From positions 324,083-388,082 of the forward strand of contig PFDV01000005.1 in the NCBI GenBank assembly GCA_002772745.1: a DNA stretch of 64,000 bases, written 5' to 3'. The first letter of the stretch is position 1; each line of letters opens with the position of its first letter. The stretch is from Candidatus Peregrinibacteria bacterium CG10_big_fil_rev_8_21_14_0_10_55_24. Its GTDB lineage: Bacteria; Patescibacteriota; Gracilibacteria; Peribacterales; Peribacteraceae. The position numbers and the translations under genes were made by a program. Below, in pieces: positions 1 to 64,000 of this stretch. The notes beneath the pieces were generated by a model. It had not been told where the DNA came from and searched no databases. It saw only the letters and a list, made by a program, of their open reading frames with translations.

Positions 1-3000
1 CGACATTGGTCGCGGTGTTGGGACCGTAGTTCAGAGCTGTCAGCGTGTAGGTGAGGGTTTCTCCGCGGTTCGCGATTACAGGACCGGACTTGCTTACCGC
101 AAGGTCCGCACCGGGGACTACATGCGTCTCATCGTTATCCTGTCTATCATCACATCCCGGATCCTGCGGGAAGTCGATCAGGCCATCCTGGTCATTATCC
201 GCTCCATCCTGGCACTGCGCCTTGGGGTTCGTCTCGTCGTTGTCGGTTGCACTGGTGCAGCTGAAGTCTTCGGGGAAATCCGTCGCCCCATCCTGGTCAT
301 TGTCAACGCCATCGGAGCACTCTGCGCACTCCACCGTCGTGTGGACGGGTTGCGTGTAGTTGTTGGAATCGTTGGGGTCGATCGACGAGGTTGCAACGTA
401 CGCTTCGTTGCTGATGGTAGCACCGCAAGCCACGTTCGTGGTGACAGTGAACGCAATGAGGTACGTGCGTGATTGCCCGAAGGGCAGATGCAGATTATTA
501 CACAGCACCTTTGTGCCGTGGAGGACGCATTCATTATCGGAGTTCGATGCGTCGAAGGCGAGACCCGCCGGGATCCAGTCGCCTGCGACGACGTTCGTTG
601 CGTTGTCTGGGCCGTGGTTCGTAACGGTCAGGGTGTAGAGAAGGGTGTTCCCTCGCTGGATCAGCGGGACGCCGCTCTTCGCAATCGAGAGGTCCGCCTC
701 GGGAAGGTTGTACTCGTCATTGTCCTGCGGACTCTGACAGCCGTGGTCCTGGGGATAGTCGATCTTCCCGTCCCCGTCGTTATCCACTCCGTCATTGCAC
801 TGTGCGTTGACCGGGCCTTCATCATTATCCTGCTTGCTCGTGCAGCCAGGATCCTGGGGGAAGTCGATTTTCCCGTCTCCATCGTTATCGATCCCATCCT
901 GGCACTGTGCCTTGGGATTCGTCTCATCGTTGTCGGTTGGCGATGAACAGCTGAAGTCCGCCGGGTAGTCTGTGGCTCCGTCCTGATCGTTGTCCACGCC
1001 GTCGGAGCACTGGTATTGCACCTGGAGTGCGTCACAAGCGCTCACGGTGAGGCTGGAATACTGATCGCCGAGGTACGTGATTTTTGCGAAATTGACACCG
1101 CCAATGGTGACGATCTGCTCACCGTCGGGCGCACCCAAGCTGTACTGCGCAAGTCCGTAGTTTGTAGTCATGAGGCTTGTGAGACCTGTTCCAAGGTCGG
1201 CGCGGCTCACGAAGTCCATGTAGATCTTCTGGCCACCAGTGAGGTTCAGTGAAATTGAGTCGATGTTGTTTCCCACCGCCAAACCGGTGAGAGAGTTATT
1301 CCGGAATGCATCGATGGTGATGTAACTCCCGTTCGGATCGAGATTTCCTCGGTAGTCACTGAAGAAGACGTCATAGTATTCACTGGCATTTGTTGTGAAG
1401 TCCGCGGCGGATGGACCCTCGTTGATGTCTTGGACAAGGCGGGGATCGGTGATGGTGAACGTCTTGATGACGTCCGCCGGACCGGTAGAGCTCGTGTGCT
1501 CGTACACGGTAATGGACTGGATCCCATTGAGGTTCTTGATGGGGATCACAGATTCATCACACTGCCCGAAGACGGTTTCCGGCCCACTGTCGTCCCCTTC
1601 GTTGTCATCTTGCTTGCTCGAACAACCCGGATCCGCCGGGTAGTCGGTCTTCCCGTCTCCATCGTTATCGATCCCATCCTGGCACTGTGCCTTGGGATGT
1701 GTTTCGTCGTTGTCGGTGGGACTATCACAGCTGAAGTCAGCCGGGTAGTCCGTGGCTCCGTCGCTGTCGTTATCCATGCCATCAGAGCACTGCTTTGTAC
1801 TTTCGCTGCAATTGCCGTCAATTGCCATGTACCCGAATTTCGCTTTCGTCGTGTACCCCTCTTCGCTGCTACCGCAGAGGGAACCTTCCGGTGATCCCCA
1901 GCAGACAGCGGTAAATCCTGTTGTTGTGACATTCCGCGCCTCGCAGTAGACGGTGTCTGTGGCGTATCGCGCACATGCAGGATTAGATGTCACCCATTCA
2001 GGTGATACGATCACATGCGGCAACTGTGTGAACGGTTGATTGAACACCACGTTTTTCCGGAATCCATCTCTGCATGTCCCACCCGGTGCTACACCACCGG
2101 GACAATCTGTCGTCTCGATTTGGTGTCCGCTATCGACGAGACAGGAGTCAGTGCTCTGTTTGGAAATCCAACCTGCGCTCGCAAGGCTGAAGTAGGGCTC
2201 TCCATCGCCACACGCACTCCCTGGACTACCGCTACAGGCGAGTGTGAAGCCCTGCGAGGTAATATTCTGTGGCTGGCATCTGATGGTGTCGGTGGCTCCC
2301 CCCACACATCCACCCTGATTGGAAACGTTCTCGGGAGCGACAAGGACGTGCGGTGTCGAAGAGTATGTTTGCGGGAACGTAATTTGATCCGTGAAGAGTC
2401 CGTTGCAAAACGCTCCGTAAGGATCTGCACAATCCGATGGCGTCAGCGAGTGCGCACTCTGCGATTCGCAGGCAGGATCACCGGTACTTCCTATAGCGAT
2501 CCAGTTGGCCAAGACGGGCGCGAATAAGTTCTCGGTGTTTGCTCCGCATGAACTTGATGCCTTTGGCGAACCGCTGCACACGAGTCGGAATCCACTGGTC
2601 GTAATTTGCGTCGGATAGCAGAGATACTTGTCGGTTGCATTGTGGGTGCAAACGGCAAGGCTCATTTCATTCACATGATTAGGCGTCACGAGCACGTTGG
2701 GTGCAACGGCGTACGTTTCCGAGAATGAGATATCTTTGTAGAAAGGAGAATTGCACAAACCGCTCGATGCAGGAGAATCACATGTGTTCACCGCGACTGT
2801 TTGTGCGCTTTCGAGCGGACACGTACCGCCCACGAGGTCTGCTTCACTATTGTCCTGTCTGCTCTCGCACCCCGGATCCGCCGGGTAGTCGATCTTTCCA
2901 TCCCCGTCGTTATCCACCCCATCCTGACACTGCATCTTGGGATTGGTCTCATCGTTATCCGTCGGACTGTCACAGCTCTTGTCCGAGGGGAAGTCCGTGG

Positions 3001-6000
3001 CTCCATCCTGATCGTTGTCCACTCCGTCGGAGCACTGGTGGAATGGTGGACATGGAGGAGTGACTTCTGCGTTGCCAACCTGGTTGTTGCTCGAGAGTCC
3101 ACTCAAGTGCATTGTCGCATTATTTAATATGTCCCCGTTAATAGTTCCGGAACCGTCTACTGAGTAGGGCAAGTGATAGCTTTCCGTTCCGGTTACATAG
3201 ACCATGTGATACGTCATACTTGACCCATTAATCGTGCCGTCGATCGTCCAAGTGACGCGGGGATCTGCTATGAAATATCCAATTCCCGAGAAGCTTCCGG
3301 TCGTTGGGTTATAGGAGTTCACGTGCAAGGCATGACGCCAATGAGTACCGACCTCTCCAGGACTAGGTGAAGAAGTGACGACCCCATCCCAGAGGTAATC
3401 CCTGCCACTGCATGGGATGACTGCGTTGGTTTCGTCGTTGTCCTGCATATTCTCACATCCTGGATCTTGCGCGTAATCGACCTTTCCATCGCCATCGTTG
3501 TCGATGCCATCGGAGCACTGTGTCAGCGTGGGGCTCTCATCGTCATCCGTCGGTCCCGTGCAGTCCGGATCTTGCGGGTAATCGGTCTTGCCATCCTGAT
3601 CATCATCAATACCGTTATCGCACTCCGGACCGTTGGGATTGCGCTCGTCATCATCGTCCTGAGAGCTGCAACCGGGATCGGAGGGGTAATCCGTCTTCCC
3701 GTCTCCATCATTATCAATGTTGTCGGAGCACTGAGGAGGAGGTGTCTGGACGACAACGGCTGCACTATCCTGTGCAACCATGTTTGATGTTGGGGTTTCG
3801 GCACACTGGATTCCGAGGGTGATGGATTGCGTCACCGGACCGAATTGCTGGCTGCCGCTTGTCGGAAGCGGATGATACGGACCCCAAGGGGCAGCGCTTG
3901 TTCCCGTATCGCAGCGCTGCGCATCTTGCGATGTCCAGCTGACGGTTACCGTTGTCCCTGCCGGTACGGTGACCGGGCCATCTTGACCATTCACCTTGAT
4001 ATCCACGGTCGGATTGGACTCATCGGTGTCCGTTGTACTCGTGCATCCGGGATCCTGGGGATAGTCCGTCTTACCGTCCTGATCGTTGTCCACTCCGTCG
4101 GAACACTGCGGGGTTGGCGCTGCACAGAGAATGATTTCCTGGCAGTAGTAGGAACTGTAGCAATCGCTGCAGCTCGCCATATCGTTGTTGCACCAGTGGC
4201 CCGTCGGTGAATCCCATGGGGACTCCGCGTACACGGTGCGCAACGCGTATCCATTCGGACATGTGTACTCACAAGCGGAATCAGATGGTACCCATGTGCC
4301 GGTCTTGGTGAGCACATTTCCGCCGTTACCGATGTACCGGCAAGCGTACTGATTACAGTCGGTGGAGACGTGATCCGCCAGTTCTTCCGTGGCGACGCTC
4401 ACCAATCCATATCCTTCCGGACACGAGTACTCACAAGAGGAGTCTCCGTCGTGCCATATGCCGGTTTGCGTGGTGGTGTGCGTGCTTCCTCCGATTTCCG
4501 TGTAAAGGAAACTGCCGTAACAATCGCTGCAGCTTGCCATTGAGCTGTTGCAGGGCCACGTTTGCGTGGGTCCGTCCCAAGGCCGCTCAACGTGAATGGC
4601 ACCTTGAATTACTCCGGCAGAACCTGCGGAGTAATTGCAGGAAGCGTCGGATTGATTCCAGGTTCCTATTCCTGTTTTGGCTACGCACTGCACGAAATCT
4701 CTCTCGTCGTCATCCGTCGGGCCGGTACATCCGGGATCGGTTGGGTAGTCGATCTTTCCGTCCCCGTCATCATCTCCGCCATTATCGCACTCCGGTCCGT
4801 TGGGGTTGCGCTCGGAGTCATCGGTGGGGGAGCTGCATCCGGGATCGGCTGGATAGTCCGTCAAGCCGTCTCCGTCATTGTCGATGCTGTCGGAGCACTG
4901 CGGTGCAGGGCTCTCATCATCATCCTCCGGCCCTGTACACTCAGGATCCTGCGGGTAGTCGGTCTTCCCGTCCCCGTCATCATCTCTGCCGTTATCGCAC
5001 TGCGGACCGTTGGGATTGCGCTCGTCATCATCGTCCTGAGAGCTGCAACCGGGATCGGAGGGGTAATCCGTTTTCCCGTCTCCGTCATTATCGATGCCAT
5101 CGTTGCAGGCGAGGGGAGTGACGGTTCCGCTGCATTCGGGGACCGGCGTGTGACGGTCCTCGCATTCTCTCACGTCTGAGCCATTTACACAGATGTCGGA
5201 ACCGCTATCGCCGTCAAGTTCATCGTCACCCGTTCCACCATCGAGTTTATCTTCTTTGCTGCCGCCTTCCAGGTCGTCTTCTCCATCACTTCCGCAGAGG
5301 ATGTCGTTCTCGTCGTCGCCGTAGAGATCATCGTCCCCGGGACCGCCGTCGATGAGGTCATTGCCTTCACCGCCGCGGATTTCGTCCTCATCGCCAAGGC
5401 CGCAGATAACGTCGTTGCCGTCCTTTCCCCTAATGTCGTCTTCTCCATCCGTGCCGACGATAACGTCGTTGCCGTTGGTGCCGTCCAAATCTTCGTCGTA
5501 ATCGTCTCCGTTATCCGGACCGCCGATGATGATGCCGTTCTTCACGTAGATCGTCGCAGTCTGGCCGTGACAAGTTGGCGCCGCAGATTCATCGGGATCT
5601 TCCGGCCCCGTACATTGCGGATCTTGGGGATAGTCGATCTTCCCGTCGCCATCATCATCAATGCCGTTGTCGCACTGCGGACCATTGGGGTCGCGCTCGG
5701 AGTCGTCTTTCTTCGACTCGCACCCCGGATCGGAGGGATAATCGATCTTCCCGTCCCCGTCATTATCGATGCCGTCTCCGCATTGCGCGCTGAACGGTCC
5801 TTCGTCGTTGTCCTGCTTGCTCGTGCAGCCGGGATCCTGCGGGTAATCCGTTTTCCCGTCGTTGTCGTTGTCCGACCCATCCTGGCACTGGGCCTTGGGA
5901 CTGGTCTCGTCGTTGTCGGTTGTTGAAGAGCAGCTGAAGTCGTTGGGGTAATCGGTGGCGCCATCGGAATCATTATCCACGCCATCATTGCACTGCGTGA

Positions 6001-6730
6001 TCGTCGGCCCGACTTGGTAGTTGAAGGAAACTTTGTTGTCCGGATTATTGTCGTAGTACTCCGTATCAATGTAGTACGCGTAAATGTAGTGCGTACCGCT
6101 GGGAATGGACGTGTCATTCGCCACCACCGAAGAGAACGTCACTTCTTTGAGCGGATTGTTGCTACTGTTCATGGCGTTACTCGCGTAGAACCCGACTTTC
6201 AGTCTGGAGCTCGAGAAGGAATCTGTGATATCGCAGCTTCCTCTGCGGAAGCAGCAGAACTTGCAGTATCCCCACCCACTCGAACGTACGCACAGTGAAC
6301 CGCTGGGGGAAGTCAGCTTCAAAATATCTCCTGCCTGGAACGTACCACTCGCAATGAGCGCAGGAGTGATACCGGGGCTATTACTTGGCAGAGGTCCTAT
6401 GCATGTGTAATCCACCTGGCTTTGCGACTCATTCCCCGTATAGGGTTTTGGATTGTAGTACGGAGGTGACTGCGATGCGTTCACCGTCACGCTTCCATTT
6501 GCGGCCGATGTCGTTGGGACAGTAGGGGTCGTTGGAACTGTCGGCGTTGGATAACCCGGAAAGCCCGGAATCGTCGGTATTGGGAAAGAGGGGATAGTCC
6601 CGAAGGCTTCCGCTTTCTCGGCGCTCAGGGAGAGGCTTTGCGCAATAGTAACAAGCCCGCCGGCGTAGAGTTGCGAGGCGAGCATTGTGGAGAGTGTGAG
6701 AATACTCACGATGCGTCGGCGGCGGGACAT
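1..6730 (-). CDS. Giant secreted repeat protein (TSP3-like, RTX-like and DUF11-like modules), 3' end cut by window
   Basis: The frame is open from an ATG at 6730 to the left edge, so at least 2,243 residues are visible and the C-terminus is outside. Residues 1-32 look like a signal peptide (MSRRRR start, hydrophobic core). About 21 copies of a ~35-residue module (QC-DG-DNDGDGK-DYP-DPGC-DNDE) follow in blocks and resemble thrombospondin type 3 calcium repeats. Between blocks lie an RTX-like Gly/Asp block (about residues 397-520), a Cys-rich segment (678-868), three Cys-containing repeats (1300-1643), one DUF11-type repeat (2010-2127) and the start of a second. The role is inferred: a calcium-stabilised surface adhesin or stalk. 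Several repeats are nearly identical in DNA (around 3640-3720 and 5020-5100), suggesting recent duplication or conversion. No Shine-Dalgarno is seen. Confidence 0.88.
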   Translation of the reverse strand, partial: MSRRRRIVSILTLSTMLASQLYAGGLVTIAQSLSLSAEKAEAFGTIPSFPIPTIPGFPGYPTPTVPTTPTVPTTSAANGSVTVNASQSPPYYNPKPYTGNESQSQVDYTCIGPLPSNSPGITPALIASGTFQAGDILKLTSPSGSLCVRSSGWGYCKFCCFRRGSCDITDSFSSSRLKVGFYASNAMNSSNNPLKEVTFSSVVANDTSIPSGTHYIYAYYIDTEYYDNNPDNKVSFNYQVGPTITQCNDGVDNDSDGATDYPNDFSCSSTTDNDETSPKAQCQDGSDNDNDGKTDYPQDPGCTSKQDNDEGPFSAQCGDGIDNDGDGKIDYPSDPGCESKKDDSERDPNGPQCDNGIDDDGDGKIDYPQDPQCTGPEDPDESAAPTCHGQTATIYVKNGIIIGGPDNGDDYDEDLDGTNGNDVIVGTDGEDDIRGKDGNDVICGLGDEDEIRGGEGNDLIDGGPGDDDLYGDDENDILCGSDGEDDLEGGSKEDKLDGGTGDDELDGDSGSDICVNGSDVRECEDRHTPVPECSGTVTPLACNDGIDNDGDGKTDYPSDPGCSSQDDDDERNPNGPQCDNGRDDDGDGKTDYPQDPECTGPEDDDESPAPQCSDSIDNDGDGLTDYPADPGCSSPTDDSERNPNGPECDNGGDDDGDGKIDYPTDPGCTGPTDDDERDFVQCVAKTGIGTWNQSDASCNYSAGSAGVIQGAIHVERPWDGPTQTWPCNSSMASCSDCYGSFLYTEIGGSTHTTTQTGIWHDGDSSCEYSCPEGYGLVSVATEELADHVSTDCNQYACRYIGNGGNVLTKTGTWVPSDSACEYTCPNGYALRTVYAESPWDSPTGHWCNNDMASCSDCYSSYYCQEIILCAAPTPQCSDGVDNDQDGKTDYPQDPGCTSTTDTDESNPTVDIKVNGQDGPVTVPAGTTVTVSWTSQDAQRCDTGTSAAPWGPYHPLPTSGSQQFGPVTQSITLGIQCAETPTSNMVAQDSAAVVVQTPPPQCSDNIDNDGDGKTDYPSDPGCSSQDDDDERNPNGPECDNGIDDDQDGKTDYPQDPDCTGPTDDDESPTLTQCSDGIDNDGDGKVDYAQDPGCENMQDNDETNAVIPCSGRDYLWDGVVTSSPSPGEVGTHWRHALHVNSYNPTTGSFSGIGYFIADPRVTWTIDGTINGSSMTYHMVYVTGTESYHLPYSVDGSGTINGDILNNATMHLSGLSSNNQVGNAEVTPPCPPFHQCSDGVDNDQDGATDFPSDKSCDSPTDNDETNPKMQCQDGVDNDGDGKIDYPADPGCESRQDNSEADLVGGTCPLESAQTVAVNTCDSPASSGLCNSPFYKDISFSETYAVAPNVLVTPNHVNEMSLAVCTHNATDKYLCYPTQITTSGFRLVCSGSPKASSSCGANTENLFAPVLANWIAIGSTGDPACESQSAHSLTPSDCADPYGAFCNGLFTDQITFPQTYSSTPHVLVAPENVSNQGGCVGGATDTIRCQPQNITSQGFTLACSGSPGSACGDGEPYFSLASAGWISKQSTDSCLVDSGHQIETTDCPGGVAPGGTCRDGFRKNVVFNQPFTQLPHVIVSPEWVTSNPACARYATDTVYCEARNVTTTGFTAVCWGSPEGSLCGSSEEGYTTKAKFGYMAIDGNCSESTKQCSDGMDNDSDGATDYPADFSCDSPTDNDETHPKAQCQDGIDNDGDGKTDYPADPGCSSKQDDNEGDDSGPETVFGQCDESVIPIKNLNGIQSITVYEHTSSTGPADVIKTFTITDPRLVQDINEGPSAADFTTNASEYYDVFFSDYRGNLDPNGSYITIDAFRNNSLTGLAVGNNIDSISLNLTGGQKIYMDFVSRADLGTGLTSLMTTNYGLAQYSLGAPDGEQIVTIGGVNFAKITYLGDQYSSLTVSACDALQVQYQCSDGVDNDQDGATDYPADFSCSSPTDNDETNPKAQCQDGIDNDGDGKIDFPQDPGCTSKQDNDEGPVNAQCNDGVDNDGDGKIDYPQDHGCQSPQDNDEYNLPEADLSIAKSGVPLIQRGNTLLYTLTVTNHGPDNATNVVAGDWIPAGLAFDASNSDNECVLHGTKVLCNNLHLPFGQSRTYLIAFTVTTNVACGATISNEAYVATSSIDPNDSNNYTQPVHTTVECAECSDGVDNDQDGATDFPEDFSCTSATDNDETNPKAQCQDGADNDQDGLIDFPQDPGCDDRQDNDETHVVPGADLAVSKSGPVIANRGETLTYTLTALNYGPNTATNV

Positions 6731-6764
6731 AGTAATAGGAGGAATATTTGATAAAAAGGCAAGA

Positions 6765-6792
6765 AGCTTACCTAAACTCCTTATAGTGTCAA
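6765..6792 (-). promoter_or_regulatory. Candidate promoter of the giant repeat protein
   Basis: On the minus strand a perfect TTGACA -35 (6792-6787) is followed, after 16 nt, by a weak TAAGCT -10 (6770-6765). The start codon at 6730 lies about 35 nt downstream. The surrounding sequence is AT-rich, unlike the gene. Confidence 0.4.
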
Positions 6793-7174
6793 CGTAAATT
6801 ACCATTAGTTTTCTATGACATACTTTTGATTATGAGTCTATTTTTTGTTCTTATTTTTTCGCTTGTGGAAGAGCTTTTCGACCTCTATGGGTTTTGATAT
6901 GCTGATAAGCCATTCTGCGGAATGCAGATGGTCCCGCTTTCTTCTCATCAAGGTTCGGAGAAATCCATCGTGCTGCCCACTCCGTCATCACTAGAATAGT
7001 GTGGGGGAGAGCTTCGCCTTCGCGCTTCGCATGGCAAGATGAGCGGCACATGGCCCCTCAACTATGTCTGTTTGCCCTGTCGACAGGCAGGCGGCAGTAG
7101 TCAAACTTGGGCCCATCGCAGATCGTTTTTCTCTGGTATGCTTTCTCCGCTTTGAGGAGTCATCACCCTCCGGT

Positions 7175-8831
<1,657 letters not shown>

Positions 8832-8883
8832 GGCGTCAGATGGGGAAACGGGAAAACGGGTGCGCAGGGTGCGCGGAGCGCAC

Positions 8884-8961
8884 ACAGGGAAAACGCTGCA
8901 GTGGGAAGCACAAAAAGGCTGGCGCCGCATAGCGCGGCGCGATCTTTGTTCCGATTGGCTG
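8884..8961 (-). repeat. Inverted repeat A, right copy
   Basis: This is the partner of 7392-7469, covering the region just upstream of the recombinase start. Its last six bases overlap the 113-bp repeat at 8956-9068 through the shared CAGCCA/TGGCTG junction. Confidence 0.85.
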
Positions 8962-9068
8962 CGATTGCTGAACGAAATTCGAACGGATTTGGGCTGAACG
9001 GCCGGCGGCGGCTGATTTCTGGGGGGGCAGCCGCCGCCGACTCTCGCGGCTTAAGCCGCCCATTTCGG
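8956..9068 (-). repeat. 113-bp perfect inverted repeat, left copy
   Basis: Base-for-base reverse complement of 15501-15613. It contains an internal GC-rich hairpin (GGCGGCGGCTG...CAGCCGCCGCC) and a TTCGAAT motif. The two copies bracket 9069-15500, which carries the regulator, type III R-M genes and reverse transcriptase. Confidence 0.93.
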
Positions 9069-9116
9069 AAAAACTGCCAAAGAACCTGATCAAGCGTCGG
9101 CTCGAACGTTCTTTTG
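9069..9116 (+). pseudogene. Ghost recombinase fragment, downstream piece
   Basis: Bases 9069-9088 equal the recombinase coding strand at 8694-8675 and encode KTAKEP. Bases 9089-9116 match the recombinase 3' region (7497-7470) with one mismatch and encode SSVGSN in frame with SSVGSNLLL of the intact protein. This is a deleted copy in the opposite orientation to the intact gene, right against the 113-bp repeat. Confidence 0.7.
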
Positions 9117-9191
9117 TCCTGCGCACCCGTTTTCTCGTTTCCCGTTGAGGAAGGATGGCGACCATAGTACGCTGTTGCTGGCAAGAGATAC

Positions 9192-9210
9192 TTGCTGAAT
9201 ATACTAGCAA
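9192..9210 (+). promoter_or_regulatory. Promoter with palindromic operator of the Xre-mod-res operon
   Basis: TTGCT-N9-AGCAA is a perfect 5-bp palindrome (9192-9196 and 9206-9210) enclosing the -10 box TATACT (9200-9205). A possible -35 TTGCTG lies upstream at suboptimal spacing. The Xre start at 9214 is only 8 nt after the -10, so the mRNA is probably leaderless. Position over the -10 suggests autorepression by the Xre protein. Confidence 0.5.
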
Positions 9211-9213
9211 TTT

Positions 9214-9426
9214 ATGGATAGAGCGCAAGCGAATACACTCGGCAAGAAAATACAGAAACTTCGGAAGGGGTTTGAGCTATCACAGGATGAATTCGCGAGA
9301 AAGGCAGATGTGCCCTATACGACACTCACAAAGATCGAGACGGGCGTTATCAAGAAGCCGTCTGTGTTTGTGGTGGCGAAGATTGCGAAGACACTTGGTA
9401 TTTCAGTTGATGATTTACTTTCATAA
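9214..9426 (+). CDS. Xre-type helix-turn-helix regulator of the R-M operon
   Basis: A 70-residue protein that is almost entirely a Cro/C1-type HTH (LSQDEFARKADV, then TTLTKIETG, then LGISVDDLL). Small Xre proteins of this size often act as controller proteins that delay restriction until methylation is established. It stops three bases before mod (9430), so the three genes look like one operon. The palindrome over its own -10 box supports autoregulation. The specific role is inferred from context. Confidence 0.85.
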   Translation: MDRAQANTLGKKIQKLRKGFELSQDEFARKADVPYTTLTKIETGVIKKPSVFVVAKIAKTLGISVDDLLS

Positions 9427-9429
9427 CTC

Positions 9430-11214
9430 ATGCCCACTCTCCGTTGGATCGGCAAAGAGGCAGTCGTGAACCACCACCACACGGTACCGTTTCACCTACT
9501 CAAGGACGTACAAGAACTCTCCGTGGGCGATCCCGGCAGCGGAAACCTGATCGTAGAGGGCGATAACCTTCTCGCCCTTAAGGCTCTGCTTCCATATTAC
9601 GCAGGACAAGTGAAGTGTATTTACATTGATCCACCGTACAATACAGGGAATGAAGGCTGGGCATACAATGACAATGTAAATAGTCCCGTGATGAAGGAGT
9701 GGCTGGGACAAGTTGTCGGAAAGGAAGGAGAAACACTTGATAGACATGATCGCTGGCTATGCATGATGTATCCTCGTCTTGCACTACTACGAAAATTTTT
9801 ACGGGAAGACGGAGCGATCTTTGTAAGCATTGATGATAACGAGGTCCAAAATTTACGAGCTATAATGGACGACATCTACGGCAAAAAGAATTTTGTTGCA
9901 CAATTCGTTTGGAATACCGAAGGGCATACTGACAACCAGTTTCATATCAAAGTAAATCATGAGTATTTGGTAATGTACGCAACAAAAGAAACTACTCTGA
10001 AACTAGGATTTGTTGTTGATCCTAATACACGCGAGGGCAGCAACCTTTGGGCAGGTTATGCTGAAAACTCAATAACAAAGAATGGCCCCGGCAACCCCGC
10101 AAGTGAAATCACTCTACCGATCGGGTTCCCTACTGAAACTGAAGAATTGCAGTTGCCAGAAACGAACGTGCCAGCAGGTTTAATTGAAGCAATGAACGAG
10201 AAGCGACACACCAGTAACCAACTCAAGGCACAATTCGGTCGCGTGCAATTCCCGCTGAGATTTGATTCAATGGAAGCAAGAAACAAACATCTGATAAATA
10301 AGTGCCGTGTTTATTCGGGTTGGGCAAACGCAAACAAATTACGTAACTTTATTGATGCTGGCTGCGTTCCAATTGCAGATGACGATGGTATGCAGATTCG
10401 ATTCTTCATTAGTAGCAAAGGTGTAATTTACTATCGTAAAGACCGTGGAGATCAAGCGCGAAATATACTCTCGGTTCTTCGGAATCTTGGGACAACCGAA
10501 AAAATGCGTGCCGAGTTGGAAAGCATGGGAATTAAATTTCAATACCCAAAGCCAAAGGAACTATTGAGGCATATTGTTCGAGTCGGATCTGACGAAGGAG
10601 ATCTTGTCATGGACTCGTTTGCAGGTAGTGGAACTACTGCACATGCAGCTATCGAACTGAATTCTTCAAGTAAAATCCAGCGTCGTTTTATACTTATTCA
10701 GATGCCATGGGAAAATGACGAACAGCGTACAAAAGATAAGAATCTTACTCGGGACATCACTGCTGAACGCATTAAACGAGTTGCACAAGGCTACACAAAC
10801 TTAAAGGGTGAAGTAGTAGCAGGACTGGGTGGCGGCTTCCGCTATTGTCGCCTCTCTGAACCGCTCTTCGATGAAAAGGGAAAGATACGAGAGTCTGTGA
10901 AGTTTGCGGAACTTGCGCGGCATGTGTACTTCACGGAGACGGGTGAGCCGCTGCCAAAGGAGCGCGTTCCGAATACACCGCTCATTGGTATACATCACGG
11001 CGTGGGAGTGTACCTCCTGTATAACGGTATTCTGAAGGACAAGACAACAAATGGCGGCAACGTCCTCACGTCCAAAGTTCTCGTGGAATTGCCGGAACAC
11101 GAAGGACCGAAAGTTGTGTACGGTACGGCGTGCAGGCTGGGGGCTGCGCGGCTACGCAGAGAAGGTATCGTCTTCAAGCAGCTTCCGTATAGACTTCGCA
11201 TTGACGCACCATGA
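9430..11214 (+). CDS. Type III restriction-modification system methyltransferase (Mod), adenine-specific
   Basis: 594 residues, usual for a type III Mod subunit. It transfers a methyl group from S-adenosylmethionine to adenine in the recognition site and supplies site recognition to Res. Catalytic motif IV DPPY is at residues 67-70 and the SAM-binding motif FAGSGTT at about 397-403; that order is the beta-class arrangement of type III Mods. The middle part (about 150-390) should hold the target-recognition domain. It ends in an ATGA overlap with res, indicating translational coupling. Codon use in the middle is more AT-rich than in neighbouring housekeeping genes, in line with transfer. Confidence 0.93.
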   Translation: MPTLRWIGKEAVVNHHHTVPFHLLKDVQELSVGDPGSGNLIVEGDNLLALKALLPYYAGQVKCIYIDPPYNTGNEGWAYNDNVNSPVMKEWLGQVVGKEGETLDRHDRWLCMMYPRLALLRKFLREDGAIFVSIDDNEVQNLRAIMDDIYGKKNFVAQFVWNTEGHTDNQFHIKVNHEYLVMYATKETTLKLGFVVDPNTREGSNLWAGYAENSITKNGPGNPASEITLPIGFPTETEELQLPETNVPAGLIEAMNEKRHTSNQLKAQFGRVQFPLRFDSMEARNKHLINKCRVYSGWANANKLRNFIDAGCVPIADDDGMQIRFFISSKGVIYYRKDRGDQARNILSVLRNLGTTEKMRAELESMGIKFQYPKPKELLRHIVRVGSDEGDLVMDSFAGSGTTAHAAIELNSSSKIQRRFILIQMPWENDEQRTKDKNLTRDITAERIKRVAQGYTNLKGEVVAGLGGGFRYCRLSEPLFDEKGKIRESVKFAELARHVYFTETGEPLPKERVPNTPLIGIHHGVGVYLLYNGILKDKTTNGGNVLTSKVLVELPEHEGPKVVYGTACRLGAARLRREGIVFKQLPYRLRIDAP

Positions 11215-13787
11215 TTCTTAAAGACTACCAATCACAGGCTCTCAACTGGCTGGAAAAATATTTTCGCAATTGTCGCGCATGCAAAAATCCGCGTCAGGCG
11301 TACGAGGAAACGACACAGGAGTGGAAAGGCATGCGACTGAACTATGCGCCACTCAGCACACTCCCTGAAACGCCGTACGTTTGTCTGCGCATTCCCACGG
11401 GAGGCGGCAAGACACTCATCAGCGGACTTGCCATCGAACGGGCAAACAGAAGCCTCCTCTTCACGCGTCACAGCCTCACTTTGTGGCTTGTGCCGAGTGA
11501 GCCGATCCGTGAACAGACGCTTCGAATGTTACGGGAGCCGGGGGAGCTCCTGCACCAGTCGGTATTCTCCGCACTCGGAGAGGTGGAAGTGATGGACATT
11601 GACGAAGCTCTACGCATGAAATCGCATGTTCTCGCCGGAGCAAGCGTCATCATCGTTTCCACGATGCAGAGTTTTAAGCAGGCTGAGACGGATAGGCTCA
11701 CTGTCTACAAGCAGAACACGGATATGCAGGAGCATTTCGAGGGTATCACTGATGCCGCAGTTATTGGGAATCAATCGCTCGTCGACGCATTGCGGCTTAG
11801 GCATCCATTTATCATCGTTGATGAGGCACATAATCAGGGCACACAGCTCGCGTTCGACACCCTTGCTCGGCTGGAACCCAGTGCCATTTTAGAACTCACA
11901 GCCACACCTGATCGAAAGCTACAGCCGAGTAATGTGCTCTTCAGTGTCTCTGCGGCATCGCTCCATGCCGAGGACATGATCAAGATGCCGCTGGAGGTTG
12001 TGCGGCGCGAAAGCTGGAAAGACACGCTGCGCGACAGTATCGCTTGCCTCAACATGCTGCAGCAGAAGGCGAACGCGGAGCAGGACGCAACGGGCGAATA
12101 CATGCGCCCTATCATGCTCCTGCAGGCAGAGCGCAAGGACAGTGAACACGAGACGCTCGTTCCCGAAACTGTGAAGCGCTCACTCATAGAAGATTTCGGC
12201 GTACCGGAAAAGGAGATCGCCATTGCCACGGGCGTACAGGACGATCTCTCCGATCACGGGAATATCCTCGCGCCGGAGTGTCCGGTGCGGTTCATCATTA
12301 CCGTGGATAAGCTGCGCGAGGGGTGGGACTGCCCGTTTGCCTACGTGCTCTGCTCATTCCGCAATACGACGTCCTCGACTGCAGCGGAGCAAATCCTCGG
12401 GCGCATTCTCCGCATGCCACACGCGCAGAGAAAGACGCAGCAGGAACTCAACGAAGCCTACGCCTTTGTAACTTCCACGAACTTCGTGGCTACCGTGGAG
12501 AGTCTGCGCGACGGCCTCGTCCGTAGCGGCTTCGAGCGGCAAGAAACGAATGAGCTTCTCCATGCAGTGGATGCAGGAGACGAGCGAACGCTCTTTAATG
12601 CCGCGCCCTCCGTCACCTACGAATCACCGGAGCTTCCGCCGCCGGATGTGCTTGCGGGAAACCTCTCGGAACACGTAGAAATCACGCCCGAAGAATTCAA
12701 AGTGACACTCAAGGGGGACTTCAGTCCAACACTTGCAACCAGACTCGAAAACGCGTTTACGACAAGCGAAGGCAAGGAGGCCGCACGCAAGGCTCTCGCA
12801 CGGCTGCGAGGCGAGCATCCTGTGCCGACGAAATCGCCTGCAGAGCGTGGAGAATCGTTCAGCGTTCCATTGCTCGCGATTAAACAAGGCAGCATTTTCG
12901 AGCCCTTTGAAGAAACGCATCTTCTGGAGGGTGAGTGGCGACTCCTCGATTATTCCCTTGAGCTTAGCGATGCGGAATTCCCGAAGCCCGCCATTCGTGC
13001 ACAGGGCGGGCGCATCGTGCTCAAAGATGAACATGTGCGCTTCGAACACATTGAACAGATCGAACATCAACTTGCAATGTTCGACTATCAGAGCGACCAC
13101 GATCAGCTCTGGCTCGTGAGCTGGCTGGAGCGCAATCTCTACGATGAAAGCATCATCCCCGATGAAAAAGCGGCGTTCCTCAATGGCGCCGTCACTGCTC
13201 TCATTGGCAAACGCGGACTTACGATCGAGGAACTTCTGTATGCCAAGTTTCGTCTGCGGGAAGCGTTAGAACGTAAGATGCAGGATGCGAAGCAGGAGGC
13301 GATGAAGAATGTCTACCAGACACTCATGGTAGTCGAGAATAATTTTTCCGTTCGTAGCGACGTTGGAATGGTGTTCCAGAACGGGCGCTATGCTTACGAC
13401 TCCATTTATAGCGGTTCTATCGAATTACCAAAGCACTTCTTCCCGCAGATCGGAAACCTTCACGAAAAAGGAGAAGAGTTCGAATGCGCCCACTTCATTG
13501 CTACAGAGCTCCCGGGGGTCCAGTACTGGATACGAAACGTGGAGAGGAAGCCCACATCATTTTCTCTGCAAACTTCTACCGACCGCTTCTATCCCGATTT
13601 TCTCGTGAAGCTTACTGATGGACGCGTCCTTGCTGTCGAGTACAAGGGTGAAAACATTTGGGATACTCCCGACAGCATCGAGAAACGCCAGCTCGGGGAA
13701 CTGTGGGAGAAAAGAAGTAATGGGCAGTGCTTGTTTGTGATGACGAAGGGGAGAGGGTGGGAAACTATCAAACAAAAAACCGGATAA
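11211..13787 (+). CDS. Type III restriction enzyme, Res subunit (helicase-nuclease)
   Basis: 858 residues. ATP-dependent translocase/nuclease that cleaves unmodified DNA together with Mod. An SF2 helicase core is visible: Walker A PTGGGKT (residues 62-68), DEAH (204-207), and a late helicase motif around REGWDCPFA. The C-terminal PD-(D/E)XK nuclease is visible as YPDF...VEYKG (about 794-813). All key residues seem intact, so the system may be active. The start overlaps the mod stop by 4 nt. The stop codon abuts, with no gap, the stop codon of the convergent reverse transcriptase gene. Confidence 0.93.
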   Translation: MILKDYQSQALNWLEKYFRNCRACKNPRQAYEETTQEWKGMRLNYAPLSTLPETPYVCLRIPTGGGKTLISGLAIERANRSLLFTRHSLTLWLVPSEPIREQTLRMLREPGELLHQSVFSALGEVEVMDIDEALRMKSHVLAGASVIIVSTMQSFKQAETDRLTVYKQNTDMQEHFEGITDAAVIGNQSLVDALRLRHPFIIVDEAHNQGTQLAFDTLARLEPSAILELTATPDRKLQPSNVLFSVSAASLHAEDMIKMPLEVVRRESWKDTLRDSIACLNMLQQKANAEQDATGEYMRPIMLLQAERKDSEHETLVPETVKRSLIEDFGVPEKEIAIATGVQDDLSDHGNILAPECPVRFIITVDKLREGWDCPFAYVLCSFRNTTSSTAAEQILGRILRMPHAQRKTQQELNEAYAFVTSTNFVATVESLRDGLVRSGFERQETNELLHAVDAGDERTLFNAAPSVTYESPELPPPDVLAGNLSEHVEITPEEFKVTLKGDFSPTLATRLENAFTTSEGKEAARKALARLRGEHPVPTKSPAERGESFSVPLLAIKQGSIFEPFEETHLLEGEWRLLDYSLELSDAEFPKPAIRAQGGRIVLKDEHVRFEHIEQIEHQLAMFDYQSDHDQLWLVSWLERNLYDESIIPDEKAAFLNGAVTALIGKRGLTIEELLYAKFRLREALERKMQDAKQEAMKNVYQTLMVVENNFSVRSDVGMVFQNGRYAYDSIYSGSIELPKHFFPQIGNLHEKGEEFECAHFIATELPGVQYWIRNVERKPTSFSLQTSTDRFYPDFLVKLTDGRVLAVEYKGENIWDTPDSIEKRQLGELWEKRSNGQCLFVMTKGRGWETIKQKTG

Positions 13788-15194
13788 TTAAAGTTGGTCG
13801 TGATCGATGATGAGGACAATACGCGGAACAACATACGGCCAGACTCTGTGTGCAGGTAAGTTGTCCATTGGATCCCTCATTGTTCTGATAAAAGGGCACA
13901 TTTCCAGCATATTACGTCCTGCAATGCGATTTATGCCATGACACGCTGACGCAAGGTAACGTCCCATACGAGAAGCATGTTTCTGCGCTTCGTGTCGTTT
14001 CACAATACAGCTAATACGTGCAGGCAGCATCCACTCGGAATATCCGCCCAGTTTTTCATAGAGCATCTTCCGAGCTTTTTTTAGAGTTTCAATGTCCTTC
14101 GGACGCATTGGCTTTCCGGCACGCATACGATTGGCAACGCTAAGAAACATACGAAAAACTAAGCCAAGTCTCTCAATCCATTCTGAAATTTTAGTGTCCT
14201 CAACATGCACTTTTCCTAAAGTGTGTCTGTATCCCAAAAAATCCATGTCGTCATCGGGTCTATGGGATTTAACTTTCTTCTCTTTGAAAACGAGACCAAC
14301 AGCTTTCAGATCACTTTCTGCGCGTTTGCGTTCCGTTAAGAGTCGATCTTCCGATGTACATACTATTGCCAGATCATCTGCATACCGTAGAAGCTCTACA
14401 CCAAGTTTCTTACGTATTTCGTCAAAATTATAGAGATACAGGTTTGCGACGAGTGGTGACAAGCATGAGCCTTGAGGTATTCCAATTTTAGGGTTGTGTC
14501 CTTCTGGTAGTGCAGCAGGATTGTCGAAACTTACTTGAATCCAGCTTTCAAAAAATGGCTGCAATGAATCATCGGGCAGGTGCTTCTTTAACAATGCCAG
14601 GGCTTCTTGTCGCCTCAGCGAATCAAAAAAGGAAGCTATGTCTGCCTTTAAAATCCACCATCGTTTCTCCCTCATGAATCTTGCCAGTCGGATATGAGCA
14701 TCCAGTACACCCGGCGCTCTTTGTTTCCTGTTCAACGTTGGGATACCACAGTAGCTCACTCCGTTATCCAGTTGCTCTCGCAGAATCTCCCTGACAACAA
14801 TGTACACAGCGCGTTCGATTATTTTGTCTTCAAGATACTTGTGTACCATAAGTGGTCGCTTTCCACCGTCTGGTTTCTTCAAGAGAACTACATGAAGAGG
14901 GTGGCAATTATGCGTGCCTTCTTTAAGAGCCGATCGCAAGTGTCCAACATAGCTGCGTAGATTGTTGCGGAAGCTGGGAATTTCCCGGAGTGGTAGTGAT
15001 GACTCTTGCGCGCGGGCTTCCGCAGCCTGACGTAATAACTTGTGTTTGCTGAAACGAACATGGCCTCTTTTGCGTTCTTTACGCAGCAGATCACAAAGCA
15101 CCTCATCACCTGCTCTTGCGAGCGTATCTATAGCCATTGTTTTTTCAAGAAGATTCTTCATGTGCATTGGTGCCCTTCCCTGAAGCAAGCCCAT
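13788..15194 (-). CDS. Stand-alone reverse transcriptase (group II intron-like RT domain)
   Basis: RNA-dependent DNA polymerase domain of 468 residues with intact active-site motifs: RPLMVHKYLEDKIIERA (about 114-130), KADIASFFDSL (183-193, catalytic Asp185), GIPQGSCLSP (238-247) and YADD (271-274, Asp273/274), then DFLGYR (318-323). A basic thumb-like region follows, but no HNH endonuclease is seen. It lies beside a type III R-M system and convergent with it. No domain V/VI intron RNA is recognised and the 3' end touches res, so it does not look like an intron-borne maturase. A defence-associated RT is possible (inference). Start is uncertain: ATGs at 15167 and 15161 are also plausible. Confidence 0.85.
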   Translation of the reverse strand: MGLLQGRAPMHMKNLLEKTMAIDTLARAGDEVLCDLLRKERKRGHVRFSKHKLLRQAAEARAQESSLPLREIPSFRNNLRSYVGHLRSALKEGTHNCHPLHVVLLKKPDGGKRPLMVHKYLEDKIIERAVYIVVREILREQLDNGVSYCGIPTLNRKQRAPGVLDAHIRLARFMREKRWWILKADIASFFDSLRRQEALALLKKHLPDDSLQPFFESWIQVSFDNPAALPEGHNPKIGIPQGSCLSPLVANLYLYNFDEIRKKLGVELLRYADDLAIVCTSEDRLLTERKRAESDLKAVGLVFKEKKVKSHRPDDDMDFLGYRHTLGKVHVEDTKISEWIERLGLVFRMFLSVANRMRAGKPMRPKDIETLKKARKMLYEKLGGYSEWMLPARISCIVKRHEAQKHASRMGRYLASACHGINRIAGRNMLEMCPFIRTMRDPMDNLPAHRVWPYVVPRIVLIIDHDQL

Positions 15195-15339
15195 TGTCGA
15201 AAATGAACTTGCTCAGGTGATGTGCGATTGTCCAGTAACTCTTTTCGGGTGGCGCCCGTGCAAGGTTATGAGCATTGCCATTGACCGGAGCAATCGCTTG
15301 CGTTGCGATCCAAGAGATCATGTGATCATCATGGGGCAC
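15145..15339 (-). CDS. Possible 64-aa peptide overlapping the RT start
   Basis: A short frame in the same direction as the RT overlaps its 5' end by about 50 nt. It starts MPHDDHMISW and has no recognised domain. It could be a coupled leader peptide or an RT partner, or only a chance frame within an untranslated RNA. No Shine-Dalgarno is seen. Weak call. Confidence 0.22.
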   Translation of the reverse strand: MPHDDHMISWIATQAIAPVNGNAHNLARAPPEKSYWTIAHHLSKFIFDNGLASGKGTNAHEESS

Positions 15340-15467
15340 AACTGCAACCTCAATGATAATTCATCGAAGCGGTTGGCAGTCTACAATCATGAGTGCCAAT
15401 TTACAAACAGATCGGCTTGCCGGGAAGGCATTTAAATTGTGGTGTATGTTTGTACACCACCTATTGA

Positions 15468-15499
15468 GAATTTGCAGCCAGAGAACAATTGGAAATCGT
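15468..15499 (+). pseudogene. Ghost recombinase fragment, upstream piece
   Basis: 31 of 32 bases equal the recombinase coding strand at 8744-8713 and encode EFAAREQLEI. In the intact gene this piece and the one copied at 9069-9088 are separated by just 18 nt, the palindrome GCCTCGCAGAGCGAGGC (8695-8711). Together they define a second recombinase gene split at that point. Confidence 0.75.
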
Positions 15500-15500
15500 C

Positions 15501-15613
15501 CCGAAATGGGCGGCTTAAGCCGCGAGAGTCGGCGGCGGCTGCCCCCCCAGAAATCAGCCGCCGCCGGCCGTTCAGCCCAAATCCGTTCGAATTTCGTTCA
15601 GCAATCGCAGCCA
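15501..15613 (+). repeat. 113-bp perfect inverted repeat, right copy
   Basis: Exact reverse complement of 8956-9068 over all 113 bases. Perfect identity suggests either a recent event, homogenisation between the copies, or active use as recombination sites. Beyond 15613 the sequence differs from the flank of the left copy, so the repeat edge is sharp. Confidence 0.93.
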
Positions 15614-15736
15614 CGTAAAATCGCTCGCAGTAGCTCGCGATCACGTGGCGCAGCCACCCGATTCGAACATGAATAGCTTCCAAGCGAGAAGCGATTTTAC
15701 GTGCGCCGCGTAGAGCCGGTAGGCTCTTTACGCGGC
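15612..15736. repeat. Palindrome cluster beside the 113-bp repeat
   Basis: CACGTAAAATCGCT (15612-15625) is perfectly inverted at 15690-15703, with GTGGC/GCCAC-type and other smaller palindromes inside. It is followed by a strong hairpin GCCGCGTAGAGCC-GGTA-GGCTCTTTACGCGGC (15705-15736, one base bulged). The layout is reminiscent of a folded recombination site, but no known class is recognised. Confidence 0.6.
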
Positions 15737-15925
15737 CAACATGTGCACGCGACCGTGCTGCTCTTGGGTCACAATTTGCATTTCTAGCCATGAGATGCTC
15801 AATCGCTCTATGCGTTAGGGTTATTTAGTTGAGCATCTTATCAGCGAGTGCTCAAACAGAATACGACAACGAATTTCGTACATCTTAAAGCCAAACATGC
15901 ACAAGACGGTGCGTTCCCTGCGTGT

Positions 15926-16384
15926 TTAGCGTTCCCTTTGTTTGACCTTGTAACGCCTGCGTTTGCGCAGCTCCTGTTGCGGAGGTTGTTGCTCCTCCTG
16001 GGTTTGGCAGTGAGCACAGCGGGTGGCGTAGGGTATTACCTCTAGCCGTCCGATGGGAATTTCTTCGTCGCAGTCATCACATACGCCATACGTTCCTTCG
16101 GCGATTTTTTCCCGTGCGAGTGCCGCCTGCTCAGCTATGGTCCCCTCTGTCTCTGCTTCCTCGATACGTACGGACATCTGCGACTCATCGGATCTTCCAC
16201 CATCCAAATCCGTATCGTAGTTCCGTGTATCGAGTGATGAGAGTGCGCCCTCCATCGCCTGACGTGCGAACCTTCCAATCCCATGGATACTCGCAGCGAT
16301 ACGCGAGAGGGATTCGTGTCGATTGAGCGCAATACGTCGGCCCACTGCCAGGGGGATGAACGGTATCTCTGTGTGCTTCGTCAT
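15926..16384 (-). CDS. DksA/TraR-family zinc-finger protein
   Basis: 152 residues. The C-terminal half carries the family C4 zinc finger (CDDC...CAHC) with the EEIP-x-RL-x-x-P pattern typical of DksA/TraR proteins, which bind RNA polymerase through its secondary channel and modulate initiation. The N-terminal part is helical and acidic (DESQMSVRIEEAETEG), as expected for the coiled-coil finger. The C-terminus ends in a Gln- and Arg-rich tail. The first ~40 residues align poorly with the family, so an ATG near residue 44 (MEGALSS) is an alternative start. It faces away from rplU. Confidence 0.85.
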   Translation of the reverse strand: MTKHTEIPFIPLAVGRRIALNRHESLSRIAASIHGIGRFARQAMEGALSSLDTRNYDTDLDGGRSDESQMSVRIEEAETEGTIAEQAALAREKIAEGTYGVCDDCDEEIPIGRLEVIPYATRCAHCQTQEEQQPPQQELRKRRRYKVKQRER

Positions 16385-16509
16385 AGAGGCCCGATTATTC
16401 GGATCTCCTGGTGGAAGTCAATGTATCCTGCGATCTTTCCTCTAGGAATTCGCTTGTGGCATTGCATACAGTTGCCTACACTCTGGCAGCAATATTTCTC
16501 ATTTCACTG

Positions 16510-16830
16510 ATGTTTGCCGTTGTCTCCATTGCAGGTTTTCAGGAAAAGGTTTCGCAAGGCTCTAAGCTCCAGGTTCCGCTTCTCTCGGCGGAACCGGGCA
16601 AGACCGTGACCTTCGATACGGTGCTTCTGCTTGCCAAGAGTGATGCGGATGTGGCGGTCGGGACGCCCACGGTTCCCGGTGCTTCAGTGGAGGCGAAAGT
16701 GCTTGCCCATGGCAAGGGCGACAAGATACGAGTGTTCAAGATGCGTCGCCGCAAAGGGTACCGCCGCGTGCATGGGCACCGGCAGGAGTACTCGGAAATT
16801 GAGGTGACGAAGATCAACGCGGGGAAGTAA
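16510..16830 (+). CDS. rplU: Ribosomal protein bL21
   Basis: 106 residues, normal length for bL21, a large-subunit protein that binds 23S rRNA. The family signature is clear: FAVVSIAGFQEKV at the start, a middle FDTVLLL, and KIRVFKMRRRKGYRR-HGHRQ near the end. The start is set at ATG 16510 because the N-terminus MFAVV matches the family; the in-frame extension to 16411 is not ribosomal sequence. The usual partner rpmA (bL27) is not next to it; the convergent tgt gene follows after 9 bases. Confidence 0.95.
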   Translation: MFAVVSIAGFQEKVSQGSKLQVPLLSAEPGKTVTFDTVLLLAKSDADVAVGTPTVPGASVEAKVLAHGKGDKIRVFKMRRRKGYRRVHGHRQEYSEIEVTKINAGK

Positions 16831-16839
16831 GGAGCGCGC

Positions 16840-17907
16840 CTACTGGGCGTTTCTCAGCTGCTGCATAGATTGGAGGGTAACTCCCAAGTTCTGCATCTGC
16901 GCGATGGTTTCGCCAAGCCGTTCGTTCGCCCGTAGGAGGTGGTGCAGGTAACTCCTGGTGTGCTGACGGCTCAAGTGCGAAGGGGACTCAGGGTCGATGG
17001 GGGAGTGATCCTCTTTGAATTGTGCATTCGTGATGCGGATCTGTGAGCGATTCGAGAGCAGAATGGTTCCGTGGCGTGCAATGCGCATGGGCATGACGGA
17101 GTCGAACATGTCGATGCCGCGCTCGACACAGGCGCGGATCTGCTCCACGTCGCCCACACCCATCAGATAGCGAGGTTTGTCTTTTGGGAGGAGTGGTGCC
17201 ACCGCCTCGACAACGCTGAGCATTTGTTCTTCATTTTCCCCGACAGCCAGCCCTCCGATGGCGTACCCGTCGAAGCCGATGGCTTGGAGTTCCTGTGCGC
17301 ACTTCTCCCTTAGGTCGCGCTCCAGTCCGCCCTGCACGATGCCGAAGAGGAGGGGATTCTTCCCCGTTTGTTGTTTGTATGCATCGTTGATTTTCCTGCA
17401 CTCCTTTGCCCATCTCAGCGTTCGATCCACTGCCTTCTCGATCGATGTGCGCTTCGCAGTCGATGGAGGACATTCGTCAAAAACCATGATGATGTCTGCT
17501 CCCAGCATGTGCTGAATGTGCATGGATTCCTTCGGTCCGATGAAGTGCGCGTCCCCGTTGAGGTGTGACCGAAAGTGCACGCCTTCTTCTGTCACGTTCG
17601 TAGCGCCTCTCTTCCCAAAAGAGAACACCTGGTACCCACCGGAGTCCGTGAGGATTGGCTTCTCCCAGCCGATGAAGGTATGCAGACCCCCTGCGCGTTC
17701 TACGGTGTCTTCCCCCGGTTGCAGGTGCAGGTGGTACGTGTTGCAGAGCAGAATTTGTGCGTTGAGTTCCAGGAGATCTCTCTGCGTGATGCCTTTCATT
17801 GCTCCAGCAGTTGCCACTGGCATGAAGAAAGGAGTCTTCACGGTGCCGTGCTCCGTTTTGAGAATTCCGTGCCGGGCATGGGGGAGAGAAGCGACAAGTG
17901 TGAACAT
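16840..17907 (-). CDS. tgt: Queuine/preQ1 tRNA-ribosyltransferase without the zinc site
   Basis: 355 residues. Exchanges guanine-34 for a 7-deazaguanine (preQ1 or queuine) in GUN-anticodon tRNAs. The fold is well conserved: PFFMPVATAG, the general acid region LTDSGGYQVFS, the base-binding GIVQGG and GGLAVGE, and the nucleophile region DMFDSVMPMRIARHGT. The C-terminal zinc site normally reads DP-x-C-x-C-x-x-C with a later His. Here the three Cys are Ser308, Ser310 and Ser313 and the His is Gln339, at identical spacing, so all four ligands are replaced. It may be a zinc-free enzyme. No queuosine synthesis genes are seen in the window. Confidence 0.93.
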   Translation of the reverse strand: MFTLVASLPHARHGILKTEHGTVKTPFFMPVATAGAMKGITQRDLLELNAQILLCNTYHLHLQPGEDTVERAGGLHTFIGWEKPILTDSGGYQVFSFGKRGATNVTEEGVHFRSHLNGDAHFIGPKESMHIQHMLGADIIMVFDECPPSTAKRTSIEKAVDRTLRWAKECRKINDAYKQQTGKNPLLFGIVQGGLERDLREKCAQELQAIGFDGYAIGGLAVGENEEQMLSVVEAVAPLLPKDKPRYLMGVGDVEQIRACVERGIDMFDSVMPMRIARHGTILLSNRSQIRITNAQFKEDHSPIDPESPSHLSRQHTRSYLHHLLRANERLGETIAQMQNLGVTLQSMQQLRNAQ

Positions 17908-17969
17908 GCCTGCGTACCCTACCCGTTGAAGATTCTATTGCCTAGATCGGCGTTCTGTTCACCAATCAC

Positions 17970-17997
17970 TTGAGTACAAATGGTGTTCAATTACACT
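17970..17997 (+). promoter_or_regulatory. Candidate promoter of the DoxX-like gene
   Basis: -35 TTGAGT (17970-17975), 16-nt spacer, -10 TACACT (17992-17997). Its position rules against the most upstream ATG (17980) and favours starts at 18031 or 18058. Confidence 0.4.
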
Positions 17998-18030
17998 AGG
18001 GTCGTTTCCTACCCCTTTCCCTCCCTTCGT

Positions 18031-18465
18031 ATGCAGTGCCGCTTTCCTAAGTCGCCCATGGGTATTGCGACGGTGCTCCTGCGCCTCTCGTTTGGCCTTT
18101 CTCTCCTCTTCGTCGGTCTCGTGCACTACATGACGTTCCAACCCTTCAAGGGCATGGCCATGGAAGGACTGGGTGCCTTGGAACCCCTGGGCATGGTCTG
18201 GGCCTTTGTACTCCCCGCACTCATGATCATCGGTGGAGCACTCCTCGCCCTCGGGTTCTATATGGAAGTTGGTTCCTGGGCCGCAGGAATCGCTCTGGCC
18301 TCCATCCCCGTCGGTATGCTCCTCAAGCCCGTGCTTTCGGGTGTTTCACTGCCCAGCGTCATGCCGTCCGCCATCGATGCGTTCATCTGGCTCATCGTGT
18401 ACTACCTGGTCGTGAAGAGTTGCGTCTGTTGTACGGACAATTGCTGCGCAACAGAAGAAGAGTAG
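18031..18465 (+). CDS. DoxX-like integral membrane protein
   Basis: About 144 residues with four predicted membrane segments (LLRLSFGLSLLFVGLVHY, MVWAFVLPALMIIGGALLAL, WAAGIALASIPVGMLL, AFIWLIVYYLVV), the layout of the DoxX/DoxD-like family linked to quinol or redox functions and membrane homeostasis. The C-terminus is unusual: CVCCTDNCCATEEE, five Cys in a cytoplasmic or external tail that could bind metal or form disulfides. The start was chosen downstream of a -35/-10 pair at 17970-17997; ATG 18058 is an alternative. A shared terminator hairpin separates it from the convergent clpP. Confidence 0.7.
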   Translation: MQCRFPKSPMGIATVLLRLSFGLSLLFVGLVHYMTFQPFKGMAMEGLGALEPLGMVWAFVLPALMIIGGALLALGFYMEVGSWAAGIALASIPVGMLLKPVLSGVSLPSVMPSAIDAFIWLIVYYLVVKSCVCCTDNCCATEEE

Positions 18466-18486
18466 TGAGTATTCATCGGTGTTGAG

Positions 18487-18527
18487 CCATGGGTCCTCTC
18501 GCGAAGAGGGGACTCATTTATTTTTAC
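18487..18527. terminator. Bidirectional terminator between doxX-like gene and clpP
   Basis: GTCCTCTC-GCGA-AGAGGGGAC forms a hairpin (one G-T pair) followed by an ATTTATTTTT tract on the plus strand. It overlaps the last codons of the convergent clpP. Confidence 0.6.
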
Positions 18528-19191
18528 CGGATACGCTGATGATGCGGTCAATCAGACCGTAGTCCAGTGCCTCTTGAGAGCTCATGAACTTGTCGCGTTC
18601 GGTATCCAGGCCTACTTGCGCAAGCTTCTTTCCTGTGTGCTTTGCAATGAGCTCATTGAGGAGGTTCTTCGTCTTGATGATGTGATCTGCGTGGATGGCG
18701 ATATCCGTCGCCTGGCCTTCCGTACCGCCTAAAGGCTGGTGGATCATCACCTCGGAGTGTTCCAGTGCGAAGCGTTTGCCCTTGGCGCCGCCCATGAGGA
18801 TGACCGCGGCACCAGAGGCGGCGATTCCCAAGCACATCGTGGAAACGTCGGGTTTAATCAATTGCATGGTGTCGTAAATTGCGAGGGTGGAGGTCACCTG
18901 CCCTCCGGGGGAGTTCACATAGAGCGTGATGTCCTTCTTGGGATCCACTTTTTCTAGGAAGAGGAGTTGTGCAATAACAGAGTTTGCTATGTCATCGTTG
19001 ATCGGTGTTCCCAAGAAGATGATGCGCTCTTCCAACAGGCGTGAGTAGATGTCGTACGCGCGCTCGCCGAGCTGGGTCTTTTCGATGACTGTTGGGATCA
19101 GGAAGTTGTTCGTTGCCTGCGCTGATCGCGCAATGGAAGGAGTGAGGGAGGAGAGGTGTGCGTGCATGGATGGGGAGGATTTCCTCTCCAT
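18514..19191 (-). CDS. clpP: ATP-dependent Clp protease proteolytic subunit
   Basis: Serine peptidase that forms the double heptameric chamber of ClpXP/ClpAP. Numbered from the ATG at 19191 (225 residues), the triad is Ser126 (GIAASGAA), His151 (VMIHQPLGG) and Asp200 (TERDKFMS). YVNSPGG and the late GLIDRI segment are typical. The oxyanion segment reads [10 protein letters not shown] rather than the common GQAASMGA, a small deviation. A longer frame reaches 19260 but adds a non-conserved tail; ATG 19167 is also possible. It is divergent from miaA. ClpX and ClpA are not in the window. Confidence 0.94.
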
Positions 19192-19271
19192 ACTACCAAA
19201 AATAGGCGTCCTCCGGCAGTAGGCAGGAGAGAGGATTGTTGTTTGGTAGGTTCTCGACAAGGAGACAGGAC

Positions 19272-20270
19272 ATGTCTGGTTTTCTGCGCTACCATGCGCA
19301 GGTGTCTGCTTTACACGCTTCTTTGCCGTGGCTCGTGGATCTGGATGCGCATCTTCAGAGCGCGAAGCGCCCGCTCATCGTGGTGCTGGGCCCCACGGCT
19401 TCGGGCAAGACCGCGTGTTCCATCGCCCTGGCACACTGGATATCGGAGCACTGTAAGCGGCGGTCCGAGGTGGTGAATGCCGATTCACGGCAACTCTACC
19501 GCCACCTTACTATCGGAACGGCAAAGATTCGCGGTGAGGAAATGCAGGGGATTCCTCACCACCTCCTCGATGTTTTGGATCCCCGGGAGGAGTCAACCGC
19601 CGGATGGTACCAGACGCAAGCATCGCAGGTAATCGGTGAGATAGAGGGGAGAGGAGCGGTGCCGATGCTCGTGGGGGGATCCATGCTCTACGTAAGTGCG
19701 GTCACCGATGGGCTGACCATGGCGCCGTCACCGGACAGAGAATTGCGTGAGCGTTTGATGGAGGAGTACGACCGAGATCATGGCGAGAGTCTCTACGAGC
19801 GTCTGCATGCTTTCGATCCGGATTCCGCGAAACGGATTCACAGGAGGAACAAGCCGCGGCTCGTGCGTGCCGTGGAGATCTGCGAACTCACGCGCCAGTC
19901 AAAATCCAAGACGGTGCCGCGAGGGGAATTGGGTGCGAAGAGCGATCCGCGGTTCGATCTTGTGATCCTGGGCATGGAGTGGCCGCGACGAGAACTCATG
20001 GAGCGCATCACACAGCGCACCGAACGGATGTTCGCGGATGGATGGATGGAGGAAGTACGTCGTCTTCTCGCACAGGGGTATACGCCTCAGGATCCCGGGA
20101 TGAAGAGCCACGGATACCGCGAGATCATGCGCGCACTCCTCAGCGGCAATCTTGATGAGGCAGTGCTCATGGAAGAGATCGCCCAAAAATCACGGAAGTA
20201 TGCCAAACGCCAGCTCACCTGGTGGCGCAGGGACCGGCGCATTCGGTGGATTACGCCGGATAGTCTGTAG
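19272..20270 (+). CDS. miaA: tRNA dimethylallyltransferase
   Basis: 332 residues. Adds the dimethylallyl group to adenosine-37 of tRNAs reading U-starting codons. The P-loop GPTASGKT, the substrate motif [27 protein letters not shown], and the late [12 protein letters not shown] segment are all present. The start at 19272 is supported by a GGAG Shine-Dalgarno 8 nt upstream, which is rare in this window; the frame extends to 19236 without conserved residues. About 30 extra residues precede the P-loop domain. It is divergent from clpP. Confidence 0.95.
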
Positions 20271-20643
20271 ATTCCCTCGATTCCGCCAGAATCTGCGGGT
20301 CGAACTTGAGTACGGTCAGTTGCCCCATCAGCTTGATCGCCGCTTCGCGCGATTCCTCATTCTCAATAGCTTTGAGCACTTGTGAATCGTAGCGCTGGGC
20401 AAATTCCTGCACGGAAACAGCGGGGGCTGTGAGGATTTCCTTGAGTGCATCTTTCACTTGTTCGCGCTCGCTTTCCTGTACGCCTTGCAGCGCTTTGAGG
20501 GCGGCGATCTTCGCCTCCGCAGTGTGTGTTTTGCCGATCTCAGCGTAGAGATGTTCAGCGAGTTTTTTCCTCTCTGTTCCAGCTTGTTCGTGTTCCGTAA
20601 CCCGCTCCTCTACGATGTGTGTTTCGATGTTGGTTCTCGCCAT
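20251..20643 (-). CDS. Hypothetical charged helical protein
   Basis: 130 residues, strongly charged (many Glu, Lys, Gln) and mostly predicted helix, without signal peptide or membrane segment. It contains heptad-like stretches (EHEQAGTERKKLAEHLYAEI). No family recognised. It lies 11 nt downstream of 20655-21044 on the same strand, so the two probably form a small operon. The 3' end overlaps the end of convergent miaA by about 20 nt. Confidence 0.6.
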   Translation of the reverse strand: MARTNIETHIVEERVTEHEQAGTERKKLAEHLYAEIGKTHTAEAKIAALKALQGVQESEREQVKDALKEILTAPAVSVQEFAQRYDSQVLKAIENEESREAAIKLMGQLTVLKFDPQILAESRESTDYPA

Positions 20644-20654
20644 GGGGGGGAGAG

Positions 20655-21044
20655 TTAGAATTTGAAGACGTCGTAGTGCTCCTCGATGCGCTGCTTCATC
20701 TGCCAGAGATGCTCGATCATCGTCTGGAGTTGTGGCGAAGAATCCGGCGTTTCTTTGGACACCCAGAATTCAACGATGTCCTTGAGGAGACTGGAAATAT
20801 TCACGAGTGCGAGATCGGTTTGCTCCTGCCAGCGTTCGGGGAGTTTTTCATACACGTCCATCTTGAGGAACGTGTGAGGTTTGAGCGGATGGATTTCCCC
20901 GCGATCCACAAGCTCCTTAAGCGTTCGTGCAAATGCCTTGTGTTCCTCATCCATATCTCCAGAGATTGCCTGCCCCGCTTTGTGCTGTTCCTCCTCTGTG
21001 AGTGGCGTGTCCTGCTTGGCGATGAGAGAAGCGTAATCGGCCAT
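20655..21044 (-). CDS. Hypothetical cytosolic protein
   Basis: 129 residues, acidic, predicted largely helical (SPQLQTMIEHLWQMKQRIEE near the end), no export signal. No family recognised. It starts MADYASLIAK on the strand opposite rarA, whose start is about 70 nt away, so the two share a divergent upstream region. Likely co-transcribed with 20251-20643. The similar size and helical nature of the pair may mean they form a complex (inference). Confidence 0.6.
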   Translation of the reverse strand: MADYASLIAKQDTPLTEEEQHKAGQAISGDMDEEHKAFARTLKELVDRGEIHPLKPHTFLKMDVYEKLPERWQEQTDLALVNISSLLKDIVEFWVSKETPDSSPQLQTMIEHLWQMKQRIEEHYDVFKF

Positions 21045-21111
21045 GAGTGCCCTTTATTGTACCACGTTTGGGGTACGGGTGCCATTGCTCGTGCTATCAT
21101 TCGTTTCTCCC

Positions 21112-22401
21112 ATGATGGAGAGTGCTTCCATTACCGAGCCCCTTGCTTTCCGCATGCGTCCCCGCTCGCTCACGGAGTTTGTAGGGCAGCGTGAAATTGT
21201 GGGGGAGGGGACGCCGCTCAGGACAGCCATTGAGAGTGATCAGCTCTCCTCGGTGATCCTTGCGGGGCCTCCCGGGACCGGCAAAACCACGCTCGCTAAG
21301 ATCATTGCGGAGGTGACCAAGGCGCAGTTCGTGCAAATCAACGCCGTGACGAGCGGAGTTAAAGATCTCAAGGAGGTCTGTTCTGAGGCCGAGCGTCTAC
21401 GCACAGGGTTCAATGAACGTACTGTTCTCTTTATCGACGAGATTCATCGCTTTAACAAGGCGCAGCAGGATGCGCTTCTCCCGTATGTGGAGAGCGGGGT
21501 CGTTACGCTCATCGGTGCGACGACCGAGAATCCGTACTTTCAGGTGAACGCCGCACTCGTATCGCGGTCGAAGGTGTACCTCTTACAGCCGCTTTCCGTG
21601 GAGGATCTTCTGGTGCTTCTCAAACGGGCGGTCAACGATCCACATGGGTTTAACGGTACGGTGCAGATCAGCGCCAAGGCGCTGCAGCACATTGCGACGA
21701 TCGCGAACGGTGATGCGCGCATCGCGCTCAATGCGCTGGAGCTTGCCGTTCTTACCGTGGGCAAGAAGATGACCGTGCAGCAAGTGGAACAGCTCTTCAA
21801 GAGCCGCAGCCGGCGCTACGACAAATCCGGAGAAGATCACTACGATACGATCTCCGCCTTCATCAAGACGCTCAGGGGCAGTGATCCTGATGCGGCACTC
21901 GTGTGGCTCTTCAAAATGCTTGAGAGCGGGGAGGAACCGCGTTTTATCCTGCGGCGCATGGCGATCTTCGCCAGCGAGGACATCGGTAATGCCGATCCGC
22001 GCGCACTCCAAATCGTCGTTTCGGCTTGGCAGGCTTTTGAATTCGTGGGGCTTCCTGAGGGGGAGTACTTTCTGGCCCATGCATGTGTGTATTTGGCTCA
22101 GGCTCCCAAGAGCAACGCCGTCAAGCGTGCCATGATGGGCGTGAAAGGTTTTCTGCAACGAGCATCGACACTGGAGGTTCCCTACCACCTGCGCAATGCG
22201 CCGATGAAGGGGATGGCAGAGCAGGGATACGGCAAGGGGTACCAGTATCCGCACGACGCTGAACGGGGCGTGGTTGCGGGTCACTATTTTCCGATTGGCG
22301 CGGTGGAGCAGGACTTTTATGACCCAACGGATCGTGGGTTCGAAGCGGAGGTGCGTGAGCGCCTGCGCAGGGTGAAACAAATTCTCAGAGAGGAGAGTTG
22401 A
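21112..22401 (+). CDS. rarA: Replication-associated recombination protein A (RarA/MgsA AAA+ ATPase)
   Basis: 429 residues. AAA+ clamp-loader-like ATPase that acts at stalled forks. It has Walker A GPPGTGKT, Walker [22 protein letters not shown], sensor 1 GATTENPYF and the sensor 2 region [11 protein letters not shown], followed by the family C-terminal oligomerisation domain ([34 protein letters not shown]). The N-terminal [12 protein letters not shown] is typical. The start is taken at 21112 (a second ATG follows at 21115); the frame upstream to 21043 is not conserved. Confidence 0.95.
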
Positions 22402-22492
22402 CGCTGCGGTGCATGGGGTTTGCGATTTTATTGGAATGCCTCTGAAGCGAAAGATGCTGAAGCAGAAGGCCAGGAAGCCTGAGGGGAAGAGT

Positions 22493-22521
22493 TTGCGTAA
22501 AATACCAAAATATATTATAAT
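22493..22521 (+). promoter_or_regulatory. Promoter of the 22533 membrane protein gene
   Basis: -35 TTGCGT (22493-22498), 17-nt spacer, perfect -10 TATAAT (22516-22521). The ATG at 22533 is 11 nt after the -10, so the transcript is probably leaderless or nearly so. Confidence 0.7.
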
Positions 22522-22532
22522 ATTCTTTGAAC

Positions 22533-23126
22533 ATGCACACCGCCACTGCGTCGTTCTCGGTTCGGCAATTTGCGCACCACCACGATGATATTCCCGCGTT
22601 TCACGCGGGGTACCTGGTCTTAACGCTCCTCTCGGCTGCGCTCTTTAATTTGGGAACCTTTGCGATACTCATTCTCATGCACATGGGGCTTGATTTCTTC
22701 AAGTACCGCGAGCACCTGGGCTATGGCTGGAAGCTGACCTTCGAAGGCATCATTCGTGAGAGTCTGTTGGATCTCACGCTCCTCATGGTCGGCCTCGTTT
22801 TCTCGGTGTACCTGCACCACACCATCGCTTTCGTTGGTTTGAGCGGACTCATGCGTACGGAGCTCACGGTACTGCGTCTCTTTGGCACGCTCATTCCCAA
22901 AGTGAAGATCCTTCATAATTTTCTCAAGGTGATGGCACATCTTCGTCATTACCTCGATCATGCTCATGCGCATATGAGAACTACATGGAGCGGCATTGAT
23001 CGTGTGTGTCTCTTCTCCATCGGACTCTGTGCGTTCTTGCTCTTCTTCGCGGCTCCATTACTCCATACGGACTTCGGTCACATCGGATTGATTCTCCATG
23101 AGGAACTCATTCCTTCGATTCTTTAG
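22533..23126 (+). CDS. Hypothetical multi-pass membrane protein
   Basis: 197 residues with about four hydrophobic segments (VLTLLSAALFNLGTFAILIL, LDLTLLMVGLVFSVYL, a weak middle one, and IGLCAFLLFFAAPLL) and His-rich loops (FAHHHDD, LRHYLDHAHAH). No family recognised. The His clusters could bind metal, but this is only suggested by composition. It has its own strong promoter directly upstream and no close partner: rarA ends 130 nt before it and the next gene is convergent. An in-frame TTG lies 6 nt upstream of the chosen ATG. Confidence 0.65.
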   Translation: MHTATASFSVRQFAHHHDDIPAFHAGYLVLTLLSAALFNLGTFAILILMHMGLDFFKYREHLGYGWKLTFEGIIRESLLDLTLLMVGLVFSVYLHHTIAFVGLSGLMRTELTVLRLFGTLIPKVKILHNFLKVMAHLRHYLDHAHAHMRTTWSGIDRVCLFSIGLCAFLLFFAAPLLHTDFGHIGLILHEELIPSIL

Positions 23127-24124
23127 AGCGGAGGATCTTTGGGGAAGAGCTCATGCTCTATGCGCTTGGCTTCACTGAGCCAGCGCTGGTTTTCCTCAAG
23201 TGGAAAGAGATCTCCGTACCGTGCAAGAAAGTCCTCAAAACGCTCATCCAGGCTCATGACCTGCGTCTTTCCCACGCGCTTATCGGCGTAAAAAAGGAGC
23301 TTCTGTTCGGTGGTCAGCGTCGGTGGGTTGGGAGTGTTGAGTCCGTGGGTTTCCACAATCTTTGCGATTGCCGGGAACCCCTGTTCTCTGAGGAATGCGG
23401 CGCACGCGGCCTCGTGGCGGACCGAGGCATACTGCTGATTCCATGGTTGCCAGGCATCTTCCTGCTTTCGGTCTTCCTCAGAGAAATCCACGAAGCGCAG
23501 GAGGTCATGGAGCTGAGCTGCTCTCTGGAGTGCCTCCCTGCGTACGATGCGCCCTTCGCAGATGAGCGCGTCGGCCGCTCGTTTGGCAAAGTCGGCGACG
23601 GCGTCGCAGTGATTTGCAATCCCTTTTGGAAGCTTGATTTCTCTGCGCCACTTTTCGATGTTCTTTGGAGAGGGGATGGCAATGTCGCGAAAGGTGATTG
23701 TGAGATCGCGTTCCTCAGAACTCTGGGGGACATCCGCAAGGTGGATGTGTATGTCGGCACTCTCCGTCAGTCTTGCAACGCGATCGCTCCACTCAATGCA
23801 GCGGATACCGGGGTGATGGTCACTGCTCGCAACGATCTCCTTCGCATCGTTCCCCTCCAGGCGGTAGAGATCGATGTGGAGCACCTCTCCCCAGTACGTG
23901 GAGGGGTAGCGCTGCTCCAGCGCGTATGTGGGACTCAGGATGGTTTCCCGGATTCCCAACCCTTTGGCAAATCCCTGCAGGAATTGAGTCTTCCCTGCGC
24001 CCAGGGGACCCGTGAGGCACACCGTGAGCGGGGTCGTATAGAGTGTCTCGCTCAAACTCGTACCACAGTACTGCGTCATTTTCGCGCTCCTGAGCCGAAT
24101 TCTCGTAGTATCGGATATTGACAT
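23123..24124 (-). CDS. TsaE-HD domain fusion protein
   Basis: 333 residues with two parts. Residues 1-150 are TsaE (YjeE), the ATPase of the t6A37 tRNA-modification complex with TsaB and TsaD: Walker A GPLGAGKT (39-46), LSPTYALEQRY, and a Trp/Asp segment CIEWSDRV. Residues about 165-330 look like an HD-type phosphohydrolase: His172, His206-Asp207 (LHDLL), His237, His260 and YADK near 283. TsaE is normally ~150 residues alone, so the fusion is notable. The HD part could hydrolyse a nucleotide or phosphate monoester (inference). ATG at residue 16 is an alternative start. It is divergent from the M23 peptidase gene. Confidence 0.85.
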   Translation of the reverse strand: MSISDTTRIRLRSAKMTQYCGTSLSETLYTTPLTVCLTGPLGAGKTQFLQGFAKGLGIRETILSPTYALEQRYPSTYWGEVLHIDLYRLEGNDAKEIVASSDHHPGIRCIEWSDRVARLTESADIHIHLADVPQSSEERDLTITFRDIAIPSPKNIEKWRREIKLPKGIANHCDAVADFAKRAADALICEGRIVRREALQRAAQLHDLLRFVDFSEEDRKQEDAWQPWNQQYASVRHEAACAAFLREQGFPAIAKIVETHGLNTPNPPTLTTEQKLLFYADKRVGKTQVMSLDERFEDFLARYGDLFPLEENQRWLSEAKRIEHELFPKDPPL

Positions 24125-24167
24125 AAATTCACTAAAATGTTACCATATCAAAGTAGACCAAAACCCA

Positions 24168-25658
24168 ATGCCACTGCGTTTCCAAGCCATTCCCAGCTTC
24201 TCGCGCGCCCCTCTCCATCGGCGCAGGGAGCCCCATGCCGTCCATTTTCTGATGCAGAGGACGTCGTTTTGGATTGCGGCACTGTCGCTGATTGCATTTG
24301 TGGCGGGGAACATGATTGGTCAGCATGGATGGTACGCGTTCTGGCTATCCGTTCTGGGGGCTGATGATAGCGCGATCGTGTACACGGGGACAGTTCCTCC
24401 TATCGCGCAGGTTCCTGATTACACGTTGTGGGCGCAGTACGGCGGTGATTTCGAGAGTCATACCTTCCGTCAGGTCCCGGCGAACGTTCTGCGTACACTC
24501 CCCCTGTACGATGCTTCTCTCCAGCAGCGCAAGGATCAGCTCCATGGGTATGGGAATGACGTCTACTCCGTTGGGTACATGGGATCGTATGCAACGGGAG
24601 CGCAGGGAGACGGCAGCCATCCGGGCGTCGACATCCGTACCCCCGTGGGTACACCCATACGGGCGATTGCCAACGCCATTGTCGATGAGGTCAAGGAAGA
24701 CCCGGGTGGATTTGGTACGGTGGTTGTTCTGCGCCATCCCAATGTCCCTGATCCGGAAAAGAGCAATGCGCTCACTACGCTCTACTCCTCGTACGCTCAC
24801 CTGAGTGCAGTGTATGTGACGCAGGGCTCTGTGGTGCGCAAAGGAGATCACATTGCGGATTCCGGCCAGTCCGGGCTTGCGTCCGGGGCACACCTGCACT
24901 TCCAGATCGATCGAGGCGATGCGCCTTGGCATCCGTACTGGCCGTTCAGTACCAGTGAGGCGCGCAGCTCCGGTTTGAGTACGACTGCTGCGATCAATGC
25001 GGGGTTCATGAGTGTGCGCGGATACCAGTACACGGTAAACCCCATGCTCTACGTTCAGGCAAATTCCGCAGCGTCCACTGCCATCGTCCGAGCGCAGTCT
25101 TCCTCATCTTCGGTGTCTGTAAGCTTCTCGTCGGTCGCTCCAAAATTGACGGGGGTTGCTCTCCTCACGGCGCAGCGTCAAACGCGTTTGAGCGAACGTC
25201 TGGAGCGTCAGCTCTTCTCCCAGCGCAGTATCGCGCGTGCGTCTTCCTCCTCGTCCTCTGTGTCGCAACTTGTGCAGACGGCTGTCATCCGTAGCACGCA
25301 GACGGTCGTTTCTGCAGACTTGGAGGCTTCCACACGTGTGACGAGCAATGCAACGGAGGTCACATCCGTGGAGATTGCGCACGATGGCAGTACGACGGGG
25401 CGAGGGTGGGAGAAGGTGAAGATCACCCTGGTTGATGCTGATGGAAACACCGTCACCAATCCCATTCTCAAAACGGATCTTGCGCTGCGCACGGCGTATG
25501 GCACCGCCGAATTCAGACCATCGATTCTCTCCGTGCTCGATTTCGTCAATGGTGAGGCGACGGTAAACATGCTGCCGCGTGGCAGGCGTACCGTGGTCAT
25601 TAAAATCGTTCCGTTCAATGCGATGAGCTTACCGATGATTTTCGAGAAGGATCGCTAG
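24168..25658 (+). CDS. Exported M23 (LytM-type) peptidase
   Basis: 496 residues. Zinc metallopeptidase of the peptidoglycan hydrolase family. A membrane segment or signal anchor at residues 33-50 (FWIAALSLIAFVAG) places the rest outside. The LytM core shows the ligands HPGVDIRTPVGTPI, a later YAHLS, and HLHFQID. A Ser-rich linker with SSSSVSVSFSS-like runs follows, then a C-terminal beta domain resembling an invasin/Ig-type repeat (VKITLVDADGNTVTNPI). It probably cuts or remodels peptidoglycan at the surface. ATG 24252 (before the membrane segment) is an alternative start. Confidence 0.87.
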   Translation: MPLRFQAIPSFSRAPLHRRREPHAVHFLMQRTSFWIAALSLIAFVAGNMIGQHGWYAFWLSVLGADDSAIVYTGTVPPIAQVPDYTLWAQYGGDFESHTFRQVPANVLRTLPLYDASLQQRKDQLHGYGNDVYSVGYMGSYATGAQGDGSHPGVDIRTPVGTPIRAIANAIVDEVKEDPGGFGTVVVLRHPNVPDPEKSNALTTLYSSYAHLSAVYVTQGSVVRKGDHIADSGQSGLASGAHLHFQIDRGDAPWHPYWPFSTSEARSSGLSTTAAINAGFMSVRGYQYTVNPMLYVQANSAASTAIVRAQSSSSSVSVSFSSVAPKLTGVALLTAQRQTRLSERLERQLFSQRSIARASSSSSSVSQLVQTAVIRSTQTVVSADLEASTRVTSNATEVTSVEIAHDGSTTGRGWEKVKITLVDADGNTVTNPILKTDLALRTAYGTAEFRPSILSVLDFVNGEATVNMLPRGRRTVVIKIVPFNAMSLPMIFEKDR

Positions 25659-25715
25659 GGGAGCGCAAAAAAATGTGATGATTGACTGTAAGCTGGTTCG
25701 TCGTACGATACTGAC

Positions 25716-25970
25716 ATGAGTATCGAAGCTGCGGACCAGTGCTGTGCTGTTGCTGAGGTGGAAGCAGGTACTGGGGTACTGGAAAAAGTTCAGGCGGCTC
25801 TCGTGGTGCAGGTGGGGAAATGGACGGCTTATTCCGTTCGCCTTGCATGCGAGGGTGACATGGTGGTGCTCAGTGGCCGGTGTGAAAGTTGGTACCAGAA
25901 AAAGCTGCTGCAGGATACGGCGATGTCCGTTGTGCAAGGAAATGTGCGCAACGACGTTGACGTACGCTAA
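25716..25970 (+). CDS. Small BON-domain-like protein
   Basis: 84 residues. The part from residue 25 on (VQAALVVQVGKWTAYSVRLACEGDM, then VLSGRCESWYQKK and VVQGNVRNDVDV) follows the BON pattern: a turn VxLxG, a helix with Lys/Ala, and a final beta strand. BON domains bind phospholipid or mediate protein contacts at membranes, often in OsmY-like stress proteins. No signal peptide is seen. The first 20 residues are acidic and unrelated. Assignment is by pattern only. Confidence 0.55.
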   Translation: MSIEAADQCCAVAEVEAGTGVLEKVQAALVVQVGKWTAYSVRLACEGDMVVLSGRCESWYQKKLLQDTAMSVVQGNVRNDVDVR

Positions 25971-25980
25971 GAGGTTCGTT

Positions 25981-26307
25981 CTACAGGAACGTGTGATAAT
26001 CCTCCATGGGGAGCACATGGATGGCCGGTTCTTCGTAGGGGTGCGTCTGCTTCACCGCTCGCAGAACTCGAGTGAGCGCTTCCTTGGGAACGACAACTTC
26101 AATGCGCTCTTCCTCCACCTCTTCAAGGTTTCCCGTTGAGCCTATAGTGGGGTGGGAGCCCTGGAGCGGGCGGAACCTCCCGACGCCTTTTGAGGAGAAG
26201 GAGCAACTGTCATACGTACCGATACTTCCGGCTCCCGCATCGGCGAGCGCGCTGCGCACGGCGTCGGCGCTCGAAACGGGTACATGGACGATCAGGTGGT
26301 AGAGCAT
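25981..26307 (-). CDS. NIF3/YqfO-insert-like (CutA-fold) protein
   Basis: 108 residues matching the stand-alone form of the domain inserted in YqfO/NIF3 proteins. Visible hallmarks are GAGSIGTYDSCSF, GRFRPLQGSHPTIG, RIEVVVPKEA and HPYEEPAIHVL. The fold is related to the CutA/PII ferredoxin-like family and forms trimers; a metabolite- or metal-sensing role has been proposed for relatives, but the reaction is not established. It is a whole protein here, not a fragment: it has its own ATG and stop. It precedes the WecA-like gene on the same strand, 29 nt before that gene's stop. Confidence 0.8.
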   Translation of the reverse strand: MLYHLIVHVPVSSADAVRSALADAGAGSIGTYDSCSFSSKGVGRFRPLQGSHPTIGSTGNLEEVEEERIEVVVPKEALTRVLRAVKQTHPYEEPAIHVLPMEDYHTFL

Positions 26308-26336
26308 CGGAGAAGTCCGTGGTCAGGAATCAGCGT

Positions 26337-27392
26337 TCAGTGGCGCCGCGCGTAGAGGCGCAGAGCGACGATGAGAATGAGGAGCAAGAGCGCTGCGAAG
26401 AACTTCTCTTTGGTGGAGAGGAAGAGCGCTGTGACGCCGAAGAACGTTCCGAGTGTTGCCGTGAGGAGGATTACGGATTGCTGTGTCCATCCGCGTGCCA
26501 GGAGCAGGTGGTGCAGGTGTTCGCCCTCCGTACTTCCGCGCAGCGGAGAGCGACCGTGCGCGATGCGTCGCAGGCCCACCAGTCCCGAATCGATGAGGGG
26601 AACGCCGAGAACCAGGAATGCGGTTGCGACTTTTCCACCTGCGTAGATCGTGAGTACCCCGAGCATCAGTCCCAGGAACATCGAACCCGTGTCTCCCATG
26701 AGCACGCGGGCAGGGGGAAAGTCGAAGAGCAACGCGGCAAGGCTCACTGCTGCCAGGAGGAAGGCGATGGCCGCGAGTTGCGGCTGACCAACGCGATTGC
26801 TCAGAGAGAGGAATCCGATCGTCAGGAATCCAATGAAGGAGAGCATACTCACTTGCCCCGGGATGCCGTCAAACCAGTTGAGCGCGTTGATGGTGAGTCC
26901 CAGCCACAGTACGGTGAAGACGCCGCTCCACAGGGGGAGCGGCCCGAACCACGCGGTGGGAATGTCCACCGTATCGAGCTTGATGAGCTCGCCGATCCCC
27001 GCGATGCCTTCCAGGGGATTCGTGATCGTGTAAATGCGCGACCCTGTGGCGAAGATGAGGAGGGCGACGAGAACTTGTACGGCGAGCCGCAGCCACGAAG
27101 GGAGGGGAGTACGGTCGTCGATACAGCTCACGATCCCTAACAGCGCAATGCCTCCAACGACGCCCATCGTCTGCGGAGAAATTCCTTCGCTCGCCAAGAA
27201 GAATGGGAGGAATGTCGCAATGAGGAGGATGCCGGTGGGGTAGGGGAGTCGATTTCGCGTGAGTCCGTAGCGCTGCGGAAAGTCCAGGAGGCCTACATGC
27301 GGGAAGATCCGCAGTGCGAGTGCATGGAGCAGTACGCAGCATGCGAGTGCCCCGATAGGGAATACGAGAACGTGGAGTAGCGACGTTTCCAT
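26337..27392 (-). CDS. WecA/TagO-like glycosyl-1-phosphate transferase (MraY superfamily)
   Basis: 351 residues, about ten membrane segments. Transfers a sugar-1-phosphate from a UDP-sugar to undecaprenyl phosphate, the first step of a surface polymer. Superfamily motifs are present: the cytoplasmic DD (SCIDDRTPLP), NALNWFDGIPG, RVLMGDTGSMFLG and the late His motif GEHLHHLLL. HLHH without the MraY HHHFE form points to the WecA/TagO side. The true MraY is encoded at 59336, so this one should serve a wall polymer, O-chain or glycan on the surface. Confidence 0.85.
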   Translation of the reverse strand: METSLLHVLVFPIGALACCVLLHALALRIFPHVGLLDFPQRYGLTRNRLPYPTGILLIATFLPFFLASEGISPQTMGVVGGIALLGIVSCIDDRTPLPSWLRLAVQVLVALLIFATGSRIYTITNPLEGIAGIGELIKLDTVDIPTAWFGPLPLWSGVFTVLWLGLTINALNWFDGIPGQVSMLSFIGFLTIGFLSLSNRVGQPQLAAIAFLLAAVSLAALLFDFPPARVLMGDTGSMFLGLMLGVLTIYAGGKVATAFLVLGVPLIDSGLVGLRRIAHGRSPLRGSTEGEHLHHLLLARGWTQQSVILLTATLGTFFGVTALFLSTKEKFFAALLLLILIVALRLYARRH

Positions 27393-27413
27393 GGAGCTGC
27401 AGGAGCAGTATCG

Positions 27414-27476
27414 CGTATCAAGTATTGTGTAGGAAGGGAAAGATACTCAATACTCGATACTCAATACTTTATACTG
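27414..27476. repeat. Short AGTATTG/CAATACT repeats
   Basis: Several copies of the 7-mer CAATACT/AGTATTG (GATACTCAATACTCGATACT and neighbours). The 13-mer GTATCAAGTATTG also occurs in the similar tract at 53055-53093. Confidence 0.6.
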
Positions 27477-27485
27477 AATACCACT

Positions 27486-27872
27486 ATGACACGACCCCGG
27501 GTTTCCCTTACGCGCGAACTCTTCTGCATCCTCGGCACCTCTCGAGCCTGTTCCTCCCTCCAGGCTTCCTGGAACTCATTCTTTGCAACAGAGGGATGGG
27601 ATGCCTCCATGGATCGCTATACGACGACCGAAGAGGAGCTCCCAAACCGCCTGAGCGAGATGTTCCATTTTGACCGACGATTGGCGCTCGTCATCGGTGA
27701 GAATCTTCAATGTGCTCTTCCTCCGCTTCTTGACGGGCTCGATGCATCCGTACAGGAGGGGAGAGTGGATACGATTCTCAATAGAGGGGGTGTGCTCACG
27801 GGGTTCTTCCTTGGTGCGGGGAAACTTCCGCCTCGTGAGGTGTTGCGCCAGGTGGGGATTGAAACTCCGTGA
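27486..27872 (+). CDS. Orphan shikimate-dehydrogenase-type substrate domain (divergent)
   Basis: 128 residues. By eye, the sequence can be laid over the N-terminal substrate-binding domain of AroE: ILGTSRACSSLQASWNSFF in the place of the GxPxxHSxSPxxHNxxF segment, then LPPLLDGLDASVQEGRVDTIL and NRGGVLTGFF in the place of LDxxxxxAxxxGAVNTIV and DGxLxGYNTD. The catalytic Lys/Asp segments look altered and the NADP-binding half is absent, so it is unlikely to be a dehydrogenase. It could be a degenerate gene or a ligand-binding protein. The alignment is my reading and needs a profile search. Confidence 0.45.
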   Translation: MTRPRVSLTRELFCILGTSRACSSLQASWNSFFATEGWDASMDRYTTTEEELPNRLSEMFHFDRRLALVIGENLQCALPPLLDGLDASVQEGRVDTILNRGGVLTGFFLGAGKLPPREVLRQVGIETP

Positions 27873-27912
27873 TTTCCTCGCGCGTCTCTCGCGTGATGGC
27901 TAGAGTGCCCGG

Positions 27913-28010
27913 GACGCGGATCTCTTTTCCCCTGCATCCTTTCTTCTCCCGTTCTGGGAGATACAGGCCTCCTTGAGCGCCAAAGGAGGGGGTCTGGGGA
28001 GATCCGCGTC
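27913..28010 (+). ncRNA. Candidate structured RNA upstream of pgk (three-way junction)
   Basis: A perfect 12-bp outer stem GACGCGGATCTC (27913-27924) / GAGATCCGCGTC (27999-28010) encloses two hairpins: CTCCC-GTTCT-GGGAG (27947-27961) and CCTCCTT-GAGCGCCA-AAGGAGG (27969-27990). A pyrimidine/U-rich tract follows. It lies between the orphan AroE-like gene and pgk. It could be a terminator, a leader element or a small RNA; no known RNA family is recognised. Confidence 0.5.
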
Positions 28011-28067
28011 ACTTTTCTCTCCGTCTTCATTTGAAGTTGAGCTCTCGCCGAGTCGCGCAGGTGTGGG

Positions 28068-28073
28068 TACAAT
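28068..28073 (+). promoter_or_regulatory. -10 box of pgk, leaderless start
   Basis: TACAAT at 28068-28073 lies 6 nt before ATG 28080. This argues that the upstream in-frame GTG (28074) is not the start and that the mRNA begins at or next to the ATG. No clear -35 is seen. Confidence 0.45.
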
Positions 28074-28079
28074 GTGCGC

Positions 28080-29273
28080 ATGCAGTACCCTCAACTCTCC
28101 CAAGCGGATCTCAACGGGAAACGCGTGCTCCTGCGAGCGGGTTTCGATGTCCCCATGGAGGGCGGCAAGGTTGTCGACACCTCGCGCATCGAGGTGCTCG
28201 TTCCAACGATGCAGCATATTCTCAAGGCCGGTGCATCACTCGTTATCATGGCGCATCAGGGGAGGCCCAAAGGCAAACCGGATCCGGTGTTCAGCCAGCA
28301 GCGGCTCGTTCCCATCCTCGAGAAACTCCTGAAAGTACCCGTGGAGTTTGCGCAGAGTCCGACTGGGGAAGAAACGCTTAAGAAAGCCAAAAACCTCAAG
28401 TCAGGTTCCGTGTTGCTGCTCGAGAACCTGCGCTTCGACGAGCGCGAGAAGAAGAACGACCCGGCGTTTGCCAAGGAGCTCGCCGCACTCGCGGACGTGT
28501 ATGTCAACGATGCCTTTACCAATTGCCACCGTGCACACGCGAGCATGGTGGGTGTCCCCCCACTCCTTCCTTCCTTTATGGGATTGCAACTTGCGCAGGA
28601 GGTGGAGCACCTCTCGGTTGTGCTCGAAGACCCCCGTCGTCCTGTGGTGCTCATCATTAGCGGAGCGAAGATGGAGACCAAGGTCCCAGTTATCGAACAC
28701 TTCCTAAGGAAGGGTGACGACATCCTCGTCGGTGGTTGTATTGCGAATACCTTTGTCGCTGCCCGCGGGTTCGACGTCGGTTCCTCCAAGTACGATCCCG
28801 CGTTTCTCGAAAAAGCGCAGGAGATCATGCTGGAAAGCGAGAAAGAAGAGAACGCGAAGATCTACGTTCCGCGCGATGCCGTACTTGCGACTGCTCCCAC
28901 AGATGGAGCCGAAAAGGTGAATCTTCCCGTGGAGGATATCGTGGGAGACATGGCGATCTTCGACATCGGCAAGGTTACCGTGAAGCGGTACGAAGAAATC
29001 ATCGCAAAGGCCGGGACGATCATTTGGAACGGGCCCATGGGGTTCTACGAAGTGAACCGCTTCTCCCATGGCACCAAGCGCGTGGCAGAGGCCGTGCGCC
29101 ATGCGACGGCCAAGGGTGCTATTTCCATCATGGGAGGAGGGGATACCATCGACTTCCATAAACGCTACGACTACCCATTGGATGCTTACACGTTCGTGAG
29201 CACGGGCGGCGGAGCCATGCTCGAGTTCATCTCGGGCCAGGAGCTCCCCGCACTTGCGGCACTCAAGCAGTAG
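28080..29273 (+). CDS. pgk: Phosphoglycerate kinase
   Basis: 397 residues, normal length. Transfers the acyl phosphate of 1,3-bisphosphoglycerate to ADP (glycolysis) or the reverse. Signature elements: LLRAGFDVPM, VIMAHQGRPKG, LLENLRFDEREKKND, DVYVNDAFTNCHRAHAS, the hinge GAKMETKVPVI, IIWNGPMGFYE and the nucleotide-binding GGGDTI...STGGGAMLEFISG. All core catalytic segments look intact. Start at ATG 28080 because a -10 box (28068-28073) lies just before it. The partner gapdh and fbp genes are about 30 kb away. Confidence 0.97.
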   Translation: MQYPQLSQADLNGKRVLLRAGFDVPMEGGKVVDTSRIEVLVPTMQHILKAGASLVIMAHQGRPKGKPDPVFSQQRLVPILEKLLKVPVEFAQSPTGEETLKKAKNLKSGSVLLLENLRFDEREKKNDPAFAKELAALADVYVNDAFTNCHRAHASMVGVPPLLPSFMGLQLAQEVEHLSVVLEDPRRPVVLIISGAKMETKVPVIEHFLRKGDDILVGGCIANTFVAARGFDVGSSKYDPAFLEKAQEIMLESEKEENAKIYVPRDAVLATAPTDGAEKVNLPVEDIVGDMAIFDIGKVTVKRYEEIIAKAGTIIWNGPMGFYEVNRFSHGTKRVAEAVRHATAKGAISIMGGGDTIDFHKRYDYPLDAYTFVSTGGGAMLEFISGQELPALAALKQ

Positions 29274-29318
29274 AGCAGAGATTGGAATACCACTCTCTGT
29301 CTTCCCGTATCGAGTTCA

Positions 29319-30911
29319 ATGTTGACGATTCTCATCCCGAGCGAAGGCGAATCCTGGGGGGCGCTCAAGCGGCGTCTCCAGCAGGTCGAAGGCGAGGTCT
29401 TCGTAGTATTGGGGATAGGGGAGGGGATGCCTCCTGTGGGGGACGAGCGTGGTTGGCGGGATTTTCTGGATGCTTGCGCGCGCATGTCCGATCGCGTGTA
29501 CGTAGCGACGCTCCATCGCGCGTATGCCGTTGCGGGAAGATCCCATGGTATTCGTATCGTGGATCGCGTTGCCGACGTTCGTGATATTCTCCAGGGCCAC
29601 CCGAGTATCGACGAAGTGCTCCGGGTGCTTTCGCCGCATCTCTGGCAACAGCAACTGAGGTCGCGTTTGCAAACGATGGGTCTCCTGTCGCTGCCCAAGC
29701 TGCGTATCTGGCTTCTGATTGGTTTGAGTTCGTTCCTCCTCTACTTCGTCCTTTTCAAGCTGCTGCCCTCAGCGGAAATCCGCGTGACGCCGCGGCAGGA
29801 TACCGTAACGCAGACGGCGAATATTTTCCTGGTACTTTCGGGAGCCACGGTGGAAATCCCTCCTCGCGTGCGCACACTGGAATTGATTCCGCTCTCGGTG
29901 ACAGCCAGACGGTCCATTACGTTCGACCAGATCAGCAAGGAGTTTACGGGAACGAACGCGAAAGTGGCGATGACGATCGTCAATAAGTTCCAGGAGAAGT
30001 TTTCTCTGCGTAAGAACTCGCGTCTGGCCAACCAGGCGGGGATGCTCTTCCTCCTCTCAGAACAGGTATTCATTGATCCCGGTGATCAGGTGACGGTCGA
30101 AGCGGTGGCCGCCGATTTGGATCTCTACGGAGAGATTATCGGGGAGCGGGGGAATGTCCCTGCCGGGCTCAAATGGGAGTTTGTCGGGCTCCCCAAGGAG
30201 GATCGTGTTCTCGTGTACGGAGAGAATAAGGAGCCGGCAATCGGCGGGACCACGCAGTATGAGAATATCCTCAAACAGGAGGATCTCACGCTTGCCGAAA
30301 AGCAACTCAAGCAGGAGCTCCTCGCGATCGCCAACCAGATCATCGATGAAGAGCGTACGCTCTACAACGCAACACAAGCGGATTCCATTCAAGAACGCCT
30401 GTACTACGATGAATTTACCACGGCTACGTACTCCGGTTTCATGCTGCCAACGCAGTTTTTAGGTGAGCACGTTTCCTCGGTACCCGTGGAAGGATCCATC
30501 ATCTTCACCGCGTATGCGTACGACAAGTACGCGGCGCTTACGATGCTTCGCAAGGAGCTCTTTGAGCACGTTGAGGAAGGCAAGCATCTGTTGGAAGATT
30601 CCGTCACCATGGATCGTCTGGTGCACCACGTTATCGATTACGCCGATGATCTTTCGTGGATCAAGCTGACCGTGGACCTCTCCGGCAAAGACCAGTACGT
30701 ACTCGATCCGCTCACGCCCAGTGGCGCACGTTTCGCCATGCAGGTGCGCAAGCTCGTCGCCGGAGCCACCCCGGAGGAGGCACAGCGCATTGTGAAGAAT
30801 CTCCAGGAAGTCGAATCGGTCGAGGTTTCGCTCTGGCCGCCGTGGAGCAGGGCTCTCCCCACCATTCCTTCTCACATCACCATTACCGCATTACCCGCTT
30901 CTGAGTCGTGA
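29319..30911 (+). CDS. Membrane-anchored baseplate-J-like protein
   Basis: 530 residues. An N-terminal cytoplasmic domain (1-125), one membrane segment (about 128-150, LRIWLLIGLSSFLLYFVLF), then a long external part. The external region contains strand-rich sequence (VEIPPRVRTLELIPLSV..., DPGDQVTVEAVAADLDLYG, GERGNVPAGLKWEF) that resembles the baseplate J/gp47-like domain found in membrane proteins of Patescibacteria. No phage tail genes lie nearby. Its function is unknown; a surface appendage or envelope role is possible. It ends in a 4-nt overlap with the ydcF-like gene, so the two are co-expressed. Confidence 0.6.
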   Translation: MLTILIPSEGESWGALKRRLQQVEGEVFVVLGIGEGMPPVGDERGWRDFLDACARMSDRVYVATLHRAYAVAGRSHGIRIVDRVADVRDILQGHPSIDEVLRVLSPHLWQQQLRSRLQTMGLLSLPKLRIWLLIGLSSFLLYFVLFKLLPSAEIRVTPRQDTVTQTANIFLVLSGATVEIPPRVRTLELIPLSVTARRSITFDQISKEFTGTNAKVAMTIVNKFQEKFSLRKNSRLANQAGMLFLLSEQVFIDPGDQVTVEAVAADLDLYGEIIGERGNVPAGLKWEFVGLPKEDRVLVYGENKEPAIGGTTQYENILKQEDLTLAEKQLKQELLAIANQIIDEERTLYNATQADSIQERLYYDEFTTATYSGFMLPTQFLGEHVSSVPVEGSIIFTAYAYDKYAALTMLRKELFEHVEEGKHLLEDSVTMDRLVHHVIDYADDLSWIKLTVDLSGKDQYVLDPLTPSGARFAMQVRKLVAGATPEEAQRIVKNLQEVESVEVSLWPPWSRALPTIPSHITITALPASES

Positions 30912-31516
30912 TTCCCACTCTCAACCACCTGCGCCTACTCCTGCGCGCGCTCTTCCTCGGCGTTCTCCTTGCGCTCCTTACCGTGAGTGCCGTTGTCCTT
31001 TGGGTTGTGCTCTCCTTTGCAGGAACGAATCCGACATTCCCCGTGGATTGTGCCGTTGTCTTCGGTGCGGCCGTGCATGCGCAGGATAGCGCAGGGCCGG
31101 GGATTGATCGCCGTGTCCGTGCGGCGGCGGAACTCTACCGTCAGAATTATATTACGACACTTTACTTTACTGGCGGCAAAGGGAGTGACTACGTGGAGAG
31201 CGAGGCCAGTGTCATGCGCAAGGTCGCCATGCTCTACGGTGTTGCGCCCGAGCATATCGTTCTGGAAGAACAGGCGAGTTCCACTTGGGAAAACTTGGCG
31301 TTCTCAGAGCCTCTCCTTGAGGGGTGTACGTCCGTCGTGGGAATTTCCGACCGGTATCATCTGGCGCGTATCGGTTTGCTCTCGCGCATGCAGGGGTGGG
31401 AAGATCTCGCGCTCTATCCGGCCGCGCGGCAGGCATCCGTGCTCTTTGAGGTGAAGAGTGTTCTCAGGGAAGCGGTAGCCATCCTCTACTACCTGGGGAT
31501 GGATGTGGTTAAATAG
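30908..31516 (+). CDS. YdcF/SanA-like DUF218 membrane protein
   Basis: 202 residues starting at GTG 30908, overlapping the previous stop (GTGA). One N-terminal membrane segment (LFLGVLLALLTVSAVVLWVVL), then the DUF218 domain: DCAVVFGAAV, DRRVRAAAELYRQN, LYFTGGKGSDYVESEASVMRKVA, VLEEQASSTWENLAFS and a late SDRYHLAR. DUF218 proteins act in envelope integrity; the biochemical activity is uncertain. A short hairpin ATAGGCT-TATTG-AGCCTAT (31513-31531) covers the stop region. Confidence 0.85.
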   Translation: MIPTLNHLRLLLRALFLGVLLALLTVSAVVLWVVLSFAGTNPTFPVDCAVVFGAAVHAQDSAGPGIDRRVRAAAELYRQNYITTLYFTGGKGSDYVESEASVMRKVAMLYGVAPEHIVLEEQASSTWENLAFSEPLLEGCTSVVGISDRYHLARIGLLSRMQGWEDLALYPAARQASVLFEVKSVLREAVAILYYLGMDVVK

Positions 31517-31760
31517 GCTTATTGAGCCTATATGTGGCACTTATAGGCGAATTTGCGTTTAGAGAGGCGTTTAATGTTTCCATGAGCTTTGTATCCTGGG
31601 GCAGGGGATTTGCGCGTGTGTTTGAGGGGAGTGCTGTGCGACTCCCCCAGATATTGCGGAACGAAACGGGGTGCGTCTTGTGCATCGTGAGGGCGGGCGG
31701 GGACTCCTTGTAGGAGAATTGCTCATGTGCTTGAATCCCTTGTACACAGGATTATGTCAA

Positions 31761-31791
31761 TTGAATATTAACATAAAATGCATTATGTTAA
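31761..31791 (+). promoter_or_regulatory. Promoter with palindromic operator upstream of the xer-like gene
   Basis: -35 TTGAAT (31761-31766), 17-nt spacer, -10 TATGTT (31784-31789). A perfect 9-bp inverted repeat TTAACATAA-AATGCA-TTATGTTAA (31768-31791) spans the spacer and the -10, a classic place for a repressor. The GTG start at 31804 is 14 nt after the -10. Confidence 0.55.
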
Positions 31792-31803
31792 CTAGGAAAG
31801 AGT

Positions 31804-32754
31804 GTGGAAAACCTCTCTCCTTCTCTCACAATGGCGCAGAGCAACCTTGCACAGGCAATCGAACGCTACCTCACCTTCCTCCAGGCTGAGGAGAATAAGT
31901 CTCCGCTGACGATTGCGACCTACCGTCAGTCCCTCAACCTCCTCCTGGCACTCTCCGGTGTCACCGATCCCCTGCTCTTTAGTAAGCAATCCATCCGCGT
32001 GTACAAGTCCGCGCTCCATACGTACCGCACGCGCCAAGGACAGGAGCTCTCCGTGCGTACGAAGAACCATCACTTGACAGTCTTGCGCGCTTTCTTGCGC
32101 TATATGCTTCAGGAGGAAGAGCTCGACGTCTATCCGCCTGACAGGGTTCAGCGCTTTAAGGAAGAGCAGCGCAAGGTCAAAGTCCTCTTCGCAGAGGAGC
32201 TTGAGAGGCTCCTTACAGCTGCGGATACCGAAACGAAGATCGGCAGACGCGACAGTGCGATCCTCCACCTCTTCTTCTCCACGGGGCTCAGGTTGGCGGA
32301 ACTCAAGTCCCTCAACCGCCACGACCTCAATTTCTCCACGCGAGAGATCTCCGTGCGGGGGAAGCGCGGCAAGGTGCGGGTGGTGTTCATCTCGGATAGA
32401 GCCGCTCAGGCGCTGAGGAGCTACCTGGATGCGCGCATGGACCACCTCGATCCCCTCTTCATCCGCAATCATGACCTTGCGCGCAATGCCATGCCCCCCG
32501 GTGAGGAGTTCCGCCTAAGCAGGATCTCGATCTACAACGCGGTCAAGAAGTACGCGCGGCTCGCCGGCATTGTCTCCAACCCCTCCCCCCATACCCTGCG
32601 CCATTCCTTTGCCACCGATCTTCTCCGCAATGGAGCGGACCTCAGGTCCGTGCAGGAGATGCTGGGGCATAAGGACTTATCGACGACACAGATATATACT
32701 CATGTTACGAATCCACAGTTGAAGGAGGTGCACAAGAAATACCATGGTAAATAG
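31804..32754 (+). CDS. Tyrosine recombinase, XerC/XerD type
   Basis: 316 residues. Has the XerC/D architecture: an N-terminal SAM-like core-binding domain (about 10-110) and a catalytic domain with STGLRLAEL (Arg), HTLRHSFATDLL (His-x-x-Arg), LGHKDLSTTQIYTHV (His and the nucleophilic Tyr). Size and single copy suggest chromosome dimer resolution at a dif site, although no dif-like sequence was identified. The GTG start follows a palindrome-covered promoter. An internal ATG at 31831 is an alternative start. The insert PPGEEFRLSRISIY before the His motif is slightly long. Confidence 0.9.
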   Translation: MENLSPSLTMAQSNLAQAIERYLTFLQAEENKSPLTIATYRQSLNLLLALSGVTDPLLFSKQSIRVYKSALHTYRTRQGQELSVRTKNHHLTVLRAFLRYMLQEEELDVYPPDRVQRFKEEQRKVKVLFAEELERLLTAADTETKIGRRDSAILHLFFSTGLRLAELKSLNRHDLNFSTREISVRGKRGKVRVVFISDRAAQALRSYLDARMDHLDPLFIRNHDLARNAMPPGEEFRLSRISIYNAVKKYARLAGIVSNPSPHTLRHSFATDLLRNGADLRSVQEMLGHKDLSTTQIYTHVTNPQLKEVHKKYHGK

Positions 32755-32767
32755 CAGCACCAAAGGA

Positions 32768-32813
32768 GCAGCACCCGCAGTTCGACTGGCTCACTGCAGG
32801 CTCGGGGTGCTGC
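32768..32813. repeat. Hairpin repeat, copy 1 (after the xer-like gene)
   Basis: GCAGCACCC (32768-32776) pairs with GGGTGCTGC (32805-32813); inside is GCAGT...ACTGC. Nearly the same ~42-base unit recurs at 33573-33614. It may act as a terminator or be a small dispersed REP-like element. Confidence 0.7.
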
Positions 32814-32950
32814 TGGTATATGTATGAATACGCATGATTGCGTAACAAACGATTATCCCCACAGACGCGGCCCTCCAGATGGGTTCGATGCACATGGAAT
32901 CAATTACAGCGAGATTCGACAGCTTATCGATATGCGAATAGCATTTATCC

Positions 32951-33178
32951 ATGACTTTCCCACATCTCCTTCTTCAGTACTTGATCACCTTCGGCTGGGC
33001 GCTGACTGGCGCAATTTCCATGGCGTTTTCGCTGAGCATCCTCCTCAAGATTTTCGCGTGGATAACGCCGATCGATGAGTGGAAGGAAATCGAGAAGGGC
33101 AACGTGAGCATGGCTATCATCTTGGCTGCGGTCATCGTGGGTACTGCTCTTGTGATTGGTTTAACGCTTATGTCCTGA
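32951..33178 (+). CDS. Small DUF350-like membrane protein
   Basis: 75 residues with two membrane segments ([20 protein letters not shown] and [20 protein letters not shown]). Between them is [19 protein letters not shown], which fits the DUF350 pattern of a short charged loop ending in a Gly-Asn before the second helix. DUF350 proteins have no settled function. It is followed, 7 nt later, by the secreted YHYH/Excalibur gene, and both sit between the two copies of a hairpin repeat. Confidence 0.65.
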
Positions 33179-33185
33179 TCCCGCC

Positions 33186-33551
33186 ATGCAATTTTCTCGT
33201 ACGGTTGCCTTGGGCGCTGCTCTGTTCCTGGCACTTCACTCCCCTCTCGCGCTCGCTCACTCGGGCGGGACAGATGCGAATGGGTGTCACACGAACAGCA
33301 AAACTGGCGAGTATCACTGCCACACACCGAAGGTCGGCAAGGTTGCCAAGACTGAAGCGAAGTCTACTGTGCGTACGGAGGCCCGTTCGTCGGTGAAGAT
33401 CACCTGCTTGGTGAATATCTACAACTGTTCGGACTTCTCCTCACAGAGCCAGGCACAAGAGGCCTATGCACGATGCATGCAGGAGGTTGGTTCTGATATA
33501 CACGGCTTGGATAGGGATGACGATGGCGTGGCATGCGAGGAACTGCAATAG
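33186..33551 (+). CDS. Secreted YHYH- and Excalibur-domain protein
   Basis: 121 residues. Signal peptide at 1-24 ([16 protein letters not shown]). A YHYH-type motif follows directly ([22 protein letters not shown]), a Cys/His pattern likely to bind metal. A Lys/Thr linker leads to a C-terminal Excalibur calcium-binding domain (NCSDF...[15 protein letters not shown]). Such domains occur in exported nucleases and surface proteins of Gram-positive bacteria. There is no nuclease domain here, so it may be a metal-binding surface protein. Likely co-transcribed with the DUF350 gene. Confidence 0.8.
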
Positions 33552-33572
33552 TCGCGGCCAACAATAGCAACC

Positions 33573-33614
33573 AGCACCCGCAGTTCGACTGGCTCACTGC
33601 AAGCTCGGGGTGCC
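33573..33614. repeat. Hairpin repeat, copy 2
   Basis: AGCACCC...GGGGTGC with the same inner GCAGTTCGACTGGCTCACTGC as copy 1 and very few differences. The two copies bracket the DUF350 and YHYH genes, which could therefore have moved or been duplicated as a cassette. Confidence 0.7.
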
Positions 33615-33679
33615 GCTGAATACGGACGTGTATATACAATGTATATACACCTTTCGCCGCAGCCAGGAACGGCTGCGGC

Positions 33680-34456
33680 TCAATCCTCCCTGGAATGCAC
33701 CTCCTCATCACTGCCGTAGCGCAGGCTGCCTACCAGTTGCTGAATGGTTTTTACCATCCTTGCGATCTTCTCTGCAGTCAGCACTTCCCCCTCGATGAGC
33801 GGTTCTAAACGTGGAAAGCTTCTGGTGCCACCACCGCCGGCGCATGCGACGATCACGCCATGAATCAGATCGCGTGTTGCCTGTTGGTAACAGAGCGCTG
33901 GAGGGAAGCGGCTGTAGTCAAAAAGCCCCTCCCCTCTTCCAGTAAATCCCTCTCGGAAGCTCGCTTCAATCTCTCTGTCTGCTGCCATTCCTTCGTTGCG
34001 GATGGCGTTGTCCACGGCTTTCTGGTCGCCGCCCGTGGTGCGGCGGATGTAGTCGTCGAGTTTCTGCGAAGAGGGATCGTCTCTATCCACGCTGGCGCTG
34101 ATATCCACATCGGGGCCCTGTGCCCTCTGCAGCATGTCGGCCATGTGTTTGTCCTCCGCCACGATGGCTGCGAGGATGCGTTTGGTTTCCCCCATCATCC
34201 GCTCAGCATAACAGGCGTCGATAGCGGCAGTCGCCTTGCCTGGTGTGGTGAAACGGGGCAATCCATTCAAAAAATCAGCAACGGATCCTCCGGCGAATTC
34301 CGGCGTTGCACATTGCTCGCGCAGCACGGTGTCGAGTTCGTCGCCAAAGGTCTCGGTTCCGTCCTGCGCCATTGCGCGGAATGCTGCCAGTGCCGTGGGG
34401 CTTAAGGGGGTCATGGAGGTTGGCGCAGAGGGTACTCCCCTGCCCTGTAGGGTCAA
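33680..34456 (-). CDS. Hypothetical protein, 258 aa
   Basis: Soluble, acidic, no signal peptide or membrane segment. No family recognised. It contains two Cys in the first half (EQCATPEF, DACYAERM) and a Gly-rich stretch (CAGGGGTRSF) near residue 200. The middle is helical and charged. The frame's coding character is good (no competing frame, clear stop, codon bias like the neighbours). It is divergent from the membrane protein at 34522, about 65 nt away. ATG at residue 15 (MTPLSPTAL) is an alternative start. Confidence 0.6.
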   Translation of the reverse strand: MTLQGRGVPSAPTSMTPLSPTALAAFRAMAQDGTETFGDELDTVLREQCATPEFAGGSVADFLNGLPRFTTPGKATAAIDACYAERMMGETKRILAAIVAEDKHMADMLQRAQGPDVDISASVDRDDPSSQKLDDYIRRTTGGDQKAVDNAIRNEGMAADREIEASFREGFTGRGEGLFDYSRFPPALCYQQATRDLIHGVIVACAGGGGTRSFPRLEPLIEGEVLTAEKIARMVKTIQQLVGSLRYGSDEEVHSRED

Positions 34457-34521
34457 ATGGAATGCAAAGCTCTTTTCGATTCAATACACTTTGCTCCTCC
34501 TTGGGAGTACCATAACCCATT

Positions 34522-34905
34522 ATGGAACTCTCCACCTTCGCCACCATCACCGGCATGCTCGCCCTTGTCGCGGGGCTCCCCATTCTCGTTGCCAGTGGAG
34601 CTACTATTGCGTTCTTTCTCCATCTTGTGCACAACGATACGTACATGCGCACGGCGGGTGCCGTGATCATCGTCCTCACGGTTCTCACGCTGCAGGGCAG
34701 CTACAGGATCGGCACGGACGCCGCCGGGCTCATCCGCCTGGTCGCATGGATCGGACTCATTAAGGGGTTCCTTGCCGCGTGGTTCCCCAGGCTTCTGATG
34801 TACAAGACCGAGAGGATCTTCGAGGTAGTTGCCATGCGGCCGTTTTGGGGCGCGTTCGCCGTTGTCGTAGGCGGACTCCTGCTCTACGGCGCGCAGCTGG
34901 TGTAA
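34522..34905 (+). CDS. Hypothetical membrane protein, 127 aa
   Basis: Four predicted membrane segments (TITGMLALVAGLPILVASG, GAVIIVLTVLTLQG, LIRLVAWIGLIKGFLAAWF, FWGAFAVVVGGLLLYGAQ) with very short loops. No conserved family recognised. The segment RLVAWIGLIKGFLAAWFPRLL is amphipathic. It faces the SNase-like gene convergently, with 44 nt between the stops. Confidence 0.6.
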   Translation: MELSTFATITGMLALVAGLPILVASGATIAFFLHLVHNDTYMRTAGAVIIVLTVLTLQGSYRIGTDAAGLIRLVAWIGLIKGFLAAWFPRLLMYKTERIFEVVAMRPFWGAFAVVVGGLLLYGAQLV

Positions 34906-34949
34906 CGCCATGCTCCGGAGGAGAACGTGTCATTCCCAGAGTATTCTTC

Positions 34950-35606
34950 TCACTCCCGGTAATCGGTGTGCACCTTGTAGTCGCAGTCCGTGCTCCACAG
35001 TCCCCTGTCGGCTTCCCGTGCTTCATCTTCCAGCGTCATGTAAAGCGAACGCTTGGCGTAGTCGTGGCGTGTGTCGGCAAAGGCGTACCCTCCGGCAATC
35101 ATCCACGCGCCGATATCCTGTGTCCCTAAGCGTACGGTGCGTACCCAGTTGCCGTTGGCGTCCGTACGATAGTTGGGGTCCTTCTCCAGGGTCACCAATT
35201 GCTGGATCGTGCGTGATCCCAGGATATCCCGAGCCTCGCGCGCATAGCACTGCACGTTCGCCGCGGGGTTGATGAGGAGCGGCGCCTCCGCGCCCAAAAT
35301 GCGCACGCCCACGACATCTCCGGCGGTGGTGGTGACGCGCAGGATGCTGCCGTCCACGGCCTCGATCACTTTGACCTGCTGTCCCCACGTGAGTCTCCGG
35401 GGGGACGCAACCTGCCGGACAGAGCGACCCAGTCGAATCGTCATGAGTTCCTCCCCTTCTCTCTTGGCCAGACGTCGCTGTAACCGCTCTTCGCGGCGTT
35501 GCTCCATGGTGCTACCTGCACTCTCAGACATCTGCACGAAGTACGCAGAAGAGTTCGTCGGCAGAAGTACCAGGAGTGCCAGGGTGAGTATGAGGAATTT
35601 CCTCAT
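34950..35606 (-). CDS. Secreted SNase-like (thermonuclease-fold) protein, catalytic Glu absent
   Basis: 218 residues. Signal peptide 1-21 (LILTLALLVLLPTNSSA). From about residue 78 the staphylococcal-nuclease fold is visible: VKVIEAVDGSILRV, GVRILGAEAPLL, CYAREARDILGSR, NWVRTVRLG, GGYAFAD and EAREADRGLW. Compared with the family, the first catalytic Arg and the RxV Arg are kept. The DGDT Asp is Ser and the Glu after Pro (APE) is Leu, so hydrolysis may be lost. It may bind nucleic acid at the surface. It overlaps the upstream 95-aa gene by 4 nt (ATGA). Confidence 0.8.
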   Translation of the reverse strand: MRKFLILTLALLVLLPTNSSAYFVQMSESAGSTMEQRREERLQRRLAKREGEELMTIRLGRSVRQVASPRRLTWGQQVKVIEAVDGSILRVTTTAGDVVGVRILGAEAPLLINPAANVQCYAREARDILGSRTIQQLVTLEKDPNYRTDANGNWVRTVRLGTQDIGAWMIAGGYAFADTRHDYAKRSLYMTLEDEAREADRGLWSTDCDYKVHTDYRE

Positions 35607-35890
35607 GCACTGCGGCGCTTTTTAAGCTCGTGGTAGCGATCGTAGTAGGCGTTCCCCAGCCACCCGACAAAGCGCAGAGCGCCGCGGGCCGCGCCTTTTG
35701 CAGTCGCCACCGAACGCTTGGCGCTCTTCTCGCTCTTGAGTGCAGTGCTCTCTGCCGACTGTGTGATGCGTTTAAATCCCCAATCGAGCGCCCGGTCGCA
35801 GGCATCCTGCAGGTGCGCGAATCCGTGACCAAGGGCAATGGACCAACCGCGGATTCCAAAGCCGGCGGATTGATGACGTCCTTTCTCCAT
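35603..35890 (-). CDS. Hypothetical basic protein, 95 aa
   Basis: Lys/Arg/Ala-rich (KSEKSAKRSVATAKGAARGAL), no export signal, a weakly hydrophobic helix near the end (LRFVGWLGNAYYDRY). No family recognised. It overlaps the SNase-like gene by 4 nt and is upstream of it, so the two are an operon. A DNA- or RNA-binding role is conceivable from composition only. Confidence 0.5.
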   Translation of the reverse strand: MEKGRHQSAGFGIRGWSIALGHGFAHLQDACDRALDWGFKRITQSAESTALKSEKSAKRSVATAKGAARGALRFVGWLGNAYYDRYHELKKRRSA

Positions 35891-35919
35891 GGGCCCGTGA
35901 GTGTAGCACAGTGGGAGAG

Positions 35920-35967
<48 letters not shown>

Positions 35968-36052
35968 GTGGAGAGGGATCAGGAGACAGGAGTCAGTCCC
36001 TCGGCTACGCCGCAGTCGTTTGCGAACGACATAATTTCGCTCAGGAGAGATG

Positions 36053-36081
36053 TTGCGGAGATGTTAAGAAAGCTTTACAAT
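36053..36081 (+). promoter_or_regulatory. Promoter of the 32-aa peptide gene
   Basis: -35 TTGCGG (36053-36058), 17-nt spacer, -10 TACAAT (36076-36081). The start codon is at 36107, leaving a ~20-nt leader that carries the Shine-Dalgarno. Confidence 0.65.
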
Positions 36082-36106
36082 CGTAGTACGAAAGGAGGTG
36101 ACTAGG

Positions 36107-36205
36107 ATGAAGACTTCTCTACAACTTAAGATTCTCTGGAAGCCTCTGGTCGCCTTGGTGATGATTGCTCTCCTCTTACTGGCGTACCTTGTCCTCCACG
36201 TCTAG
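36107..36205 (+). CDS. 32-aa single-pass membrane peptide with perfect Shine-Dalgarno
   Basis: ATG AAG ACT ... GTC TAG encodes 32 residues: a basic N-terminus (MKTSLQLKILWKP) and one hydrophobic helix (LVALVMIALLLLAYLVL). The Shine-Dalgarno AAAGGAGGTGA (36091-36101), 5 nt before the ATG, is fully complementary to the 16S 3' end over 11 nt; most genes here have none. The unit has its own promoter (36053-36081) and its own terminator (36217-36264). Such a compact high-expression cassette is a real gene despite its size. No family recognised. It could be a membrane regulator, a toxin-like peptide or a holin-like peptide. Confidence 0.8.
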   Translation: MKTSLQLKILWKPLVALVMIALLLLAYLVLHV

Positions 36206-36216
36206 AGAGGAGAGCC

Positions 36217-36264
36217 GGCGGGTCGTTCTCTTTGCCACCTTGCAGAGCGACCCGCCATTTTTTT
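36217..36264 (+). terminator. Intrinsic terminator of the 32-aa peptide gene
   Basis: GGCGGGTCG (36217-36225) pairs over 9 bp with CGACCCGCC (36248-36256), followed by an A and a run of T. It lies 11 nt after the stop codon and upstream of the chosen start of the TPR gene. Confidence 0.85.
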
Positions 36265-36318
36265 GCACATTCGCTTGTTTCTGCGAACCCCAACCCTAAC
36301 CCATGTTACAGTACGTCC

Positions 36319-38229
36319 ATGAGTGATCGTCTGCTCCCTGTTTCGCGTGCAGGAACGCTCCTCACCGTCGGCCTCTTCGCGCTCCTCGCACTGGGTGTGT
36401 ACGGAGCCTCATTGGAGAACGCGTTCGTACGGTGGGATGACGGGCTTCTCATCTACGAAAATCCCGCAATTCGCGCGATTACGCCCGAAACGCTCAAGAC
36501 GATCTTCACGACGTACGATCCTGAGCTCTACATCCCGCTCACGTTCTTCTCCTACCAGCTCGACTACGCGGTGGGTGGCATAGATCCCCTCCCCTACCAC
36601 CTGCAGAACCTCTTTTGGCATACCATGAACGCGCTCCTTGTTGCGTGGTTCGTGCTACTCCTCACCAAGAGGAAGATCGTCGGGCTCTTCGTGGGACTCC
36701 TGTTCCTGGTCCACCCGCTCCACACCGAAGCCGTGGCTTGGGCCAGTGCGCGCAAGGATCTTCTCTGCACGTTCTTTTCTCTCCTGAGCATGATTACCTA
36801 CGTAGGGTATCGCAGAAGTTCTTCACGCAAATTCTATGTCTTGAGCATGCTCACTCTTCTCCTCGCACTCCTGAGCAAAGTGACTGCGGTCACTCTTCCT
36901 GCGATCTTCATTCTCCTCGATCTTCTTGAGCGGCGACGCTACGACCGTACTTTTTTCCTCGACAAGATCACTCCCGTGCTTTTCAGCGTGCTCTTTGCTC
37001 TGATCGCGGTCTTGGGGAAAACCGCGGTACTCTCCTCCTCGACGCTCTGGGACAAAATTTTCATGATACCCACGAGCATCGCCTTCGCACTCTGGAAGCT
37101 CCTTTTCCCCGTGGGCTTAAGTGTGCTCTATCCCTTCATCGACGCACTCACGCTGTGGAATCCGGCGGTGCTTACGGGCATCGTCGTCTGTGCGCTGCTT
37201 GTCGTACTTCTCTTCGTCTCGTGGCGACGGTGGAGGACGGGATTCTTCGGCCTTGCGTTCTTTCTGATCTTCCTCTCGCCCACGCTCCTCAACTTCGCCA
37301 AGGGGAATACGTTTTACCTTCCTGCGGATCGCTATGCGTATGCGGCGTCGATCGGCGTACTCCTTCTGCTTGCGCTCGGTGCAGCGGAGTTGGCAGAGCG
37401 CCTGCGACTGGCGCGCGCCGTTCTCCCTTCGATTGCCTGTGTCGTTCTTGTCGTCTGTGGTGTGCTTACGGTGCGCCAGTCGCTGGTATGGAAGGACAGC
37501 GCGGCACTTTTCGCGCATGCGCTGGCTCACGCGCCGCAATCTTATGAGGCGCAGAACAACATGGGCAACGTCCAGCGTCAGACCGGGGATACGCAGAGTG
37601 CTCTGCAGGCATACGAGCAGGCAATCACGCTCCTGCAGGACTACGGACGCGGCGACGTGAGCATCCCTTTGTCACGTGTGTTGAGCAACCTCGCCTCGGC
37701 ACAGCGCGAATCGAATGACTTGGTGACTGCGCGCGCCACCTATGAACAGGCGCTTTTGCTCAACCCTCTCAATCCCTACGCACACTTGGGGCTGGGGATC
37801 GTTTCGGGCCAGCAGGGGCAGATCGCTGAGGCCGAAGCCGCATACCTTCGTGCAAAGGATTTGGCGCCCGATGCGGCGATTATCCCGCTCAACCTGGGAG
37901 CGCTCTACACGCAAACGGGACGCCTGGATGAAGCGCTCGTCTCGCTAGAGCGCGCCGTGGAATTGGATCCCCTTGCGCCGCAAGCTCACTACAACATGGG
38001 CGTGGTCCTGCGAAAGCTCGAGCGCAACCGTGAAGCGCGCGAGGCGTACGAGCGCGCGGTTGCCTTGGCCCCCTCCTTCGTAGCCGCGCGTATCAATTTG
38101 GGCATTCTCTACTATGAGCGTCACTGGGTGGACCAAGCGATCGAGCAATTTAACGCGGTCCTCATGATTGACCCGCAGAACGCGATGGCACGTTCGGCAC
38201 TGGACCAGATTCAGGCTGCGATGCAGTAA
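36319..38229 (+). CDS. TMTC-like membrane glycosyltransferase with TPR repeats
   Basis: 636 residues. The first ~390 are polytopic membrane sequence (about ten segments) with the GT-C style acidic pair early on (RWDDGLLIYENP) and a later HPLHTEAVAWASARKDLL, which matches the TMTC/O-mannosyltransferase-like family. Residues ~410-636 are at least six TPR repeats (AQNNMGNVQRQTGDTQSALQAYEQA and so on). It may glycosylate exported proteins with a lipid-linked sugar (inference). The start at 36319 is chosen because the upstream frame (to 36232) overlaps the terminator of the peptide gene. Confidence 0.8.
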   Translation: MSDRLLPVSRAGTLLTVGLFALLALGVYGASLENAFVRWDDGLLIYENPAIRAITPETLKTIFTTYDPELYIPLTFFSYQLDYAVGGIDPLPYHLQNLFWHTMNALLVAWFVLLLTKRKIVGLFVGLLFLVHPLHTEAVAWASARKDLLCTFFSLLSMITYVGYRRSSSRKFYVLSMLTLLLALLSKVTAVTLPAIFILLDLLERRRYDRTFFLDKITPVLFSVLFALIAVLGKTAVLSSSTLWDKIFMIPTSIAFALWKLLFPVGLSVLYPFIDALTLWNPAVLTGIVVCALLVVLLFVSWRRWRTGFFGLAFFLIFLSPTLLNFAKGNTFYLPADRYAYAASIGVLLLLALGAAELAERLRLARAVLPSIACVVLVVCGVLTVRQSLVWKDSAALFAHALAHAPQSYEAQNNMGNVQRQTGDTQSALQAYEQAITLLQDYGRGDVSIPLSRVLSNLASAQRESNDLVTARATYEQALLLNPLNPYAHLGLGIVSGQQGQIAEAEAAYLRAKDLAPDAAIIPLNLGALYTQTGRLDEALVSLERAVELDPLAPQAHYNMGVVLRKLERNREAREAYERAVALAPSFVAARINLGILYYERHWVDQAIEQFNAVLMIDPQNAMARSALDQIQAAMQ

Positions 38230-38233
38230 CGAG

Positions 38234-38995
38234 CTATTCCTTGGTCTTGCTCTTCAATCCTTCCAATGCCCGTAGCGCTTCGATCGGGATCATCCAGACC
38301 GTGGTATTGGATTGATCGGAGCTCAAGTCATTGATGCTTTGCAGGGTTCTTAAGTGCAGCGCCCCGGGTTGCGAGGAGAGCGTATGCGCCGCCTGCGCCA
38401 TGTTGCTTGCTGCGGCGACTTCGCCTTCCGAATTGATGATCACCGCCTGCTTCTCGCGCTGGGCTTCGGCAACCTTGGCAATCGTGCGCTTGAGGGAATC
38501 TGGGAGCACGATGTCTTTAAGCTCCACGGCCTGGACGTCAATTCCCCAGGGATCGGACGCCGCATCGACCGTCTTCTTGATGCGCTCGGAAACCTCTTTC
38601 TTGTTGCTGAGGAGCTCGTCGAGCGTCACTTCGCCCACGGCGTTGCGCATGGTGGTCTGCGCCAGCTGCGAGACGGCGAAGAAAAAGTCCTCTACCTCAA
38701 TCACCGCCTTGGCCGCATCCAGAACCTTGTAGTAGATCACGGCGTTGATACGTATGGGGATGTTGTCTTTGGTGATCGCCTCCTGGTCGGGCACGTCCAC
38801 CGCCTTTACGCGGACGTCCACTTTGATCATGCGCTGGAAGACAGGGATGAGTATCTTCCACCCCGGTTGCCATGTTGCGGAGTACTTTCCCATCGTGAGG
38901 ATGACGCCTCGTTCGTACTGGTTCACCTGCCGGATGAACGAGAGGACGAGGATGATGGCCGGAATGATGTAAATCCAATACATGGACATGGGCAT
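38234..38995 (-). CDS. SPFH/band-7 (slipin/stomatin-like) membrane protein
   Basis: 253 residues. One N-terminal membrane segment (IYIIPAIILVLSFI) followed by the band-7 domain (ERGVILTMGKY, PGWKILIPVFQRMIKVDVRV, VDVPDQEAITKDNIPIRINAVIYYKV, VSQLAQTTMRNAVGEVTLDELLS) and a coiled coil (AEAQREKQAVIINSEGE). Slipins scaffold membrane microdomains and often pair with an NfeD protease, which is not seen here. Convergent with the TPR gene, 4 nt apart. Confidence 0.93.
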   Translation of the reverse strand: MPMSMYWIYIIPAIILVLSFIRQVNQYERGVILTMGKYSATWQPGWKILIPVFQRMIKVDVRVKAVDVPDQEAITKDNIPIRINAVIYYKVLDAAKAVIEVEDFFFAVSQLAQTTMRNAVGEVTLDELLSNKKEVSERIKKTVDAASDPWGIDVQAVELKDIVLPDSLKRTIAKVAEAQREKQAVIINSEGEVAAASNMAQAAHTLSSQPGALHLRTLQSINDLSSDQSNTTVWMIPIEALRALEGLKSKTKE

Positions 38996-39112
38996 GCGTG
39001 TGTGGGGAACGGAGAAAATGACTATAGCAGATGTTCGTTGCCAGGGCTGGGGATGGGGTTCAAATATGCACAGATGTATTTAGGCCCGAACCCAAACCCG
39101 AAACGGGTAGTC

Positions 39113-39379
39113 TCACTTGAGGACATCGGCTCCGTCTTGGACGGGCGTCGTCACTTTCAGGCCGATCTCCTGCCCCTTCTTAGCGGCTTTCAGGGTCTCG
39201 TGGTCGATCTGGATCGATTCCACAGGTTGACAGAAGAGCTCCTCTCCCTTGCGAGAGAAATGGATGATATCACCGACCTTGAGCGCGGCTTTGAGCTTGA
39301 TGACGGCAACGCCGATGCGATCGTAGAAGTGCGTAACCGTGCCGATGGATTTGAGCTTAACGGGGGCTGCGGTGGGCAT
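39113..39379 (-). CDS. EF-Tu domain-2-like small protein
   Basis: 88 residues. From MPTAAPVKLKSIGTVTHFY the sequence follows the beta-barrel of translation factor domain 2: VTHFYDRIGVAVIKL, LKVGDIIHFSRKG, VESIQIDHETLKAAKKGQEIGLKV. Stand-alone proteins of this type are annotated in several lineages as translation elongation factor-like; their function is unknown. No GTPase domain is present. The start at 39379 is chosen to skip MLPPSSS. It stands alone on its strand. Confidence 0.75.
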   Translation of the reverse strand: MPTAAPVKLKSIGTVTHFYDRIGVAVIKLKAALKVGDIIHFSRKGEELFCQPVESIQIDHETLKAAKKGQEIGLKVTTPVQDGADVLK

Positions 39380-39444
39380 AGAGGAAGAGGGAGGAAGCAA
39401 CTCGTCATTCTACCCTCCCCCCGCTTGACCTGGTTCGAGAGGCA

Positions 39445-39473
39445 TTGCGATATATTTTTAAATATGGTACAAT
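39445..39473 (+). promoter_or_regulatory. Promoter of the DUF1622 gene
   Basis: -35 TTGCGA (39445-39450), 17-nt spacer, -10 TACAAT (39468-39473) in an AT-rich patch. The start codon chosen is at 39493. Confidence 0.7.
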
Positions 39474-39492
39474 ATATGCAAGAAACACCCAT

Positions 39493-39894
39493 ATGGAGAC
39501 CATTCTACATACTATAGAGGCGGTAATTGAGAACCTGGATCTCGTCTGCGAGCTCTTCGCCGCGATCTTTGGGTACGTGGGAATCGCCATCATTCTCTAC
39601 GGAGGTCTGAAGGGATTCATGCACTTCTTGCACGCCACAATGTCGCGCAAAGGGCACATCCCCCACATTCGTATCGAGCTTGCTGCGCACCTGTCGTTGG
39701 GGCTGGAATTCCTGGTGGGCAAGGACATCGTAGAAACCATTGTCGATCCTTCGTGGGATGACCTGGGCAAACTCATTGTCGTGGTGCTCCTGCGCACAGG
39801 CGTGTCACTCTTCCTGGAGTACGAACTTCTCCAGACCAAGAAGGGCGTGCACCATTTGCCCACGCGTATTCCGCTCACGCAGAAAGACGGGTAG
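39493..39894 (+). CDS. DUF1622-family membrane protein
   Basis: 133 residues, three predicted membrane segments (FGYVGIAIILYGG, LSLGLEFLVGKDIVETIV, LGKLIVVVLLRTGVSLFLEYEL). The spacing LEFLVGKDIVETI-x-PSWDDL-x-x-L-x-x-VVLLRTGVSLFLEYEL matches the DUF1622 family. Function unknown; members are widespread small inner-membrane proteins. The frame opens upstream at 39445, but a strong promoter overlaps that stretch, so ATG 39493 is used. Confidence 0.85.
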   Translation: METILHTIEAVIENLDLVCELFAAIFGYVGIAIILYGGLKGFMHFLHATMSRKGHIPHIRIELAAHLSLGLEFLVGKDIVETIVDPSWDDLGKLIVVVLLRTGVSLFLEYELLQTKKGVHHLPTRIPLTQKDG

Positions 39895-39905
39895 AATCGC
39901 GAGCA

Positions 39906-41063
39906 ATGCGCCGTGCAATCCTCTGCTCGTTTCTGCTCCTGCTCCTTCCTCCTCTCCCGCTCCTTGCGCAGGAGGAGGATGTTGACGATACAGATTTCTG
40001 CCTAGAGGAAGGCTGGTACGGCGATGGCGAGTGCGACTTTGATTGCCCTAAGCCCGATCCCGATTGCCGTCCGGGGGGTGCAGAAGAAGAAGATCTTGAG
40101 GATCTCTACGATGAGGACGTTGATCTCTGTGATCTGCGGGGTCTCTACGACGACGGCGAGTGCACGCCTGATTGCCCTCAGCCCGATCCCGATTGCACTC
40201 TTGCAGAGGATTTCTGTGAGTTGGACGGCTGGTACGGCGATGGCGTGTGTGATGAAGATTGCCCCAAGCCCGATCCGGATTGCGCCTCGGGGAGTGGAAG
40301 TGTTAGCGCTGCAAGCTCCGTTGTCGCTCCCTGTCCCGCGTACGCGCCAGTGCGTTGCCAGGACGGCAGCTGCCGCTTGGCAGAAAAGGACTGCTTCCCT
40401 GCGGATCTTCCCCTCTCGGTTCTCCCCGGCGTTTCGGCCTGCCCCCCCGAGCATCCGGTGCAATGTCTGGATGGCAGTTGCGTGTGGGATGTGAGCCAGT
40501 GTGCCGGTGGCAAGCAACAGATCTCTTCCTCCGCTTCCTCCGCACGCGCGGTGGTGGCGCCGGTACCCCGGGGAGCGTCGGCTTCCTCTGCGATGCAGGG
40601 AAGCGATGTCCCCTCCGTTACGGAAGATTCCGCCTCTGTCATCCCCTCTCCCATTGCAGAGGATGCCGAACGTGCAGAGGAAGGAGTCCCCTCCCCCTCT
40701 GTCACCCGTGAGGATCTCCAGTCGCTGGCGCGCTCGCTCCTTAGCGAAGACACGGCCATCGTGCGCATCGGTGTAGATCAGGGCGTGATAGAAGTTGACT
40801 ACCGCCTGCGTGCGCGTCTCGCGGGATTCCTCCCGCTCTCCTACACGCTCGCTCTGCGCGCGACCGATCAAGGGGCTCAAGGGAGCGGCCCGTGGTGGCT
40901 CTTCCTTGCGAGTGATGATCGCGAGGAGGCAACACTGGCGGTGCAAACCGCACTCGCGGAAGCGCACGACGTCCATACGGCACCGGCGAATACGTTCCAG
41001 CAGGCACACACTGTCCTTTCCACGGTTGCCAGAGCATTGCGTATCCACCGCGAGGGAGTATGA
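39906..41063 (+). CDS. Secreted Cys/Asp-rich repeat protein with LDLa-like segments
   Basis: 385 residues. Signal peptide 1-21 (LLLLLPPLPLLAQ). Three repeats of the form GWYGDGECDFDCPKPDPDC (residues about 31-126), then two Cys motifs like LDL-receptor class A repeats (CPAYAPVRCQDGSCRLAEKDC and CPPEHPVQCLDGSCVWDVSQC). A Ser/Pro-rich linker (about 205-260) and a C-terminal domain (260-385) without Cys follow. Probably a disulfide- and calcium-stabilised surface protein. It overlaps the downstream lipoprotein gene by 4 nt. Confidence 0.8.
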   Translation: MRRAILCSFLLLLLPPLPLLAQEEDVDDTDFCLEEGWYGDGECDFDCPKPDPDCRPGGAEEEDLEDLYDEDVDLCDLRGLYDDGECTPDCPQPDPDCTLAEDFCELDGWYGDGVCDEDCPKPDPDCASGSGSVSAASSVVAPCPAYAPVRCQDGSCRLAEKDCFPADLPLSVLPGVSACPPEHPVQCLDGSCVWDVSQCAGGKQQISSSASSARAVVAPVPRGASASSAMQGSDVPSVTEDSASVIPSPIAEDAERAEEGVPSPSVTREDLQSLARSLLSEDTAIVRIGVDQGVIEVDYRLRARLAGFLPLSYTLALRATDQGAQGSGPWWLFLASDDREEATLAVQTALAEAHDVHTAPANTFQQAHTVLSTVARALRIHREGV

Positions 41064-41566
41064 AGCGCGTGTTCCTCCCGCTTGCGGCTCTCCTCCTTGT
41101 GTCCTGTACTCCGTCGCGCTCGTTTGAGGACATGACTCAGGAGCAGCGTTCCATGCCGCTCTATCCGTTCGTGACGTGGAGCAACCCCGAGCCTACGGCG
41201 CGGACGTTTACCGATGGTGAAGAAGAGATCACCGTGGAAGGGTGGGAGGTGGTTGCCGCGTACGCCGACGAATCCGCAGAACTCGTGCCCGAGGAGCTCG
41301 TCTTTGAGGAGAGCGAGTACGTGGATGAGGACTTTTGGCACTACTACCTGGGAACGCCCACGTTGAATGACATGGGGTACACCACCGTGCTCTTGGAAGA
41401 GGATCTGCCCGAGCGCCATCTCATCGCACTTGGTGATGATGGGGGCCACGTGCTCGTGATCACGGATACGATTGTCTTCCACGGTGAGTACGAAGGAGAA
41501 CCCGACTGCCCGTGCGAGTACACCTTCACGGTCTTCTCGGATGATGAGAGGGTGCTCGCGCAATGA
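41060..41566 (+). CDS. Predicted lipoprotein, 168 aa
   Basis: Type II signal sequence with lipobox LLVSC (Cys at about residue 16). The mature protein is strongly acidic (EESEYVDEDFWHYY, DEERV-like end) with a Cys pair near the C-terminus (PDCPCEY). No family recognised. The ATGA overlap with the Cys-rich gene suggests that the two products act together at the cell surface. Confidence 0.75.
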   Translation: MKRVFLPLAALLLVSCTPSRSFEDMTQEQRSMPLYPFVTWSNPEPTARTFTDGEEEITVEGWEVVAAYADESAELVPEELVFEESEYVDEDFWHYYLGTPTLNDMGYTTVLLEEDLPERHLIALGDDGGHVLVITDTIVFHGEYEGEPDCPCEYTFTVFSDDERVLAQ

Positions 41567-41567
41567 G

Positions 41568-41999
41568 TTACTTTTCTGCGGGAGGTTTCTCGAAGAGTTC
41601 ACAGTATTTCCCCCGTAGGACAACGAGCATGGCAAGCACGCGTACACGCTCGCTTTTCTTATCGTCGCATCGCGCAAGGAGTTGCTTGATGGTGTCGCCG
41701 TCTTGCTTCCATTCGGTTCTCTGTGGGAAGTCTCGCTTGCGTAGGGCGTAGACGTAGGTTAGACGGTCATGCAGCGCGGCTGTCATCTGCCCTACGGTGG
41801 CACCTTCTGGTGCGAAGAAGAACCACGGCTCGTTGTCGGGCGGCGTGGGCACGACCAGTTGGTATCCCTGGTTAGCTCCTGCAGCCTGGTATTTAAGCTC
41901 CACGCCTTCGGGGAGAAAGCGGTTGGGCTTTACCGCTTCGAGTGCGAGCATGAACCGCTCTTCACCACTCTCGGGTTCGCTGGGTGGAGTGTTAGGCAT
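41568..41999 (-). CDS. Hypothetical protein, 143 aa
   Basis: Cytosolic, mixed charge, no export signal. Central part PEGATVGQMTAALHDRLTYVYALRKRDF and C-terminal helix SERVRVLAMLVVLRGKYCELF. No family recognised. Convergent with the lipoprotein gene with a 1-nt gap. Codon use resembles the neighbouring genes. Confidence 0.6.
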   Translation of the reverse strand: MPNTPPSEPESGEERFMLALEAVKPNRFLPEGVELKYQAAGANQGYQLVVPTPPDNEPWFFFAPEGATVGQMTAALHDRLTYVYALRKRDFPQRTEWKQDGDTIKQLLARCDDKKSERVRVLAMLVVLRGKYCELFEKPPAEK

Positions 42000-42075
42000 A
42001 CGTTGAAGTAGTACTATAAGTTTTTTTTATTATTTAGCAAGAGTCCAACTACTATTAAGTTGACAGAGATTGTGT

Positions 42076-42909
42076 TTACTTTGGGCCAGTTTTTTTCCAG
42101 AAGATAAAGGAAAGTGTATCTGAAAAGATCTTAAATATGAGATTAACAATAATTAACCAGGAAACGGATACGATGATGTAATATTGAATAAGCACACCTC
42201 GTTCCTCGAGAGTGTATTCCATTGTGAATCGATATTCACTCTTCAATATAGTTTTACTTCGATAGGATCTCCCGTATTTTTTGAAATCTTCAAGTACCAT
42301 TTGTGAGTTGAAACGATAATCTGGATGTATGTAAAAGGAGACCAATCTTTTTTCCTTGGTCTTACCTATCTCATCTGGACTAAAACACCGTTTGCTATTC
42401 GGAATTAGCCGTGCGCTGGTACCATCTTTCTTGTATATCTCAAATGTGAGGAAATCAGAAGCTACAACCCTTTTTATCGAGACTATTTTACTGGGGAGGT
42501 AGTAGTTCGTGTTTGAGAAACATATCTGTCTCTTCCCCAAAGCTCCTGCAAGACTATCGAGGTAGTCTGTAAAGATTTCAGGCGATTTGTTGGCAAGCTG
42601 ACCAATAAAATCGATTATGCGAGACGGGGTAGAACGTAGTTTCGGTTGGAGAGAAAGCAACTCGTTGGACAAATGGGTTGGCAGAGTGATGGTATTCTCT
42701 TTTGTCTTTCTGGGGTCTTCGCCAACGAAGCCAATAAATATCGCATTTTCATCCTTTTCTCTGAGTTCCTTGGTTATCTTAATCGGGGGTCCTCTTCGCA
42801 AATCTTTGTGTCCAAGCACGCCAAAATCCCGATGCGCAAGAATCAAAATGATGATTGGTATCCAAAGTATGAGGGCTAGCCGAAAAACGAGGCTCAGGTA
42901 TTTTCGCAT
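42076..42909 (-). CDS. AT-rich membrane protein, 277 aa, unknown
   Basis: Two membrane segments, one near the N-terminus (LVFRLALILWIPIIILILA) and one near the C-terminus (IIVSVSWLIIVNLIFKIF), with a ~200-residue charged domain between them. No family recognised. The gene is clearly more AT-rich than its neighbours and its codon use differs (many AAA, ATT, TTT), a sign of horizontal origin or of relaxed selection. Its first 16 bases overlap the end of tyrS on the same strand, so it is expressed downstream of it. Confidence 0.65.
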   Translation of the reverse strand: MRKYLSLVFRLALILWIPIIILILAHRDFGVLGHKDLRRGPPIKITKELREKDENAIFIGFVGEDPRKTKENTITLPTHLSNELLSLQPKLRSTPSRIIDFIGQLANKSPEIFTDYLDSLAGALGKRQICFSNTNYYLPSKIVSIKRVVASDFLTFEIYKKDGTSARLIPNSKRCFSPDEIGKTKEKRLVSFYIHPDYRFNSQMVLEDFKKYGRSYRSKTILKSEYRFTMEYTLEERGVLIQYYIIVSVSWLIIVNLIFKIFSDTLSFIFWKKTGPK

Positions 42910-44201
42910 ATAATTCTCAGGAACTTCCTCTTCCCCACGGTCACCACGCCCTCCTCTGCCGGGGCCTCCAGAGATTGAACAACTTTATTGTTCAACTTGA
43001 TGCCGCCCTGCTCTATGAGCCGCCGCCCTTCGGACTTGGAGGCGATGAGCTTTTCCTTGAGGAGCACGTCGAGGAGCACCATCCCCTTCTTCCCCTTCAC
43101 CTCGGGCATATCCTCAGGGAGACCGCCTTCCTTGAAGACCGAATCGAACTCCTCTGCCGCACTCTTCGCCGCCTTCTCTCCGTGGTAGAGTGCCACGATT
43201 TCGCGTGCCAGTCGTGCCTTGGCGTCACGGGGTTTCCCTTTGAGGATCTCCTTCGCCTCCTCCATGGGTACGTCCGTACAACACTCGAAGTACGTGGGCA
43301 TGAGTTCGTCCTTCACTCTCATCACCTTGCCGTACATGTCGTTGGGTTCGTCATCCAGGTAGATGCAATTGTTGTACGTCTTACTCATCTTGCGCCCATC
43401 AATACCCTCGATCAGTTTTGTCGTCAGTACCGCTTTCTCCCGCTTCCCAAACGCTTTTTGTAACTTCCTTCCGCAGAGCATGTTGAACATCTGGTCGTTT
43501 CCTCCGATCTCAAAATCCACGTCGAGTACCACCGAGTCGTATCCCTGCATCAAAGGGTAGAGGAACTCATTGGGGCTCACAGGCTCTTCTTCAATGAGAT
43601 TCGATGCCGTCAAGTCAAAGGTTTTCTTACATGCGGGGCAGGCTGTGGTTGCACCACTCTTCTTGAGTTCTTCAAAGGCTACGTCGGTGGATCGCGCCAC
43701 GGGGAAGACAACCTGGCAATGAGGGCAGGTGGTTTTGTAAGACATGCGCATGCGGAACATGTCTCGTTGCAGCATTTGCTGTACGGTGAAGTGTTGTGCG
43801 AGACCCATGATTTCTGCGAAACTCATCTTCTCCAGCCATTCATGGTTGTACCGGATTTCTACGCCCTTGAGGTCGAGTACTTTGGCAGCCTGCTTCTGGT
43901 AGGTTTTGAAGTTTTGCTCAACGTCCTTTTTGGTGAGCGCCTTACGCATGAGATCCTGGCCTGTGGGATCCCCGATCATGGCTGTGAAGCTTCCGATGAG
44001 CAAGATAACTTCATGCCCCGCATCCTTAAATTGTTTCAGCTTGCGTAAAGGGACCGCATGACCGATGTGTAATTTGTTCCCTGTGGGATCAATACCAAAG
44101 TACAAGCGGAGTTTTTTCCCGCTCCTGAGTTTTTCCTCCGCAAGTTTGCGGGGAATGACATCGGAAACTGCGCGGATGAGGAGATCAGAGGGTGTAGCCA
44201 T
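42894..44201 (-). CDS. tyrS: Tyrosyl-tRNA synthetase with zinc-ribbon insertion
   Basis: 435 residues from ATG 44201. Class I aminoacyl-tRNA synthetase: YFGIDPTGNKLHIGH (HIGH-type, 45-48), GGNDQMFN, KMSKT (271-275) and a C-terminal S4 RNA-binding domain (about 372-435). The catalytic domain carries an insertion of ~45 residues with two CxxC pairs (CPHC 159-162 and CPAC 188-191), a likely zinc ribbon not found in standard bacterial TyrRS. The frame extends to 44507, but that stretch is unconserved and overlaps the divergent 44268 gene. Confidence 0.93.
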   Translation of the reverse strand: MATPSDLLIRAVSDVIPRKLAEEKLRSGKKLRLYFGIDPTGNKLHIGHAVPLRKLKQFKDAGHEVILLIGSFTAMIGDPTGQDLMRKALTKKDVEQNFKTYQKQAAKVLDLKGVEIRYNHEWLEKMSFAEIMGLAQHFTVQQMLQRDMFRMRMSYKTTCPHCQVVFPVARSTDVAFEELKKSGATTACPACKKTFDLTASNLIEEEPVSPNEFLYPLMQGYDSVVLDVDFEIGGNDQMFNMLCGRKLQKAFGKREKAVLTTKLIEGIDGRKMSKTYNNCIYLDDEPNDMYGKVMRVKDELMPTYFECCTDVPMEEAKEILKGKPRDAKARLAREIVALYHGEKAAKSAAEEFDSVFKEGGLPEDMPEVKGKKGMVLLDVLLKEKLIASKSEGRRLIEQGGIKLNNKVVQSLEAPAEEGVVTVGKRKFLRIICENT

Positions 44202-44233
44202 TGGGAGGAAGGATAGCAGTGGTTGAGGGCACG

Positions 44234-44261
44234 TTGGAAGCGGGAATGCATGTGCTATGCT
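44234..44261 (+). promoter_or_regulatory. Promoter of the 65-aa gene
   Basis: -35 TTGGAA (44234-44239), 16-nt spacer, -10 TATGCT (44256-44261); ATG 44268 lies 6 nt later, a leaderless arrangement. Confidence 0.5.
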
Positions 44262-44267
44262 CTGGAT

Positions 44268-44465
44268 ATGACAGAGTACAAGCCACCGTGTTCTCTCCTT
44301 GAACAACTCCCCCATCCCCCTGCAGCAAGGGAGGAGCCTCGTGAGGTACCGACGAGTTTGCCGCTCCCTGGCCATGCCACGCGTGAGGGATGTGAGCGTC
44401 TCCTTAGAGAACCACGAAATACGCCGCCAAATCTCCTGGCGCAGCTGAGGATGCTGCGTTCGTAA
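44268..44465 (+). CDS. Possible small protein, 65 aa
   Basis: Starts MTEYKPPCSL, Pro/Glu/Arg-rich, no membrane segment, ends LLAQLRMLRS. No family recognised. Support comes from a good -35/-10 pair (44234-44261) that places the transcription start at the ATG, and from its place between divergent tyrS and the RluA-family gene 49 nt downstream. It could be a genuine small protein or a leader for that gene. Confidence 0.45.
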   Translation: MTEYKPPCSLLEQLPHPPAAREEPREVPTSLPLPGHATREGCERLLREPRNTPPNLLAQLRMLRS

Positions 44466-44514
44466 TGAAGCGGTTCTCTGTGCATCTTTCCCTGCAACAA
44501 GGCACACTATCCCC

Positions 44515-45447
44515 GTGTTTACCGTCCGTGGTCCAGAGCGGCTTGATGCTTTCCTTGCTGCTCAGCAGTCGATCATCAGCCGTGCCGTTGCCCAGAGGCT
44601 CATTCGCACTGCGTGTGTAACGGTAAATGGGGTCGTGGTGACCAAGAGGGCGCTCATGCTCAAGCCGGGGGATATCGTTTGCGTTACGCAGACTGAGGAA
44701 GCTCCTCTACGGGAGGACATTGTGCCCACGGATTTGAAGCTCCCCGTTCTCTACGAGGATGCCGCATGCCTGGTGCTCGATAAACCCGCGGGCTTGGCCG
44801 TGCATCCGGCGCCCAGTATACCTCCTACGGAGCGCACGCTGCTCCATGGGATTGCCTTTCTCTTTTCTCAGCGCTCGATTCCCTTTGCTCCCGATGCGGT
44901 CCTTGTGCACCGCCTGGATCGCGAGACCACGGGATGCATCCTCGTGGCCAAGACCAAGGAGGCGCACCACGCGCTCCAGAAACAATTCGAGGAACGCAGC
45001 GTCAAGAAGACGTACGTCGCACTCGTTGCCGGCGTCCCTAATCCTCCTTCGGCGCTCATTGACGCTCCTGTGGGCAGGAATCTCCTGGAGCGTGTGAAGA
45101 TGTCCATCCTGCGCACGAGCACGAGCCGCGAAGCGCGCACCGCCTACCGCACGCTCTCCTCATCGCGCGACTGCGCCCTGCTTGCGTGCGACCTCTTTAC
45201 GGGGCGCACACACCAGATTCGTGTGCACCTCTCCGCCATCGGGCATCCGATTCTGGGCGACCCCACCTATGCAAGTGTAGGAAGTGAGCGCTTGAGTACG
45301 GACCTTCACGTCGTATCGCTCTGTCTGCATGCGCGGGAACTTACGTTCACGTCGCCGGTGGGTGACGTTCGACACACAATCATTGCTCCCCTGCCCGAAG
45401 CGCTCACCAAAGCGATGAGAACGGCAGGAGTACAGATGAGCGTATGA
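44515..45447 (+). CDS. RluA-family pseudouridine synthase
   Basis: 310 residues from GTG 44515. Isomerises uridine to pseudouridine in rRNA or tRNA. An N-terminal S4-like domain (1-75), then the catalytic core: VLYEDAACLVLDKPAGLAVHPA, VHRLDRETTGCILVAK (catalytic Asp in HRLDRET), FTGRTHQIRVHLSAIGHPILGD. S4 plus core points to the RluD/RluC group, but the target base cannot be told from sequence. Upstream lies the small 44268 gene; downstream, convergent, the FecR-like gene. Confidence 0.92.
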   Translation: MFTVRGPERLDAFLAAQQSIISRAVAQRLIRTACVTVNGVVVTKRALMLKPGDIVCVTQTEEAPLREDIVPTDLKLPVLYEDAACLVLDKPAGLAVHPAPSIPPTERTLLHGIAFLFSQRSIPFAPDAVLVHRLDRETTGCILVAKTKEAHHALQKQFEERSVKKTYVALVAGVPNPPSALIDAPVGRNLLERVKMSILRTSTSREARTAYRTLSSSRDCALLACDLFTGRTHQIRVHLSAIGHPILGDPTYASVGSERLSTDLHVVSLCLHARELTFTSPVGDVRHTIIAPLPEALTKAMRTAGVQMSV

Positions 45448-45451
45448 ATCT

Positions 45452-47206
45452 CTAATTCTCGCGTGGGTCGAATCGTACGGTGTACTCGACCTCATCGAGA
45501 ATCATCAGATCGTCGTCGCGGGCGGTAATGCGGTAGACGTTCGCCCCGCGCTGGAGTGTCCCCAGCTTCGTATCGGCAATGTAATTGAAGAATGTCTTTC
45601 CCTCTTCGTAGAGGCGCAACTGGTAATCATTCACCCACAGACTTGCCGTACGTTCCGACGTTGTCCCTTCAATCAGGAACGATGTTCCGGTTGCCGTGTG
45701 GAACGTTCCGGGTGTCGGTCCGGTAACCTGCAAGCTGCCGGGGAGCAGGGGGATGTTATCAGGGAGTGTGAGAGGAGCTGCGGGTTCTTCCTCCTCTAGA
45801 GATTGTTCCTCCCCTTCTTGCACGGGTTCTTCGGGAACTTGTTCGATAATGCCTTCGGGCCCCTCTCCGTAGAGGATCGTGACGGTTTTGGGCTCACTCT
45901 TCATGCCGTTCTTCCCGATAGCAACGACGGTATAGACGTTCTCTCCGGAGTGGTAGTTATCCAGCTTCGTGCTCGCCAGGTAGCTCCAGGTTTCGTCTCC
46001 CGGCTGGAAGAGCTGCAGACGGTAGTCGTTGACGATGATGCCGATGGTTTCTGCCGGGGCCGTTCCCGTGATTTCCACAGTGTCGCGCAGCGTCTGATAC
46101 GTTGCACCCGCAGGAGCGGGCGCGGTGATCACCGGAGGATCAGGTTGCTTACGATCGCGCTCTACGGTGCGGCGCACATCCTGGAGTACGGAGCCGTCAC
46201 TATCCAATACTTCCACCAAAACCGTTGCCTCATCTGCATCCGGCAGGCTCAGCTCATGGGTGAAGGCACGTGTAGTTGGATTGAAGGAAACGCTGTATCC
46301 GTTGATTCGTAAACCCGCAACGCTCTCGCCGACGCTACCGGCCACATGCACGGTGCTCCCCGCAATCAGTGCACCCGATTTTGGCTCGTTCACTGTGAGG
46401 AGTTCCCCATCTTCCATGGGCGTATCTCCCTGTCCCTCTTCGGATTGCTCTTCTCCATGTTGCCTGCGCGCGTAGGCCTCGCGGCTCTCCTCAATGAACA
46501 CGGAACGCACGGCGGTGGGATCCAATGCCGAACGATATGCGTAAGGGTCTCCTTCGATCACTGTGCCGGGCGCTGCGAATTGCTGACCTTCGCCGATGAA
46601 GATCTCCCCATCGTTCCCCGTAAGGTGCAGACGTATGCCCAGACCATCTGCGGCAAAGACCGACAACGCAGATGTCCCCACGACAGCTTCCGTTTGCGGG
46701 GGGATTTCCAGCGTGTAGTGATTCGTGCGGATCTCGCGCAGGATGGTTCCCGAAAAGGCTTCTGCCGTTGGTGTTGCGATCCAGAGCGATCCCTGTTCAA
46801 GTTCCAATGCAATGTGCGACTGCTTCTCCCCCTGGGCATTCTCGATGATCGTGGCGTTGGTTTGCTCATTGAGTCGCACTGCGGTGCCGTCGAAGAATGT
46901 CAGCAGAGCATAGCCCATGCCACTGCTCGAAACGCGATCGCCCGCATAGAGCTTAATGGCGTCCTCAGCGCGCCGAAATTCTTCGCCTTCTATGGAAACG
47001 CTGATGGTTCCTCGGTTCTCCAGAGTGAGCAGAACGGCACTCTGTTGCAAAGAATTCCCTATGCCAAAGAACTGAAGCACGCGTGAGCCCACCACGTAGA
47101 GCACCACACCTGTAATGAGGAGCAGGATAATCGGGCGCAGGTACGGTACGTTCCTGTGCTCAGGGGCCAGTGCATAAGAGCCGCGGCGATGACGTCGGTT
47201 GAGCAC
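45452..47206 (-). CDS. FecR-like membrane-anchored protein with Ig-type repeats
   Basis: About 584 residues from a GTG at 47206 (no ATG with conserved context; the frame extends to 47335). One N-terminal membrane segment (LRPIILLLITGVVLYVVG), then a FecR-type domain (YAGDRVSSSGMGYALLTFFDGTAVRLNEQT, LEQGSLWIATP, EIPPQTEAVVGTSALSV). Three repeats resembling glucodextranase-B/Ig-like modules follow (VTGPTPGTFHTATGTSFLIEGTT and similar), separated by Glu-rich linkers. No TonB receptor or ECF sigma gene is near, so this is not classic iron signalling; a wall- or surface-binding role is more likely. Confidence 0.75.
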   Translation of the reverse strand: MLNRRHRRGSYALAPEHRNVPYLRPIILLLITGVVLYVVGSRVLQFFGIGNSLQQSAVLLTLENRGTISVSIEGEEFRRAEDAIKLYAGDRVSSSGMGYALLTFFDGTAVRLNEQTNATIIENAQGEKQSHIALELEQGSLWIATPTAEAFSGTILREIRTNHYTLEIPPQTEAVVGTSALSVFAADGLGIRLHLTGNDGEIFIGEGQQFAAPGTVIEGDPYAYRSALDPTAVRSVFIEESREAYARRQHGEEQSEEGQGDTPMEDGELLTVNEPKSGALIAGSTVHVAGSVGESVAGLRINGYSVSFNPTTRAFTHELSLPDADEATVLVEVLDSDGSVLQDVRRTVERDRKQPDPPVITAPAPAGATYQTLRDTVEITGTAPAETIGIIVNDYRLQLFQPGDETWSYLASTKLDNYHSGENVYTVVAIGKNGMKSEPKTVTILYGEGPEGIIEQVPEEPVQEGEEQSLEEEEPAAPLTLPDNIPLLPGSLQVTGPTPGTFHTATGTSFLIEGTTSERTASLWVNDYQLRLYEEGKTFFNYIADTKLGTLQRGANVYRITARDDDLMILDEVEYTVRFDPREN

Positions 47207-47409
47207 GGTTGGGGTGGGGCCAAGGGGACTAGTGTACGGGTGGTCGTTTCTCGGTTGCAAGTGGCAATGGCTCTGGATTCGATGGGGGAAGGTATGGGAG
47301 GTGCAGGAGGTGCGGAACGTGCAGCAGACATACAAAGAAAGCCTTGCTTTCTGTTCCGCGGAACCATGCGCGTTTTTTTACCTCCCGCACCTTCAGCACA
47401 TGCCGCTGC

Positions 47410-48513
47410 TCACACGCTTACGCGCAGCACCTCAGTCTGTGTGGTTATTTTTTGTTCGGTGAATTGTTCCCCCCAACTGCGCATCGTGCGGTAGCCCTCC
47501 TGCTTTGCCGCATTCTCGATGGTTTGGGCGGTCTCGTTGAGGAGGATCAGCTCGCGGATCTTGGGGGTGATCACCAGGAGCTCAGGGAGTGCCACCTGCC
47601 CCGCGTAGGTATCGTGGTCCAGAGGATCGCAATCTGCTCCGTCTTTCTTACACGCATCACTCAGTGTACGCACTAAACGCTGTGCCAGAACCGCCCGAAG
47701 CGAGGGCGCGAACGTGTAGGGGCTCACCCCCATGGAGAGGAGACGGGGAATCGCCTCGACCGCCGAGTTCGTGTGCAGCGTAGAGAGCACCAGGTGACCC
47801 GTGAGTGCCGCGTCGATAGCGGTCTGGGCGGTCTCTAAGTCGCGGATTTCCCCGACGAGGATCACGTCGGGGTCGTGGCGGAGGATGGAGCGCAATCCTG
47901 TGGCAAAGGTGTAGTCGTGATCATGATCAATCTGACTCTGTACGATACCGGAGAGCTCGTACTCAATCGGGTTTTCCAGGGTGATGATATTGCGTTCCTT
48001 CCCCGTGATGGTTTGGAGAACTGAGTAGAGTGTGGTCGTTTTTCCCGAACCCGTGGGACCCGTGACGAGGATGAGCCCATTGGGCAGCTGCACGAGACCG
48101 GCAAGCATCTCCTCAATCTCCTTGGGGAACCCCAGCTGCATCAGGGGCACGATACCTTTCTTGGGATCCAAGAGACGCAGGGTGTAGGTCTCTCCAAAAC
48201 GGCTGGGGATGGAAGCGACGCGGACATTTACCATGCGCCCGGGCATCTCAAACGTGTACTGGCCGTCCTGGGGGATCTCTGTGATGTTGAGCTTCAATTT
48301 GGCCTTAAACTTGATGCGACGCACGAGCTCGTCGTAGATGGGGCGCTTGAGGTGGGCGATCAGGCGCAGCACCCCATGGAGACGCACTTCCAGGCGAACG
48401 GACTCCTTTTCCGGAGAGAGGTGAATGTCCGAAATCCCCTTCTCTACGCTCATGCGCTCCAGGGTCTCCAGGAGTTCTTTGCCGCCCATGGCATCCCAGG
48501 CAGGTTCGGTCAT
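47410..48513 (-). CDS. PilB/GspE-type secretion or pilus ATPase
   Basis: 367 residues. Type II secretion/type IV pilus ATPase core: Asp-rich N2 region, Walker A GPTGSGKTTT, Asp box (TLENPIEYEL), Walker B LRHDPDVILVGEIRD and His box LVLSTLHTNSAVEAIPRL. It lacks the usual ~150-residue N1 domain of PilB. The four-Cys zinc motif near the C-terminus is also incomplete (only CKKDGADC is seen). No other pilus gene is in the window. It may power a type IV pilus encoded elsewhere. Divergent from the PBP gene. Confidence 0.9.
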   Translation of the reverse strand: MTEPAWDAMGGKELLETLERMSVEKGISDIHLSPEKESVRLEVRLHGVLRLIAHLKRPIYDELVRRIKFKAKLKLNITEIPQDGQYTFEMPGRMVNVRVASIPSRFGETYTLRLLDPKKGIVPLMQLGFPKEIEEMLAGLVQLPNGLILVTGPTGSGKTTTLYSVLQTITGKERNIITLENPIEYELSGIVQSQIDHDHDYTFATGLRSILRHDPDVILVGEIRDLETAQTAIDAALTGHLVLSTLHTNSAVEAIPRLLSMGVSPYTFAPSLRAVLAQRLVRTLSDACKKDGADCDPLDHDTYAGQVALPELLVITPKIRELILLNETAQTIENAAKQEGYRTMRSWGEQFTEQKITTQTEVLRVSV

Positions 48514-48544
48514 ATCGCTCTATTGTATCACATTTTTGGCTGTT

Positions 48545-51094
48545 ATGGTAAGCTCCCCACCCGTGGCTCGAACCCTCAGGCTTCCGTCCGAAACACAGCG
48601 GAGGCGGTCTCTCCTTCGGCGCATGGCCATTGTGCACGGATTCCTGCTCTTGTGCCTTTTGATCATTTTGGCGCGTCTTTTGGAGCTCCAGGTGCTTCGT
48701 GGCGACGAGTACCACGAAATCGCACAGGCGCAGCATTACGGAGGAGTTGTTCTTCCTGCGAAACGTGGTGAAATCCTGTCGAGGAACAGCAAGACGAATG
48801 AGACGAGCATCCTCGCCACCAATACGACGCTCGATATGGTGTACGTCGATCCGCTCATTATCGATGATCCCGTGCTCATTGCCGAAACGCTTTCGGATAT
48901 CTTGGTCACCGATGCGGTACACGCCGTGTGTTCCGCAGGATCCGTTGATTGCCCCAGGGAACTCTACAGCTACTACTCTGCCGCGTTCGATCCGCTCGAG
49001 AGAATTCAGCGTGTGGGTACGGGTATCCTTCTTGAGCCACAGCGATTGCGCATTAAGGATACAGAGAACACTCTGGTCGTTGTTCCAGATCTCACGGAGG
49101 TGCGTCGCCTGTTTGCGCGCACTATTGAGGAGCGGATTAAGGAGAAGAGAGTGACGTATGTTCCTCTGGTATATGGGGCCACAAAGCAGCAGATCAGCGC
49201 GATGAAGGACTTGGGCATTACTGGCATTGAGGTCGTGGAAGACCAGCGCCTCATCTATGCCAATCCCGAACGCATCGATCAACTGAGACTCTCAAGCATT
49301 GCCCGCGAGTTAAGTCCTCTGGTGGACATCGATGACGACGCGATTCGCAATCTGCTGCGTAGTCGTCCTCTGCGCTACGTTTCGGTCATGCGTCGTCTCT
49401 CTCCAGAAACATCCTCTGTCATTCGCGAGGCGAAGCTCAATTCTCTGCGCGAAACCCGCGTGCGTCGTCAGCAGGCGTCCTCGTACGAGGCCGCGCAGCA
49501 GATTCAGGATCCCCTTCGTTCCATTGCGCTGATCCCAGAGCACTGGCGGTTCTATCCCGATAGCACGGTTGCCTCGCATGTCGTGGGATTTCTCAATACC
49601 AACCGAGAGGCACAGTACGGCATCGAACGCACCTTCGAACCTCAACTGAGAGGCCAGGAGGGTCTCATCAGCAGTTTGAGCGACCCCACGGGTGGACAGA
49701 TTCTCACATCGGAGCAGACCATCGTTGATCCCAAGGATGGTGACACGATCATCCTGACGATCGACCGCTTCGTGCAGAAGCATGCCGAGAGCATCATGCA
49801 GCAGGCCTTGGAAAAGTACGAGGCTGAGAGCGGACAGGCGATTATTATGGATCCCTTCACCGGTCGGATCATCGCCATGGTCAACGTTCCGCTCTTCGAC
49901 AGTAATAACTACGGATCCGTGTACGAGAAAGAACCCATGTACCTCGACGAGCAGCAACGCCTTTCCATCGTCACGGAGGTCATCGATCCCGAAACAAATG
50001 CCGTGGTCCTCAAGGCGTACCTTGGCGATGTCTTTACACCCGAAGGTCGCGCGCTGTTGAGTGATATCAAGCAGCAGGAACTTGCTGCGCTGGAAGAGCT
50101 CTACGAACTCAAGGATGTCGCGCGGTTTTACCATTACCTGGGGGAGAATCAGCGTGAGGAGATCTTCCCGACGGATGACCAGTCGATCTGGCTGCGCTAC
50201 ATCAACCGCATCGGTGTGGGTGCGTACCTCAACCGCAACATTCAGTCGATCTACGAGCCTGGATCGGTTATGAAGCCTGTCACCATGGCCATCGCGATCG
50301 ATCAGGGGGAGATCACTCCGTCGGATACGTATGATGACAAGGGACCGATCAAGGTGGACGAGTACACCATTAAGAACGCTCTCAATACGTACTACGGTAC
50401 GGTGACCATGACGAACTGTCTGGAGTTCTCCATTAATACATGCATGACCAGCGTTTCTGAAAAACTCGGTCGCAAGCTCTTTGAACGCATGATCCGGCAG
50501 TTCGGTTTCGGCCGCGTGACGGGTATCGAGCTTGAAGACGAGCAGCCGGGAGACATTCTCCCATGGAGGGAATGGAGCAATGCCCTGCTCGCCACCTCGG
50601 CGTACGGTCAGGGAATGTCCGCCACGCTGTTGCAGATGATCACGGCGTACACCCCGCTTGCCAACGGTGGCAAGCTGATGAAACCCATTATCATCGACAG
50701 CATCATCAAGAGCGACGGAACCATTGAGCGCCGTCAGCCGCACGTCGTCGATCAGGTCATCACGCCCGAAACCTCCGCGACGATCACTGCCATGCTCACG
50801 AGCGCGGTCAACAATGGCTATGCAAAAGGAGCCAAAGTACCAGGGCACCGCATCGCCGGGAAAACCGGAACGAGCCAGATTGCCGGCCCAGGCGGTAAGT
50901 ACGAGGCGGGTACGGGCTCTACGATCGCCACGTTTGCGGGATACGCCCCCATCGAGTCACCGCGCTTCCTCATTCTGGTGAAGTTCGACCGTCCGCTCAG
51001 GGACGTCTACGGATCGCAGACCGCGGTGCCGGTATTCCGCGAGATCGCCGAGTTCCTCTTTAAGTACTATGGCATTCCGCCGGATGAGGAGTGA
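48545..51094 (+). CDS. Class B penicillin-binding protein (PBP2/FtsI type)
   Basis: 849 residues. Peptidoglycan transpeptidase. One N-terminal membrane segment (VHGFLLLCLLIILARLLEL), then a dimerisation/pedestal domain and the transpeptidase domain with the three motifs: SxxK (YEPGSVMKPVTM), SxN (FSINTCMTS) and KTG (AGKTGTSQIAG). The protein is longer than most PBP2/FtsI (600-750), with extra residues before the SxxK motif. Start at ATG 48545 (MVSSPPVART); the frame upstream is antisense to the PilB-like gene. Convergent with glmS. Confidence 0.93.
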   Translation: MVSSPPVARTLRLPSETQRRRSLLRRMAIVHGFLLLCLLIILARLLELQVLRGDEYHEIAQAQHYGGVVLPAKRGEILSRNSKTNETSILATNTTLDMVYVDPLIIDDPVLIAETLSDILVTDAVHAVCSAGSVDCPRELYSYYSAAFDPLERIQRVGTGILLEPQRLRIKDTENTLVVVPDLTEVRRLFARTIEERIKEKRVTYVPLVYGATKQQISAMKDLGITGIEVVEDQRLIYANPERIDQLRLSSIARELSPLVDIDDDAIRNLLRSRPLRYVSVMRRLSPETSSVIREAKLNSLRETRVRRQQASSYEAAQQIQDPLRSIALIPEHWRFYPDSTVASHVVGFLNTNREAQYGIERTFEPQLRGQEGLISSLSDPTGGQILTSEQTIVDPKDGDTIILTIDRFVQKHAESIMQQALEKYEAESGQAIIMDPFTGRIIAMVNVPLFDSNNYGSVYEKEPMYLDEQQRLSIVTEVIDPETNAVVLKAYLGDVFTPEGRALLSDIKQQELAALEELYELKDVARFYHYLGENQREEIFPTDDQSIWLRYINRIGVGAYLNRNIQSIYEPGSVMKPVTMAIAIDQGEITPSDTYDDKGPIKVDEYTIKNALNTYYGTVTMTNCLEFSINTCMTSVSEKLGRKLFERMIRQFGFGRVTGIELEDEQPGDILPWREWSNALLATSAYGQGMSATLLQMITAYTPLANGGKLMKPIIIDSIIKSDGTIERRQPHVVDQVITPETSATITAMLTSAVNNGYAKGAKVPGHRIAGKTGTSQIAGPGGKYEAGTGSTIATFAGYAPIESPRFLILVKFDRPLRDVYGSQTAVPVFREIAEFLFKYYGIPPDEE

Positions 51095-51109
51095 GGAATG
51101 CAGAACGTA

Positions 51110-51171
51110 GAATTATGAATGCAGAATTATGAATGATGAACGATGGTTCGGCCATTCTGCATTTATAATTC
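51110..51171. terminator. Hairpin between convergent PBP and glmS genes
   Basis: GAATTATGAATGCAGAAT (51110-51127) and its near-perfect inverse ATTCTGCATTTATAATTC (51154-51171) form an 18-bp stem with one mismatch; a small inner hairpin ATGG-TTCG-GCCAT sits in the loop. Likely bidirectional terminator built from a repeat (see 35921). Confidence 0.55.
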
Positions 51172-51179
51172 AGCATCCA

Positions 51180-52952
51180 CTACTTCACCGTCACGCTCTT
51201 GGCTAAGTTCCTTGGCATATCCGGATCTTTCCCCCGTTTGACGGCCAGGAAGTACGCCAGCACCTGCACGGGAATGATGTTCACGATCGGCTGCGCTGCA
51301 CCGGCTTCGGGGACTTTGATCCATTCGTCGAAGACCTCGTGACGCTCCGGAGCGATGCCGATGATGAATCCTCCGCGCGCCTTGAGTTCGATGGTGTTGG
51401 AAAGGATATCTGCACGCACCTCGTCGTTCCCCACGAGTGTGATGCAGGGAGTCCCCTCTTCGATGAGCGCGATGGGTCCGTGCTTCAATTCGCCTCCGGC
51501 AAATCCTTCTGCGTGGACGTAGCTCACTTCCTGAATCTTGATAGCGCTCTCCAACGCCATGGGATAGTGCCAACTCTTTCCAATGATGAAAAGATGCTCA
51601 CGTTCTTGAATCTTCTCGGTAATCCCCTCCAAGAAATCCACGTAGCGGGGATTCAACATGTCGTTGATCTTCGCTGCGGTTTCCAAGAGGAGTTTCCTGC
51701 CCTCCGGCAGGCGACCGGCCAGTGCATAGGCGATGAGGATGAGCACGGCCATCTGTCCTGTGAGCGCTTTCGTTGACGCGACGGCGCGTTCCGGTCCCGC
51801 GTTGATGAGCAGGGAATAGTCCGCTTCCCGGTCGATGGTAGAACCTTCCACGTTCACGATGGCGAGAACTTTTGCTCCTTTGGATTTTGCGATGTGCATC
51901 GCCTCCAATACATCCGCGGTTTCCCCACTCTGGCTAATGACAATGAGGAGGCTCTCAGGCCTGAGGAAGTGATGGTAGAGCTTGAACTCGCTCGCCGGAG
52001 CGAAGTTCACATGCTTCTGTGCAATCACGGAAAAGAAGTACTCCGCCGCCATGCACGCTTTGGCTGCAGTACCGCACCCCACCAAGAACGTGCCCTTGGC
52101 ATTGTTGATTGCTTCCGCAAGTGTGCGAATTTGCTCCTCATCCTGGTTCACCGCGCGCGTGATGCTCTCCTTCTGCTCCATAATTTCCTTGAGCATGAAG
52201 TGGTCGAATTCCCCTTTGTGCGCCTGTTCCACGGACCAGGTAATGGCGATCTCGCGTTTGGTAATTTCCGCACCGGTTTCGATAGTGGAAAAGAGAATGC
52301 TCTTTCCATCGGTCACCGCCATCTCGCCATCATCCAAATACTGCACGGTGCGCGTGTGCTCAAGGAATGCGGGTGTGTCGGAGGCGATGTAGAAACCGTC
52401 CTTACCCACGCCGATAATCAGCGGAGAACCTGTGCGTGCCGCCACGAGCAGTGAGGAATCGGCATGCATGGCGACAATGCCGTAACGACCTTGAAAACGA
52501 AGGCACGCACGACGGACTGCTGCCGCAAAGTCTGGCTCGGACTTCATCTCTTCTTCAATGAGGTGAGGAATGACTTCCGTATCGGTGGTGGAAACGAATA
52601 CGTGCCCCTTCGACTTCAGCTCTTCGCGCAGGGTTTCGTAGTTCTCGATGATGCCGTTGAGTACCACAACGATATTCCCGTCACAACTCACGTGAGGATG
52701 GGCGTTCTCGGGGGTCACTCCGCCGTGCGTGGCCCAGCGCGTGTGCGCCATGGCGAGCGAACATTTCTTTGTGAACTGGGAAGAATCCACAGTGCTGATT
52801 TTGCCGACATCTTTGCGAATAACGATGCCTTCCTCCGTCTTACACGCCACACCCCAAGAATCGTATCCGCGGTACTCCAAGTTTTTCAGGCCTTCAATGA
52901 CCACAACTCCGGCGTCCTGCCGCTTGCCGACGAAACCGAAGATCCCGCACAT
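51180..52952 (-). CDS. glmS: Glutamine-fructose-6-phosphate aminotransferase (isomerising)
   Basis: 590 residues. Makes glucosamine-6-phosphate, the entry to UDP-GlcNAc and peptidoglycan. Start at 52952 so that the N-terminal nucleophile Cys follows the initiator Met (MCGIFGFVG). The glutaminase domain shows the RGYDSWG, HTRWATHG and NG-x-IENY segments. Two SIS domains follow (GCGTAAKACMAAEYFF, SQSGETADVLEA, STKALTGQM) and the C-terminal PRNLAKSVTVK. The frame upstream to 53123 is unconserved and includes simple repeats. Confidence 0.97.
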   Translation of the reverse strand: MCGIFGFVGKRQDAGVVVIEGLKNLEYRGYDSWGVACKTEEGIVIRKDVGKISTVDSSQFTKKCSLAMAHTRWATHGGVTPENAHPHVSCDGNIVVVLNGIIENYETLREELKSKGHVFVSTTDTEVIPHLIEEEMKSEPDFAAAVRRACLRFQGRYGIVAMHADSSLLVAARTGSPLIIGVGKDGFYIASDTPAFLEHTRTVQYLDDGEMAVTDGKSILFSTIETGAEITKREIAITWSVEQAHKGEFDHFMLKEIMEQKESITRAVNQDEEQIRTLAEAINNAKGTFLVGCGTAAKACMAAEYFFSVIAQKHVNFAPASEFKLYHHFLRPESLLIVISQSGETADVLEAMHIAKSKGAKVLAIVNVEGSTIDREADYSLLINAGPERAVASTKALTGQMAVLILIAYALAGRLPEGRKLLLETAAKINDMLNPRYVDFLEGITEKIQEREHLFIIGKSWHYPMALESAIKIQEVSYVHAEGFAGGELKHGPIALIEEGTPCITLVGNDEVRADILSNTIELKARGGFIIGIAPERHEVFDEWIKVPEAGAAQPIVNIIPVQVLAYFLAVKRGKDPDMPRNLAKSVTVK

Positions 52953-53054
52953 ACGGCTTATGAATGGGAAGATTGTACGGATTTTTGCGCTCCGGTCAAT
53001 GATTCGAGCCCCTTTTGGAGAAGGCGTTGTCCACGATCGTGCGACGTGTGGAGT

Positions 53055-53093
53055 ATCAAGTATTGAGTATTGAGTATTGAATTGAGTATCAAG
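53055..53093. repeat. AGTATTG tandem repeat upstream of glmS
   Basis: Tandem AGTATTG units (AAGTATTGAGTATTGAGTATTGA), similar to 27414-27476 and sharing a 13-base core GTATCAAGTATTG. It lies in the divergent region between glmS and rpsT. Confidence 0.7.
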
Positions 53094-53173
53094 TATGAAC
53101 GAACGTCCCCCTTCATACTGCATACTTCTCTTCTTGACTCCTCTGCCCCTCTCCCCTACCCTCGTGCGGCTTT

Positions 53174-53437
53174 ATGCCCATCATCCAGTCCGCCGTTAAA
53201 CGTGCCCGACAGAACAACGTGCGCCGTGCGCGTCTCCAGCCGGTGAAGACGCTCATGAAGACGATGATGCGCTCGTGCCTTGATGCTGTGAAAGCCGGCA
53301 AGAAGGAGGACGCACAGAAACTTCTTCCCAAAGTTTTTAAGGCCATTGATATGGCGGCCAAGAAACACCTCATCCACCCGAAGAATGCAGCACACAAGAA
53401 GTCTGCGATGAGTAAGCTCGTTGCCGGGGTGAAGTAA
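53174..53437 (+). CDS. rpsT: Ribosomal protein bS20
   Basis: 87 residues, usual size. Small-subunit protein that binds 16S rRNA early in assembly. Basic, helical, with the family features: MPIIQSAVKRARQNNVRRAR at the start, a middle AVKAGKKEDAQKLLPKVFKAID, and HPKNAAHKKSAMSK near the end. It lies divergent from glmS. Confidence 0.94.
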   Translation: MPIIQSAVKRARQNNVRRARLQPVKTLMKTMMRSCLDAVKAGKKEDAQKLLPKVFKAIDMAAKKHLIHPKNAAHKKSAMSKLVAGVK

Positions 53438-53477
53438 GGGGGATGGACGTGGGTATTTCTCTGGAAGAGAACGGGAT

Positions 53478-53966
53478 GTGGAGTACCATGAGGCACTTAT
53501 GTCTCCTGCGTACGTTCCCGAATTTCTGGAAGGCCTGTACAGGGAGGACAAGGTGCATACACGCAGTGTGGAGCTACTTGATGACGGGAGATGTCGTGTG
53601 CACTTCATCTTTGCTCCGTACGACAGGACCGTCGAACCCATGGGGCATGTGGGAATGTCACAGATGCATGAAGCATTGGTGGAAGGCTTGTACTGTTCTA
53701 TTGGCCATGCCATACAGAGCGGTAGCGTCGAAACACCTATCGATTTCCAGACGTTTCTCCGCACGCGTTTACAGGCTCTGTTTATGAGAGAGAATGTGCA
53801 ATTCAGGAAGATGCTCAGGCCTCAGGAAGAGGCGACTCTCACTTTCGCTGTGAGAGAAGTTCAGACGAAAATGCGCGGTGCATACTATGCAGTGACTTGT
53901 GTCGTTGAAGGTTTCCTTCGAGGTGAGGTGGAGTGTTGGTTACCCATGACCGCCACTACAATCTAG
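53478..53966 (+). CDS. Possible hot-dog-fold protein, 162 aa
   Basis: Soluble, no signal peptide. The sequence GHVGMSQMHEALVEGLYC followed by LRPQEEATLTFAVREVQ and YYAVTCVVEGFLRGEVECWL has the layout of a hot-dog thioesterase domain: a helix with an Asn/Gln-rich loop, then long strands. It is perhaps closest to FcoT-like acyl-CoA thioesterases. This is a pattern-level impression only. An alternative start at residue 8 (MSPAYV) fits a typical spacing. It lies between rpsT and ruvX on the same strand. Confidence 0.4.
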   Translation: MEYHEALMSPAYVPEFLEGLYREDKVHTRSVELLDDGRCRVHFIFAPYDRTVEPMGHVGMSQMHEALVEGLYCSIGHAIQSGSVETPIDFQTFLRTRLQALFMRENVQFRKMLRPQEEATLTFAVREVQTKMRGAYYAVTCVVEGFLRGEVECWLPMTATTI

Positions 53967-54030
53967 CACGTGCCAAGGTAGTGCACGTGCCCCTTTCCCC
54001 TTCTCTCTTCGTTGGTGATACGCTACCTCC

Positions 54031-54405
54031 ATGCCTTTCGTCCTCGCACTCGACATCGGCACCAAGCGCACGGGCGTTGCGTGTGCGGATTCCTCTACCG
54101 GGGTTGCGGTCGTTCTCCCGACCCTCTTGCATGATGCGCCAGAGGAGCTTGTGGAGGCTGTCTGCAGATTGGCGGATGAGCGAAAAGTGCAAGAACTTGT
54201 GGTTGGTCTTCCCCTACTTCCTTCCGGGGAGCGTGGTGCGCAGGCGCGCCTTGTGGAAGAGGTGGTACAAGCACTCAAAGAACGAGGTTTGCAGGTTTCT
54301 GTGCTCGATGAGCGCTTCTCCTCACCCAGGGGCCCCTCTCAGGATCCTGATGCAGAAGCGGCGTGTACGATGCTCCTCACCTATTTTCAGCGACGAGGTA
54401 GTTGA
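54031..54405 (+). CDS. ruvX: Putative pre-16S rRNA nuclease (RuvX/YqgF)
   Basis: 124 residues. RNase-H-like nuclease that finishes the 16S rRNA 5' end; also described as a Holliday-junction resolvase-like protein. Conserved blocks: LALDIGTKRTGVA (catalytic Asp), ELVVGLPLLPSGERG, SVLDERFSS and the late DPDAEAA (Asp/Glu) near the C-terminus. All acidic residues of the active site look present. It is just upstream of the promoter of the sigma-like gene. Confidence 0.9.
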   Translation: MPFVLALDIGTKRTGVACADSSTGVAVVLPTLLHDAPEELVEAVCRLADERKVQELVVGLPLLPSGERGAQARLVEEVVQALKERGLQVSVLDERFSSPRGPSQDPDAEAACTMLLTYFQRRGS

Positions 54406-54429
54406 CAAACGCTAAAAAGTTATTAAAAT
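54402..54429 (+). promoter_or_regulatory. Promoter of the sigma-region-4/HARE gene
   Basis: -35 TTGACA (54402-54407, perfect), 16-nt spacer, -10 TAAAAT (54424-54429). The chosen start (54575) leaves a leader of ~140 nt. Confidence 0.65.
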
Positions 54430-54475
54430 CTAATCCTTTACGTTCTTTGCATCCTCTGGTTGACCAAACGACAAC

Positions 54476-54502
54476 AAGCCATATCTATGGCTTAGCGTCT
54501 AG
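54476..54502 (+). promoter_or_regulatory. Alternative hairpins in the leader of the sigma-like gene
   Basis: AAGCCAT-ATCT-ATGGCTT is a perfect 7-bp hairpin (54476-54493). Its 3' arm can instead pair with the next segment (TGGCT...AGCCA, the latter at about 54498-54502), giving a mutually exclusive fold, as in attenuators. Whether it regulates anything is untested. Confidence 0.35.
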
Positions 54503-54574
54503 CCAATCGTGCACGAAATCTTTTCCAACTGTCAAATATTTGGTACAAAGAGGGTTGTTCTTCACCCCGCTTCC

Positions 54575-55681
54575 ATGACTGACTCTTCCGCTCTCGCCTC
54601 CACAACGATGCAAAAGGGCACTGGCACAGCCCAGTTGACTCTTAACCTGCATGATCTTCTCGATAATCTCTTTCTCGTCCTCACGGACAAGGAAGCGGCG
54701 GTCATTGAGAAACGTTTTGCCCTCAAGGGCAGTCAAAAACAGACGTTGGAGCGTATCGGAAAGCACTTTAACGTTACGCGGGAGCGCATCCGGCAGATTG
54801 AGAGCATTGCGCTGGGCAAACTACGCCGCACCGTGCGTACGACGAAGCTCGATGAAGTCAACCAGCTCGCGAAGGCGATTCTGCAATCCCACGGCGGATT
54901 GATGCGCGAAGACACTCTTTTGAGTAATGTTCTTAAACGCATTCAGGGAAGCCGCGAGATCGACGGCACGGTCCTGAGACTCTCGTTCTCCATTGATCCA
55001 GAAATGGAACTGGGCCCGCGCAGCAACACGTTCGTTCCCTTCTGGCACTTGAGTTCTCTCGTCATGGATGACATCACCAAGATTGTCAACGGCATGGTGA
55101 AAATCCTCAAGAAGCGCAAGAGTTGCATGGGTGCCGAGGAGATTGTTTCCGCCATCCAGGCACTCAACCTGTTCGAAGGTCGCGTGCCCAGCCGCGAACT
55201 CGTCGGAAGTTCTCTGACAATCGATGAGCGTCTGAAGGAAATCCCCGAGGGTTGGGGGCTTACCGATTGGCGCTTCGTCCGTCCCAGGAGTATCCGCGAT
55301 AAAGTGGAAATCATCCTCAAGAAGTCCGGGGAGCCGCTTCACTTCATGGAGATTGCCAACCGCATCCGTGAGGCGAATTTCGACCATAAGAACGTTACGG
55401 TTCAGGCCGTGCACAATGAGCTCATCCGTTATCCGCAGTTTGTTCTGGTAGGTCGCGGCCTCTATGCCCTCAAGGAATGGGGATACGAGCCGGGTACCGT
55501 TGCGGATGTCATCGAACGTATTCTTCGCAGCAAGGGCCCTCTGAGCAAGCGTGAGATCATTGCCGAGGTTGCTAAACAGCGCACGGTGAAGGTCGGTACG
55601 ATTTCTCTCAATCTTCAAAAGATGCCCTACTTCAAGCGCGTGGGCCGCGCGGTGTACGCGTTCGAGTCTTCGAAGAAGTAG
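54575..55681 (+). CDS. Sigma-70 region 4 / HARE-HTH transcription factor-like protein
   Basis: 368 residues from ATG 54575 (frame open to 54509). Residues about 30-85 are a sigma-70 region 4: LTDKEAAVIEKRFALKGSQKQTLERIGKHFNVTRERIRQIE, which would contact -35 DNA. No region 2 follows, so it is not a complete sigma factor. The second half has a HARE-HTH winged helix (about 248-305, SIRDKVEIILKKSGEPLHFMEIANRIREANF), as in RNA polymerase delta. A second similar unit at the end (SKREIIAEVAKQRTVK) may exist. Probably a transcription regulator that binds RNA polymerase. Confidence 0.75.
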   Translation: MTDSSALASTTMQKGTGTAQLTLNLHDLLDNLFLVLTDKEAAVIEKRFALKGSQKQTLERIGKHFNVTRERIRQIESIALGKLRRTVRTTKLDEVNQLAKAILQSHGGLMREDTLLSNVLKRIQGSREIDGTVLRLSFSIDPEMELGPRSNTFVPFWHLSSLVMDDITKIVNGMVKILKKRKSCMGAEEIVSAIQALNLFEGRVPSRELVGSSLTIDERLKEIPEGWGLTDWRFVRPRSIRDKVEIILKKSGEPLHFMEIANRIREANFDHKNVTVQAVHNELIRYPQFVLVGRGLYALKEWGYEPGTVADVIERILRSKGPLSKREIIAEVAKQRTVKVGTISLNLQKMPYFKRVGRAVYAFESSKK

Positions 55682-55726
55682 TGCAGCTGTTTGGATATTT
55701 CTTCATCAACGACCTCTTCTCATCGT

Positions 55727-56620
55727 ATGTTGCAGCGGAAAGTCTCTTCTGTCTCTCTCCTCTGCGCGTGGTGCGCGCTCCTTCTTGTTGCATGTACGAC
55801 CAATGAGCCTCCTCCCCTTCCTCAAGGGGAACAAACGGTGACCGGTGTTCTCTTCCCTGCTCCGCTCTCGCGCATTCGACGCGGGACTCACCTTCTCACG
55901 CAGGAGGGGGAAACGCTTTTCTATGTGGAGAGTGCGCGGGTGAACCTCCGTTCTTTGGAGCAGAAGCGTCTCGAACTGAAAGGAACGCTTGAGTACAACA
56001 CCAATCCTCACGACCTCCCCGTGCTCATCGCCCAGGAGGCCCTGGTCATGGAGGAAGAACAAAAGCATTGGGAGTACCCCACCATCGGCATTGACTTCTC
56101 CCTCCCCGCTGCGTGGCGTTCCATCGAGGATCCGGCACGCTCTGAAGTCCGCTTGTATGCCGCGGATGCCACGGAAGCGAGCGTTCTCATCAACCGCACC
56201 GAAGGGACTGTAGAGCTGCTTGACCATCCGTTTCCCGTTGTCGTGGACGGTATTCAGGCTGAACGACAGGTAGATGAGACGAGCGGCAGCGAGCTCGTGC
56301 GCATCTTGTGGGGTACAGTCGGTGAGAATCCCATGTACATCCACCTCCTCTTTGCTCCAAAGGACGAAGATCCGCAGGCGGAGAAGTCGGTATGGTTTGC
56401 ACTCCTCAACAACATGATGATCTCCCGGAAGGATACTCAGACCGAAGGGCAGTCCACCTCTTCTGCACCCACAGGCTCCGGTTCTGCGGTTGGTATGCCC
56501 TGTGGTGGTACAGCGGGTGTGCTTTGCCCCCAAGGTCAGTTCTGTGATATCACGGATTTGCAGGAAAACATTGGCATTTGCCGTCGAAGCACCGGTGCAG
56601 GCCAGAAGGGTGTACGTTAA
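55727..56620 (+). CDS. Predicted lipoprotein, Cys-rich C-terminus
   Basis: 297 residues from ATG 55727 with a type II signal sequence and lipobox LLLVAC. The core resembles an unknown beta-rich domain. The C-terminal end is Ser-rich followed by a Cys-rich tag ([29 protein letters not shown]), six Cys or so, similar in style to the Cys tags of other secreted proteins here. No family recognised. Lies between the sigma-like gene and recA on the same strand. Confidence 0.7.
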
Positions 56621-56736
56621 TACACCACAATACTTCGTTTACCTCGCAAGTGCAAACGCTTGTTCGTTTAAGCGGATTCCATACCATGTGGGTGTACGTA
56701 CTACCACCCTTTCTCTTCCTCCTCTCCTCCCCTACC

Positions 56737-57801
56737 ATGACGAAGTCCTCCACCAAGTCTTCTATGAAGCCCTCAGGAACAACCGGTACGAAAGATCCTC
56801 GTGCCGAAGCGCTCAAAGCAGCACTCGCACAAATCGAGAAGCAGTATGGTCAAGGTGCCATTATGCAGATGGATAAGGTCCAGACCAGTAATATTGAACG
56901 GTTCTCTTCGGGGTCGCTGTCCCTGGATATCGCACTGGGAGGCGGCCTCCCTAAAGGACGCGTGGTCGAGATTTTCGGCCCGGAATCCTCGGGGAAAACC
57001 ACTCTTGCTCTCCATGCCATTGCTCAAGTGCAGCGTCTTGGCGGCAAAGCAGCGTTCATTGACGCTGAACATGCCTTGGATATTCAGTATGCAAAGAAAA
57101 TCGGCGTCAATATCGACGAACTCTTGATCTCTCAGCCCGACGACGGAGAGCAAGCACTGGAAATCACCGAGACTCTGGTACGTTCAAGCGGTCTGGATAT
57201 CATTGTCATCGATTCCGTCGCCGCCCTCACTCCGCGTGCGGAAATCGAGGGGATGATGGGAGACAATCATATGGGCCTTCAGGCGCGCCTGATGAGCCAG
57301 GCCCTCAGAAAGCTTACATCTATCGTGAGCAAAACGAGTTGCTCGGTGATTTTTATCAATCAAATCCGTATGAAGATCGGCGTGATGTTTGGCAATCCGG
57401 AAACAACGACAGGAGGCAATGCACTCAAGTTCTACGCTTCCGTCCGCCTTGATGTCCGTCGTATCGATAAAATACTGGAGAAGATCACCGTCGCAGGTGC
57501 GGATACGCAGGAGATCGTGGGGAACCGTACGAGGGTCAAGGTGGTGAAGAACAAGGTCGCTCCACCCTTCCGCCAAGCCGAGTTCGATATCCTCTATGCC
57601 CATGGTATCAGCAGAGAGGGCGACATCATCGATTTGGGCACGAAGCACGGTATTATCGAAAAGTCCGGTGCGTACTTCCGATATGGTGAGGATACCCTGG
57701 GACAGGGCCGGGAACAGGTCCGCGTATTTCTGGTACAGAATCCCAAGGTCGCTGCTGCCATAGAGAAGGAGATCCACGCGAGAATTGAGGGCGCAGCGTG
57801 A
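56737..57801 (+). CDS. recA: DNA recombinase RecA
   Basis: 354 residues. ATP-dependent strand exchange and LexA/UmuD co-protease in SOS. Walker [10 protein letters not shown] (81-89), then FIDAEHALD, the DNA-binding and Walker B regions ([35 protein letters not shown]), L2 region [17 protein letters not shown]. Ends in a normal C-terminal domain. The start at 56737 ([10 protein letters not shown]) fits the known N-terminus; the frame to 56578 is not conserved. A strong terminator follows (57853-57880). Confidence 0.97.
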
Positions 57802-57852
57802 GTTTCTCTGTTCCTTTCCACAGCCTTTCCACAAGTGCTCCTCAGAGCGCCC

Positions 57853-57880
57853 AACATCCTTGATGGCTATCAAGGATGTT
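57853..57880 (+). terminator. Hairpin terminator after recA
   Basis: AACATCCTTGAT-GGCT-ATCAAGGATGTT is a perfect 12-bp stem with a 4-base loop, followed by TTTCGTT. It lies 52 nt after the recA stop and before the dnaB promoter. Confidence 0.75.
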
Positions 57881-57883
57881 TCG

Positions 57884-57911
57884 TTGCCCCGGGCGCGCTG
57901 AGTCGTACAAT
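57884..57911 (+). promoter_or_regulatory. Promoter of dnaB
   Basis: -35 TTGCCC (57884-57889), 16-nt spacer, -10 TACAAT (57906-57911). ATG 57923 is 11 nt after the -10, so the message is nearly leaderless. Confidence 0.55.
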
Positions 57912-57922
57912 GCCGTCCTACC

Positions 57923-59296
57923 ATGCCTCCTCAGAGCACCCGCGCCGCGCCCGCAACAGTGGAAACCCAGCCACACTCTACCGAAGCAGAGCGCACGGTC
58001 ATTGGTGCTCTGCTCATGGATCCGGATGCCATTCTCAAGGTGACGGATTTCCTCACTCCCGATGATTTTTACGATCCGGTACTCAGGGACATCTTTCAGG
58101 TCATGTTTGTTCTCTACCAGGAACATGAGCCCATCGATTTTGTCACGGTTTCCTCCAAACTTGTAGATAACAAGAAGATTCAGAGCATAGGAGGAACAGC
58201 ATTCCTTGCGCAGCTCTCTGCGGAAGTGCCCACTTCGTCGCACATTTACCAGTACGGACAAATCGTGAAGACAAAATCGATCCACAGACGCATCATCCGC
58301 GCCGGTCAGCAGATCACGGCGCTCGGTTACGAACAGGAACGTCACGTACCCGAACTGTTGGAGGAGGTGGAAAAAACCGTTTTCCAAATCACGAACACCT
58401 ATCTCAAGGAGAAATTCATCCATATTCGGGATATCCTTGAAAAGCGTTATGAACGCTTTGCAGAGTTGCACGAAGCCGGAGATGATGAGATGACCAAAGG
58501 GGTGCCTACGGGCTTCCACGGTTTGGATCAGAAGTTTTCGGGTTTGCAGCCCAGTGATTTGGTCATCATCGCTGCAAGGCCCAGTATGGGAAAGACTAGT
58601 TTAGCGCTTAACATAGCCCAAAATGTCGCCATTAAATTCCACAAAAACGTCGGGGTCTTCTCTCTGGAAATGAGTAAAGAGCAACTGGTAGATCGATTAT
58701 TCGCCTCCATGTTGGGAGTGGACTCCTGGAAACTCCAGCGCGGCAAACTCGATGATGGAGATTTCCAAAACATGGGTCCCATCATGGACGAACTCAATAA
58801 GGCAAATATCTTCATTGATGATTCGGTCATTTCCTCCATGCCGGAACTCCGTGCAAAATCACGGCGCCTTCAGATGGAGCATGGTCTCGATCTGCTTGTC
58901 ATTGATTACCTCCAGCTTATGAGCACGGGGCACCAGGCATTCATCGGTAACCGCGTGCAGGAAATTTCTGAGATTTCCCGATCGCTCAAGCAGCTCGCAC
59001 GCGAACTGCACGTGCCCATCATCGCTCTCTCCCAGCTTTCCCGTGCCGTGGAAAACCGGCCCGGTAATATCCCCCAGCTCTCCGACCTGCGCGAATCAGG
59101 TTCCATTGAGCAAGATGCGGATATTGTGATGATGATGTACCGGGAGGACTATTACGAGGAGGACAGCGATAGACCCGGCATGACCGATATCTACATTCGC
59201 AAGCACAGAAACGGGCCGATCGGACGCGTGGAACTCCTCTTCCGCAAGGAACAAATGCGTTTCTACGACGTGGATAAAGCCCATTCAGCCGCATAA
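57923..59296 (+). CDS. dnaB: Replicative DNA helicase DnaB
   Basis: 457 residues. Hexameric 5'-3' helicase of the replication fork. N-terminal domain (20-120; HSTEAERTVIGALLMDPDAI), linker, and RecA-like C-terminal domain with Walker A ARPSMGKTS (218-226), Walker B DLLVIDYLQLM, and the late VENRPGNIPQLSDLRESGSIEQDAD segment. All motifs look normal; no intein. Start and short leader are supported by the promoter at 57884-57911. Confidence 0.97.
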   Translation: MPPQSTRAAPATVETQPHSTEAERTVIGALLMDPDAILKVTDFLTPDDFYDPVLRDIFQVMFVLYQEHEPIDFVTVSSKLVDNKKIQSIGGTAFLAQLSAEVPTSSHIYQYGQIVKTKSIHRRIIRAGQQITALGYEQERHVPELLEEVEKTVFQITNTYLKEKFIHIRDILEKRYERFAELHEAGDDEMTKGVPTGFHGLDQKFSGLQPSDLVIIAARPSMGKTSLALNIAQNVAIKFHKNVGVFSLEMSKEQLVDRLFASMLGVDSWKLQRGKLDDGDFQNMGPIMDELNKANIFIDDSVISSMPELRAKSRRLQMEHGLDLLVIDYLQLMSTGHQAFIGNRVQEISEISRSLKQLARELHVPIIALSQLSRAVENRPGNIPQLSDLRESGSIEQDADIVMMMYREDYYEEDSDRPGMTDIYIRKHRNGPIGRVELLFRKEQMRFYDVDKAHSAA

Positions 59297-59297
59297 T

Positions 59298-59326
59298 TTG
59301 CCGTCCCATTCCTGCACAGCTACAGT
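59298..59326 (+). promoter_or_regulatory. Promoter of mraY
   Basis: -35 TTGCCG (59298-59303), 17-nt spacer, -10 TACAGT (59321-59326); ATG 59336 follows 9 nt later. Confidence 0.55.
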
Positions 59327-59335
59327 AACTCAGTT

Positions 59336-60388
59336 ATGATCGACTTCATTCCTGTGCGTCCCGATATTTCTTTGGTTGCGATCCTTGGATACACACTCCT
59401 TGCCTTTGCAATTGGTTTGGTTCTCACGCCTTGGTTTCTTGCATTCCTTAAAAAAAACAACCTTGGCAAACAGTTGAGAGTCGAGACCATTGACGGTCGA
59501 GATCCTGCGATCTTCCGCAAATATCACAACGACAAATGGGGTACGCCGACCATGGGGGGACTGCTCATTTGGGGGTCGATTTTCCTTACGATATTTGGTT
59601 CAAGACTCTTCTCTTTCTTCGGATGGGTTGAAAATTCACTGCTTCAGCGCGGACAGGTATACCTCCCCATCTTCACGCTTTTGGCGTTGGGCACTCTTGG
59701 CGTCGTTGACGATTTTATCAATATACGCGGTGTCAAGAAGGGACTTGATTGGTTTCCAAAGCTGCTCTTCCTTCTCCTCATAGCTACTGCTGGTGCATTG
59801 TGGTTCTCGCTGAAATTGGGGTACAACGAAGTGCATGTTCCTTTCTACGGTCCGTTGTGGGTGGGCTACTGGTACATACCGATCTTCATTTTCATCCTTA
59901 TCGGTACTGCAAATGCGGTGAATGTCACCGATGGTCTGGATGGACTTGCCAGTGGGCTGCTGGCCATTGCATTTGGTTCCTTCGGTGTTTTGGCTTACCT
60001 GAGCGGATTGTCCGTACTCGCCGCTTTTTGCGGCGTCTGTGTGGGAGCCATTGCGGCATTCCTCTGGCACAACATTCCGCCAGCGCTCTTCTTTATGGGC
60101 GATACGGGTTCACTTGCCCTGGGCGGGACACTCGGTGTCATCGCATTGATGATTGATCAGGTTTTAGTGCTACCGCTCATAGGTTTCATCTTTGTCGTCG
60201 AAATGCTCTCGGTGATCATCCAGCTGACAAGTAAAAAACTGCGAGGCGGCAAAAAAGTGTTCCGTGCCGCCCCCATTCATCATCACTTCGAGGCGCTGGA
60301 TTGGGGCGAGAGTAAGGTGACGATGCGGCTTTGGATTATCGGTTTCTTTGCAGCTTTCCTCGGGATTCTCGTAGGAATTGTGGGGTAA
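59336..60388 (+). CDS. mraY: Phospho-N-acetylmuramoyl-pentapeptide transferase
   Basis: 350 residues, ten membrane segments. Makes lipid I by moving phospho-MurNAc-pentapeptide to undecaprenyl phosphate. Motifs: KWGTPTMGGLL, LGVVDDFINI (the DD pair), ANAVNVTDGLDGLASG, FMGDTGSLALGG and the MraY-specific APIHHHFE near the end. Unlike in most bacteria, it is not in a mur-fts cluster: dnaB is upstream and gapdh downstream. It has its own leaderless-type promoter. Confidence 0.96.
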   Translation: MIDFIPVRPDISLVAILGYTLLAFAIGLVLTPWFLAFLKKNNLGKQLRVETIDGRDPAIFRKYHNDKWGTPTMGGLLIWGSIFLTIFGSRLFSFFGWVENSLLQRGQVYLPIFTLLALGTLGVVDDFINIRGVKKGLDWFPKLLFLLLIATAGALWFSLKLGYNEVHVPFYGPLWVGYWYIPIFIFILIGTANAVNVTDGLDGLASGLLAIAFGSFGVLAYLSGLSVLAAFCGVCVGAIAAFLWHNIPPALFFMGDTGSLALGGTLGVIALMIDQVLVLPLIGFIFVVEMLSVIIQLTSKKLRGGKKVFRAAPIHHHFEALDWGESKVTMRLWIIGFFAAFLGILVGIVG

Positions 60389-60409
60389 TTGAATGCCAGC
60401 CCTCTTACC

Positions 60410-60438
60410 TTGCGAAACACGCACTCCTGCGTCATGAT
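60410..60438 (+). promoter_or_regulatory. Promoter of the gapdh-fbp pair
   Basis: -35 TTGCGA (60410-60415), 17-nt spacer, -10 CATGAT (60433-60438). ATG at 60445 is 6 nt after the -10 and 60448 is 9 nt after it. Confidence 0.45.
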
Positions 60439-60444
60439 GCAGAT

Positions 60445-61458
60445 ATGATGCGCATTGCTATTAACGGCTATGGCCGTATTGGCAGAAACGTACACAGACA
60501 ATTCATTCAACGGTTTGCCAAGGACTTTCAGGTGGTTGCGGTCAACGCATCCTCTTCCGCAGATATGCGTGCGTACCTCTTGAAGTACGATTCCTTGCAC
60601 CGACGTTTGGATGCCGATGTGCAACTCACAGGAGAGGATTTTTCCGTGAACGGGTCTCTGGTAAAAGTCGTGAAGGAACGAGAGCCTGGTAACTGTCCCT
60701 GGAAGGATCTAGGCATCGAAATCGTCGTAGAGGCAACGGGGAATTTCGTGAAGCGTGAACAGTGTGAAGGGCACCTGAAAGCAGGTGCCAAACGCGTACT
60801 CGTTACGGCTCCCATGAAAGACAATACGCCGACGTTCGTCATGGGAGTGAATGACGACCAGCTCACGTCCGCTATGGACATCATCTCCAATGCTTCATGC
60901 ACGACCAACTGTATTGCGCCCGTCATCATGATTATGGACAGGGAATTTGGAGTTGAGCGTCTGCTGGTGAGTTCCGTGCATGCGTACACGGCTACCCAAA
61001 ATCTTCTGGATAACAAGACGCGCGAAGGCAGTGATCTTCGACGTGCACGGGCGGCAACGCTCTCGATGATCCCCACCAAGACCGGTGCCGTAAAGGCTTG
61101 TGCGAAGATTTTTCCTCATCTCAAAGGCAAAATCGACGGCATGGCATTCCGCGTTCCCGTTCCTACGGTGAGCTGCGCATACATGGCGTTCTTCTTGAAG
61201 AAGGCAACCACCGAAGAGGAGATCAACGAGAAGCTCCGTTCGGCAGCCACGACCATGAACGACGCACTCGCAGTTTCTGATGATCAGTGTGTTTCGATAG
61301 ATTTTCAGACAGACCCGCATTCTTCCATCGTTGATCTCCCCTCGACGAAGGTTGTCGACGGTACTGCTGCGCAAATCTTGAGCTGGTACGACAATGAGTG
61401 GGGATACGCCATGCGCGTTACGGAGATGGTTGTGCGTTTGGCCAGCTTCCTGAAATAA
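60445..61458 (+). CDS. gap: Glyceraldehyde-3-phosphate dehydrogenase
   Basis: 337 residues. Oxidises G3P to 1,3-bisphosphoglycerate with NAD(P). Rossmann start INGYGRIGRNVHRQF, catalytic Cys152 in SNASCTTNCIAPV, and SWYDNEWGYAMRV at the end. The coenzyme-binding loop reads VAVNASSSAD where NAD-specific enzymes have Asp after Asn; the missing Asp may allow NADP, but that is inference. ATGs at 60445 and 60448 are both possible. Its stop is 2 nt before the fbp start. Confidence 0.96.
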   Translation: MMRIAINGYGRIGRNVHRQFIQRFAKDFQVVAVNASSSADMRAYLLKYDSLHRRLDADVQLTGEDFSVNGSLVKVVKEREPGNCPWKDLGIEIVVEATGNFVKREQCEGHLKAGAKRVLVTAPMKDNTPTFVMGVNDDQLTSAMDIISNASCTTNCIAPVIMIMDREFGVERLLVSSVHAYTATQNLLDNKTREGSDLRRARAATLSMIPTKTGAVKACAKIFPHLKGKIDGMAFRVPVPTVSCAYMAFFLKKATTEEEINEKLRSAATTMNDALAVSDDQCVSIDFQTDPHSSIVDLPSTKVVDGTAAQILSWYDNEWGYAMRVTEMVVRLASFLK

Positions 61459-61460
61459 CT

Positions 61461-62393
61461 ATGTTTCTCCTTCCCCTCCCCTCCGAACGTACGTCTCTCA
61501 ATGCGCATCTTCGCAGCGCAGGGGCTCCCGATGCGTTGCGCCATCTGATTCTCGATATCTCCCGGGCGGCAAAGTATATCAGTTATGCCATTAAAACGAC
61601 GGAGACCGGCCTTTCGGGCGGAACAAATCAATCGGGGGAAAAGCAACTTCAGCTCGATGTCTTGAGTGACACGATCGTCAGTCATTACCTTGCCGAGAGC
61701 GGTCTTGTGGCCAGTTATGCTTCGGAGGAAGCCGAAGAGCTCATCATCTTCTCCGACAACGCTCCCTACACGGTTGTCTTCGATCCTCTCGACGGTTCTT
61801 CACTCGTAGAGGCGAATTTTGCCATCGGCTCCATCTTTGGAATTTACGAGGGGCTGGATTGCCTTGGGAAAACACCCCGGGAACAAGTGGCTGCGCTCTA
61901 TGTGATCTACGGCCCCAGAACACTCCTTGTCTATTCTTGCGGCAAAGGTGTTCACTCTTTTATCCTCAATGATGTCGGTGAGTTCATTCTCTATCAGGAA
62001 TACCACGGCATTGCCGATACTGCGAAGAATTACAGCCCAGGAAACCTGCGAGCGCTCGCTGATAATCCCGCCTACGACTCCGTGCTTCACGATTGGCTCA
62101 AGCGCGAACTCACTCTGCGCTACTCCGGGTGCATGGTGGCGGATATTCACCACATCATCGCCAAGGGGCAGGGCATATTTACGAATGTGGGTGGCAGCAA
62201 GTATCCACAGGGGAAACTGCGTTTGGTTTTCGAATGCGGGCCGTTTGCCTACCTGGTGGAACAAGCAGGAGGCGCATCCTCCAACGGGAATGTCTCCATT
62301 CTCGATGTACCGATTGAGAATATTCATCAGCGTACCCCCGTTATCATCGGCTCTGCGCATGAAGTTGCTGCAGTAACCAAAGCGCTGCGTTAA
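61461..62393 (+). CDS. fbp: Fructose-1,6-bisphosphatase, class I
   Basis: 310 residues. Hydrolyses fructose-1,6-bisphosphate in gluconeogenesis. Metal- and substrate-binding FDPLDGSSLVEANFAIGSIFGIY, the early GTNQSGEKQLQLDVLSD, the later YSGCMVADIHHII and KLRLVFECGPFAYLVEQAGG all match class I FBPase. It starts 2 nt after gap and should be co-transcribed, favouring the gluconeogenic or sugar-phosphate recycling direction. The 3' end overlaps the convergent 62390 gene by 4 nt. Confidence 0.95.
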   Translation: MFLLPLPSERTSLNAHLRSAGAPDALRHLILDISRAAKYISYAIKTTETGLSGGTNQSGEKQLQLDVLSDTIVSHYLAESGLVASYASEEAEELIIFSDNAPYTVVFDPLDGSSLVEANFAIGSIFGIYEGLDCLGKTPREQVAALYVIYGPRTLLVYSCGKGVHSFILNDVGEFILYQEYHGIADTAKNYSPGNLRALADNPAYDSVLHDWLKRELTLRYSGCMVADIHHIIAKGQGIFTNVGGSKYPQGKLRLVFECGPFAYLVEQAGGASSNGNVSILDVPIENIHQRTPVIIGSAHEVAAVTKALR

Positions 62394-62683
62394 TCCCAGA
62401 ATGGTTCTGTGAGTGCCTTGGAGATGGCTTCTTCCAGAGGTTGGTAGGCTTCGATTTCTTTCTCCTTTCCCTCCACGCGAAACGCGTGCTTCATGGAACG
62501 GTACGTGCCCCAGGGGTAGTACTGTTTCTTCGCCCTTCGTCGCTTGCCATTCTCGGGAGCTGTTGCAGGTTCCTCCACGGGGAGAGGCTTGGGGTTACCG
62601 GATTTCATCCAATCGACTTTTCCCAGAACTTGCCGTAATTTTGGATCGACATACACGAGATCGTCGTCAGTAAAATTTGTCAT
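62390..62683 (-). CDS. Hypothetical basic protein, 97 aa
   Basis: Starts MTNFTDDDLVYVDPKLRQ, with a basic patch KRRRAKKQYYPWG in the middle and an acidic end. No family recognised. The ATGA overlap with 62680-63267 indicates translational coupling to that membrane protein. A soluble partner of it or a nucleic-acid-binding protein are both possible. Confidence 0.55.
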   Translation of the reverse strand: MTNFTDDDLVYVDPKLRQVLGKVDWMKSGNPKPLPVEEPATAPENGKRRRAKKQYYPWGTYRSMKHAFRVEGKEKEIEAYQPLEEAISKALTEPFWD

Positions 62684-63267
62684 AGATTTAAGTGAAGGCG
62701 ATGATCTTCCGGTTGTGGAGCAGAGGGAGGTGGCGGAGGACGGGGGTGGCTCAACTGGTCTGGTCTACTGGATGTTGCGGAGGAATCTTCCGGATGATGG
62801 AAGAGTTCACGAACCTGTGAACGCCTTTGCTCTTGCACGCGCAGAAGGCCGTAGAAGAGTACGATCACACTGCCGATAAACGCGACGAAAATGCCAAAGC
62901 GTATCTCCATGCGAGAGAATTCGAACGTGACTTTTGCAAGCACCGAGAGCGCAGCGAGCACAAGAACTGTTGCCTGCGCACCACAGAAGAGCCGCACGTA
63001 CTCTCGATACTGTTTGCGAATGAGTATCGGGCCTCCGGCAAGCGGCAACAGCGTGATGAGGAGGACAAAAATGTGGATGAGCAGGATCGAGATGCCAACA
63101 AACGAGGTATAAAACCCCAACCCTGAATAGACGACACGATCACTGCCAAGCATATGTCCGCTTGCCCAGGGGAGAAAAACGCCTACAAGCGCAACAACGG
63201 AAGCCCCGTTGAGGATCTGCTCCTCCGGTTCTAACGAGCGCAGGCGCTGGAAGAGGCTTCCGGCCAT
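62680..63267 (-). CDS. Hypothetical four-helix membrane protein
   Basis: 195 residues from ATG 63267 (frame open to 63285). Four membrane segments (GASVVALVGVFLPWASG, SFVGISILLIHIFVLLITLL, ATVLVLAALSVLAKVTF, GIFVAFIGSVIVLFYGLL) and a long Pro/Ser-rich cytoplasmic or external tail (RPPPPPSAPQP). No family recognised. It overlaps the downstream 97-aa gene by 4 nt. Confidence 0.65.
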   Translation of the reverse strand: MAGSLFQRLRSLEPEEQILNGASVVALVGVFLPWASGHMLGSDRVVYSGLGFYTSFVGISILLIHIFVLLITLLPLAGGPILIRKQYREYVRLFCGAQATVLVLAALSVLAKVTFEFSRMEIRFGIFVAFIGSVIVLFYGLLRVQEQRRSQVRELFHHPEDSSATSSRPDQLSHPRPPPPPSAPQPEDHRLHLNL

Positions 63268-63318
63268 GTGGGGGCAGCATAGCACCCGCCGTGCGATACG
63301 ACTAGACTAGTCTTGCTT

Positions 63319-64000
63319 ATGCGTTTTGTGATTGATGTACGCGAGGCCTGCCGTGCACGACGCACGGGTAAAGGGCAATGGGTTTTGGGGTTTGTGAGTG
63401 AACTTCTCAAGAGGGAGAATGAGCTTCTCCTCCTCACGGACCGTGCGCTCCCATCCGCATGGAAATCGTCGCGTGCCATCTGTTGGTACTCCTCCGGAGG
63501 AGCACTATGGCACCTACGTGCGTGGTGGATGCTTAAGAAACTCACAGGGGATTGTATCTACATCGCTCCGACCAGTTTCATTGTTCCGGCACTGTTGCCG
63601 CGCAGAGTGCAGAGCGTCCCCGTAGTCCACGATCTCATTGCCTTTCGCTCAGAGCCTCACAGCGCACGTGCTCGCATACTGGAACGCATATTTCTCCCTC
63701 TGGCGCTTCGCAAGGCGCGGCATATCTGTGCGTTGAGTGAGAATACGGCACGCGATCTCCGCGCCCGTTTTCCTGCAATCAAACAACACGTCACCCCTAT
63801 TTTCGCCGGACCGATGCGTAAGCAACCGCCACGCCCCTCTTGGGAAGGCTCTGCGGTTCTCTGCATAGGAACGCTCAGCCCGCGTAAAAACCAGCTCAAC
63901 CTTCTTCGGGCATACCGCACGCTTCCCGATGATCTTCGTTCTCGTCACCCCTTGGTACTTGCCGGTGCTCGTGGTTGGCAGGATGCGCAGATACTCCGGG
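63319..64000 (+). CDS. Glycosyltransferase family 4-like protein, 3' end cut by window
   Basis: 227 residues visible. Starts MRFVIDVREACRARRTGKGQW, a typical GT-B opening with the Gly-x-Gly loop, then VVHDLIAFRSEPHSAR, ARHICALSENTARDLRA and the interdomain GTLSPRKNQLNLLRAY...PLVLAGARGWQD. This fits group 1 glycosyltransferases that use a nucleotide sugar to build surface glycans. The donor-binding EX7E motif lies beyond the right edge. No other glycan gene is visible next to it. Confidence 0.85.
   Translation, partial: MRFVIDVREACRARRTGKGQWVLGFVSELLKRENELLLLTDRALPSAWKSSRAICWYSSGGALWHLRAWWMLKKLTGDCIYIAPTSFIVPALLPRRVQSVPVVHDLIAFRSEPHSARARILERIFLPLALRKARHICALSENTARDLRARFPAIKQHVTPIFAGPMRKQPPRPSWEGSAVLCIGTLSPRKNQLNLLRAYRTLPDDLRSRHPLVLAGARGWQDAQILR

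Follow-up and report, generated by a model that had tools for sequence, protein, structure and literature searches.

A tRNA-linked large serine recombinase element of Patescibacteria with a second, inverted attachment site, possibly a single-strand splint

Introduction

SSV-type archaeal integrase elements encode a tyrosine recombinase, and their insertion at a tRNA gene interrupts the integrase gene. In the attP of CTX-type filamentous phages and the attC of integrons, the attachment site arises from intrastrand pairing, and tyrosine recombinases act on one strand. tRNA-borne islands and satellites, such as tycheposons and PICI-like elements, are small and tRNA-linked, carry exchangeable cargo and use other recombinases than the one considered here.

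Genomes of Patescibacteria are small, and the mobilome of these bacteria is obscure. Here, a mobile island is described that inserts next to tRNA genes in this group, often with anti-phage genes. It lies in the window, a stretch of 64,000 nt from contig PFDV01000005.1 of a Candidatus Peregrinibacteria bacterium. With elements and prophages of the A118, Bxb1 and phiC31 type, its large serine recombinase (LSR) shares the Resolvase, Recombinase and zinc-ribbon domains and a 5-bp shift between attP and attB half-sites. Unlike these, it targets tRNA 3' ends via the T-loop, its attP lies inside the LSR gene, and it possesses an internal inverted attP and covarying gene pieces. As in SSV-type elements, insertion at a tRNA breaks the recombinase gene, but these have a tyrosine enzyme and a different break point, and we know of no inverted att copy in them. 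The intrastrand pairing of inverted sequences is reminiscent of CTX-type attP and integron attC, whereas the enzyme here is a serine recombinase, and folding of the strand is proposed to bring about rejoining of the ends, not to provide the substrate of recombination. Tycheposons and PICI-like satellites are similar in their small size, tRNA linkage and exchangeable cargo but differ in recombinase and, to our knowledge, lack a self-complementary core.

The sequence-only reading of this locus knew of no named element with such a layout, and none was matched in the follow-up either; a targeted literature search found no description of such elements. An integron was rejected, the recombinase being of the serine type and not an IntI tyrosine integrase, as was an SCCmec-like cassette (CcrB scored 96.9 bits, the curated cut-off being 900). 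Among the five genes of the element in the window there are no relaxase or conjugation genes that would indicate an ICE or IME, and a plasmid search with the repeat region gave no match.

Extent and organization of the element

The two 113-bp inverted repeats noticed at the outset are indeed exact reverse complements of each other; when mismatches are allowed, the match extends to 125 nt at 96%. The Xre regulator, type III mod/res pair and reverse transcriptase that had been read between them are likewise borne out, by HTH_3, PADLOC and RVT_1 matches (Table 1). The tRNA-Gln gene, the serine recombinase ORF (7221-8930 as listed, extending into the tRNA antisense) and additional inverted pairs of 78, 32, 28, 26 and 20 bp, all involving the LSR gene, had been overlooked. 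A mobile, recombination-linked unit with defence cargo is retained from the sequence-only reading, but the repeats are not its bounds: the unit is larger, stretches from the end of tRNA-Gln (7397) to 15613 and includes the LSR. By its sequence, this unit is an LSR integrative element of 8.2 kb (7398-15613) at the 3' CCA end of tRNA-Gln. One 113-bp copy is its right end, while the other is part of an internal inverted attP upstream of the LSR gene. This internal copy, A, contains the native LSR C-tail (..DWLRLLNEIRTDLG, followed by a stop; read by eye), a GC-rich hairpin and, at about 8978, the T-loop mimic TTCGAAC. A candidate empty attB is seen in genome G030, where a sequence matching the right flank of the element at 82% comes immediately after the tRNA-Gln CCA end; this flank, however, is a dispersed post-tRNA repeat, and the gene order differs.

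Table 1. Features of the element and its surroundings in the window (an asterisk marks an inverted copy)
Feature	Position	Strand	Evidence or match
tRNA-Gln (TTG), integration target	7323-7397	+	ARAGORN, Rfam
Overlap core CAGCCA, last six bases of tRNA-Gln	7392-7397		
Arm a, LSR 3' coding end to crossover; left half of attP, now attL	7392-7469		Inverted match to 8884-8961
Piece b (LSR nt 1334-1361)	7470-7497		Inverted match to 9089-9116, 27/28
Large serine recombinase, homologous part, 480 aa	7392-8831	-	Resolvase, Recombinase, Zn_ribbon_recom; alignment
Piece c (LSR nt 137-156)	8675-8694		Inverted match to 9069-9088, 20/20
Hairpin hp, 17 nt, 6-bp stem, within the LSR gene between c and d	8695-8711		
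Piece d (LSR nt 87-118)	8713-8744		Inverted match to 15468-15499, 97%
Piece e, immediately upstream of the LSR start codon	8843-8868		Inverted match to 9118-9143, 25/26
a*, inverted internal copy of arm a	8884-8961		78 bp, 87%
A, internal 113-bp copy	8956-9068	+	100% inverted match to right-end copy
c*, adjoining A	9069-9088		
b*, adjoining c*	9089-9116		
e*, 1 nt away from b*	9118-9143		
Xre-type regulator, 70 aa	9214-9426	+	HTH_3
Type III methyltransferase (mod), cargo	9430-11214	+	PADLOC MTase_III, 541 bits
Type III restriction subunit (res), cargo	11211-13787	+	PADLOC REase_III, 424.5 bits
Group II-like reverse transcriptase, YADD motif, cargo	13788-15194	-	RVT_1, 80 bits
d*, 1 nt away from the right-end arm	15468-15499		
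Right-end copy of A; other half of attP, now attR	15501-15613	-	100% inverted match
Right flank	15614-15774		Similar sequence directly after tRNA-Gln CCA end in G030

Two observations led us to reject a transposon with terminal inverted repeats: the left copy lies inside the element, and inspection by eye shows no target-site duplication flanking 8956 and 15613. Misassembly, the main caution of the sequence-only reading, is very unlikely as the source of the repeats, since long inverted arms recur in other genomes, four of which consist of one contig (G062, G160, G188 and G217). These four belong to a subgroup that lacks the complete series of short pieces; where the short pieces are present, the loci sit on longer draft contigs, for example L041, L173 and L177. 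The cargo segment had also been thought capable of inversion. There is no sign of this: in all 29 first-sample loci where a copy of piece c was found, it lies on that side of the cargo which faces the LSR.

Occurrence in Patescibacteria

Of 379 genomes taken from the phylum Patescibacteria, 146 contain a relative of the LSR (E <= 1e-60, down to about 34% identity), a broader set than the elements studied here. The first sample (n = 89) comprises the window, ten other genome loci and L052-L130 without L058, a copy of L043; L051 was left out as well, being on the same contig as L038. The genome scan behind it covered the best 80 of at least 560 relatives. The second sample (n = 40) was hand-picked from the better matches, none of them more than 95% identical over 900 bases to the first. 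The loci are not phylogenetically independent: 19 pairs of first-sample LSRs are more than 90% identical over 900 nt, the closest being L045 and L063 (98%). Viral contigs yielded ten loci with an LSR relative, few of them full-length, and added little.

The inverted copy of the LSR 3' end (a/a*, at least 60 bp) is found in 73/89 and 35/40 loci, respectively, and a* was not detected in the other 16 and 5. This layout occurs at many different tRNAs, single-contig genomes included, with long arms of about 75-358 bp. More distant LSRs of related genomes (L028-L037) have inverted repeats of at least 20 nt in 0 of 10 cases, in a small control spanning about 1.5 kb on each side and less than that for L030.

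Attachment sites and tRNA recognition

The attP is contained within the 3' end of the LSR gene; insertion thereby removes the C-tail of the LSR. A second attP (A a*), complete and inverted, lies upstream of the gene. The T-loop motif is 5 bp nearer to the crossover in the tRNA attB than in the internal attP in 44 of the 47 scorable first-sample loci, the window included (42 of the 89 were excluded because they had no tRNA or no a*, or an arm short of the tRNA end), as assessed on the tRNA-side half-site. In the second sample the shift is seen in 18/24 and absent in 6/24. Such a shift of a half-site motif between attP and attB is described as a signature of LSRs (PMC3783163).

In 56 of 71 cases, bases 4-6 of the core in the internal copy equal those of the tRNA targeted by the same element, whereas shuffling gave a mean of 8.9 and at most 18; a mismatch within the six core bases occurs at 15 of the 71 att sites compared. 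Recognition of many tRNAs via the T-loop, together with a core matching the last six tRNA bases, would be consistent with known LSR att-site rules, the T-loop probably being recognized through the zinc-ribbon domain. This rule accounts for the use of many tRNA genes by a single recombinase family. No excision (directionality) factor was recognized among the proteins scanned, although such factors are small and easily missed.

Short gene pieces

In one subgroup, pieces of about 20-33 nt of the element's own LSR gene are copied in inverse at fixed places, where they mostly abut one another. Where the gene departs from the consensus, the copy follows it in 96/107 (c), 214/250 (b) and 48/67 (d) positions, and the matches to the own gene exceed all 10,000 permutations; the b, c and d copies were chosen by a threshold on the match to the own gene, and this biases these tests toward own identity. 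When the copy of c was placed solely by its adjacency to A, there were still 644 matches out of 760, compared with a permuted maximum of 592. Piece c or d was detected in 47 of 127 loci with readable sequence, some of the remainder being incomplete, and fewer than 17 of the 20 nt adjoining A match c of the gene in 9 of 38 loci with the hairpin.

One could imagine that a second, inverted LSR copy has decayed and that the pieces are what is left of it, now without function. In their order they do resemble a rearranged, internally deleted LSR gene, and tandem units with a lost LSR exist (L080). However, the piece coordinates stay the same among LSRs that are about 50-67% identical, and each piece tracks its own gene, neither of which is expected from decay; covariation largely rules this origin out, and we regard it as very improbable. 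The covarying, self-complementary core implies a strong DNA-level constraint within a protein-coding gene, and it is a precise, testable puzzle.

DNA or RNA

If pairing took place in RNA, the LSR leader (e* b* c* A a* e) could pair with the LSR coding region or act as an antisense, stopping translation of the recombinase after integration. The overlap of e with the region immediately upstream of the start codon, as well as the covariation of the pieces and of the hairpin in the gene, would suit such regulation. Mismatches tell against it: G.T and A.C stand at 13:20 in e, b and c, at 84:64 in a and 44:43 in A, and at 141:127 in total, while hairpin hp has 2 G.T pairs at two free positions where 12.7 are expected. 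Moreover, a leader of this kind would not include d* and the right-end arm, which in the integrated element are located on the far side of the cargo. RNA regulation as the driver of copy identity is therefore disfavoured, and we hold this explanation to be improbable; with no G-U excess in the mismatches, the process seems to act on DNA.

A possible splint

The explanation that we tentatively favour, and to which we give slightly less than an even chance, is an LSR element in which the internal inverted attP serves as a DNA-level splint. When the element is single-stranded, its left end (a) would pair with a* and its right end with A, so that both ends would meet exactly at the crossover. Once joined, they would form an attP-bearing circle again with no need of an excision factor, a route that would be suited to entry as single-stranded DNA via natural transformation; the LSR would then insert the circle at a tRNA. 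Similarity of the copies would be maintained by mismatch repair as the element repeatedly passes through the paired state, and the cargo, often defence, would be a passenger. If this is true, an element could circularize after natural transformation without excision machinery. A direct action of the LSR on a folded single-strand attP was rejected on paper, because double-strand exchange would give hairpin-capped chromosome arms.

When single strands were folded without pseudoknots, both ends paired with the splint almost completely in the two elements tried. In the one subgroup, pieces b, c, d and e and hairpin hp flank both splint ends. The short pieces cross the two long helices, as a pseudoknot, and neither of the folded structures contains them; simultaneous pairing of all parts is therefore only proposed. 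ComEC is encoded in the genome of the window, which is weak evidence, as it also occurs in 10 of 14 control genomes. Natural transformation is reported for a Saccharibacterium (PMC10633639).

Two equivalent attPs should give about half of the insertions with a flipped LSR, and here the observations speak against the splint. The tRNA lies at the 5' instead of the 3' side of the LSR in 2/89 loci of the first sample (L070 and L122) and 0/40 of the second, and overall 2 flipped loci were seen against 93 normal ones. In addition, gene conversion of double-stranded DNA could homogenize the long arms without any splint. The inverted attP might be an orientation device or an accident. The LSR gene would be flipped when a recombines with a*, or when the other attP is used for integration, and would thereby regain its native C-tail and come to lie behind the promoter of the tRNA. 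The long arms would be kept identical by homologous gene conversion. L070, with a full native-type tail followed by a hairpin and direct c and b copies (e by eye), agrees with this, as does L122, whose LSR is 91% identical to that of the normally oriented L093, and the arms are long enough for gene conversion. Yet the same rarity of flipped loci weighs on this explanation too, a and a* of L070 are too diverged for detection by the search, the L122 contig stops inside the LSR, and the short pieces, although short for gene conversion, track the gene. We judge it to be unlikely.

Beyond the splint in the element itself, one may speculate about a widespread class of elements adapted to single-strand travel, with an internal inverted attP as a splint joining the ends of whatever linear strand contains the element, and with short copies of the recombinase gene and its hairpin as a clamp on the folded strand, which would need no excision factor, relaxase or phage; such a class seems doubtful at present.

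Cargo

The cargo is variable among elements and often consists of restriction-modification genes. DNA methyltransferases, restriction or other defence-type proteins occur in 14 of the 31 elements sampled for cargo, which were selected by eye from the 44 first-sample elements with an A pair; 52 proteins were scanned with Pfam (52 of the 113 listed ORFs of at least 100 aa), plus the regulator of the window. With regard to an RNA partner of the reverse transcriptase, as in a diversity-generating retroelement, retron or group II intron, the Rfam scan of the window gave no match besides the tRNA, and no group II intron RNA reached the Rfam threshold. The reverse transcriptase scores 128.6 bits with the group II-like model TIGR04416, below its cut-off of 300.

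Organization of the element

Self-comparison of the window confirmed that the 113-bp repeats of the sequence-only reading are exact reverse complements, and the regulator, the type III methyltransferase and restriction (mod/res) pair and the reverse transcriptase (RT) described between them are real. Left of the repeats, and absent from that reading, are a tRNA-Gln gene and a minus-strand large serine recombinase (LSR), the 3' end of which runs into the tRNA gene. There are five more inverted pairs (a to e), each of which involves the LSR gene or its leader. In the LSR sense, with A for a 113-bp copy and a prime for an inverted copy, the order is right-end arm, d′, cargo, e′, b′, c′, A, a′, e and the start codon, followed by d, a 17-nt hairpin, c, the LSR body, b, a and the tRNA (antisense).

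Features of the element and its surroundings (window coordinates)
Feature	Position	Inverted copy	Remarks
Imperfect repeats	120-6010		many; matches of ~50-400 bp, 65-85% identity; fragmented ORFs
tRNA-Gln	7323-7397		
Element	7398-15613		between tRNA-Gln CCA and right flank
A	8956-9068	15501-15613	113 bp, exact
a	7392-7469	8884-8961	78 bp, 87%
b	7470-7497	9089-9116	
c	8675-8694	9069-9088	
d	8713-8744	15468-15499	
e	8843-8868	9118-9143	
RT	13788-15194		group II-like
Dispersed repeat	15611-15774		right flank

Boundaries and attachment site

Sequence resembling the right flank (the window from 15611) lies directly 3' of tRNA-Gln in the related genome G030, of tRNA-Met in G006, G018 and G024, and of tRNA-Ser in G035; in G005 it lies ~30 nt beyond tRNA-Glu, and no adjacent tRNA was found in G003 or G016. 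The element is accordingly placed at 7398-15613, between the tRNA-Gln CCA and this flank. Because the flank is a dispersed repeat and the genes around it are ordered differently in G030 (TGT on the other side), this genome supports, short of proof, an orthologous empty site. On the plus strand, the internal block a′-A reads by eye as an uninterrupted LSR 3' end with a native tail ..DWLRLLNEIRTDLG, then a stop. The attachment site of the element (attP) therefore lies inside the 3' end of the LSR gene, the native tail being lost on integration.

The dispersed repeat is partly palindromic, has its own T-loop-like GATTCGAAC and, in related genomes, is found immediately 3' of the CCA of several tRNA genes; it is possibly another tRNA-linked mini-element. 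In the G022 element (locus L038, 9715-9770), the right end departs from the internal copy after TTCAG and contains a tRNA-Gln-like 3' end; this boundary may be rearranged.

Recognition of tRNA targets

The LSR 3' end has an antisense tRNA beside it in 61 of the 89 loci of a first sample and 32 of the 40 of a second. The targets include tRNAs for Gln, Glu, Arg, Lys, Tyr, Val, Ser, Pro and Trp, as well as Leu, Asn, Phe, His, Asp, Gly, Ala and Ile. Distances were counted from the CCA complement. On this scale, the internal attP has its T-loop motif TTCGAAC 5 bp more distal than the tRNA does in 44/47 scorable first-sample loci and in 18/24 second-sample loci. PMC3783163 describes the LSR zinc-domain motif in the target site (attB) as shifted by 5 bp towards the centre. 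In 51/71, the match between the internal copy and the target covers exactly six bases; bases 4-6 of the copy fit its own target in 56/71, against a shuffled maximum of 18. Exceptions, for example L101, may reflect recent jumps to a different tRNA.

Distribution of the family

Scanning genomes with an alignment of 11 LSR sequences gave 80 loci, the best 80 of at least 560 relatives; most carry titles of Patescibacteria lineages or just 'bacterium', and a few carry other titles. LSRs on contigs titled Desulfobacterales, Sulfuricaulis, Bdellovibrio and Caldisericales (L070, L123, L124, L118) reflect either binning errors or a wider spread. In a sample of the window's phylum, 146 of 379 genomes have an LSR match at E 1e-60 or better. 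The closest relative among the matches listed is G022, with an LSR 89% identical to that of the window; its element shares the repeats, has a similar regulator and carries other cargo.

An inverted copy of the LSR 3' end (at least 60 bp) upstream of the LSR is found in 73 of the 89 first-sample loci. It recurs in 35/40 loci of the second sample, which holds no near-duplicates of the first, and the A pair is also present in 23 of the 28 for which the sequence extends 8.8 kb or more upstream. Single-contig genomes in the set are G062, G160, G188 and G217; on contig 1 of the last, two LSR elements (L207, L208) are arranged tail to tail, at tRNA-Leu and tRNA-Gln genes that neighbour each other. 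Group 1, the subgroup with the window, has short pieces and an in-gene hairpin besides the long arms; loci outside it have long arms only, with A pairs up to 358 bp. Pieces c or d were detected in 47/127 loci.

No description of this family was found in the full-text literature searched (most subscription papers and all preprints lie outside its scope, and absence is unproven); the words 'tRNA' and 'Patescibacteria' are absent from the main text of an LSR survey (PMC10083194).

Short pieces and in-gene hairpin

The short pieces occur at fixed LSR coordinates in elements with LSRs ~50-67% identical to that of the window (89% for L038). Mean identity to their own gene versus others is 0.958/0.761 for c (n=36), 0.933/0.571 for b (n=34) and 0.920/0.823 for d (n=28), and the own-gene match of all three exceeds all 10,000 permutations. 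Because these copies had been picked by their match, c was retested by position next to A alone in 38 loci that have both the hairpin and an A pair: own-gene matches numbered 644/760 against a permuted maximum of 592, with at least 17 of 20 bases matched in 29/38 loci. The pieces are mostly closely packed: c′ adjoins A (-8 to +3 nt) in 21/24, the right-end arm d′ in 24/30, e′ b′ in 24/31, b′ c′ in 19/26 and b a in 30/39, while the spacing of a′ to e is looser (adjoining in 19/33).

A hairpin with a 6-bp stem is formed by the 17 nt that separate d from c. In the 47 loci with c or d, its two free positions are Watson-Crick in 43 and 46, where 25.2 and 20.6 would be expected; G.T pairs at these positions number 2, for an expectation of 12.7. 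Taking the six positions together, pairing is Watson-Crick in 270/282, versus 196/480 in the 80 loci where no pieces were detected. Synonymous sites show unusual conservation at d and across b-a but little at c, and some further stretches of the LSR gene show it too.

If RNA pairing were the driver, G.T mismatches should exceed A.C mismatches on the transcribed strand. There is no such excess in e, b and c (13:20), and the ratios in a (84:64) and A (44:43) were judged not RNA-like. We therefore place the process in DNA.

A possible splint mechanism

The internal A a′ forms one uninterrupted block with complementarity to both of the separated element ends. On a single strand, both ends could fold onto this splint and meet at the crossover; their ligation would give a circle with attP, no excision factor being required, and mismatch repair acting on the paired strand would make the copies uniform. 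Single-strand entry, annealing, ligation and LSR activity are all proposed steps. In folds of two small elements with DNA energies, the ends paired with the splint at 82/86 and 101/101 positions in L085 and at 84/89 and 99/99 in L099. Counting against the mechanism, flipped insertions are rare (2 vs 93), and short pieces cannot appear in a pseudoknot-free fold: they paired at 0 of 35, 27, 27 and 21 positions in L085 and 0 of 32, 20, 24 and 20 in L099. ComEC is present in the window's genome, though 10 of the 14 control genomes have it as well. According to PMC10633639, com genes are conserved across the radiation and a Saccharibacterium shows natural transformation; according to PMC12102498, few Patescibacteria have relaxases.

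Cargo

A Pfam scan covered 52 cargo proteins, drawn from 31 of the 44 elements that have an A pair. Of these 31, 14 carry restriction, DNA-methyltransferase or other defence-type proteins: type III with RT (window), C5 methylase, MzaB-like and MzaC-like (L038), type II pairs (L040, L057, L061), type IIG (L062), a type III-like pair (L056), type I (L092), type I with a Drt4-like RT (L105), N6 methylase, S subunit and OLD-like ATPase (L093), a DrmD-like helicase (L114), and L076, L095 and L097, in which only a DNA methyltransferase was seen. The remaining 17 carry S-layer, generic methyltransferase, radical SAM, Hsp70-like, Schlafen-like, HNH or unassigned proteins. One-gene cargo is frequent in small elements.

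Cargo can accumulate in tandem units, as in L080, where two units, each with its own d′, b′, e′ and right-end arms, lie at -2700..-130 relative to the LSR start; L074 was grouped with it among the tandem-unit loci. In L128, the LSR is followed by native-tail sequence identical to that of the internal attP of L054, from the same host record set, which suggests stacked insertions. An RT stands beside restriction-modification cargo twice, in the window and in L105 (3408-4910).

Follow-up and report, generated by a model that had tools for sequence, protein, structure and literature searches.

Queuosine synthesis has been linked to metal homeostasis, and tRNA-guanine transglycosylase (TGT) is regarded as a zinc metalloenzyme (PMC9508795). 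That paper states that TGT requires zinc for activity, citing Chong et al. 1995 on the E. coli enzyme. Such a requirement concerns an enzyme built around zinc, and mutants of its ligands need not predict the behavior of one that evolved without the metal. In S. meliloti strain 1021, genetic evidence indicates that tgt is needed for queuosine-dependent phenotypes, and that preQ1 rescues queC and queF mutants but not tgt mutants (PMC3568095). The base pocket distinguishes preQ1-type enzymes, with GGLAVG, from queuine-type enzymes, with GG[LS][AS]G, and Bartonella henselae, which carries tgt and QPTR without QueA or QueG/QueH and has the GGLAVG pocket, prefers preQ1 (PMC11570991). Zinc ligands have repeatedly been lost from other conserved proteins, as in the zinc-free (C-) forms of the ribosomal proteins L31, L36 and S4 (PMC5912738, PMC3087516). 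In the literature that we searched, the coverage of which is incomplete, we found no paper remarking on the loss of zinc ligands from TGT, and the precedents in well-studied bacteria described below appear to have gone unremarked there.

The window analyzed here, a stretch of 64,000 nucleotides from a genome of the Peribacteraceae (Patescibacteria), contains a complete tgt open reading frame of 355 codons, with an ATG start and no internal stop (Table 1). The first-pass annotation of this DNA had named no strand for the gene, which lies on the minus strand. A profile search matched the product to PF01702 with 449.3 bits and to TIGR00430 with 448.8 bits (cut-off 306.75) over residues 3–354, and ruled out both the archaeosine enzyme TgtA (TIGR00432, 132.9 bits against a cut-off of 350) and DpdA (NF041059, 37.7 bits against 200). 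Its nearest named relatives belong to Candidatus Peribacteraceae (76% identity) and Candidatus Peribacteria (72%), and the closest solved structures are those of Z. mobilis (Zm) TGT, at about 45% identity. The catalytic and base-recognition residues are kept, namely D88 (Zm D102), D144 (D156), Q192 (Q203) and D269 (D280), in agreement with the initial statement that the catalytic Asp residues are retained. This is therefore a known type of enzyme, and its zinc-less form, rather than a new kind of enzyme, is what is new.

Table 1. Features of the window discussed in the text (position 1 is the first nucleotide of the window)
Feature	Position	Strand	Basis or remark
tgt, zinc-less tRNA-guanine(34) transglycosylase	16840..17907	-	PF01702, TIGR00430 matches; single copy
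Asp88, general acid/base (Zm Asp102)	17644..17646	-	alignment
GGLAVGE base-pocket motif, residues 218-224, preQ1-type	17236..17256	-	sequence; PMC11570991
Gln256 codon	17140..17142	-	family-specific
Asp269, catalytic nucleophile (Zm Asp280)	17101..17103	-	alignment
Met274 codon (Thr of PTR motif)	17086..17088	-	
Former zinc-binding C-terminal subdomain, residues 300-354	16846..17010	-	alignment, AlphaFold model
Ser308 codon (Zm Cys318)	16984..16986	-	invariant Ser 48/48; all four TCN codons occur
Ser310 codon (Zm Cys320)	16978..16980	-	S 41, A 5, V 2 of 48
Ser313 codon (Zm Cys323)	16969..16971	-	S 41, G 7 of 48
His316 codon (Zm Trp326)	16960..16962	-	family-specific
Arg330 codon, candidate member of replacement polar network	16918..16920	-	invariant in Peribacteraceae, variable and mostly hydrophobic elsewhere
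Gln339 codon (Zm His349)	16891..16893	-	invariant 48/48; CAG and CAA both occur
Large serine recombinase	7221..8930	-	
tRNA-Gln(TTG)	7323..7397	+	
Type III restriction-modification pair	9430..13787		
Stand-alone reverse transcriptase	13788..15194	-	RVT_1 80 bits, PADLOC generic RT 145 bits
DksA/TraR-type protein	15926..16384		four Cys, CDDC...CAHC

The starting observation, that all four zinc ligands are replaced, was borne out by a phmmer alignment to the Z. mobilis TGT chains, in which C318, C320, C323 and H349 fall on S308, S310, S313 and Q339 with the same spacing and without a gap in the subdomain, so that SSSQ stands in place of the Cys3His site. An alternative alignment supplying Cys or His ligands from elsewhere had been named as a result that would refute it. 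The protein contains no Cys beyond residue 260, however, and realignment therefore cannot restore a Cys3His site. The genome encodes a single TGT, and the window enzyme is thus not a spare zinc-free paralog; a zinc-starvation (C-) form would require a second, zinc-binding copy beside it. General avoidance of zinc was likewise rejected, as the DksA/TraR-type protein encoded two genes from tgt keeps its four Cys and the recombinase keeps a Cys-rich zinc ribbon. Among the proteins examined, the ligand loss is specific to TGT.

Several other genes of the window deserve mention in their own right. The frame of the large serine recombinase covers a tRNA-Gln(TTG) gene encoded in the other direction and lies upstream of the restriction-modification and reverse transcriptase genes, an arrangement that suggests an integrated element. 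The reverse transcriptase directly follows the restriction-modification pair and is matched by several DRT/UG models more weakly than by the PADLOC generic model. A search of its surroundings for 40-bp direct repeats like those of diversity-generating elements found none.

The loss is fixed throughout the order. TGT is present in 64 of the 74 Peribacterales genomes, and the zinc region is assembled in 62 of these, the remaining two TGTs ending at contig ends. All 62 have Ser308 and Gln339, with S, A or V at position 310 and S or G at position 313 (SSGQ in L074 and SSSQ in L075, for example), which argues against a sequencing error or chance. Two tgt genes (L037 in genome G002 and L045 in G031) are split into two frames by a frameshift or an assembly error, and both retain the S...Q pattern in the zinc region. 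The question raised at the outset, whether the loss is lineage-wide in Patescibacteria, thus receives a mixed answer: it is so in Peribacterales, elsewhere in the phylum the losses are many and scattered, and losses also occur beyond Patescibacteria.

Across 48 aligned distinct sequences, Ser308, Arg330, Ala336 and Gln339 are invariant while their codons drift, Ser308 being encoded by TCC, TCT, TCA and TCG, Arg330 by six codons and Ala336 by four. Arg330 and Gln339 differ from the residues that other families use at these positions; at position 330 those families are variable and mostly hydrophobic. Residues that stay fixed while their codons wander are not what drift would leave, and the pattern indicates that a new set of residues has been selected; to judge from these sequences, the replacement set is under purifying selection. 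Pairwise dN/dS is about 0.05–0.23 where dS is computable, the large dS values being near saturation, and the window TGT and its nearest relative (L031) are separated by a dN of 0.19 and a dS of 1.44. The entropy of residues 300–345 (1.00) does not exceed the value for the protein as a whole (1.06), indicating that the subdomain is not decaying. Other family-specific positions are Met274, which replaces the Thr of the PTR motif in 31 of 32 family members, Gln256 (32/32) and His316, which occupies the position of the Zm dimer residue Trp326. These changes may alter contacts with the tRNA or within the dimer.

An AlphaFold2 model built with 132 homologs has a mean pLDDT of 95.6 and a pTM of 0.93, with a pLDDT of about 98 over residues 291–350. 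It displays the (beta/alpha)8 TGT fold with the C-terminal subdomain, where helices span residues 311–315, 318–326 and 330–354, and Foldseek superposes it on Z. mobilis TGT with a TM score of 0.95 and a deviation of 1.5–1.6 Å over 354 columns. The model, which is silent on the presence of metal, indicates that a sequence without the ligands is compatible with the same subdomain. Judging from conservation, a polar network of Ser308, Ser310, Ser313, Arg330, Glu333, Thr334 and Gln339 probably takes the place of zinc.

The Peribacteraceae are one case of a recurrent pattern. We collected 236 TGTs, mostly from Patescibacteria with 20-odd from plasmid and phage records, and built a tree with the zinc region left out. 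The tree contains 16 maximal zinc-less clades, corresponding to at least 14 independent losses at a node support of at least 0.9, although this is an unevenly sampled convenience collection from which no loss rate should be read. Four ligands are kept in 159 sequences (one of them a CCCC enzyme), three in none, two in 5, one in 17 and none in 55, a bimodal distribution, as expected of ligands that count only in combination. Within the same class as Peribacterales, one relative (L025) has an intact CCCH site and several families show VHSH, ICSH, YTSH, AGSH, DNTN, NILQ or LDNH. Further losses occur in other Patescibacteria, and three Patescibacteria sequences (L175, L212 and L220) have odd gaps and a divergent subdomain in which the exact ligand alignment is uncertain. 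Outside the phylum, ligands are missing in Hyphomicrobiales (SCTN in S. meliloti, SCTS in Sinorhizobium, SCAN in Shinella and Methylobacterium), in Bacteroidales (GSDH in Phocaeicola and Bacteroides) and on a Tsukamurella plasmid (TN-H), while CCCH is kept in E. coli, Paenibacillus, Enterococcus, Paracoccus, Sphingomonas, Collinsella, Arthrobacter and other controls. The Cys3His site is therefore typical of TIGR00430-type TGTs without being universal, and the loss in Peribacteraceae is real, lineage-wide, ancient within the family and part of a recurrent pattern.

Three sequences of this collection are of separate interest. The Tsukamurella gene (L239, NZ_LR134445.1), which lacks the Cys ligands, is an extra plasmid-borne tgt, and so is a divergent gene that keeps CCCH on a Klebsiella IncC plasmid (L241, NZ_CP021956.1), flanked by rsmH and by rmtG, which encodes a 16S methyltransferase. 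In the Hydrogenedens TGT (L036, CACLTT010000004.1), Cys replaces the His ligand, and the resulting CCCC set is probably an alternative zinc site.

Pathway genes were searched family by family across the Peribacterales genomes. QueA, which acts only on the product of TGT, is encoded in 22 of the 64 TGT-positive and in none of the 10 TGT-negative genomes (Fisher p = 0.028, uncorrected for phylogeny). Although these 22 genomes have QueA, neither QueG nor QueH was found in any of the 74 genomes searched. Queuosine synthesis should therefore stop at epoxyqueuosine, which would be the end product in the QueA-bearing relatives unless another, unrecognized reductase exists. True QueC occurs in 7 of the 74 genomes, weak matches (E > 1e-9) being taken as other PP-loop enzymes; QueC and QueA are both absent from the window's own genome. 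The QPTR/YhhQ family is found in 42 genomes, namely 40 of 64 with TGT versus 2 of 10 without it (p = 0.016, uncorrected for phylogeny), and has two members in the genome of the window.

The proposal in the first-pass annotation that the enzyme may be zinc-independent gains support from the order-wide fixation, the purifying selection on the replacement residues and the modeled subdomain. It is further supported by TGTs that have lost three or four ligands and sit in the queuosine pathway, as the S. meliloti genetics (PMC3568095) indicate, or in genomes with QueA. In the sequence of S. meliloti strain Ak57, TGT has one of the four ligands left and intact catalytic residues, and its gene lies directly downstream of a QueA-like open reading frame, whose identity is suggested by its sequence and by the neighboring SMc01206/SMc01207 numbering in the same study. 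Across the whole zinc-less set the catalytic residues are invariant, and the pocket Cys is changed in only four members.

We therefore consider it probable that the window TGT is a working, zinc-independent bacterial enzyme, most likely acting with preQ1 and fed by salvage, a reading in which we infer the absence of metal, the network, the activity and the substrate. In an ancestor of the Peribacteraceae, Cys3His would have given way to Ser/Ser/Ser/Gln along with the family-specific Arg330, Glu333, Thr334 and Ala336, and the former CxCxxC loop is now probably kept in place on the C-terminal helix by a network of hydrogen bonds or salt bridges, a task once performed by zinc. One of the two QPTR/YhhQ-family transporters would bring in the base, and the TIM barrel would exchange it, as a salvaged 7-deazaguanine that is most likely preQ1, for G34 of GUN-anticodon tRNAs by the normal double displacement, with Asp269 as the nucleophile and Asp88 as the acid/base. 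The pocket motif and the dimer residues are consistent with such an exchange of G34 for preQ1 by a homodimer. Given that QueA, QueG and QueH are absent, the product probably stays preQ1 in this species.

Another reading is that zinc loss accompanied a change of substrate, to queuine, another base, DNA or another RNA. The absence of QueA, QueG, QueH and QueC beside two QPTR genes matches the direct queuine salvage of Chlamydia, and the substitution of Met for the PTR Thr could be taken in the same sense. The pocket, however, is GGLAVGE and departs from the Chlamydia-type GG[LS][AS]G; preQ1 is also the preferred base in Bartonella, which shares this gene pattern and pocket (PMC11570991). The scores for DpdA and TgtA fall far below their cut-offs, and zinc loss is found in QueA-bearing genomes too. 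The initial suggestion of another substrate is thus not supported, given the intact base-binding and catalytic residues and the confinement of QueA to TGT-positive genomes (22/22), and we regard this reading as very unlikely.

That a metal is bound at a new site, made for instance of His301, His316 and His323, is also most unlikely. These residues are conserved (30, 29 and 29 of 32, respectively), with the first two largely confined to the family. No Cys is left in the subdomain, however, and the His pattern is missing from other zinc-less lineages. Furthermore, His323 corresponds to Zm His333 and His316 to Zm Trp326 in the aromatic cluster of the dimer interface (PMC5395182), and interface roles can explain their conservation. 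The ten genomes without TGT and the two frameshift-split genes (in G002 and G031) might point to a decaying or inactive remnant, but the invariant catalytic residues, the low dN/dS, the conserved replacement residues and the occurrence of QueA only together with TGT make this extremely improbable.

Returning to the zinc-independent enzyme, we think it fairly likely that zinc is generally dispensable in TGT, as at least 14 all-or-none losses suggest, that a Ser/Gln/Arg network substitutes for it in Peribacteraceae, and that "requires zinc" is true of some TGTs only. TGT can probably do without its structural zinc.

A whole order with a ligand-free sole TGT, together with the repeated losses, makes the role of zinc testable in natural variants rather than in crippled mutants, and one of the species concerned, S. 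meliloti, is genetically tractable. Our analysis also provides a well-sampled case of a structural metal replaced by ordinary side chains, and for annotators it means that loss of Cys3His in TGT should not be read as loss of function.

Compared with the Z. mobilis and E. coli enzymes, the window TGT shares the fold (with that of Z. mobilis), length, catalytic Asp pair and GGLAVGE motif, and conserves the dimer residues Tyr330 and His333 (Zm numbering). It differs in the four replaced ligands, in the family-specific Arg330, Ala336 and Gln339, and in having His316 where Zm has Trp326. The TGTs of Hyphomicrobiales (S. meliloti, Shinella and Methylobacterium) have likewise lost ligands and kept the catalytic residues; their loss is independent, removed three of the four ligands (SCTN or SCAN) while sparing the second Cys, and brought in other replacement residues, and in S. 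meliloti a probable queA adjoins tgt. The C- forms of L31, L36 and S4 are in many cases additional copies switched on under zinc starvation, whereas the window TGT is the sole copy. Finally, the TGT/QPTR salvage of B. henselae offers the same gene pattern and pocket in a different phylum and lifestyle.
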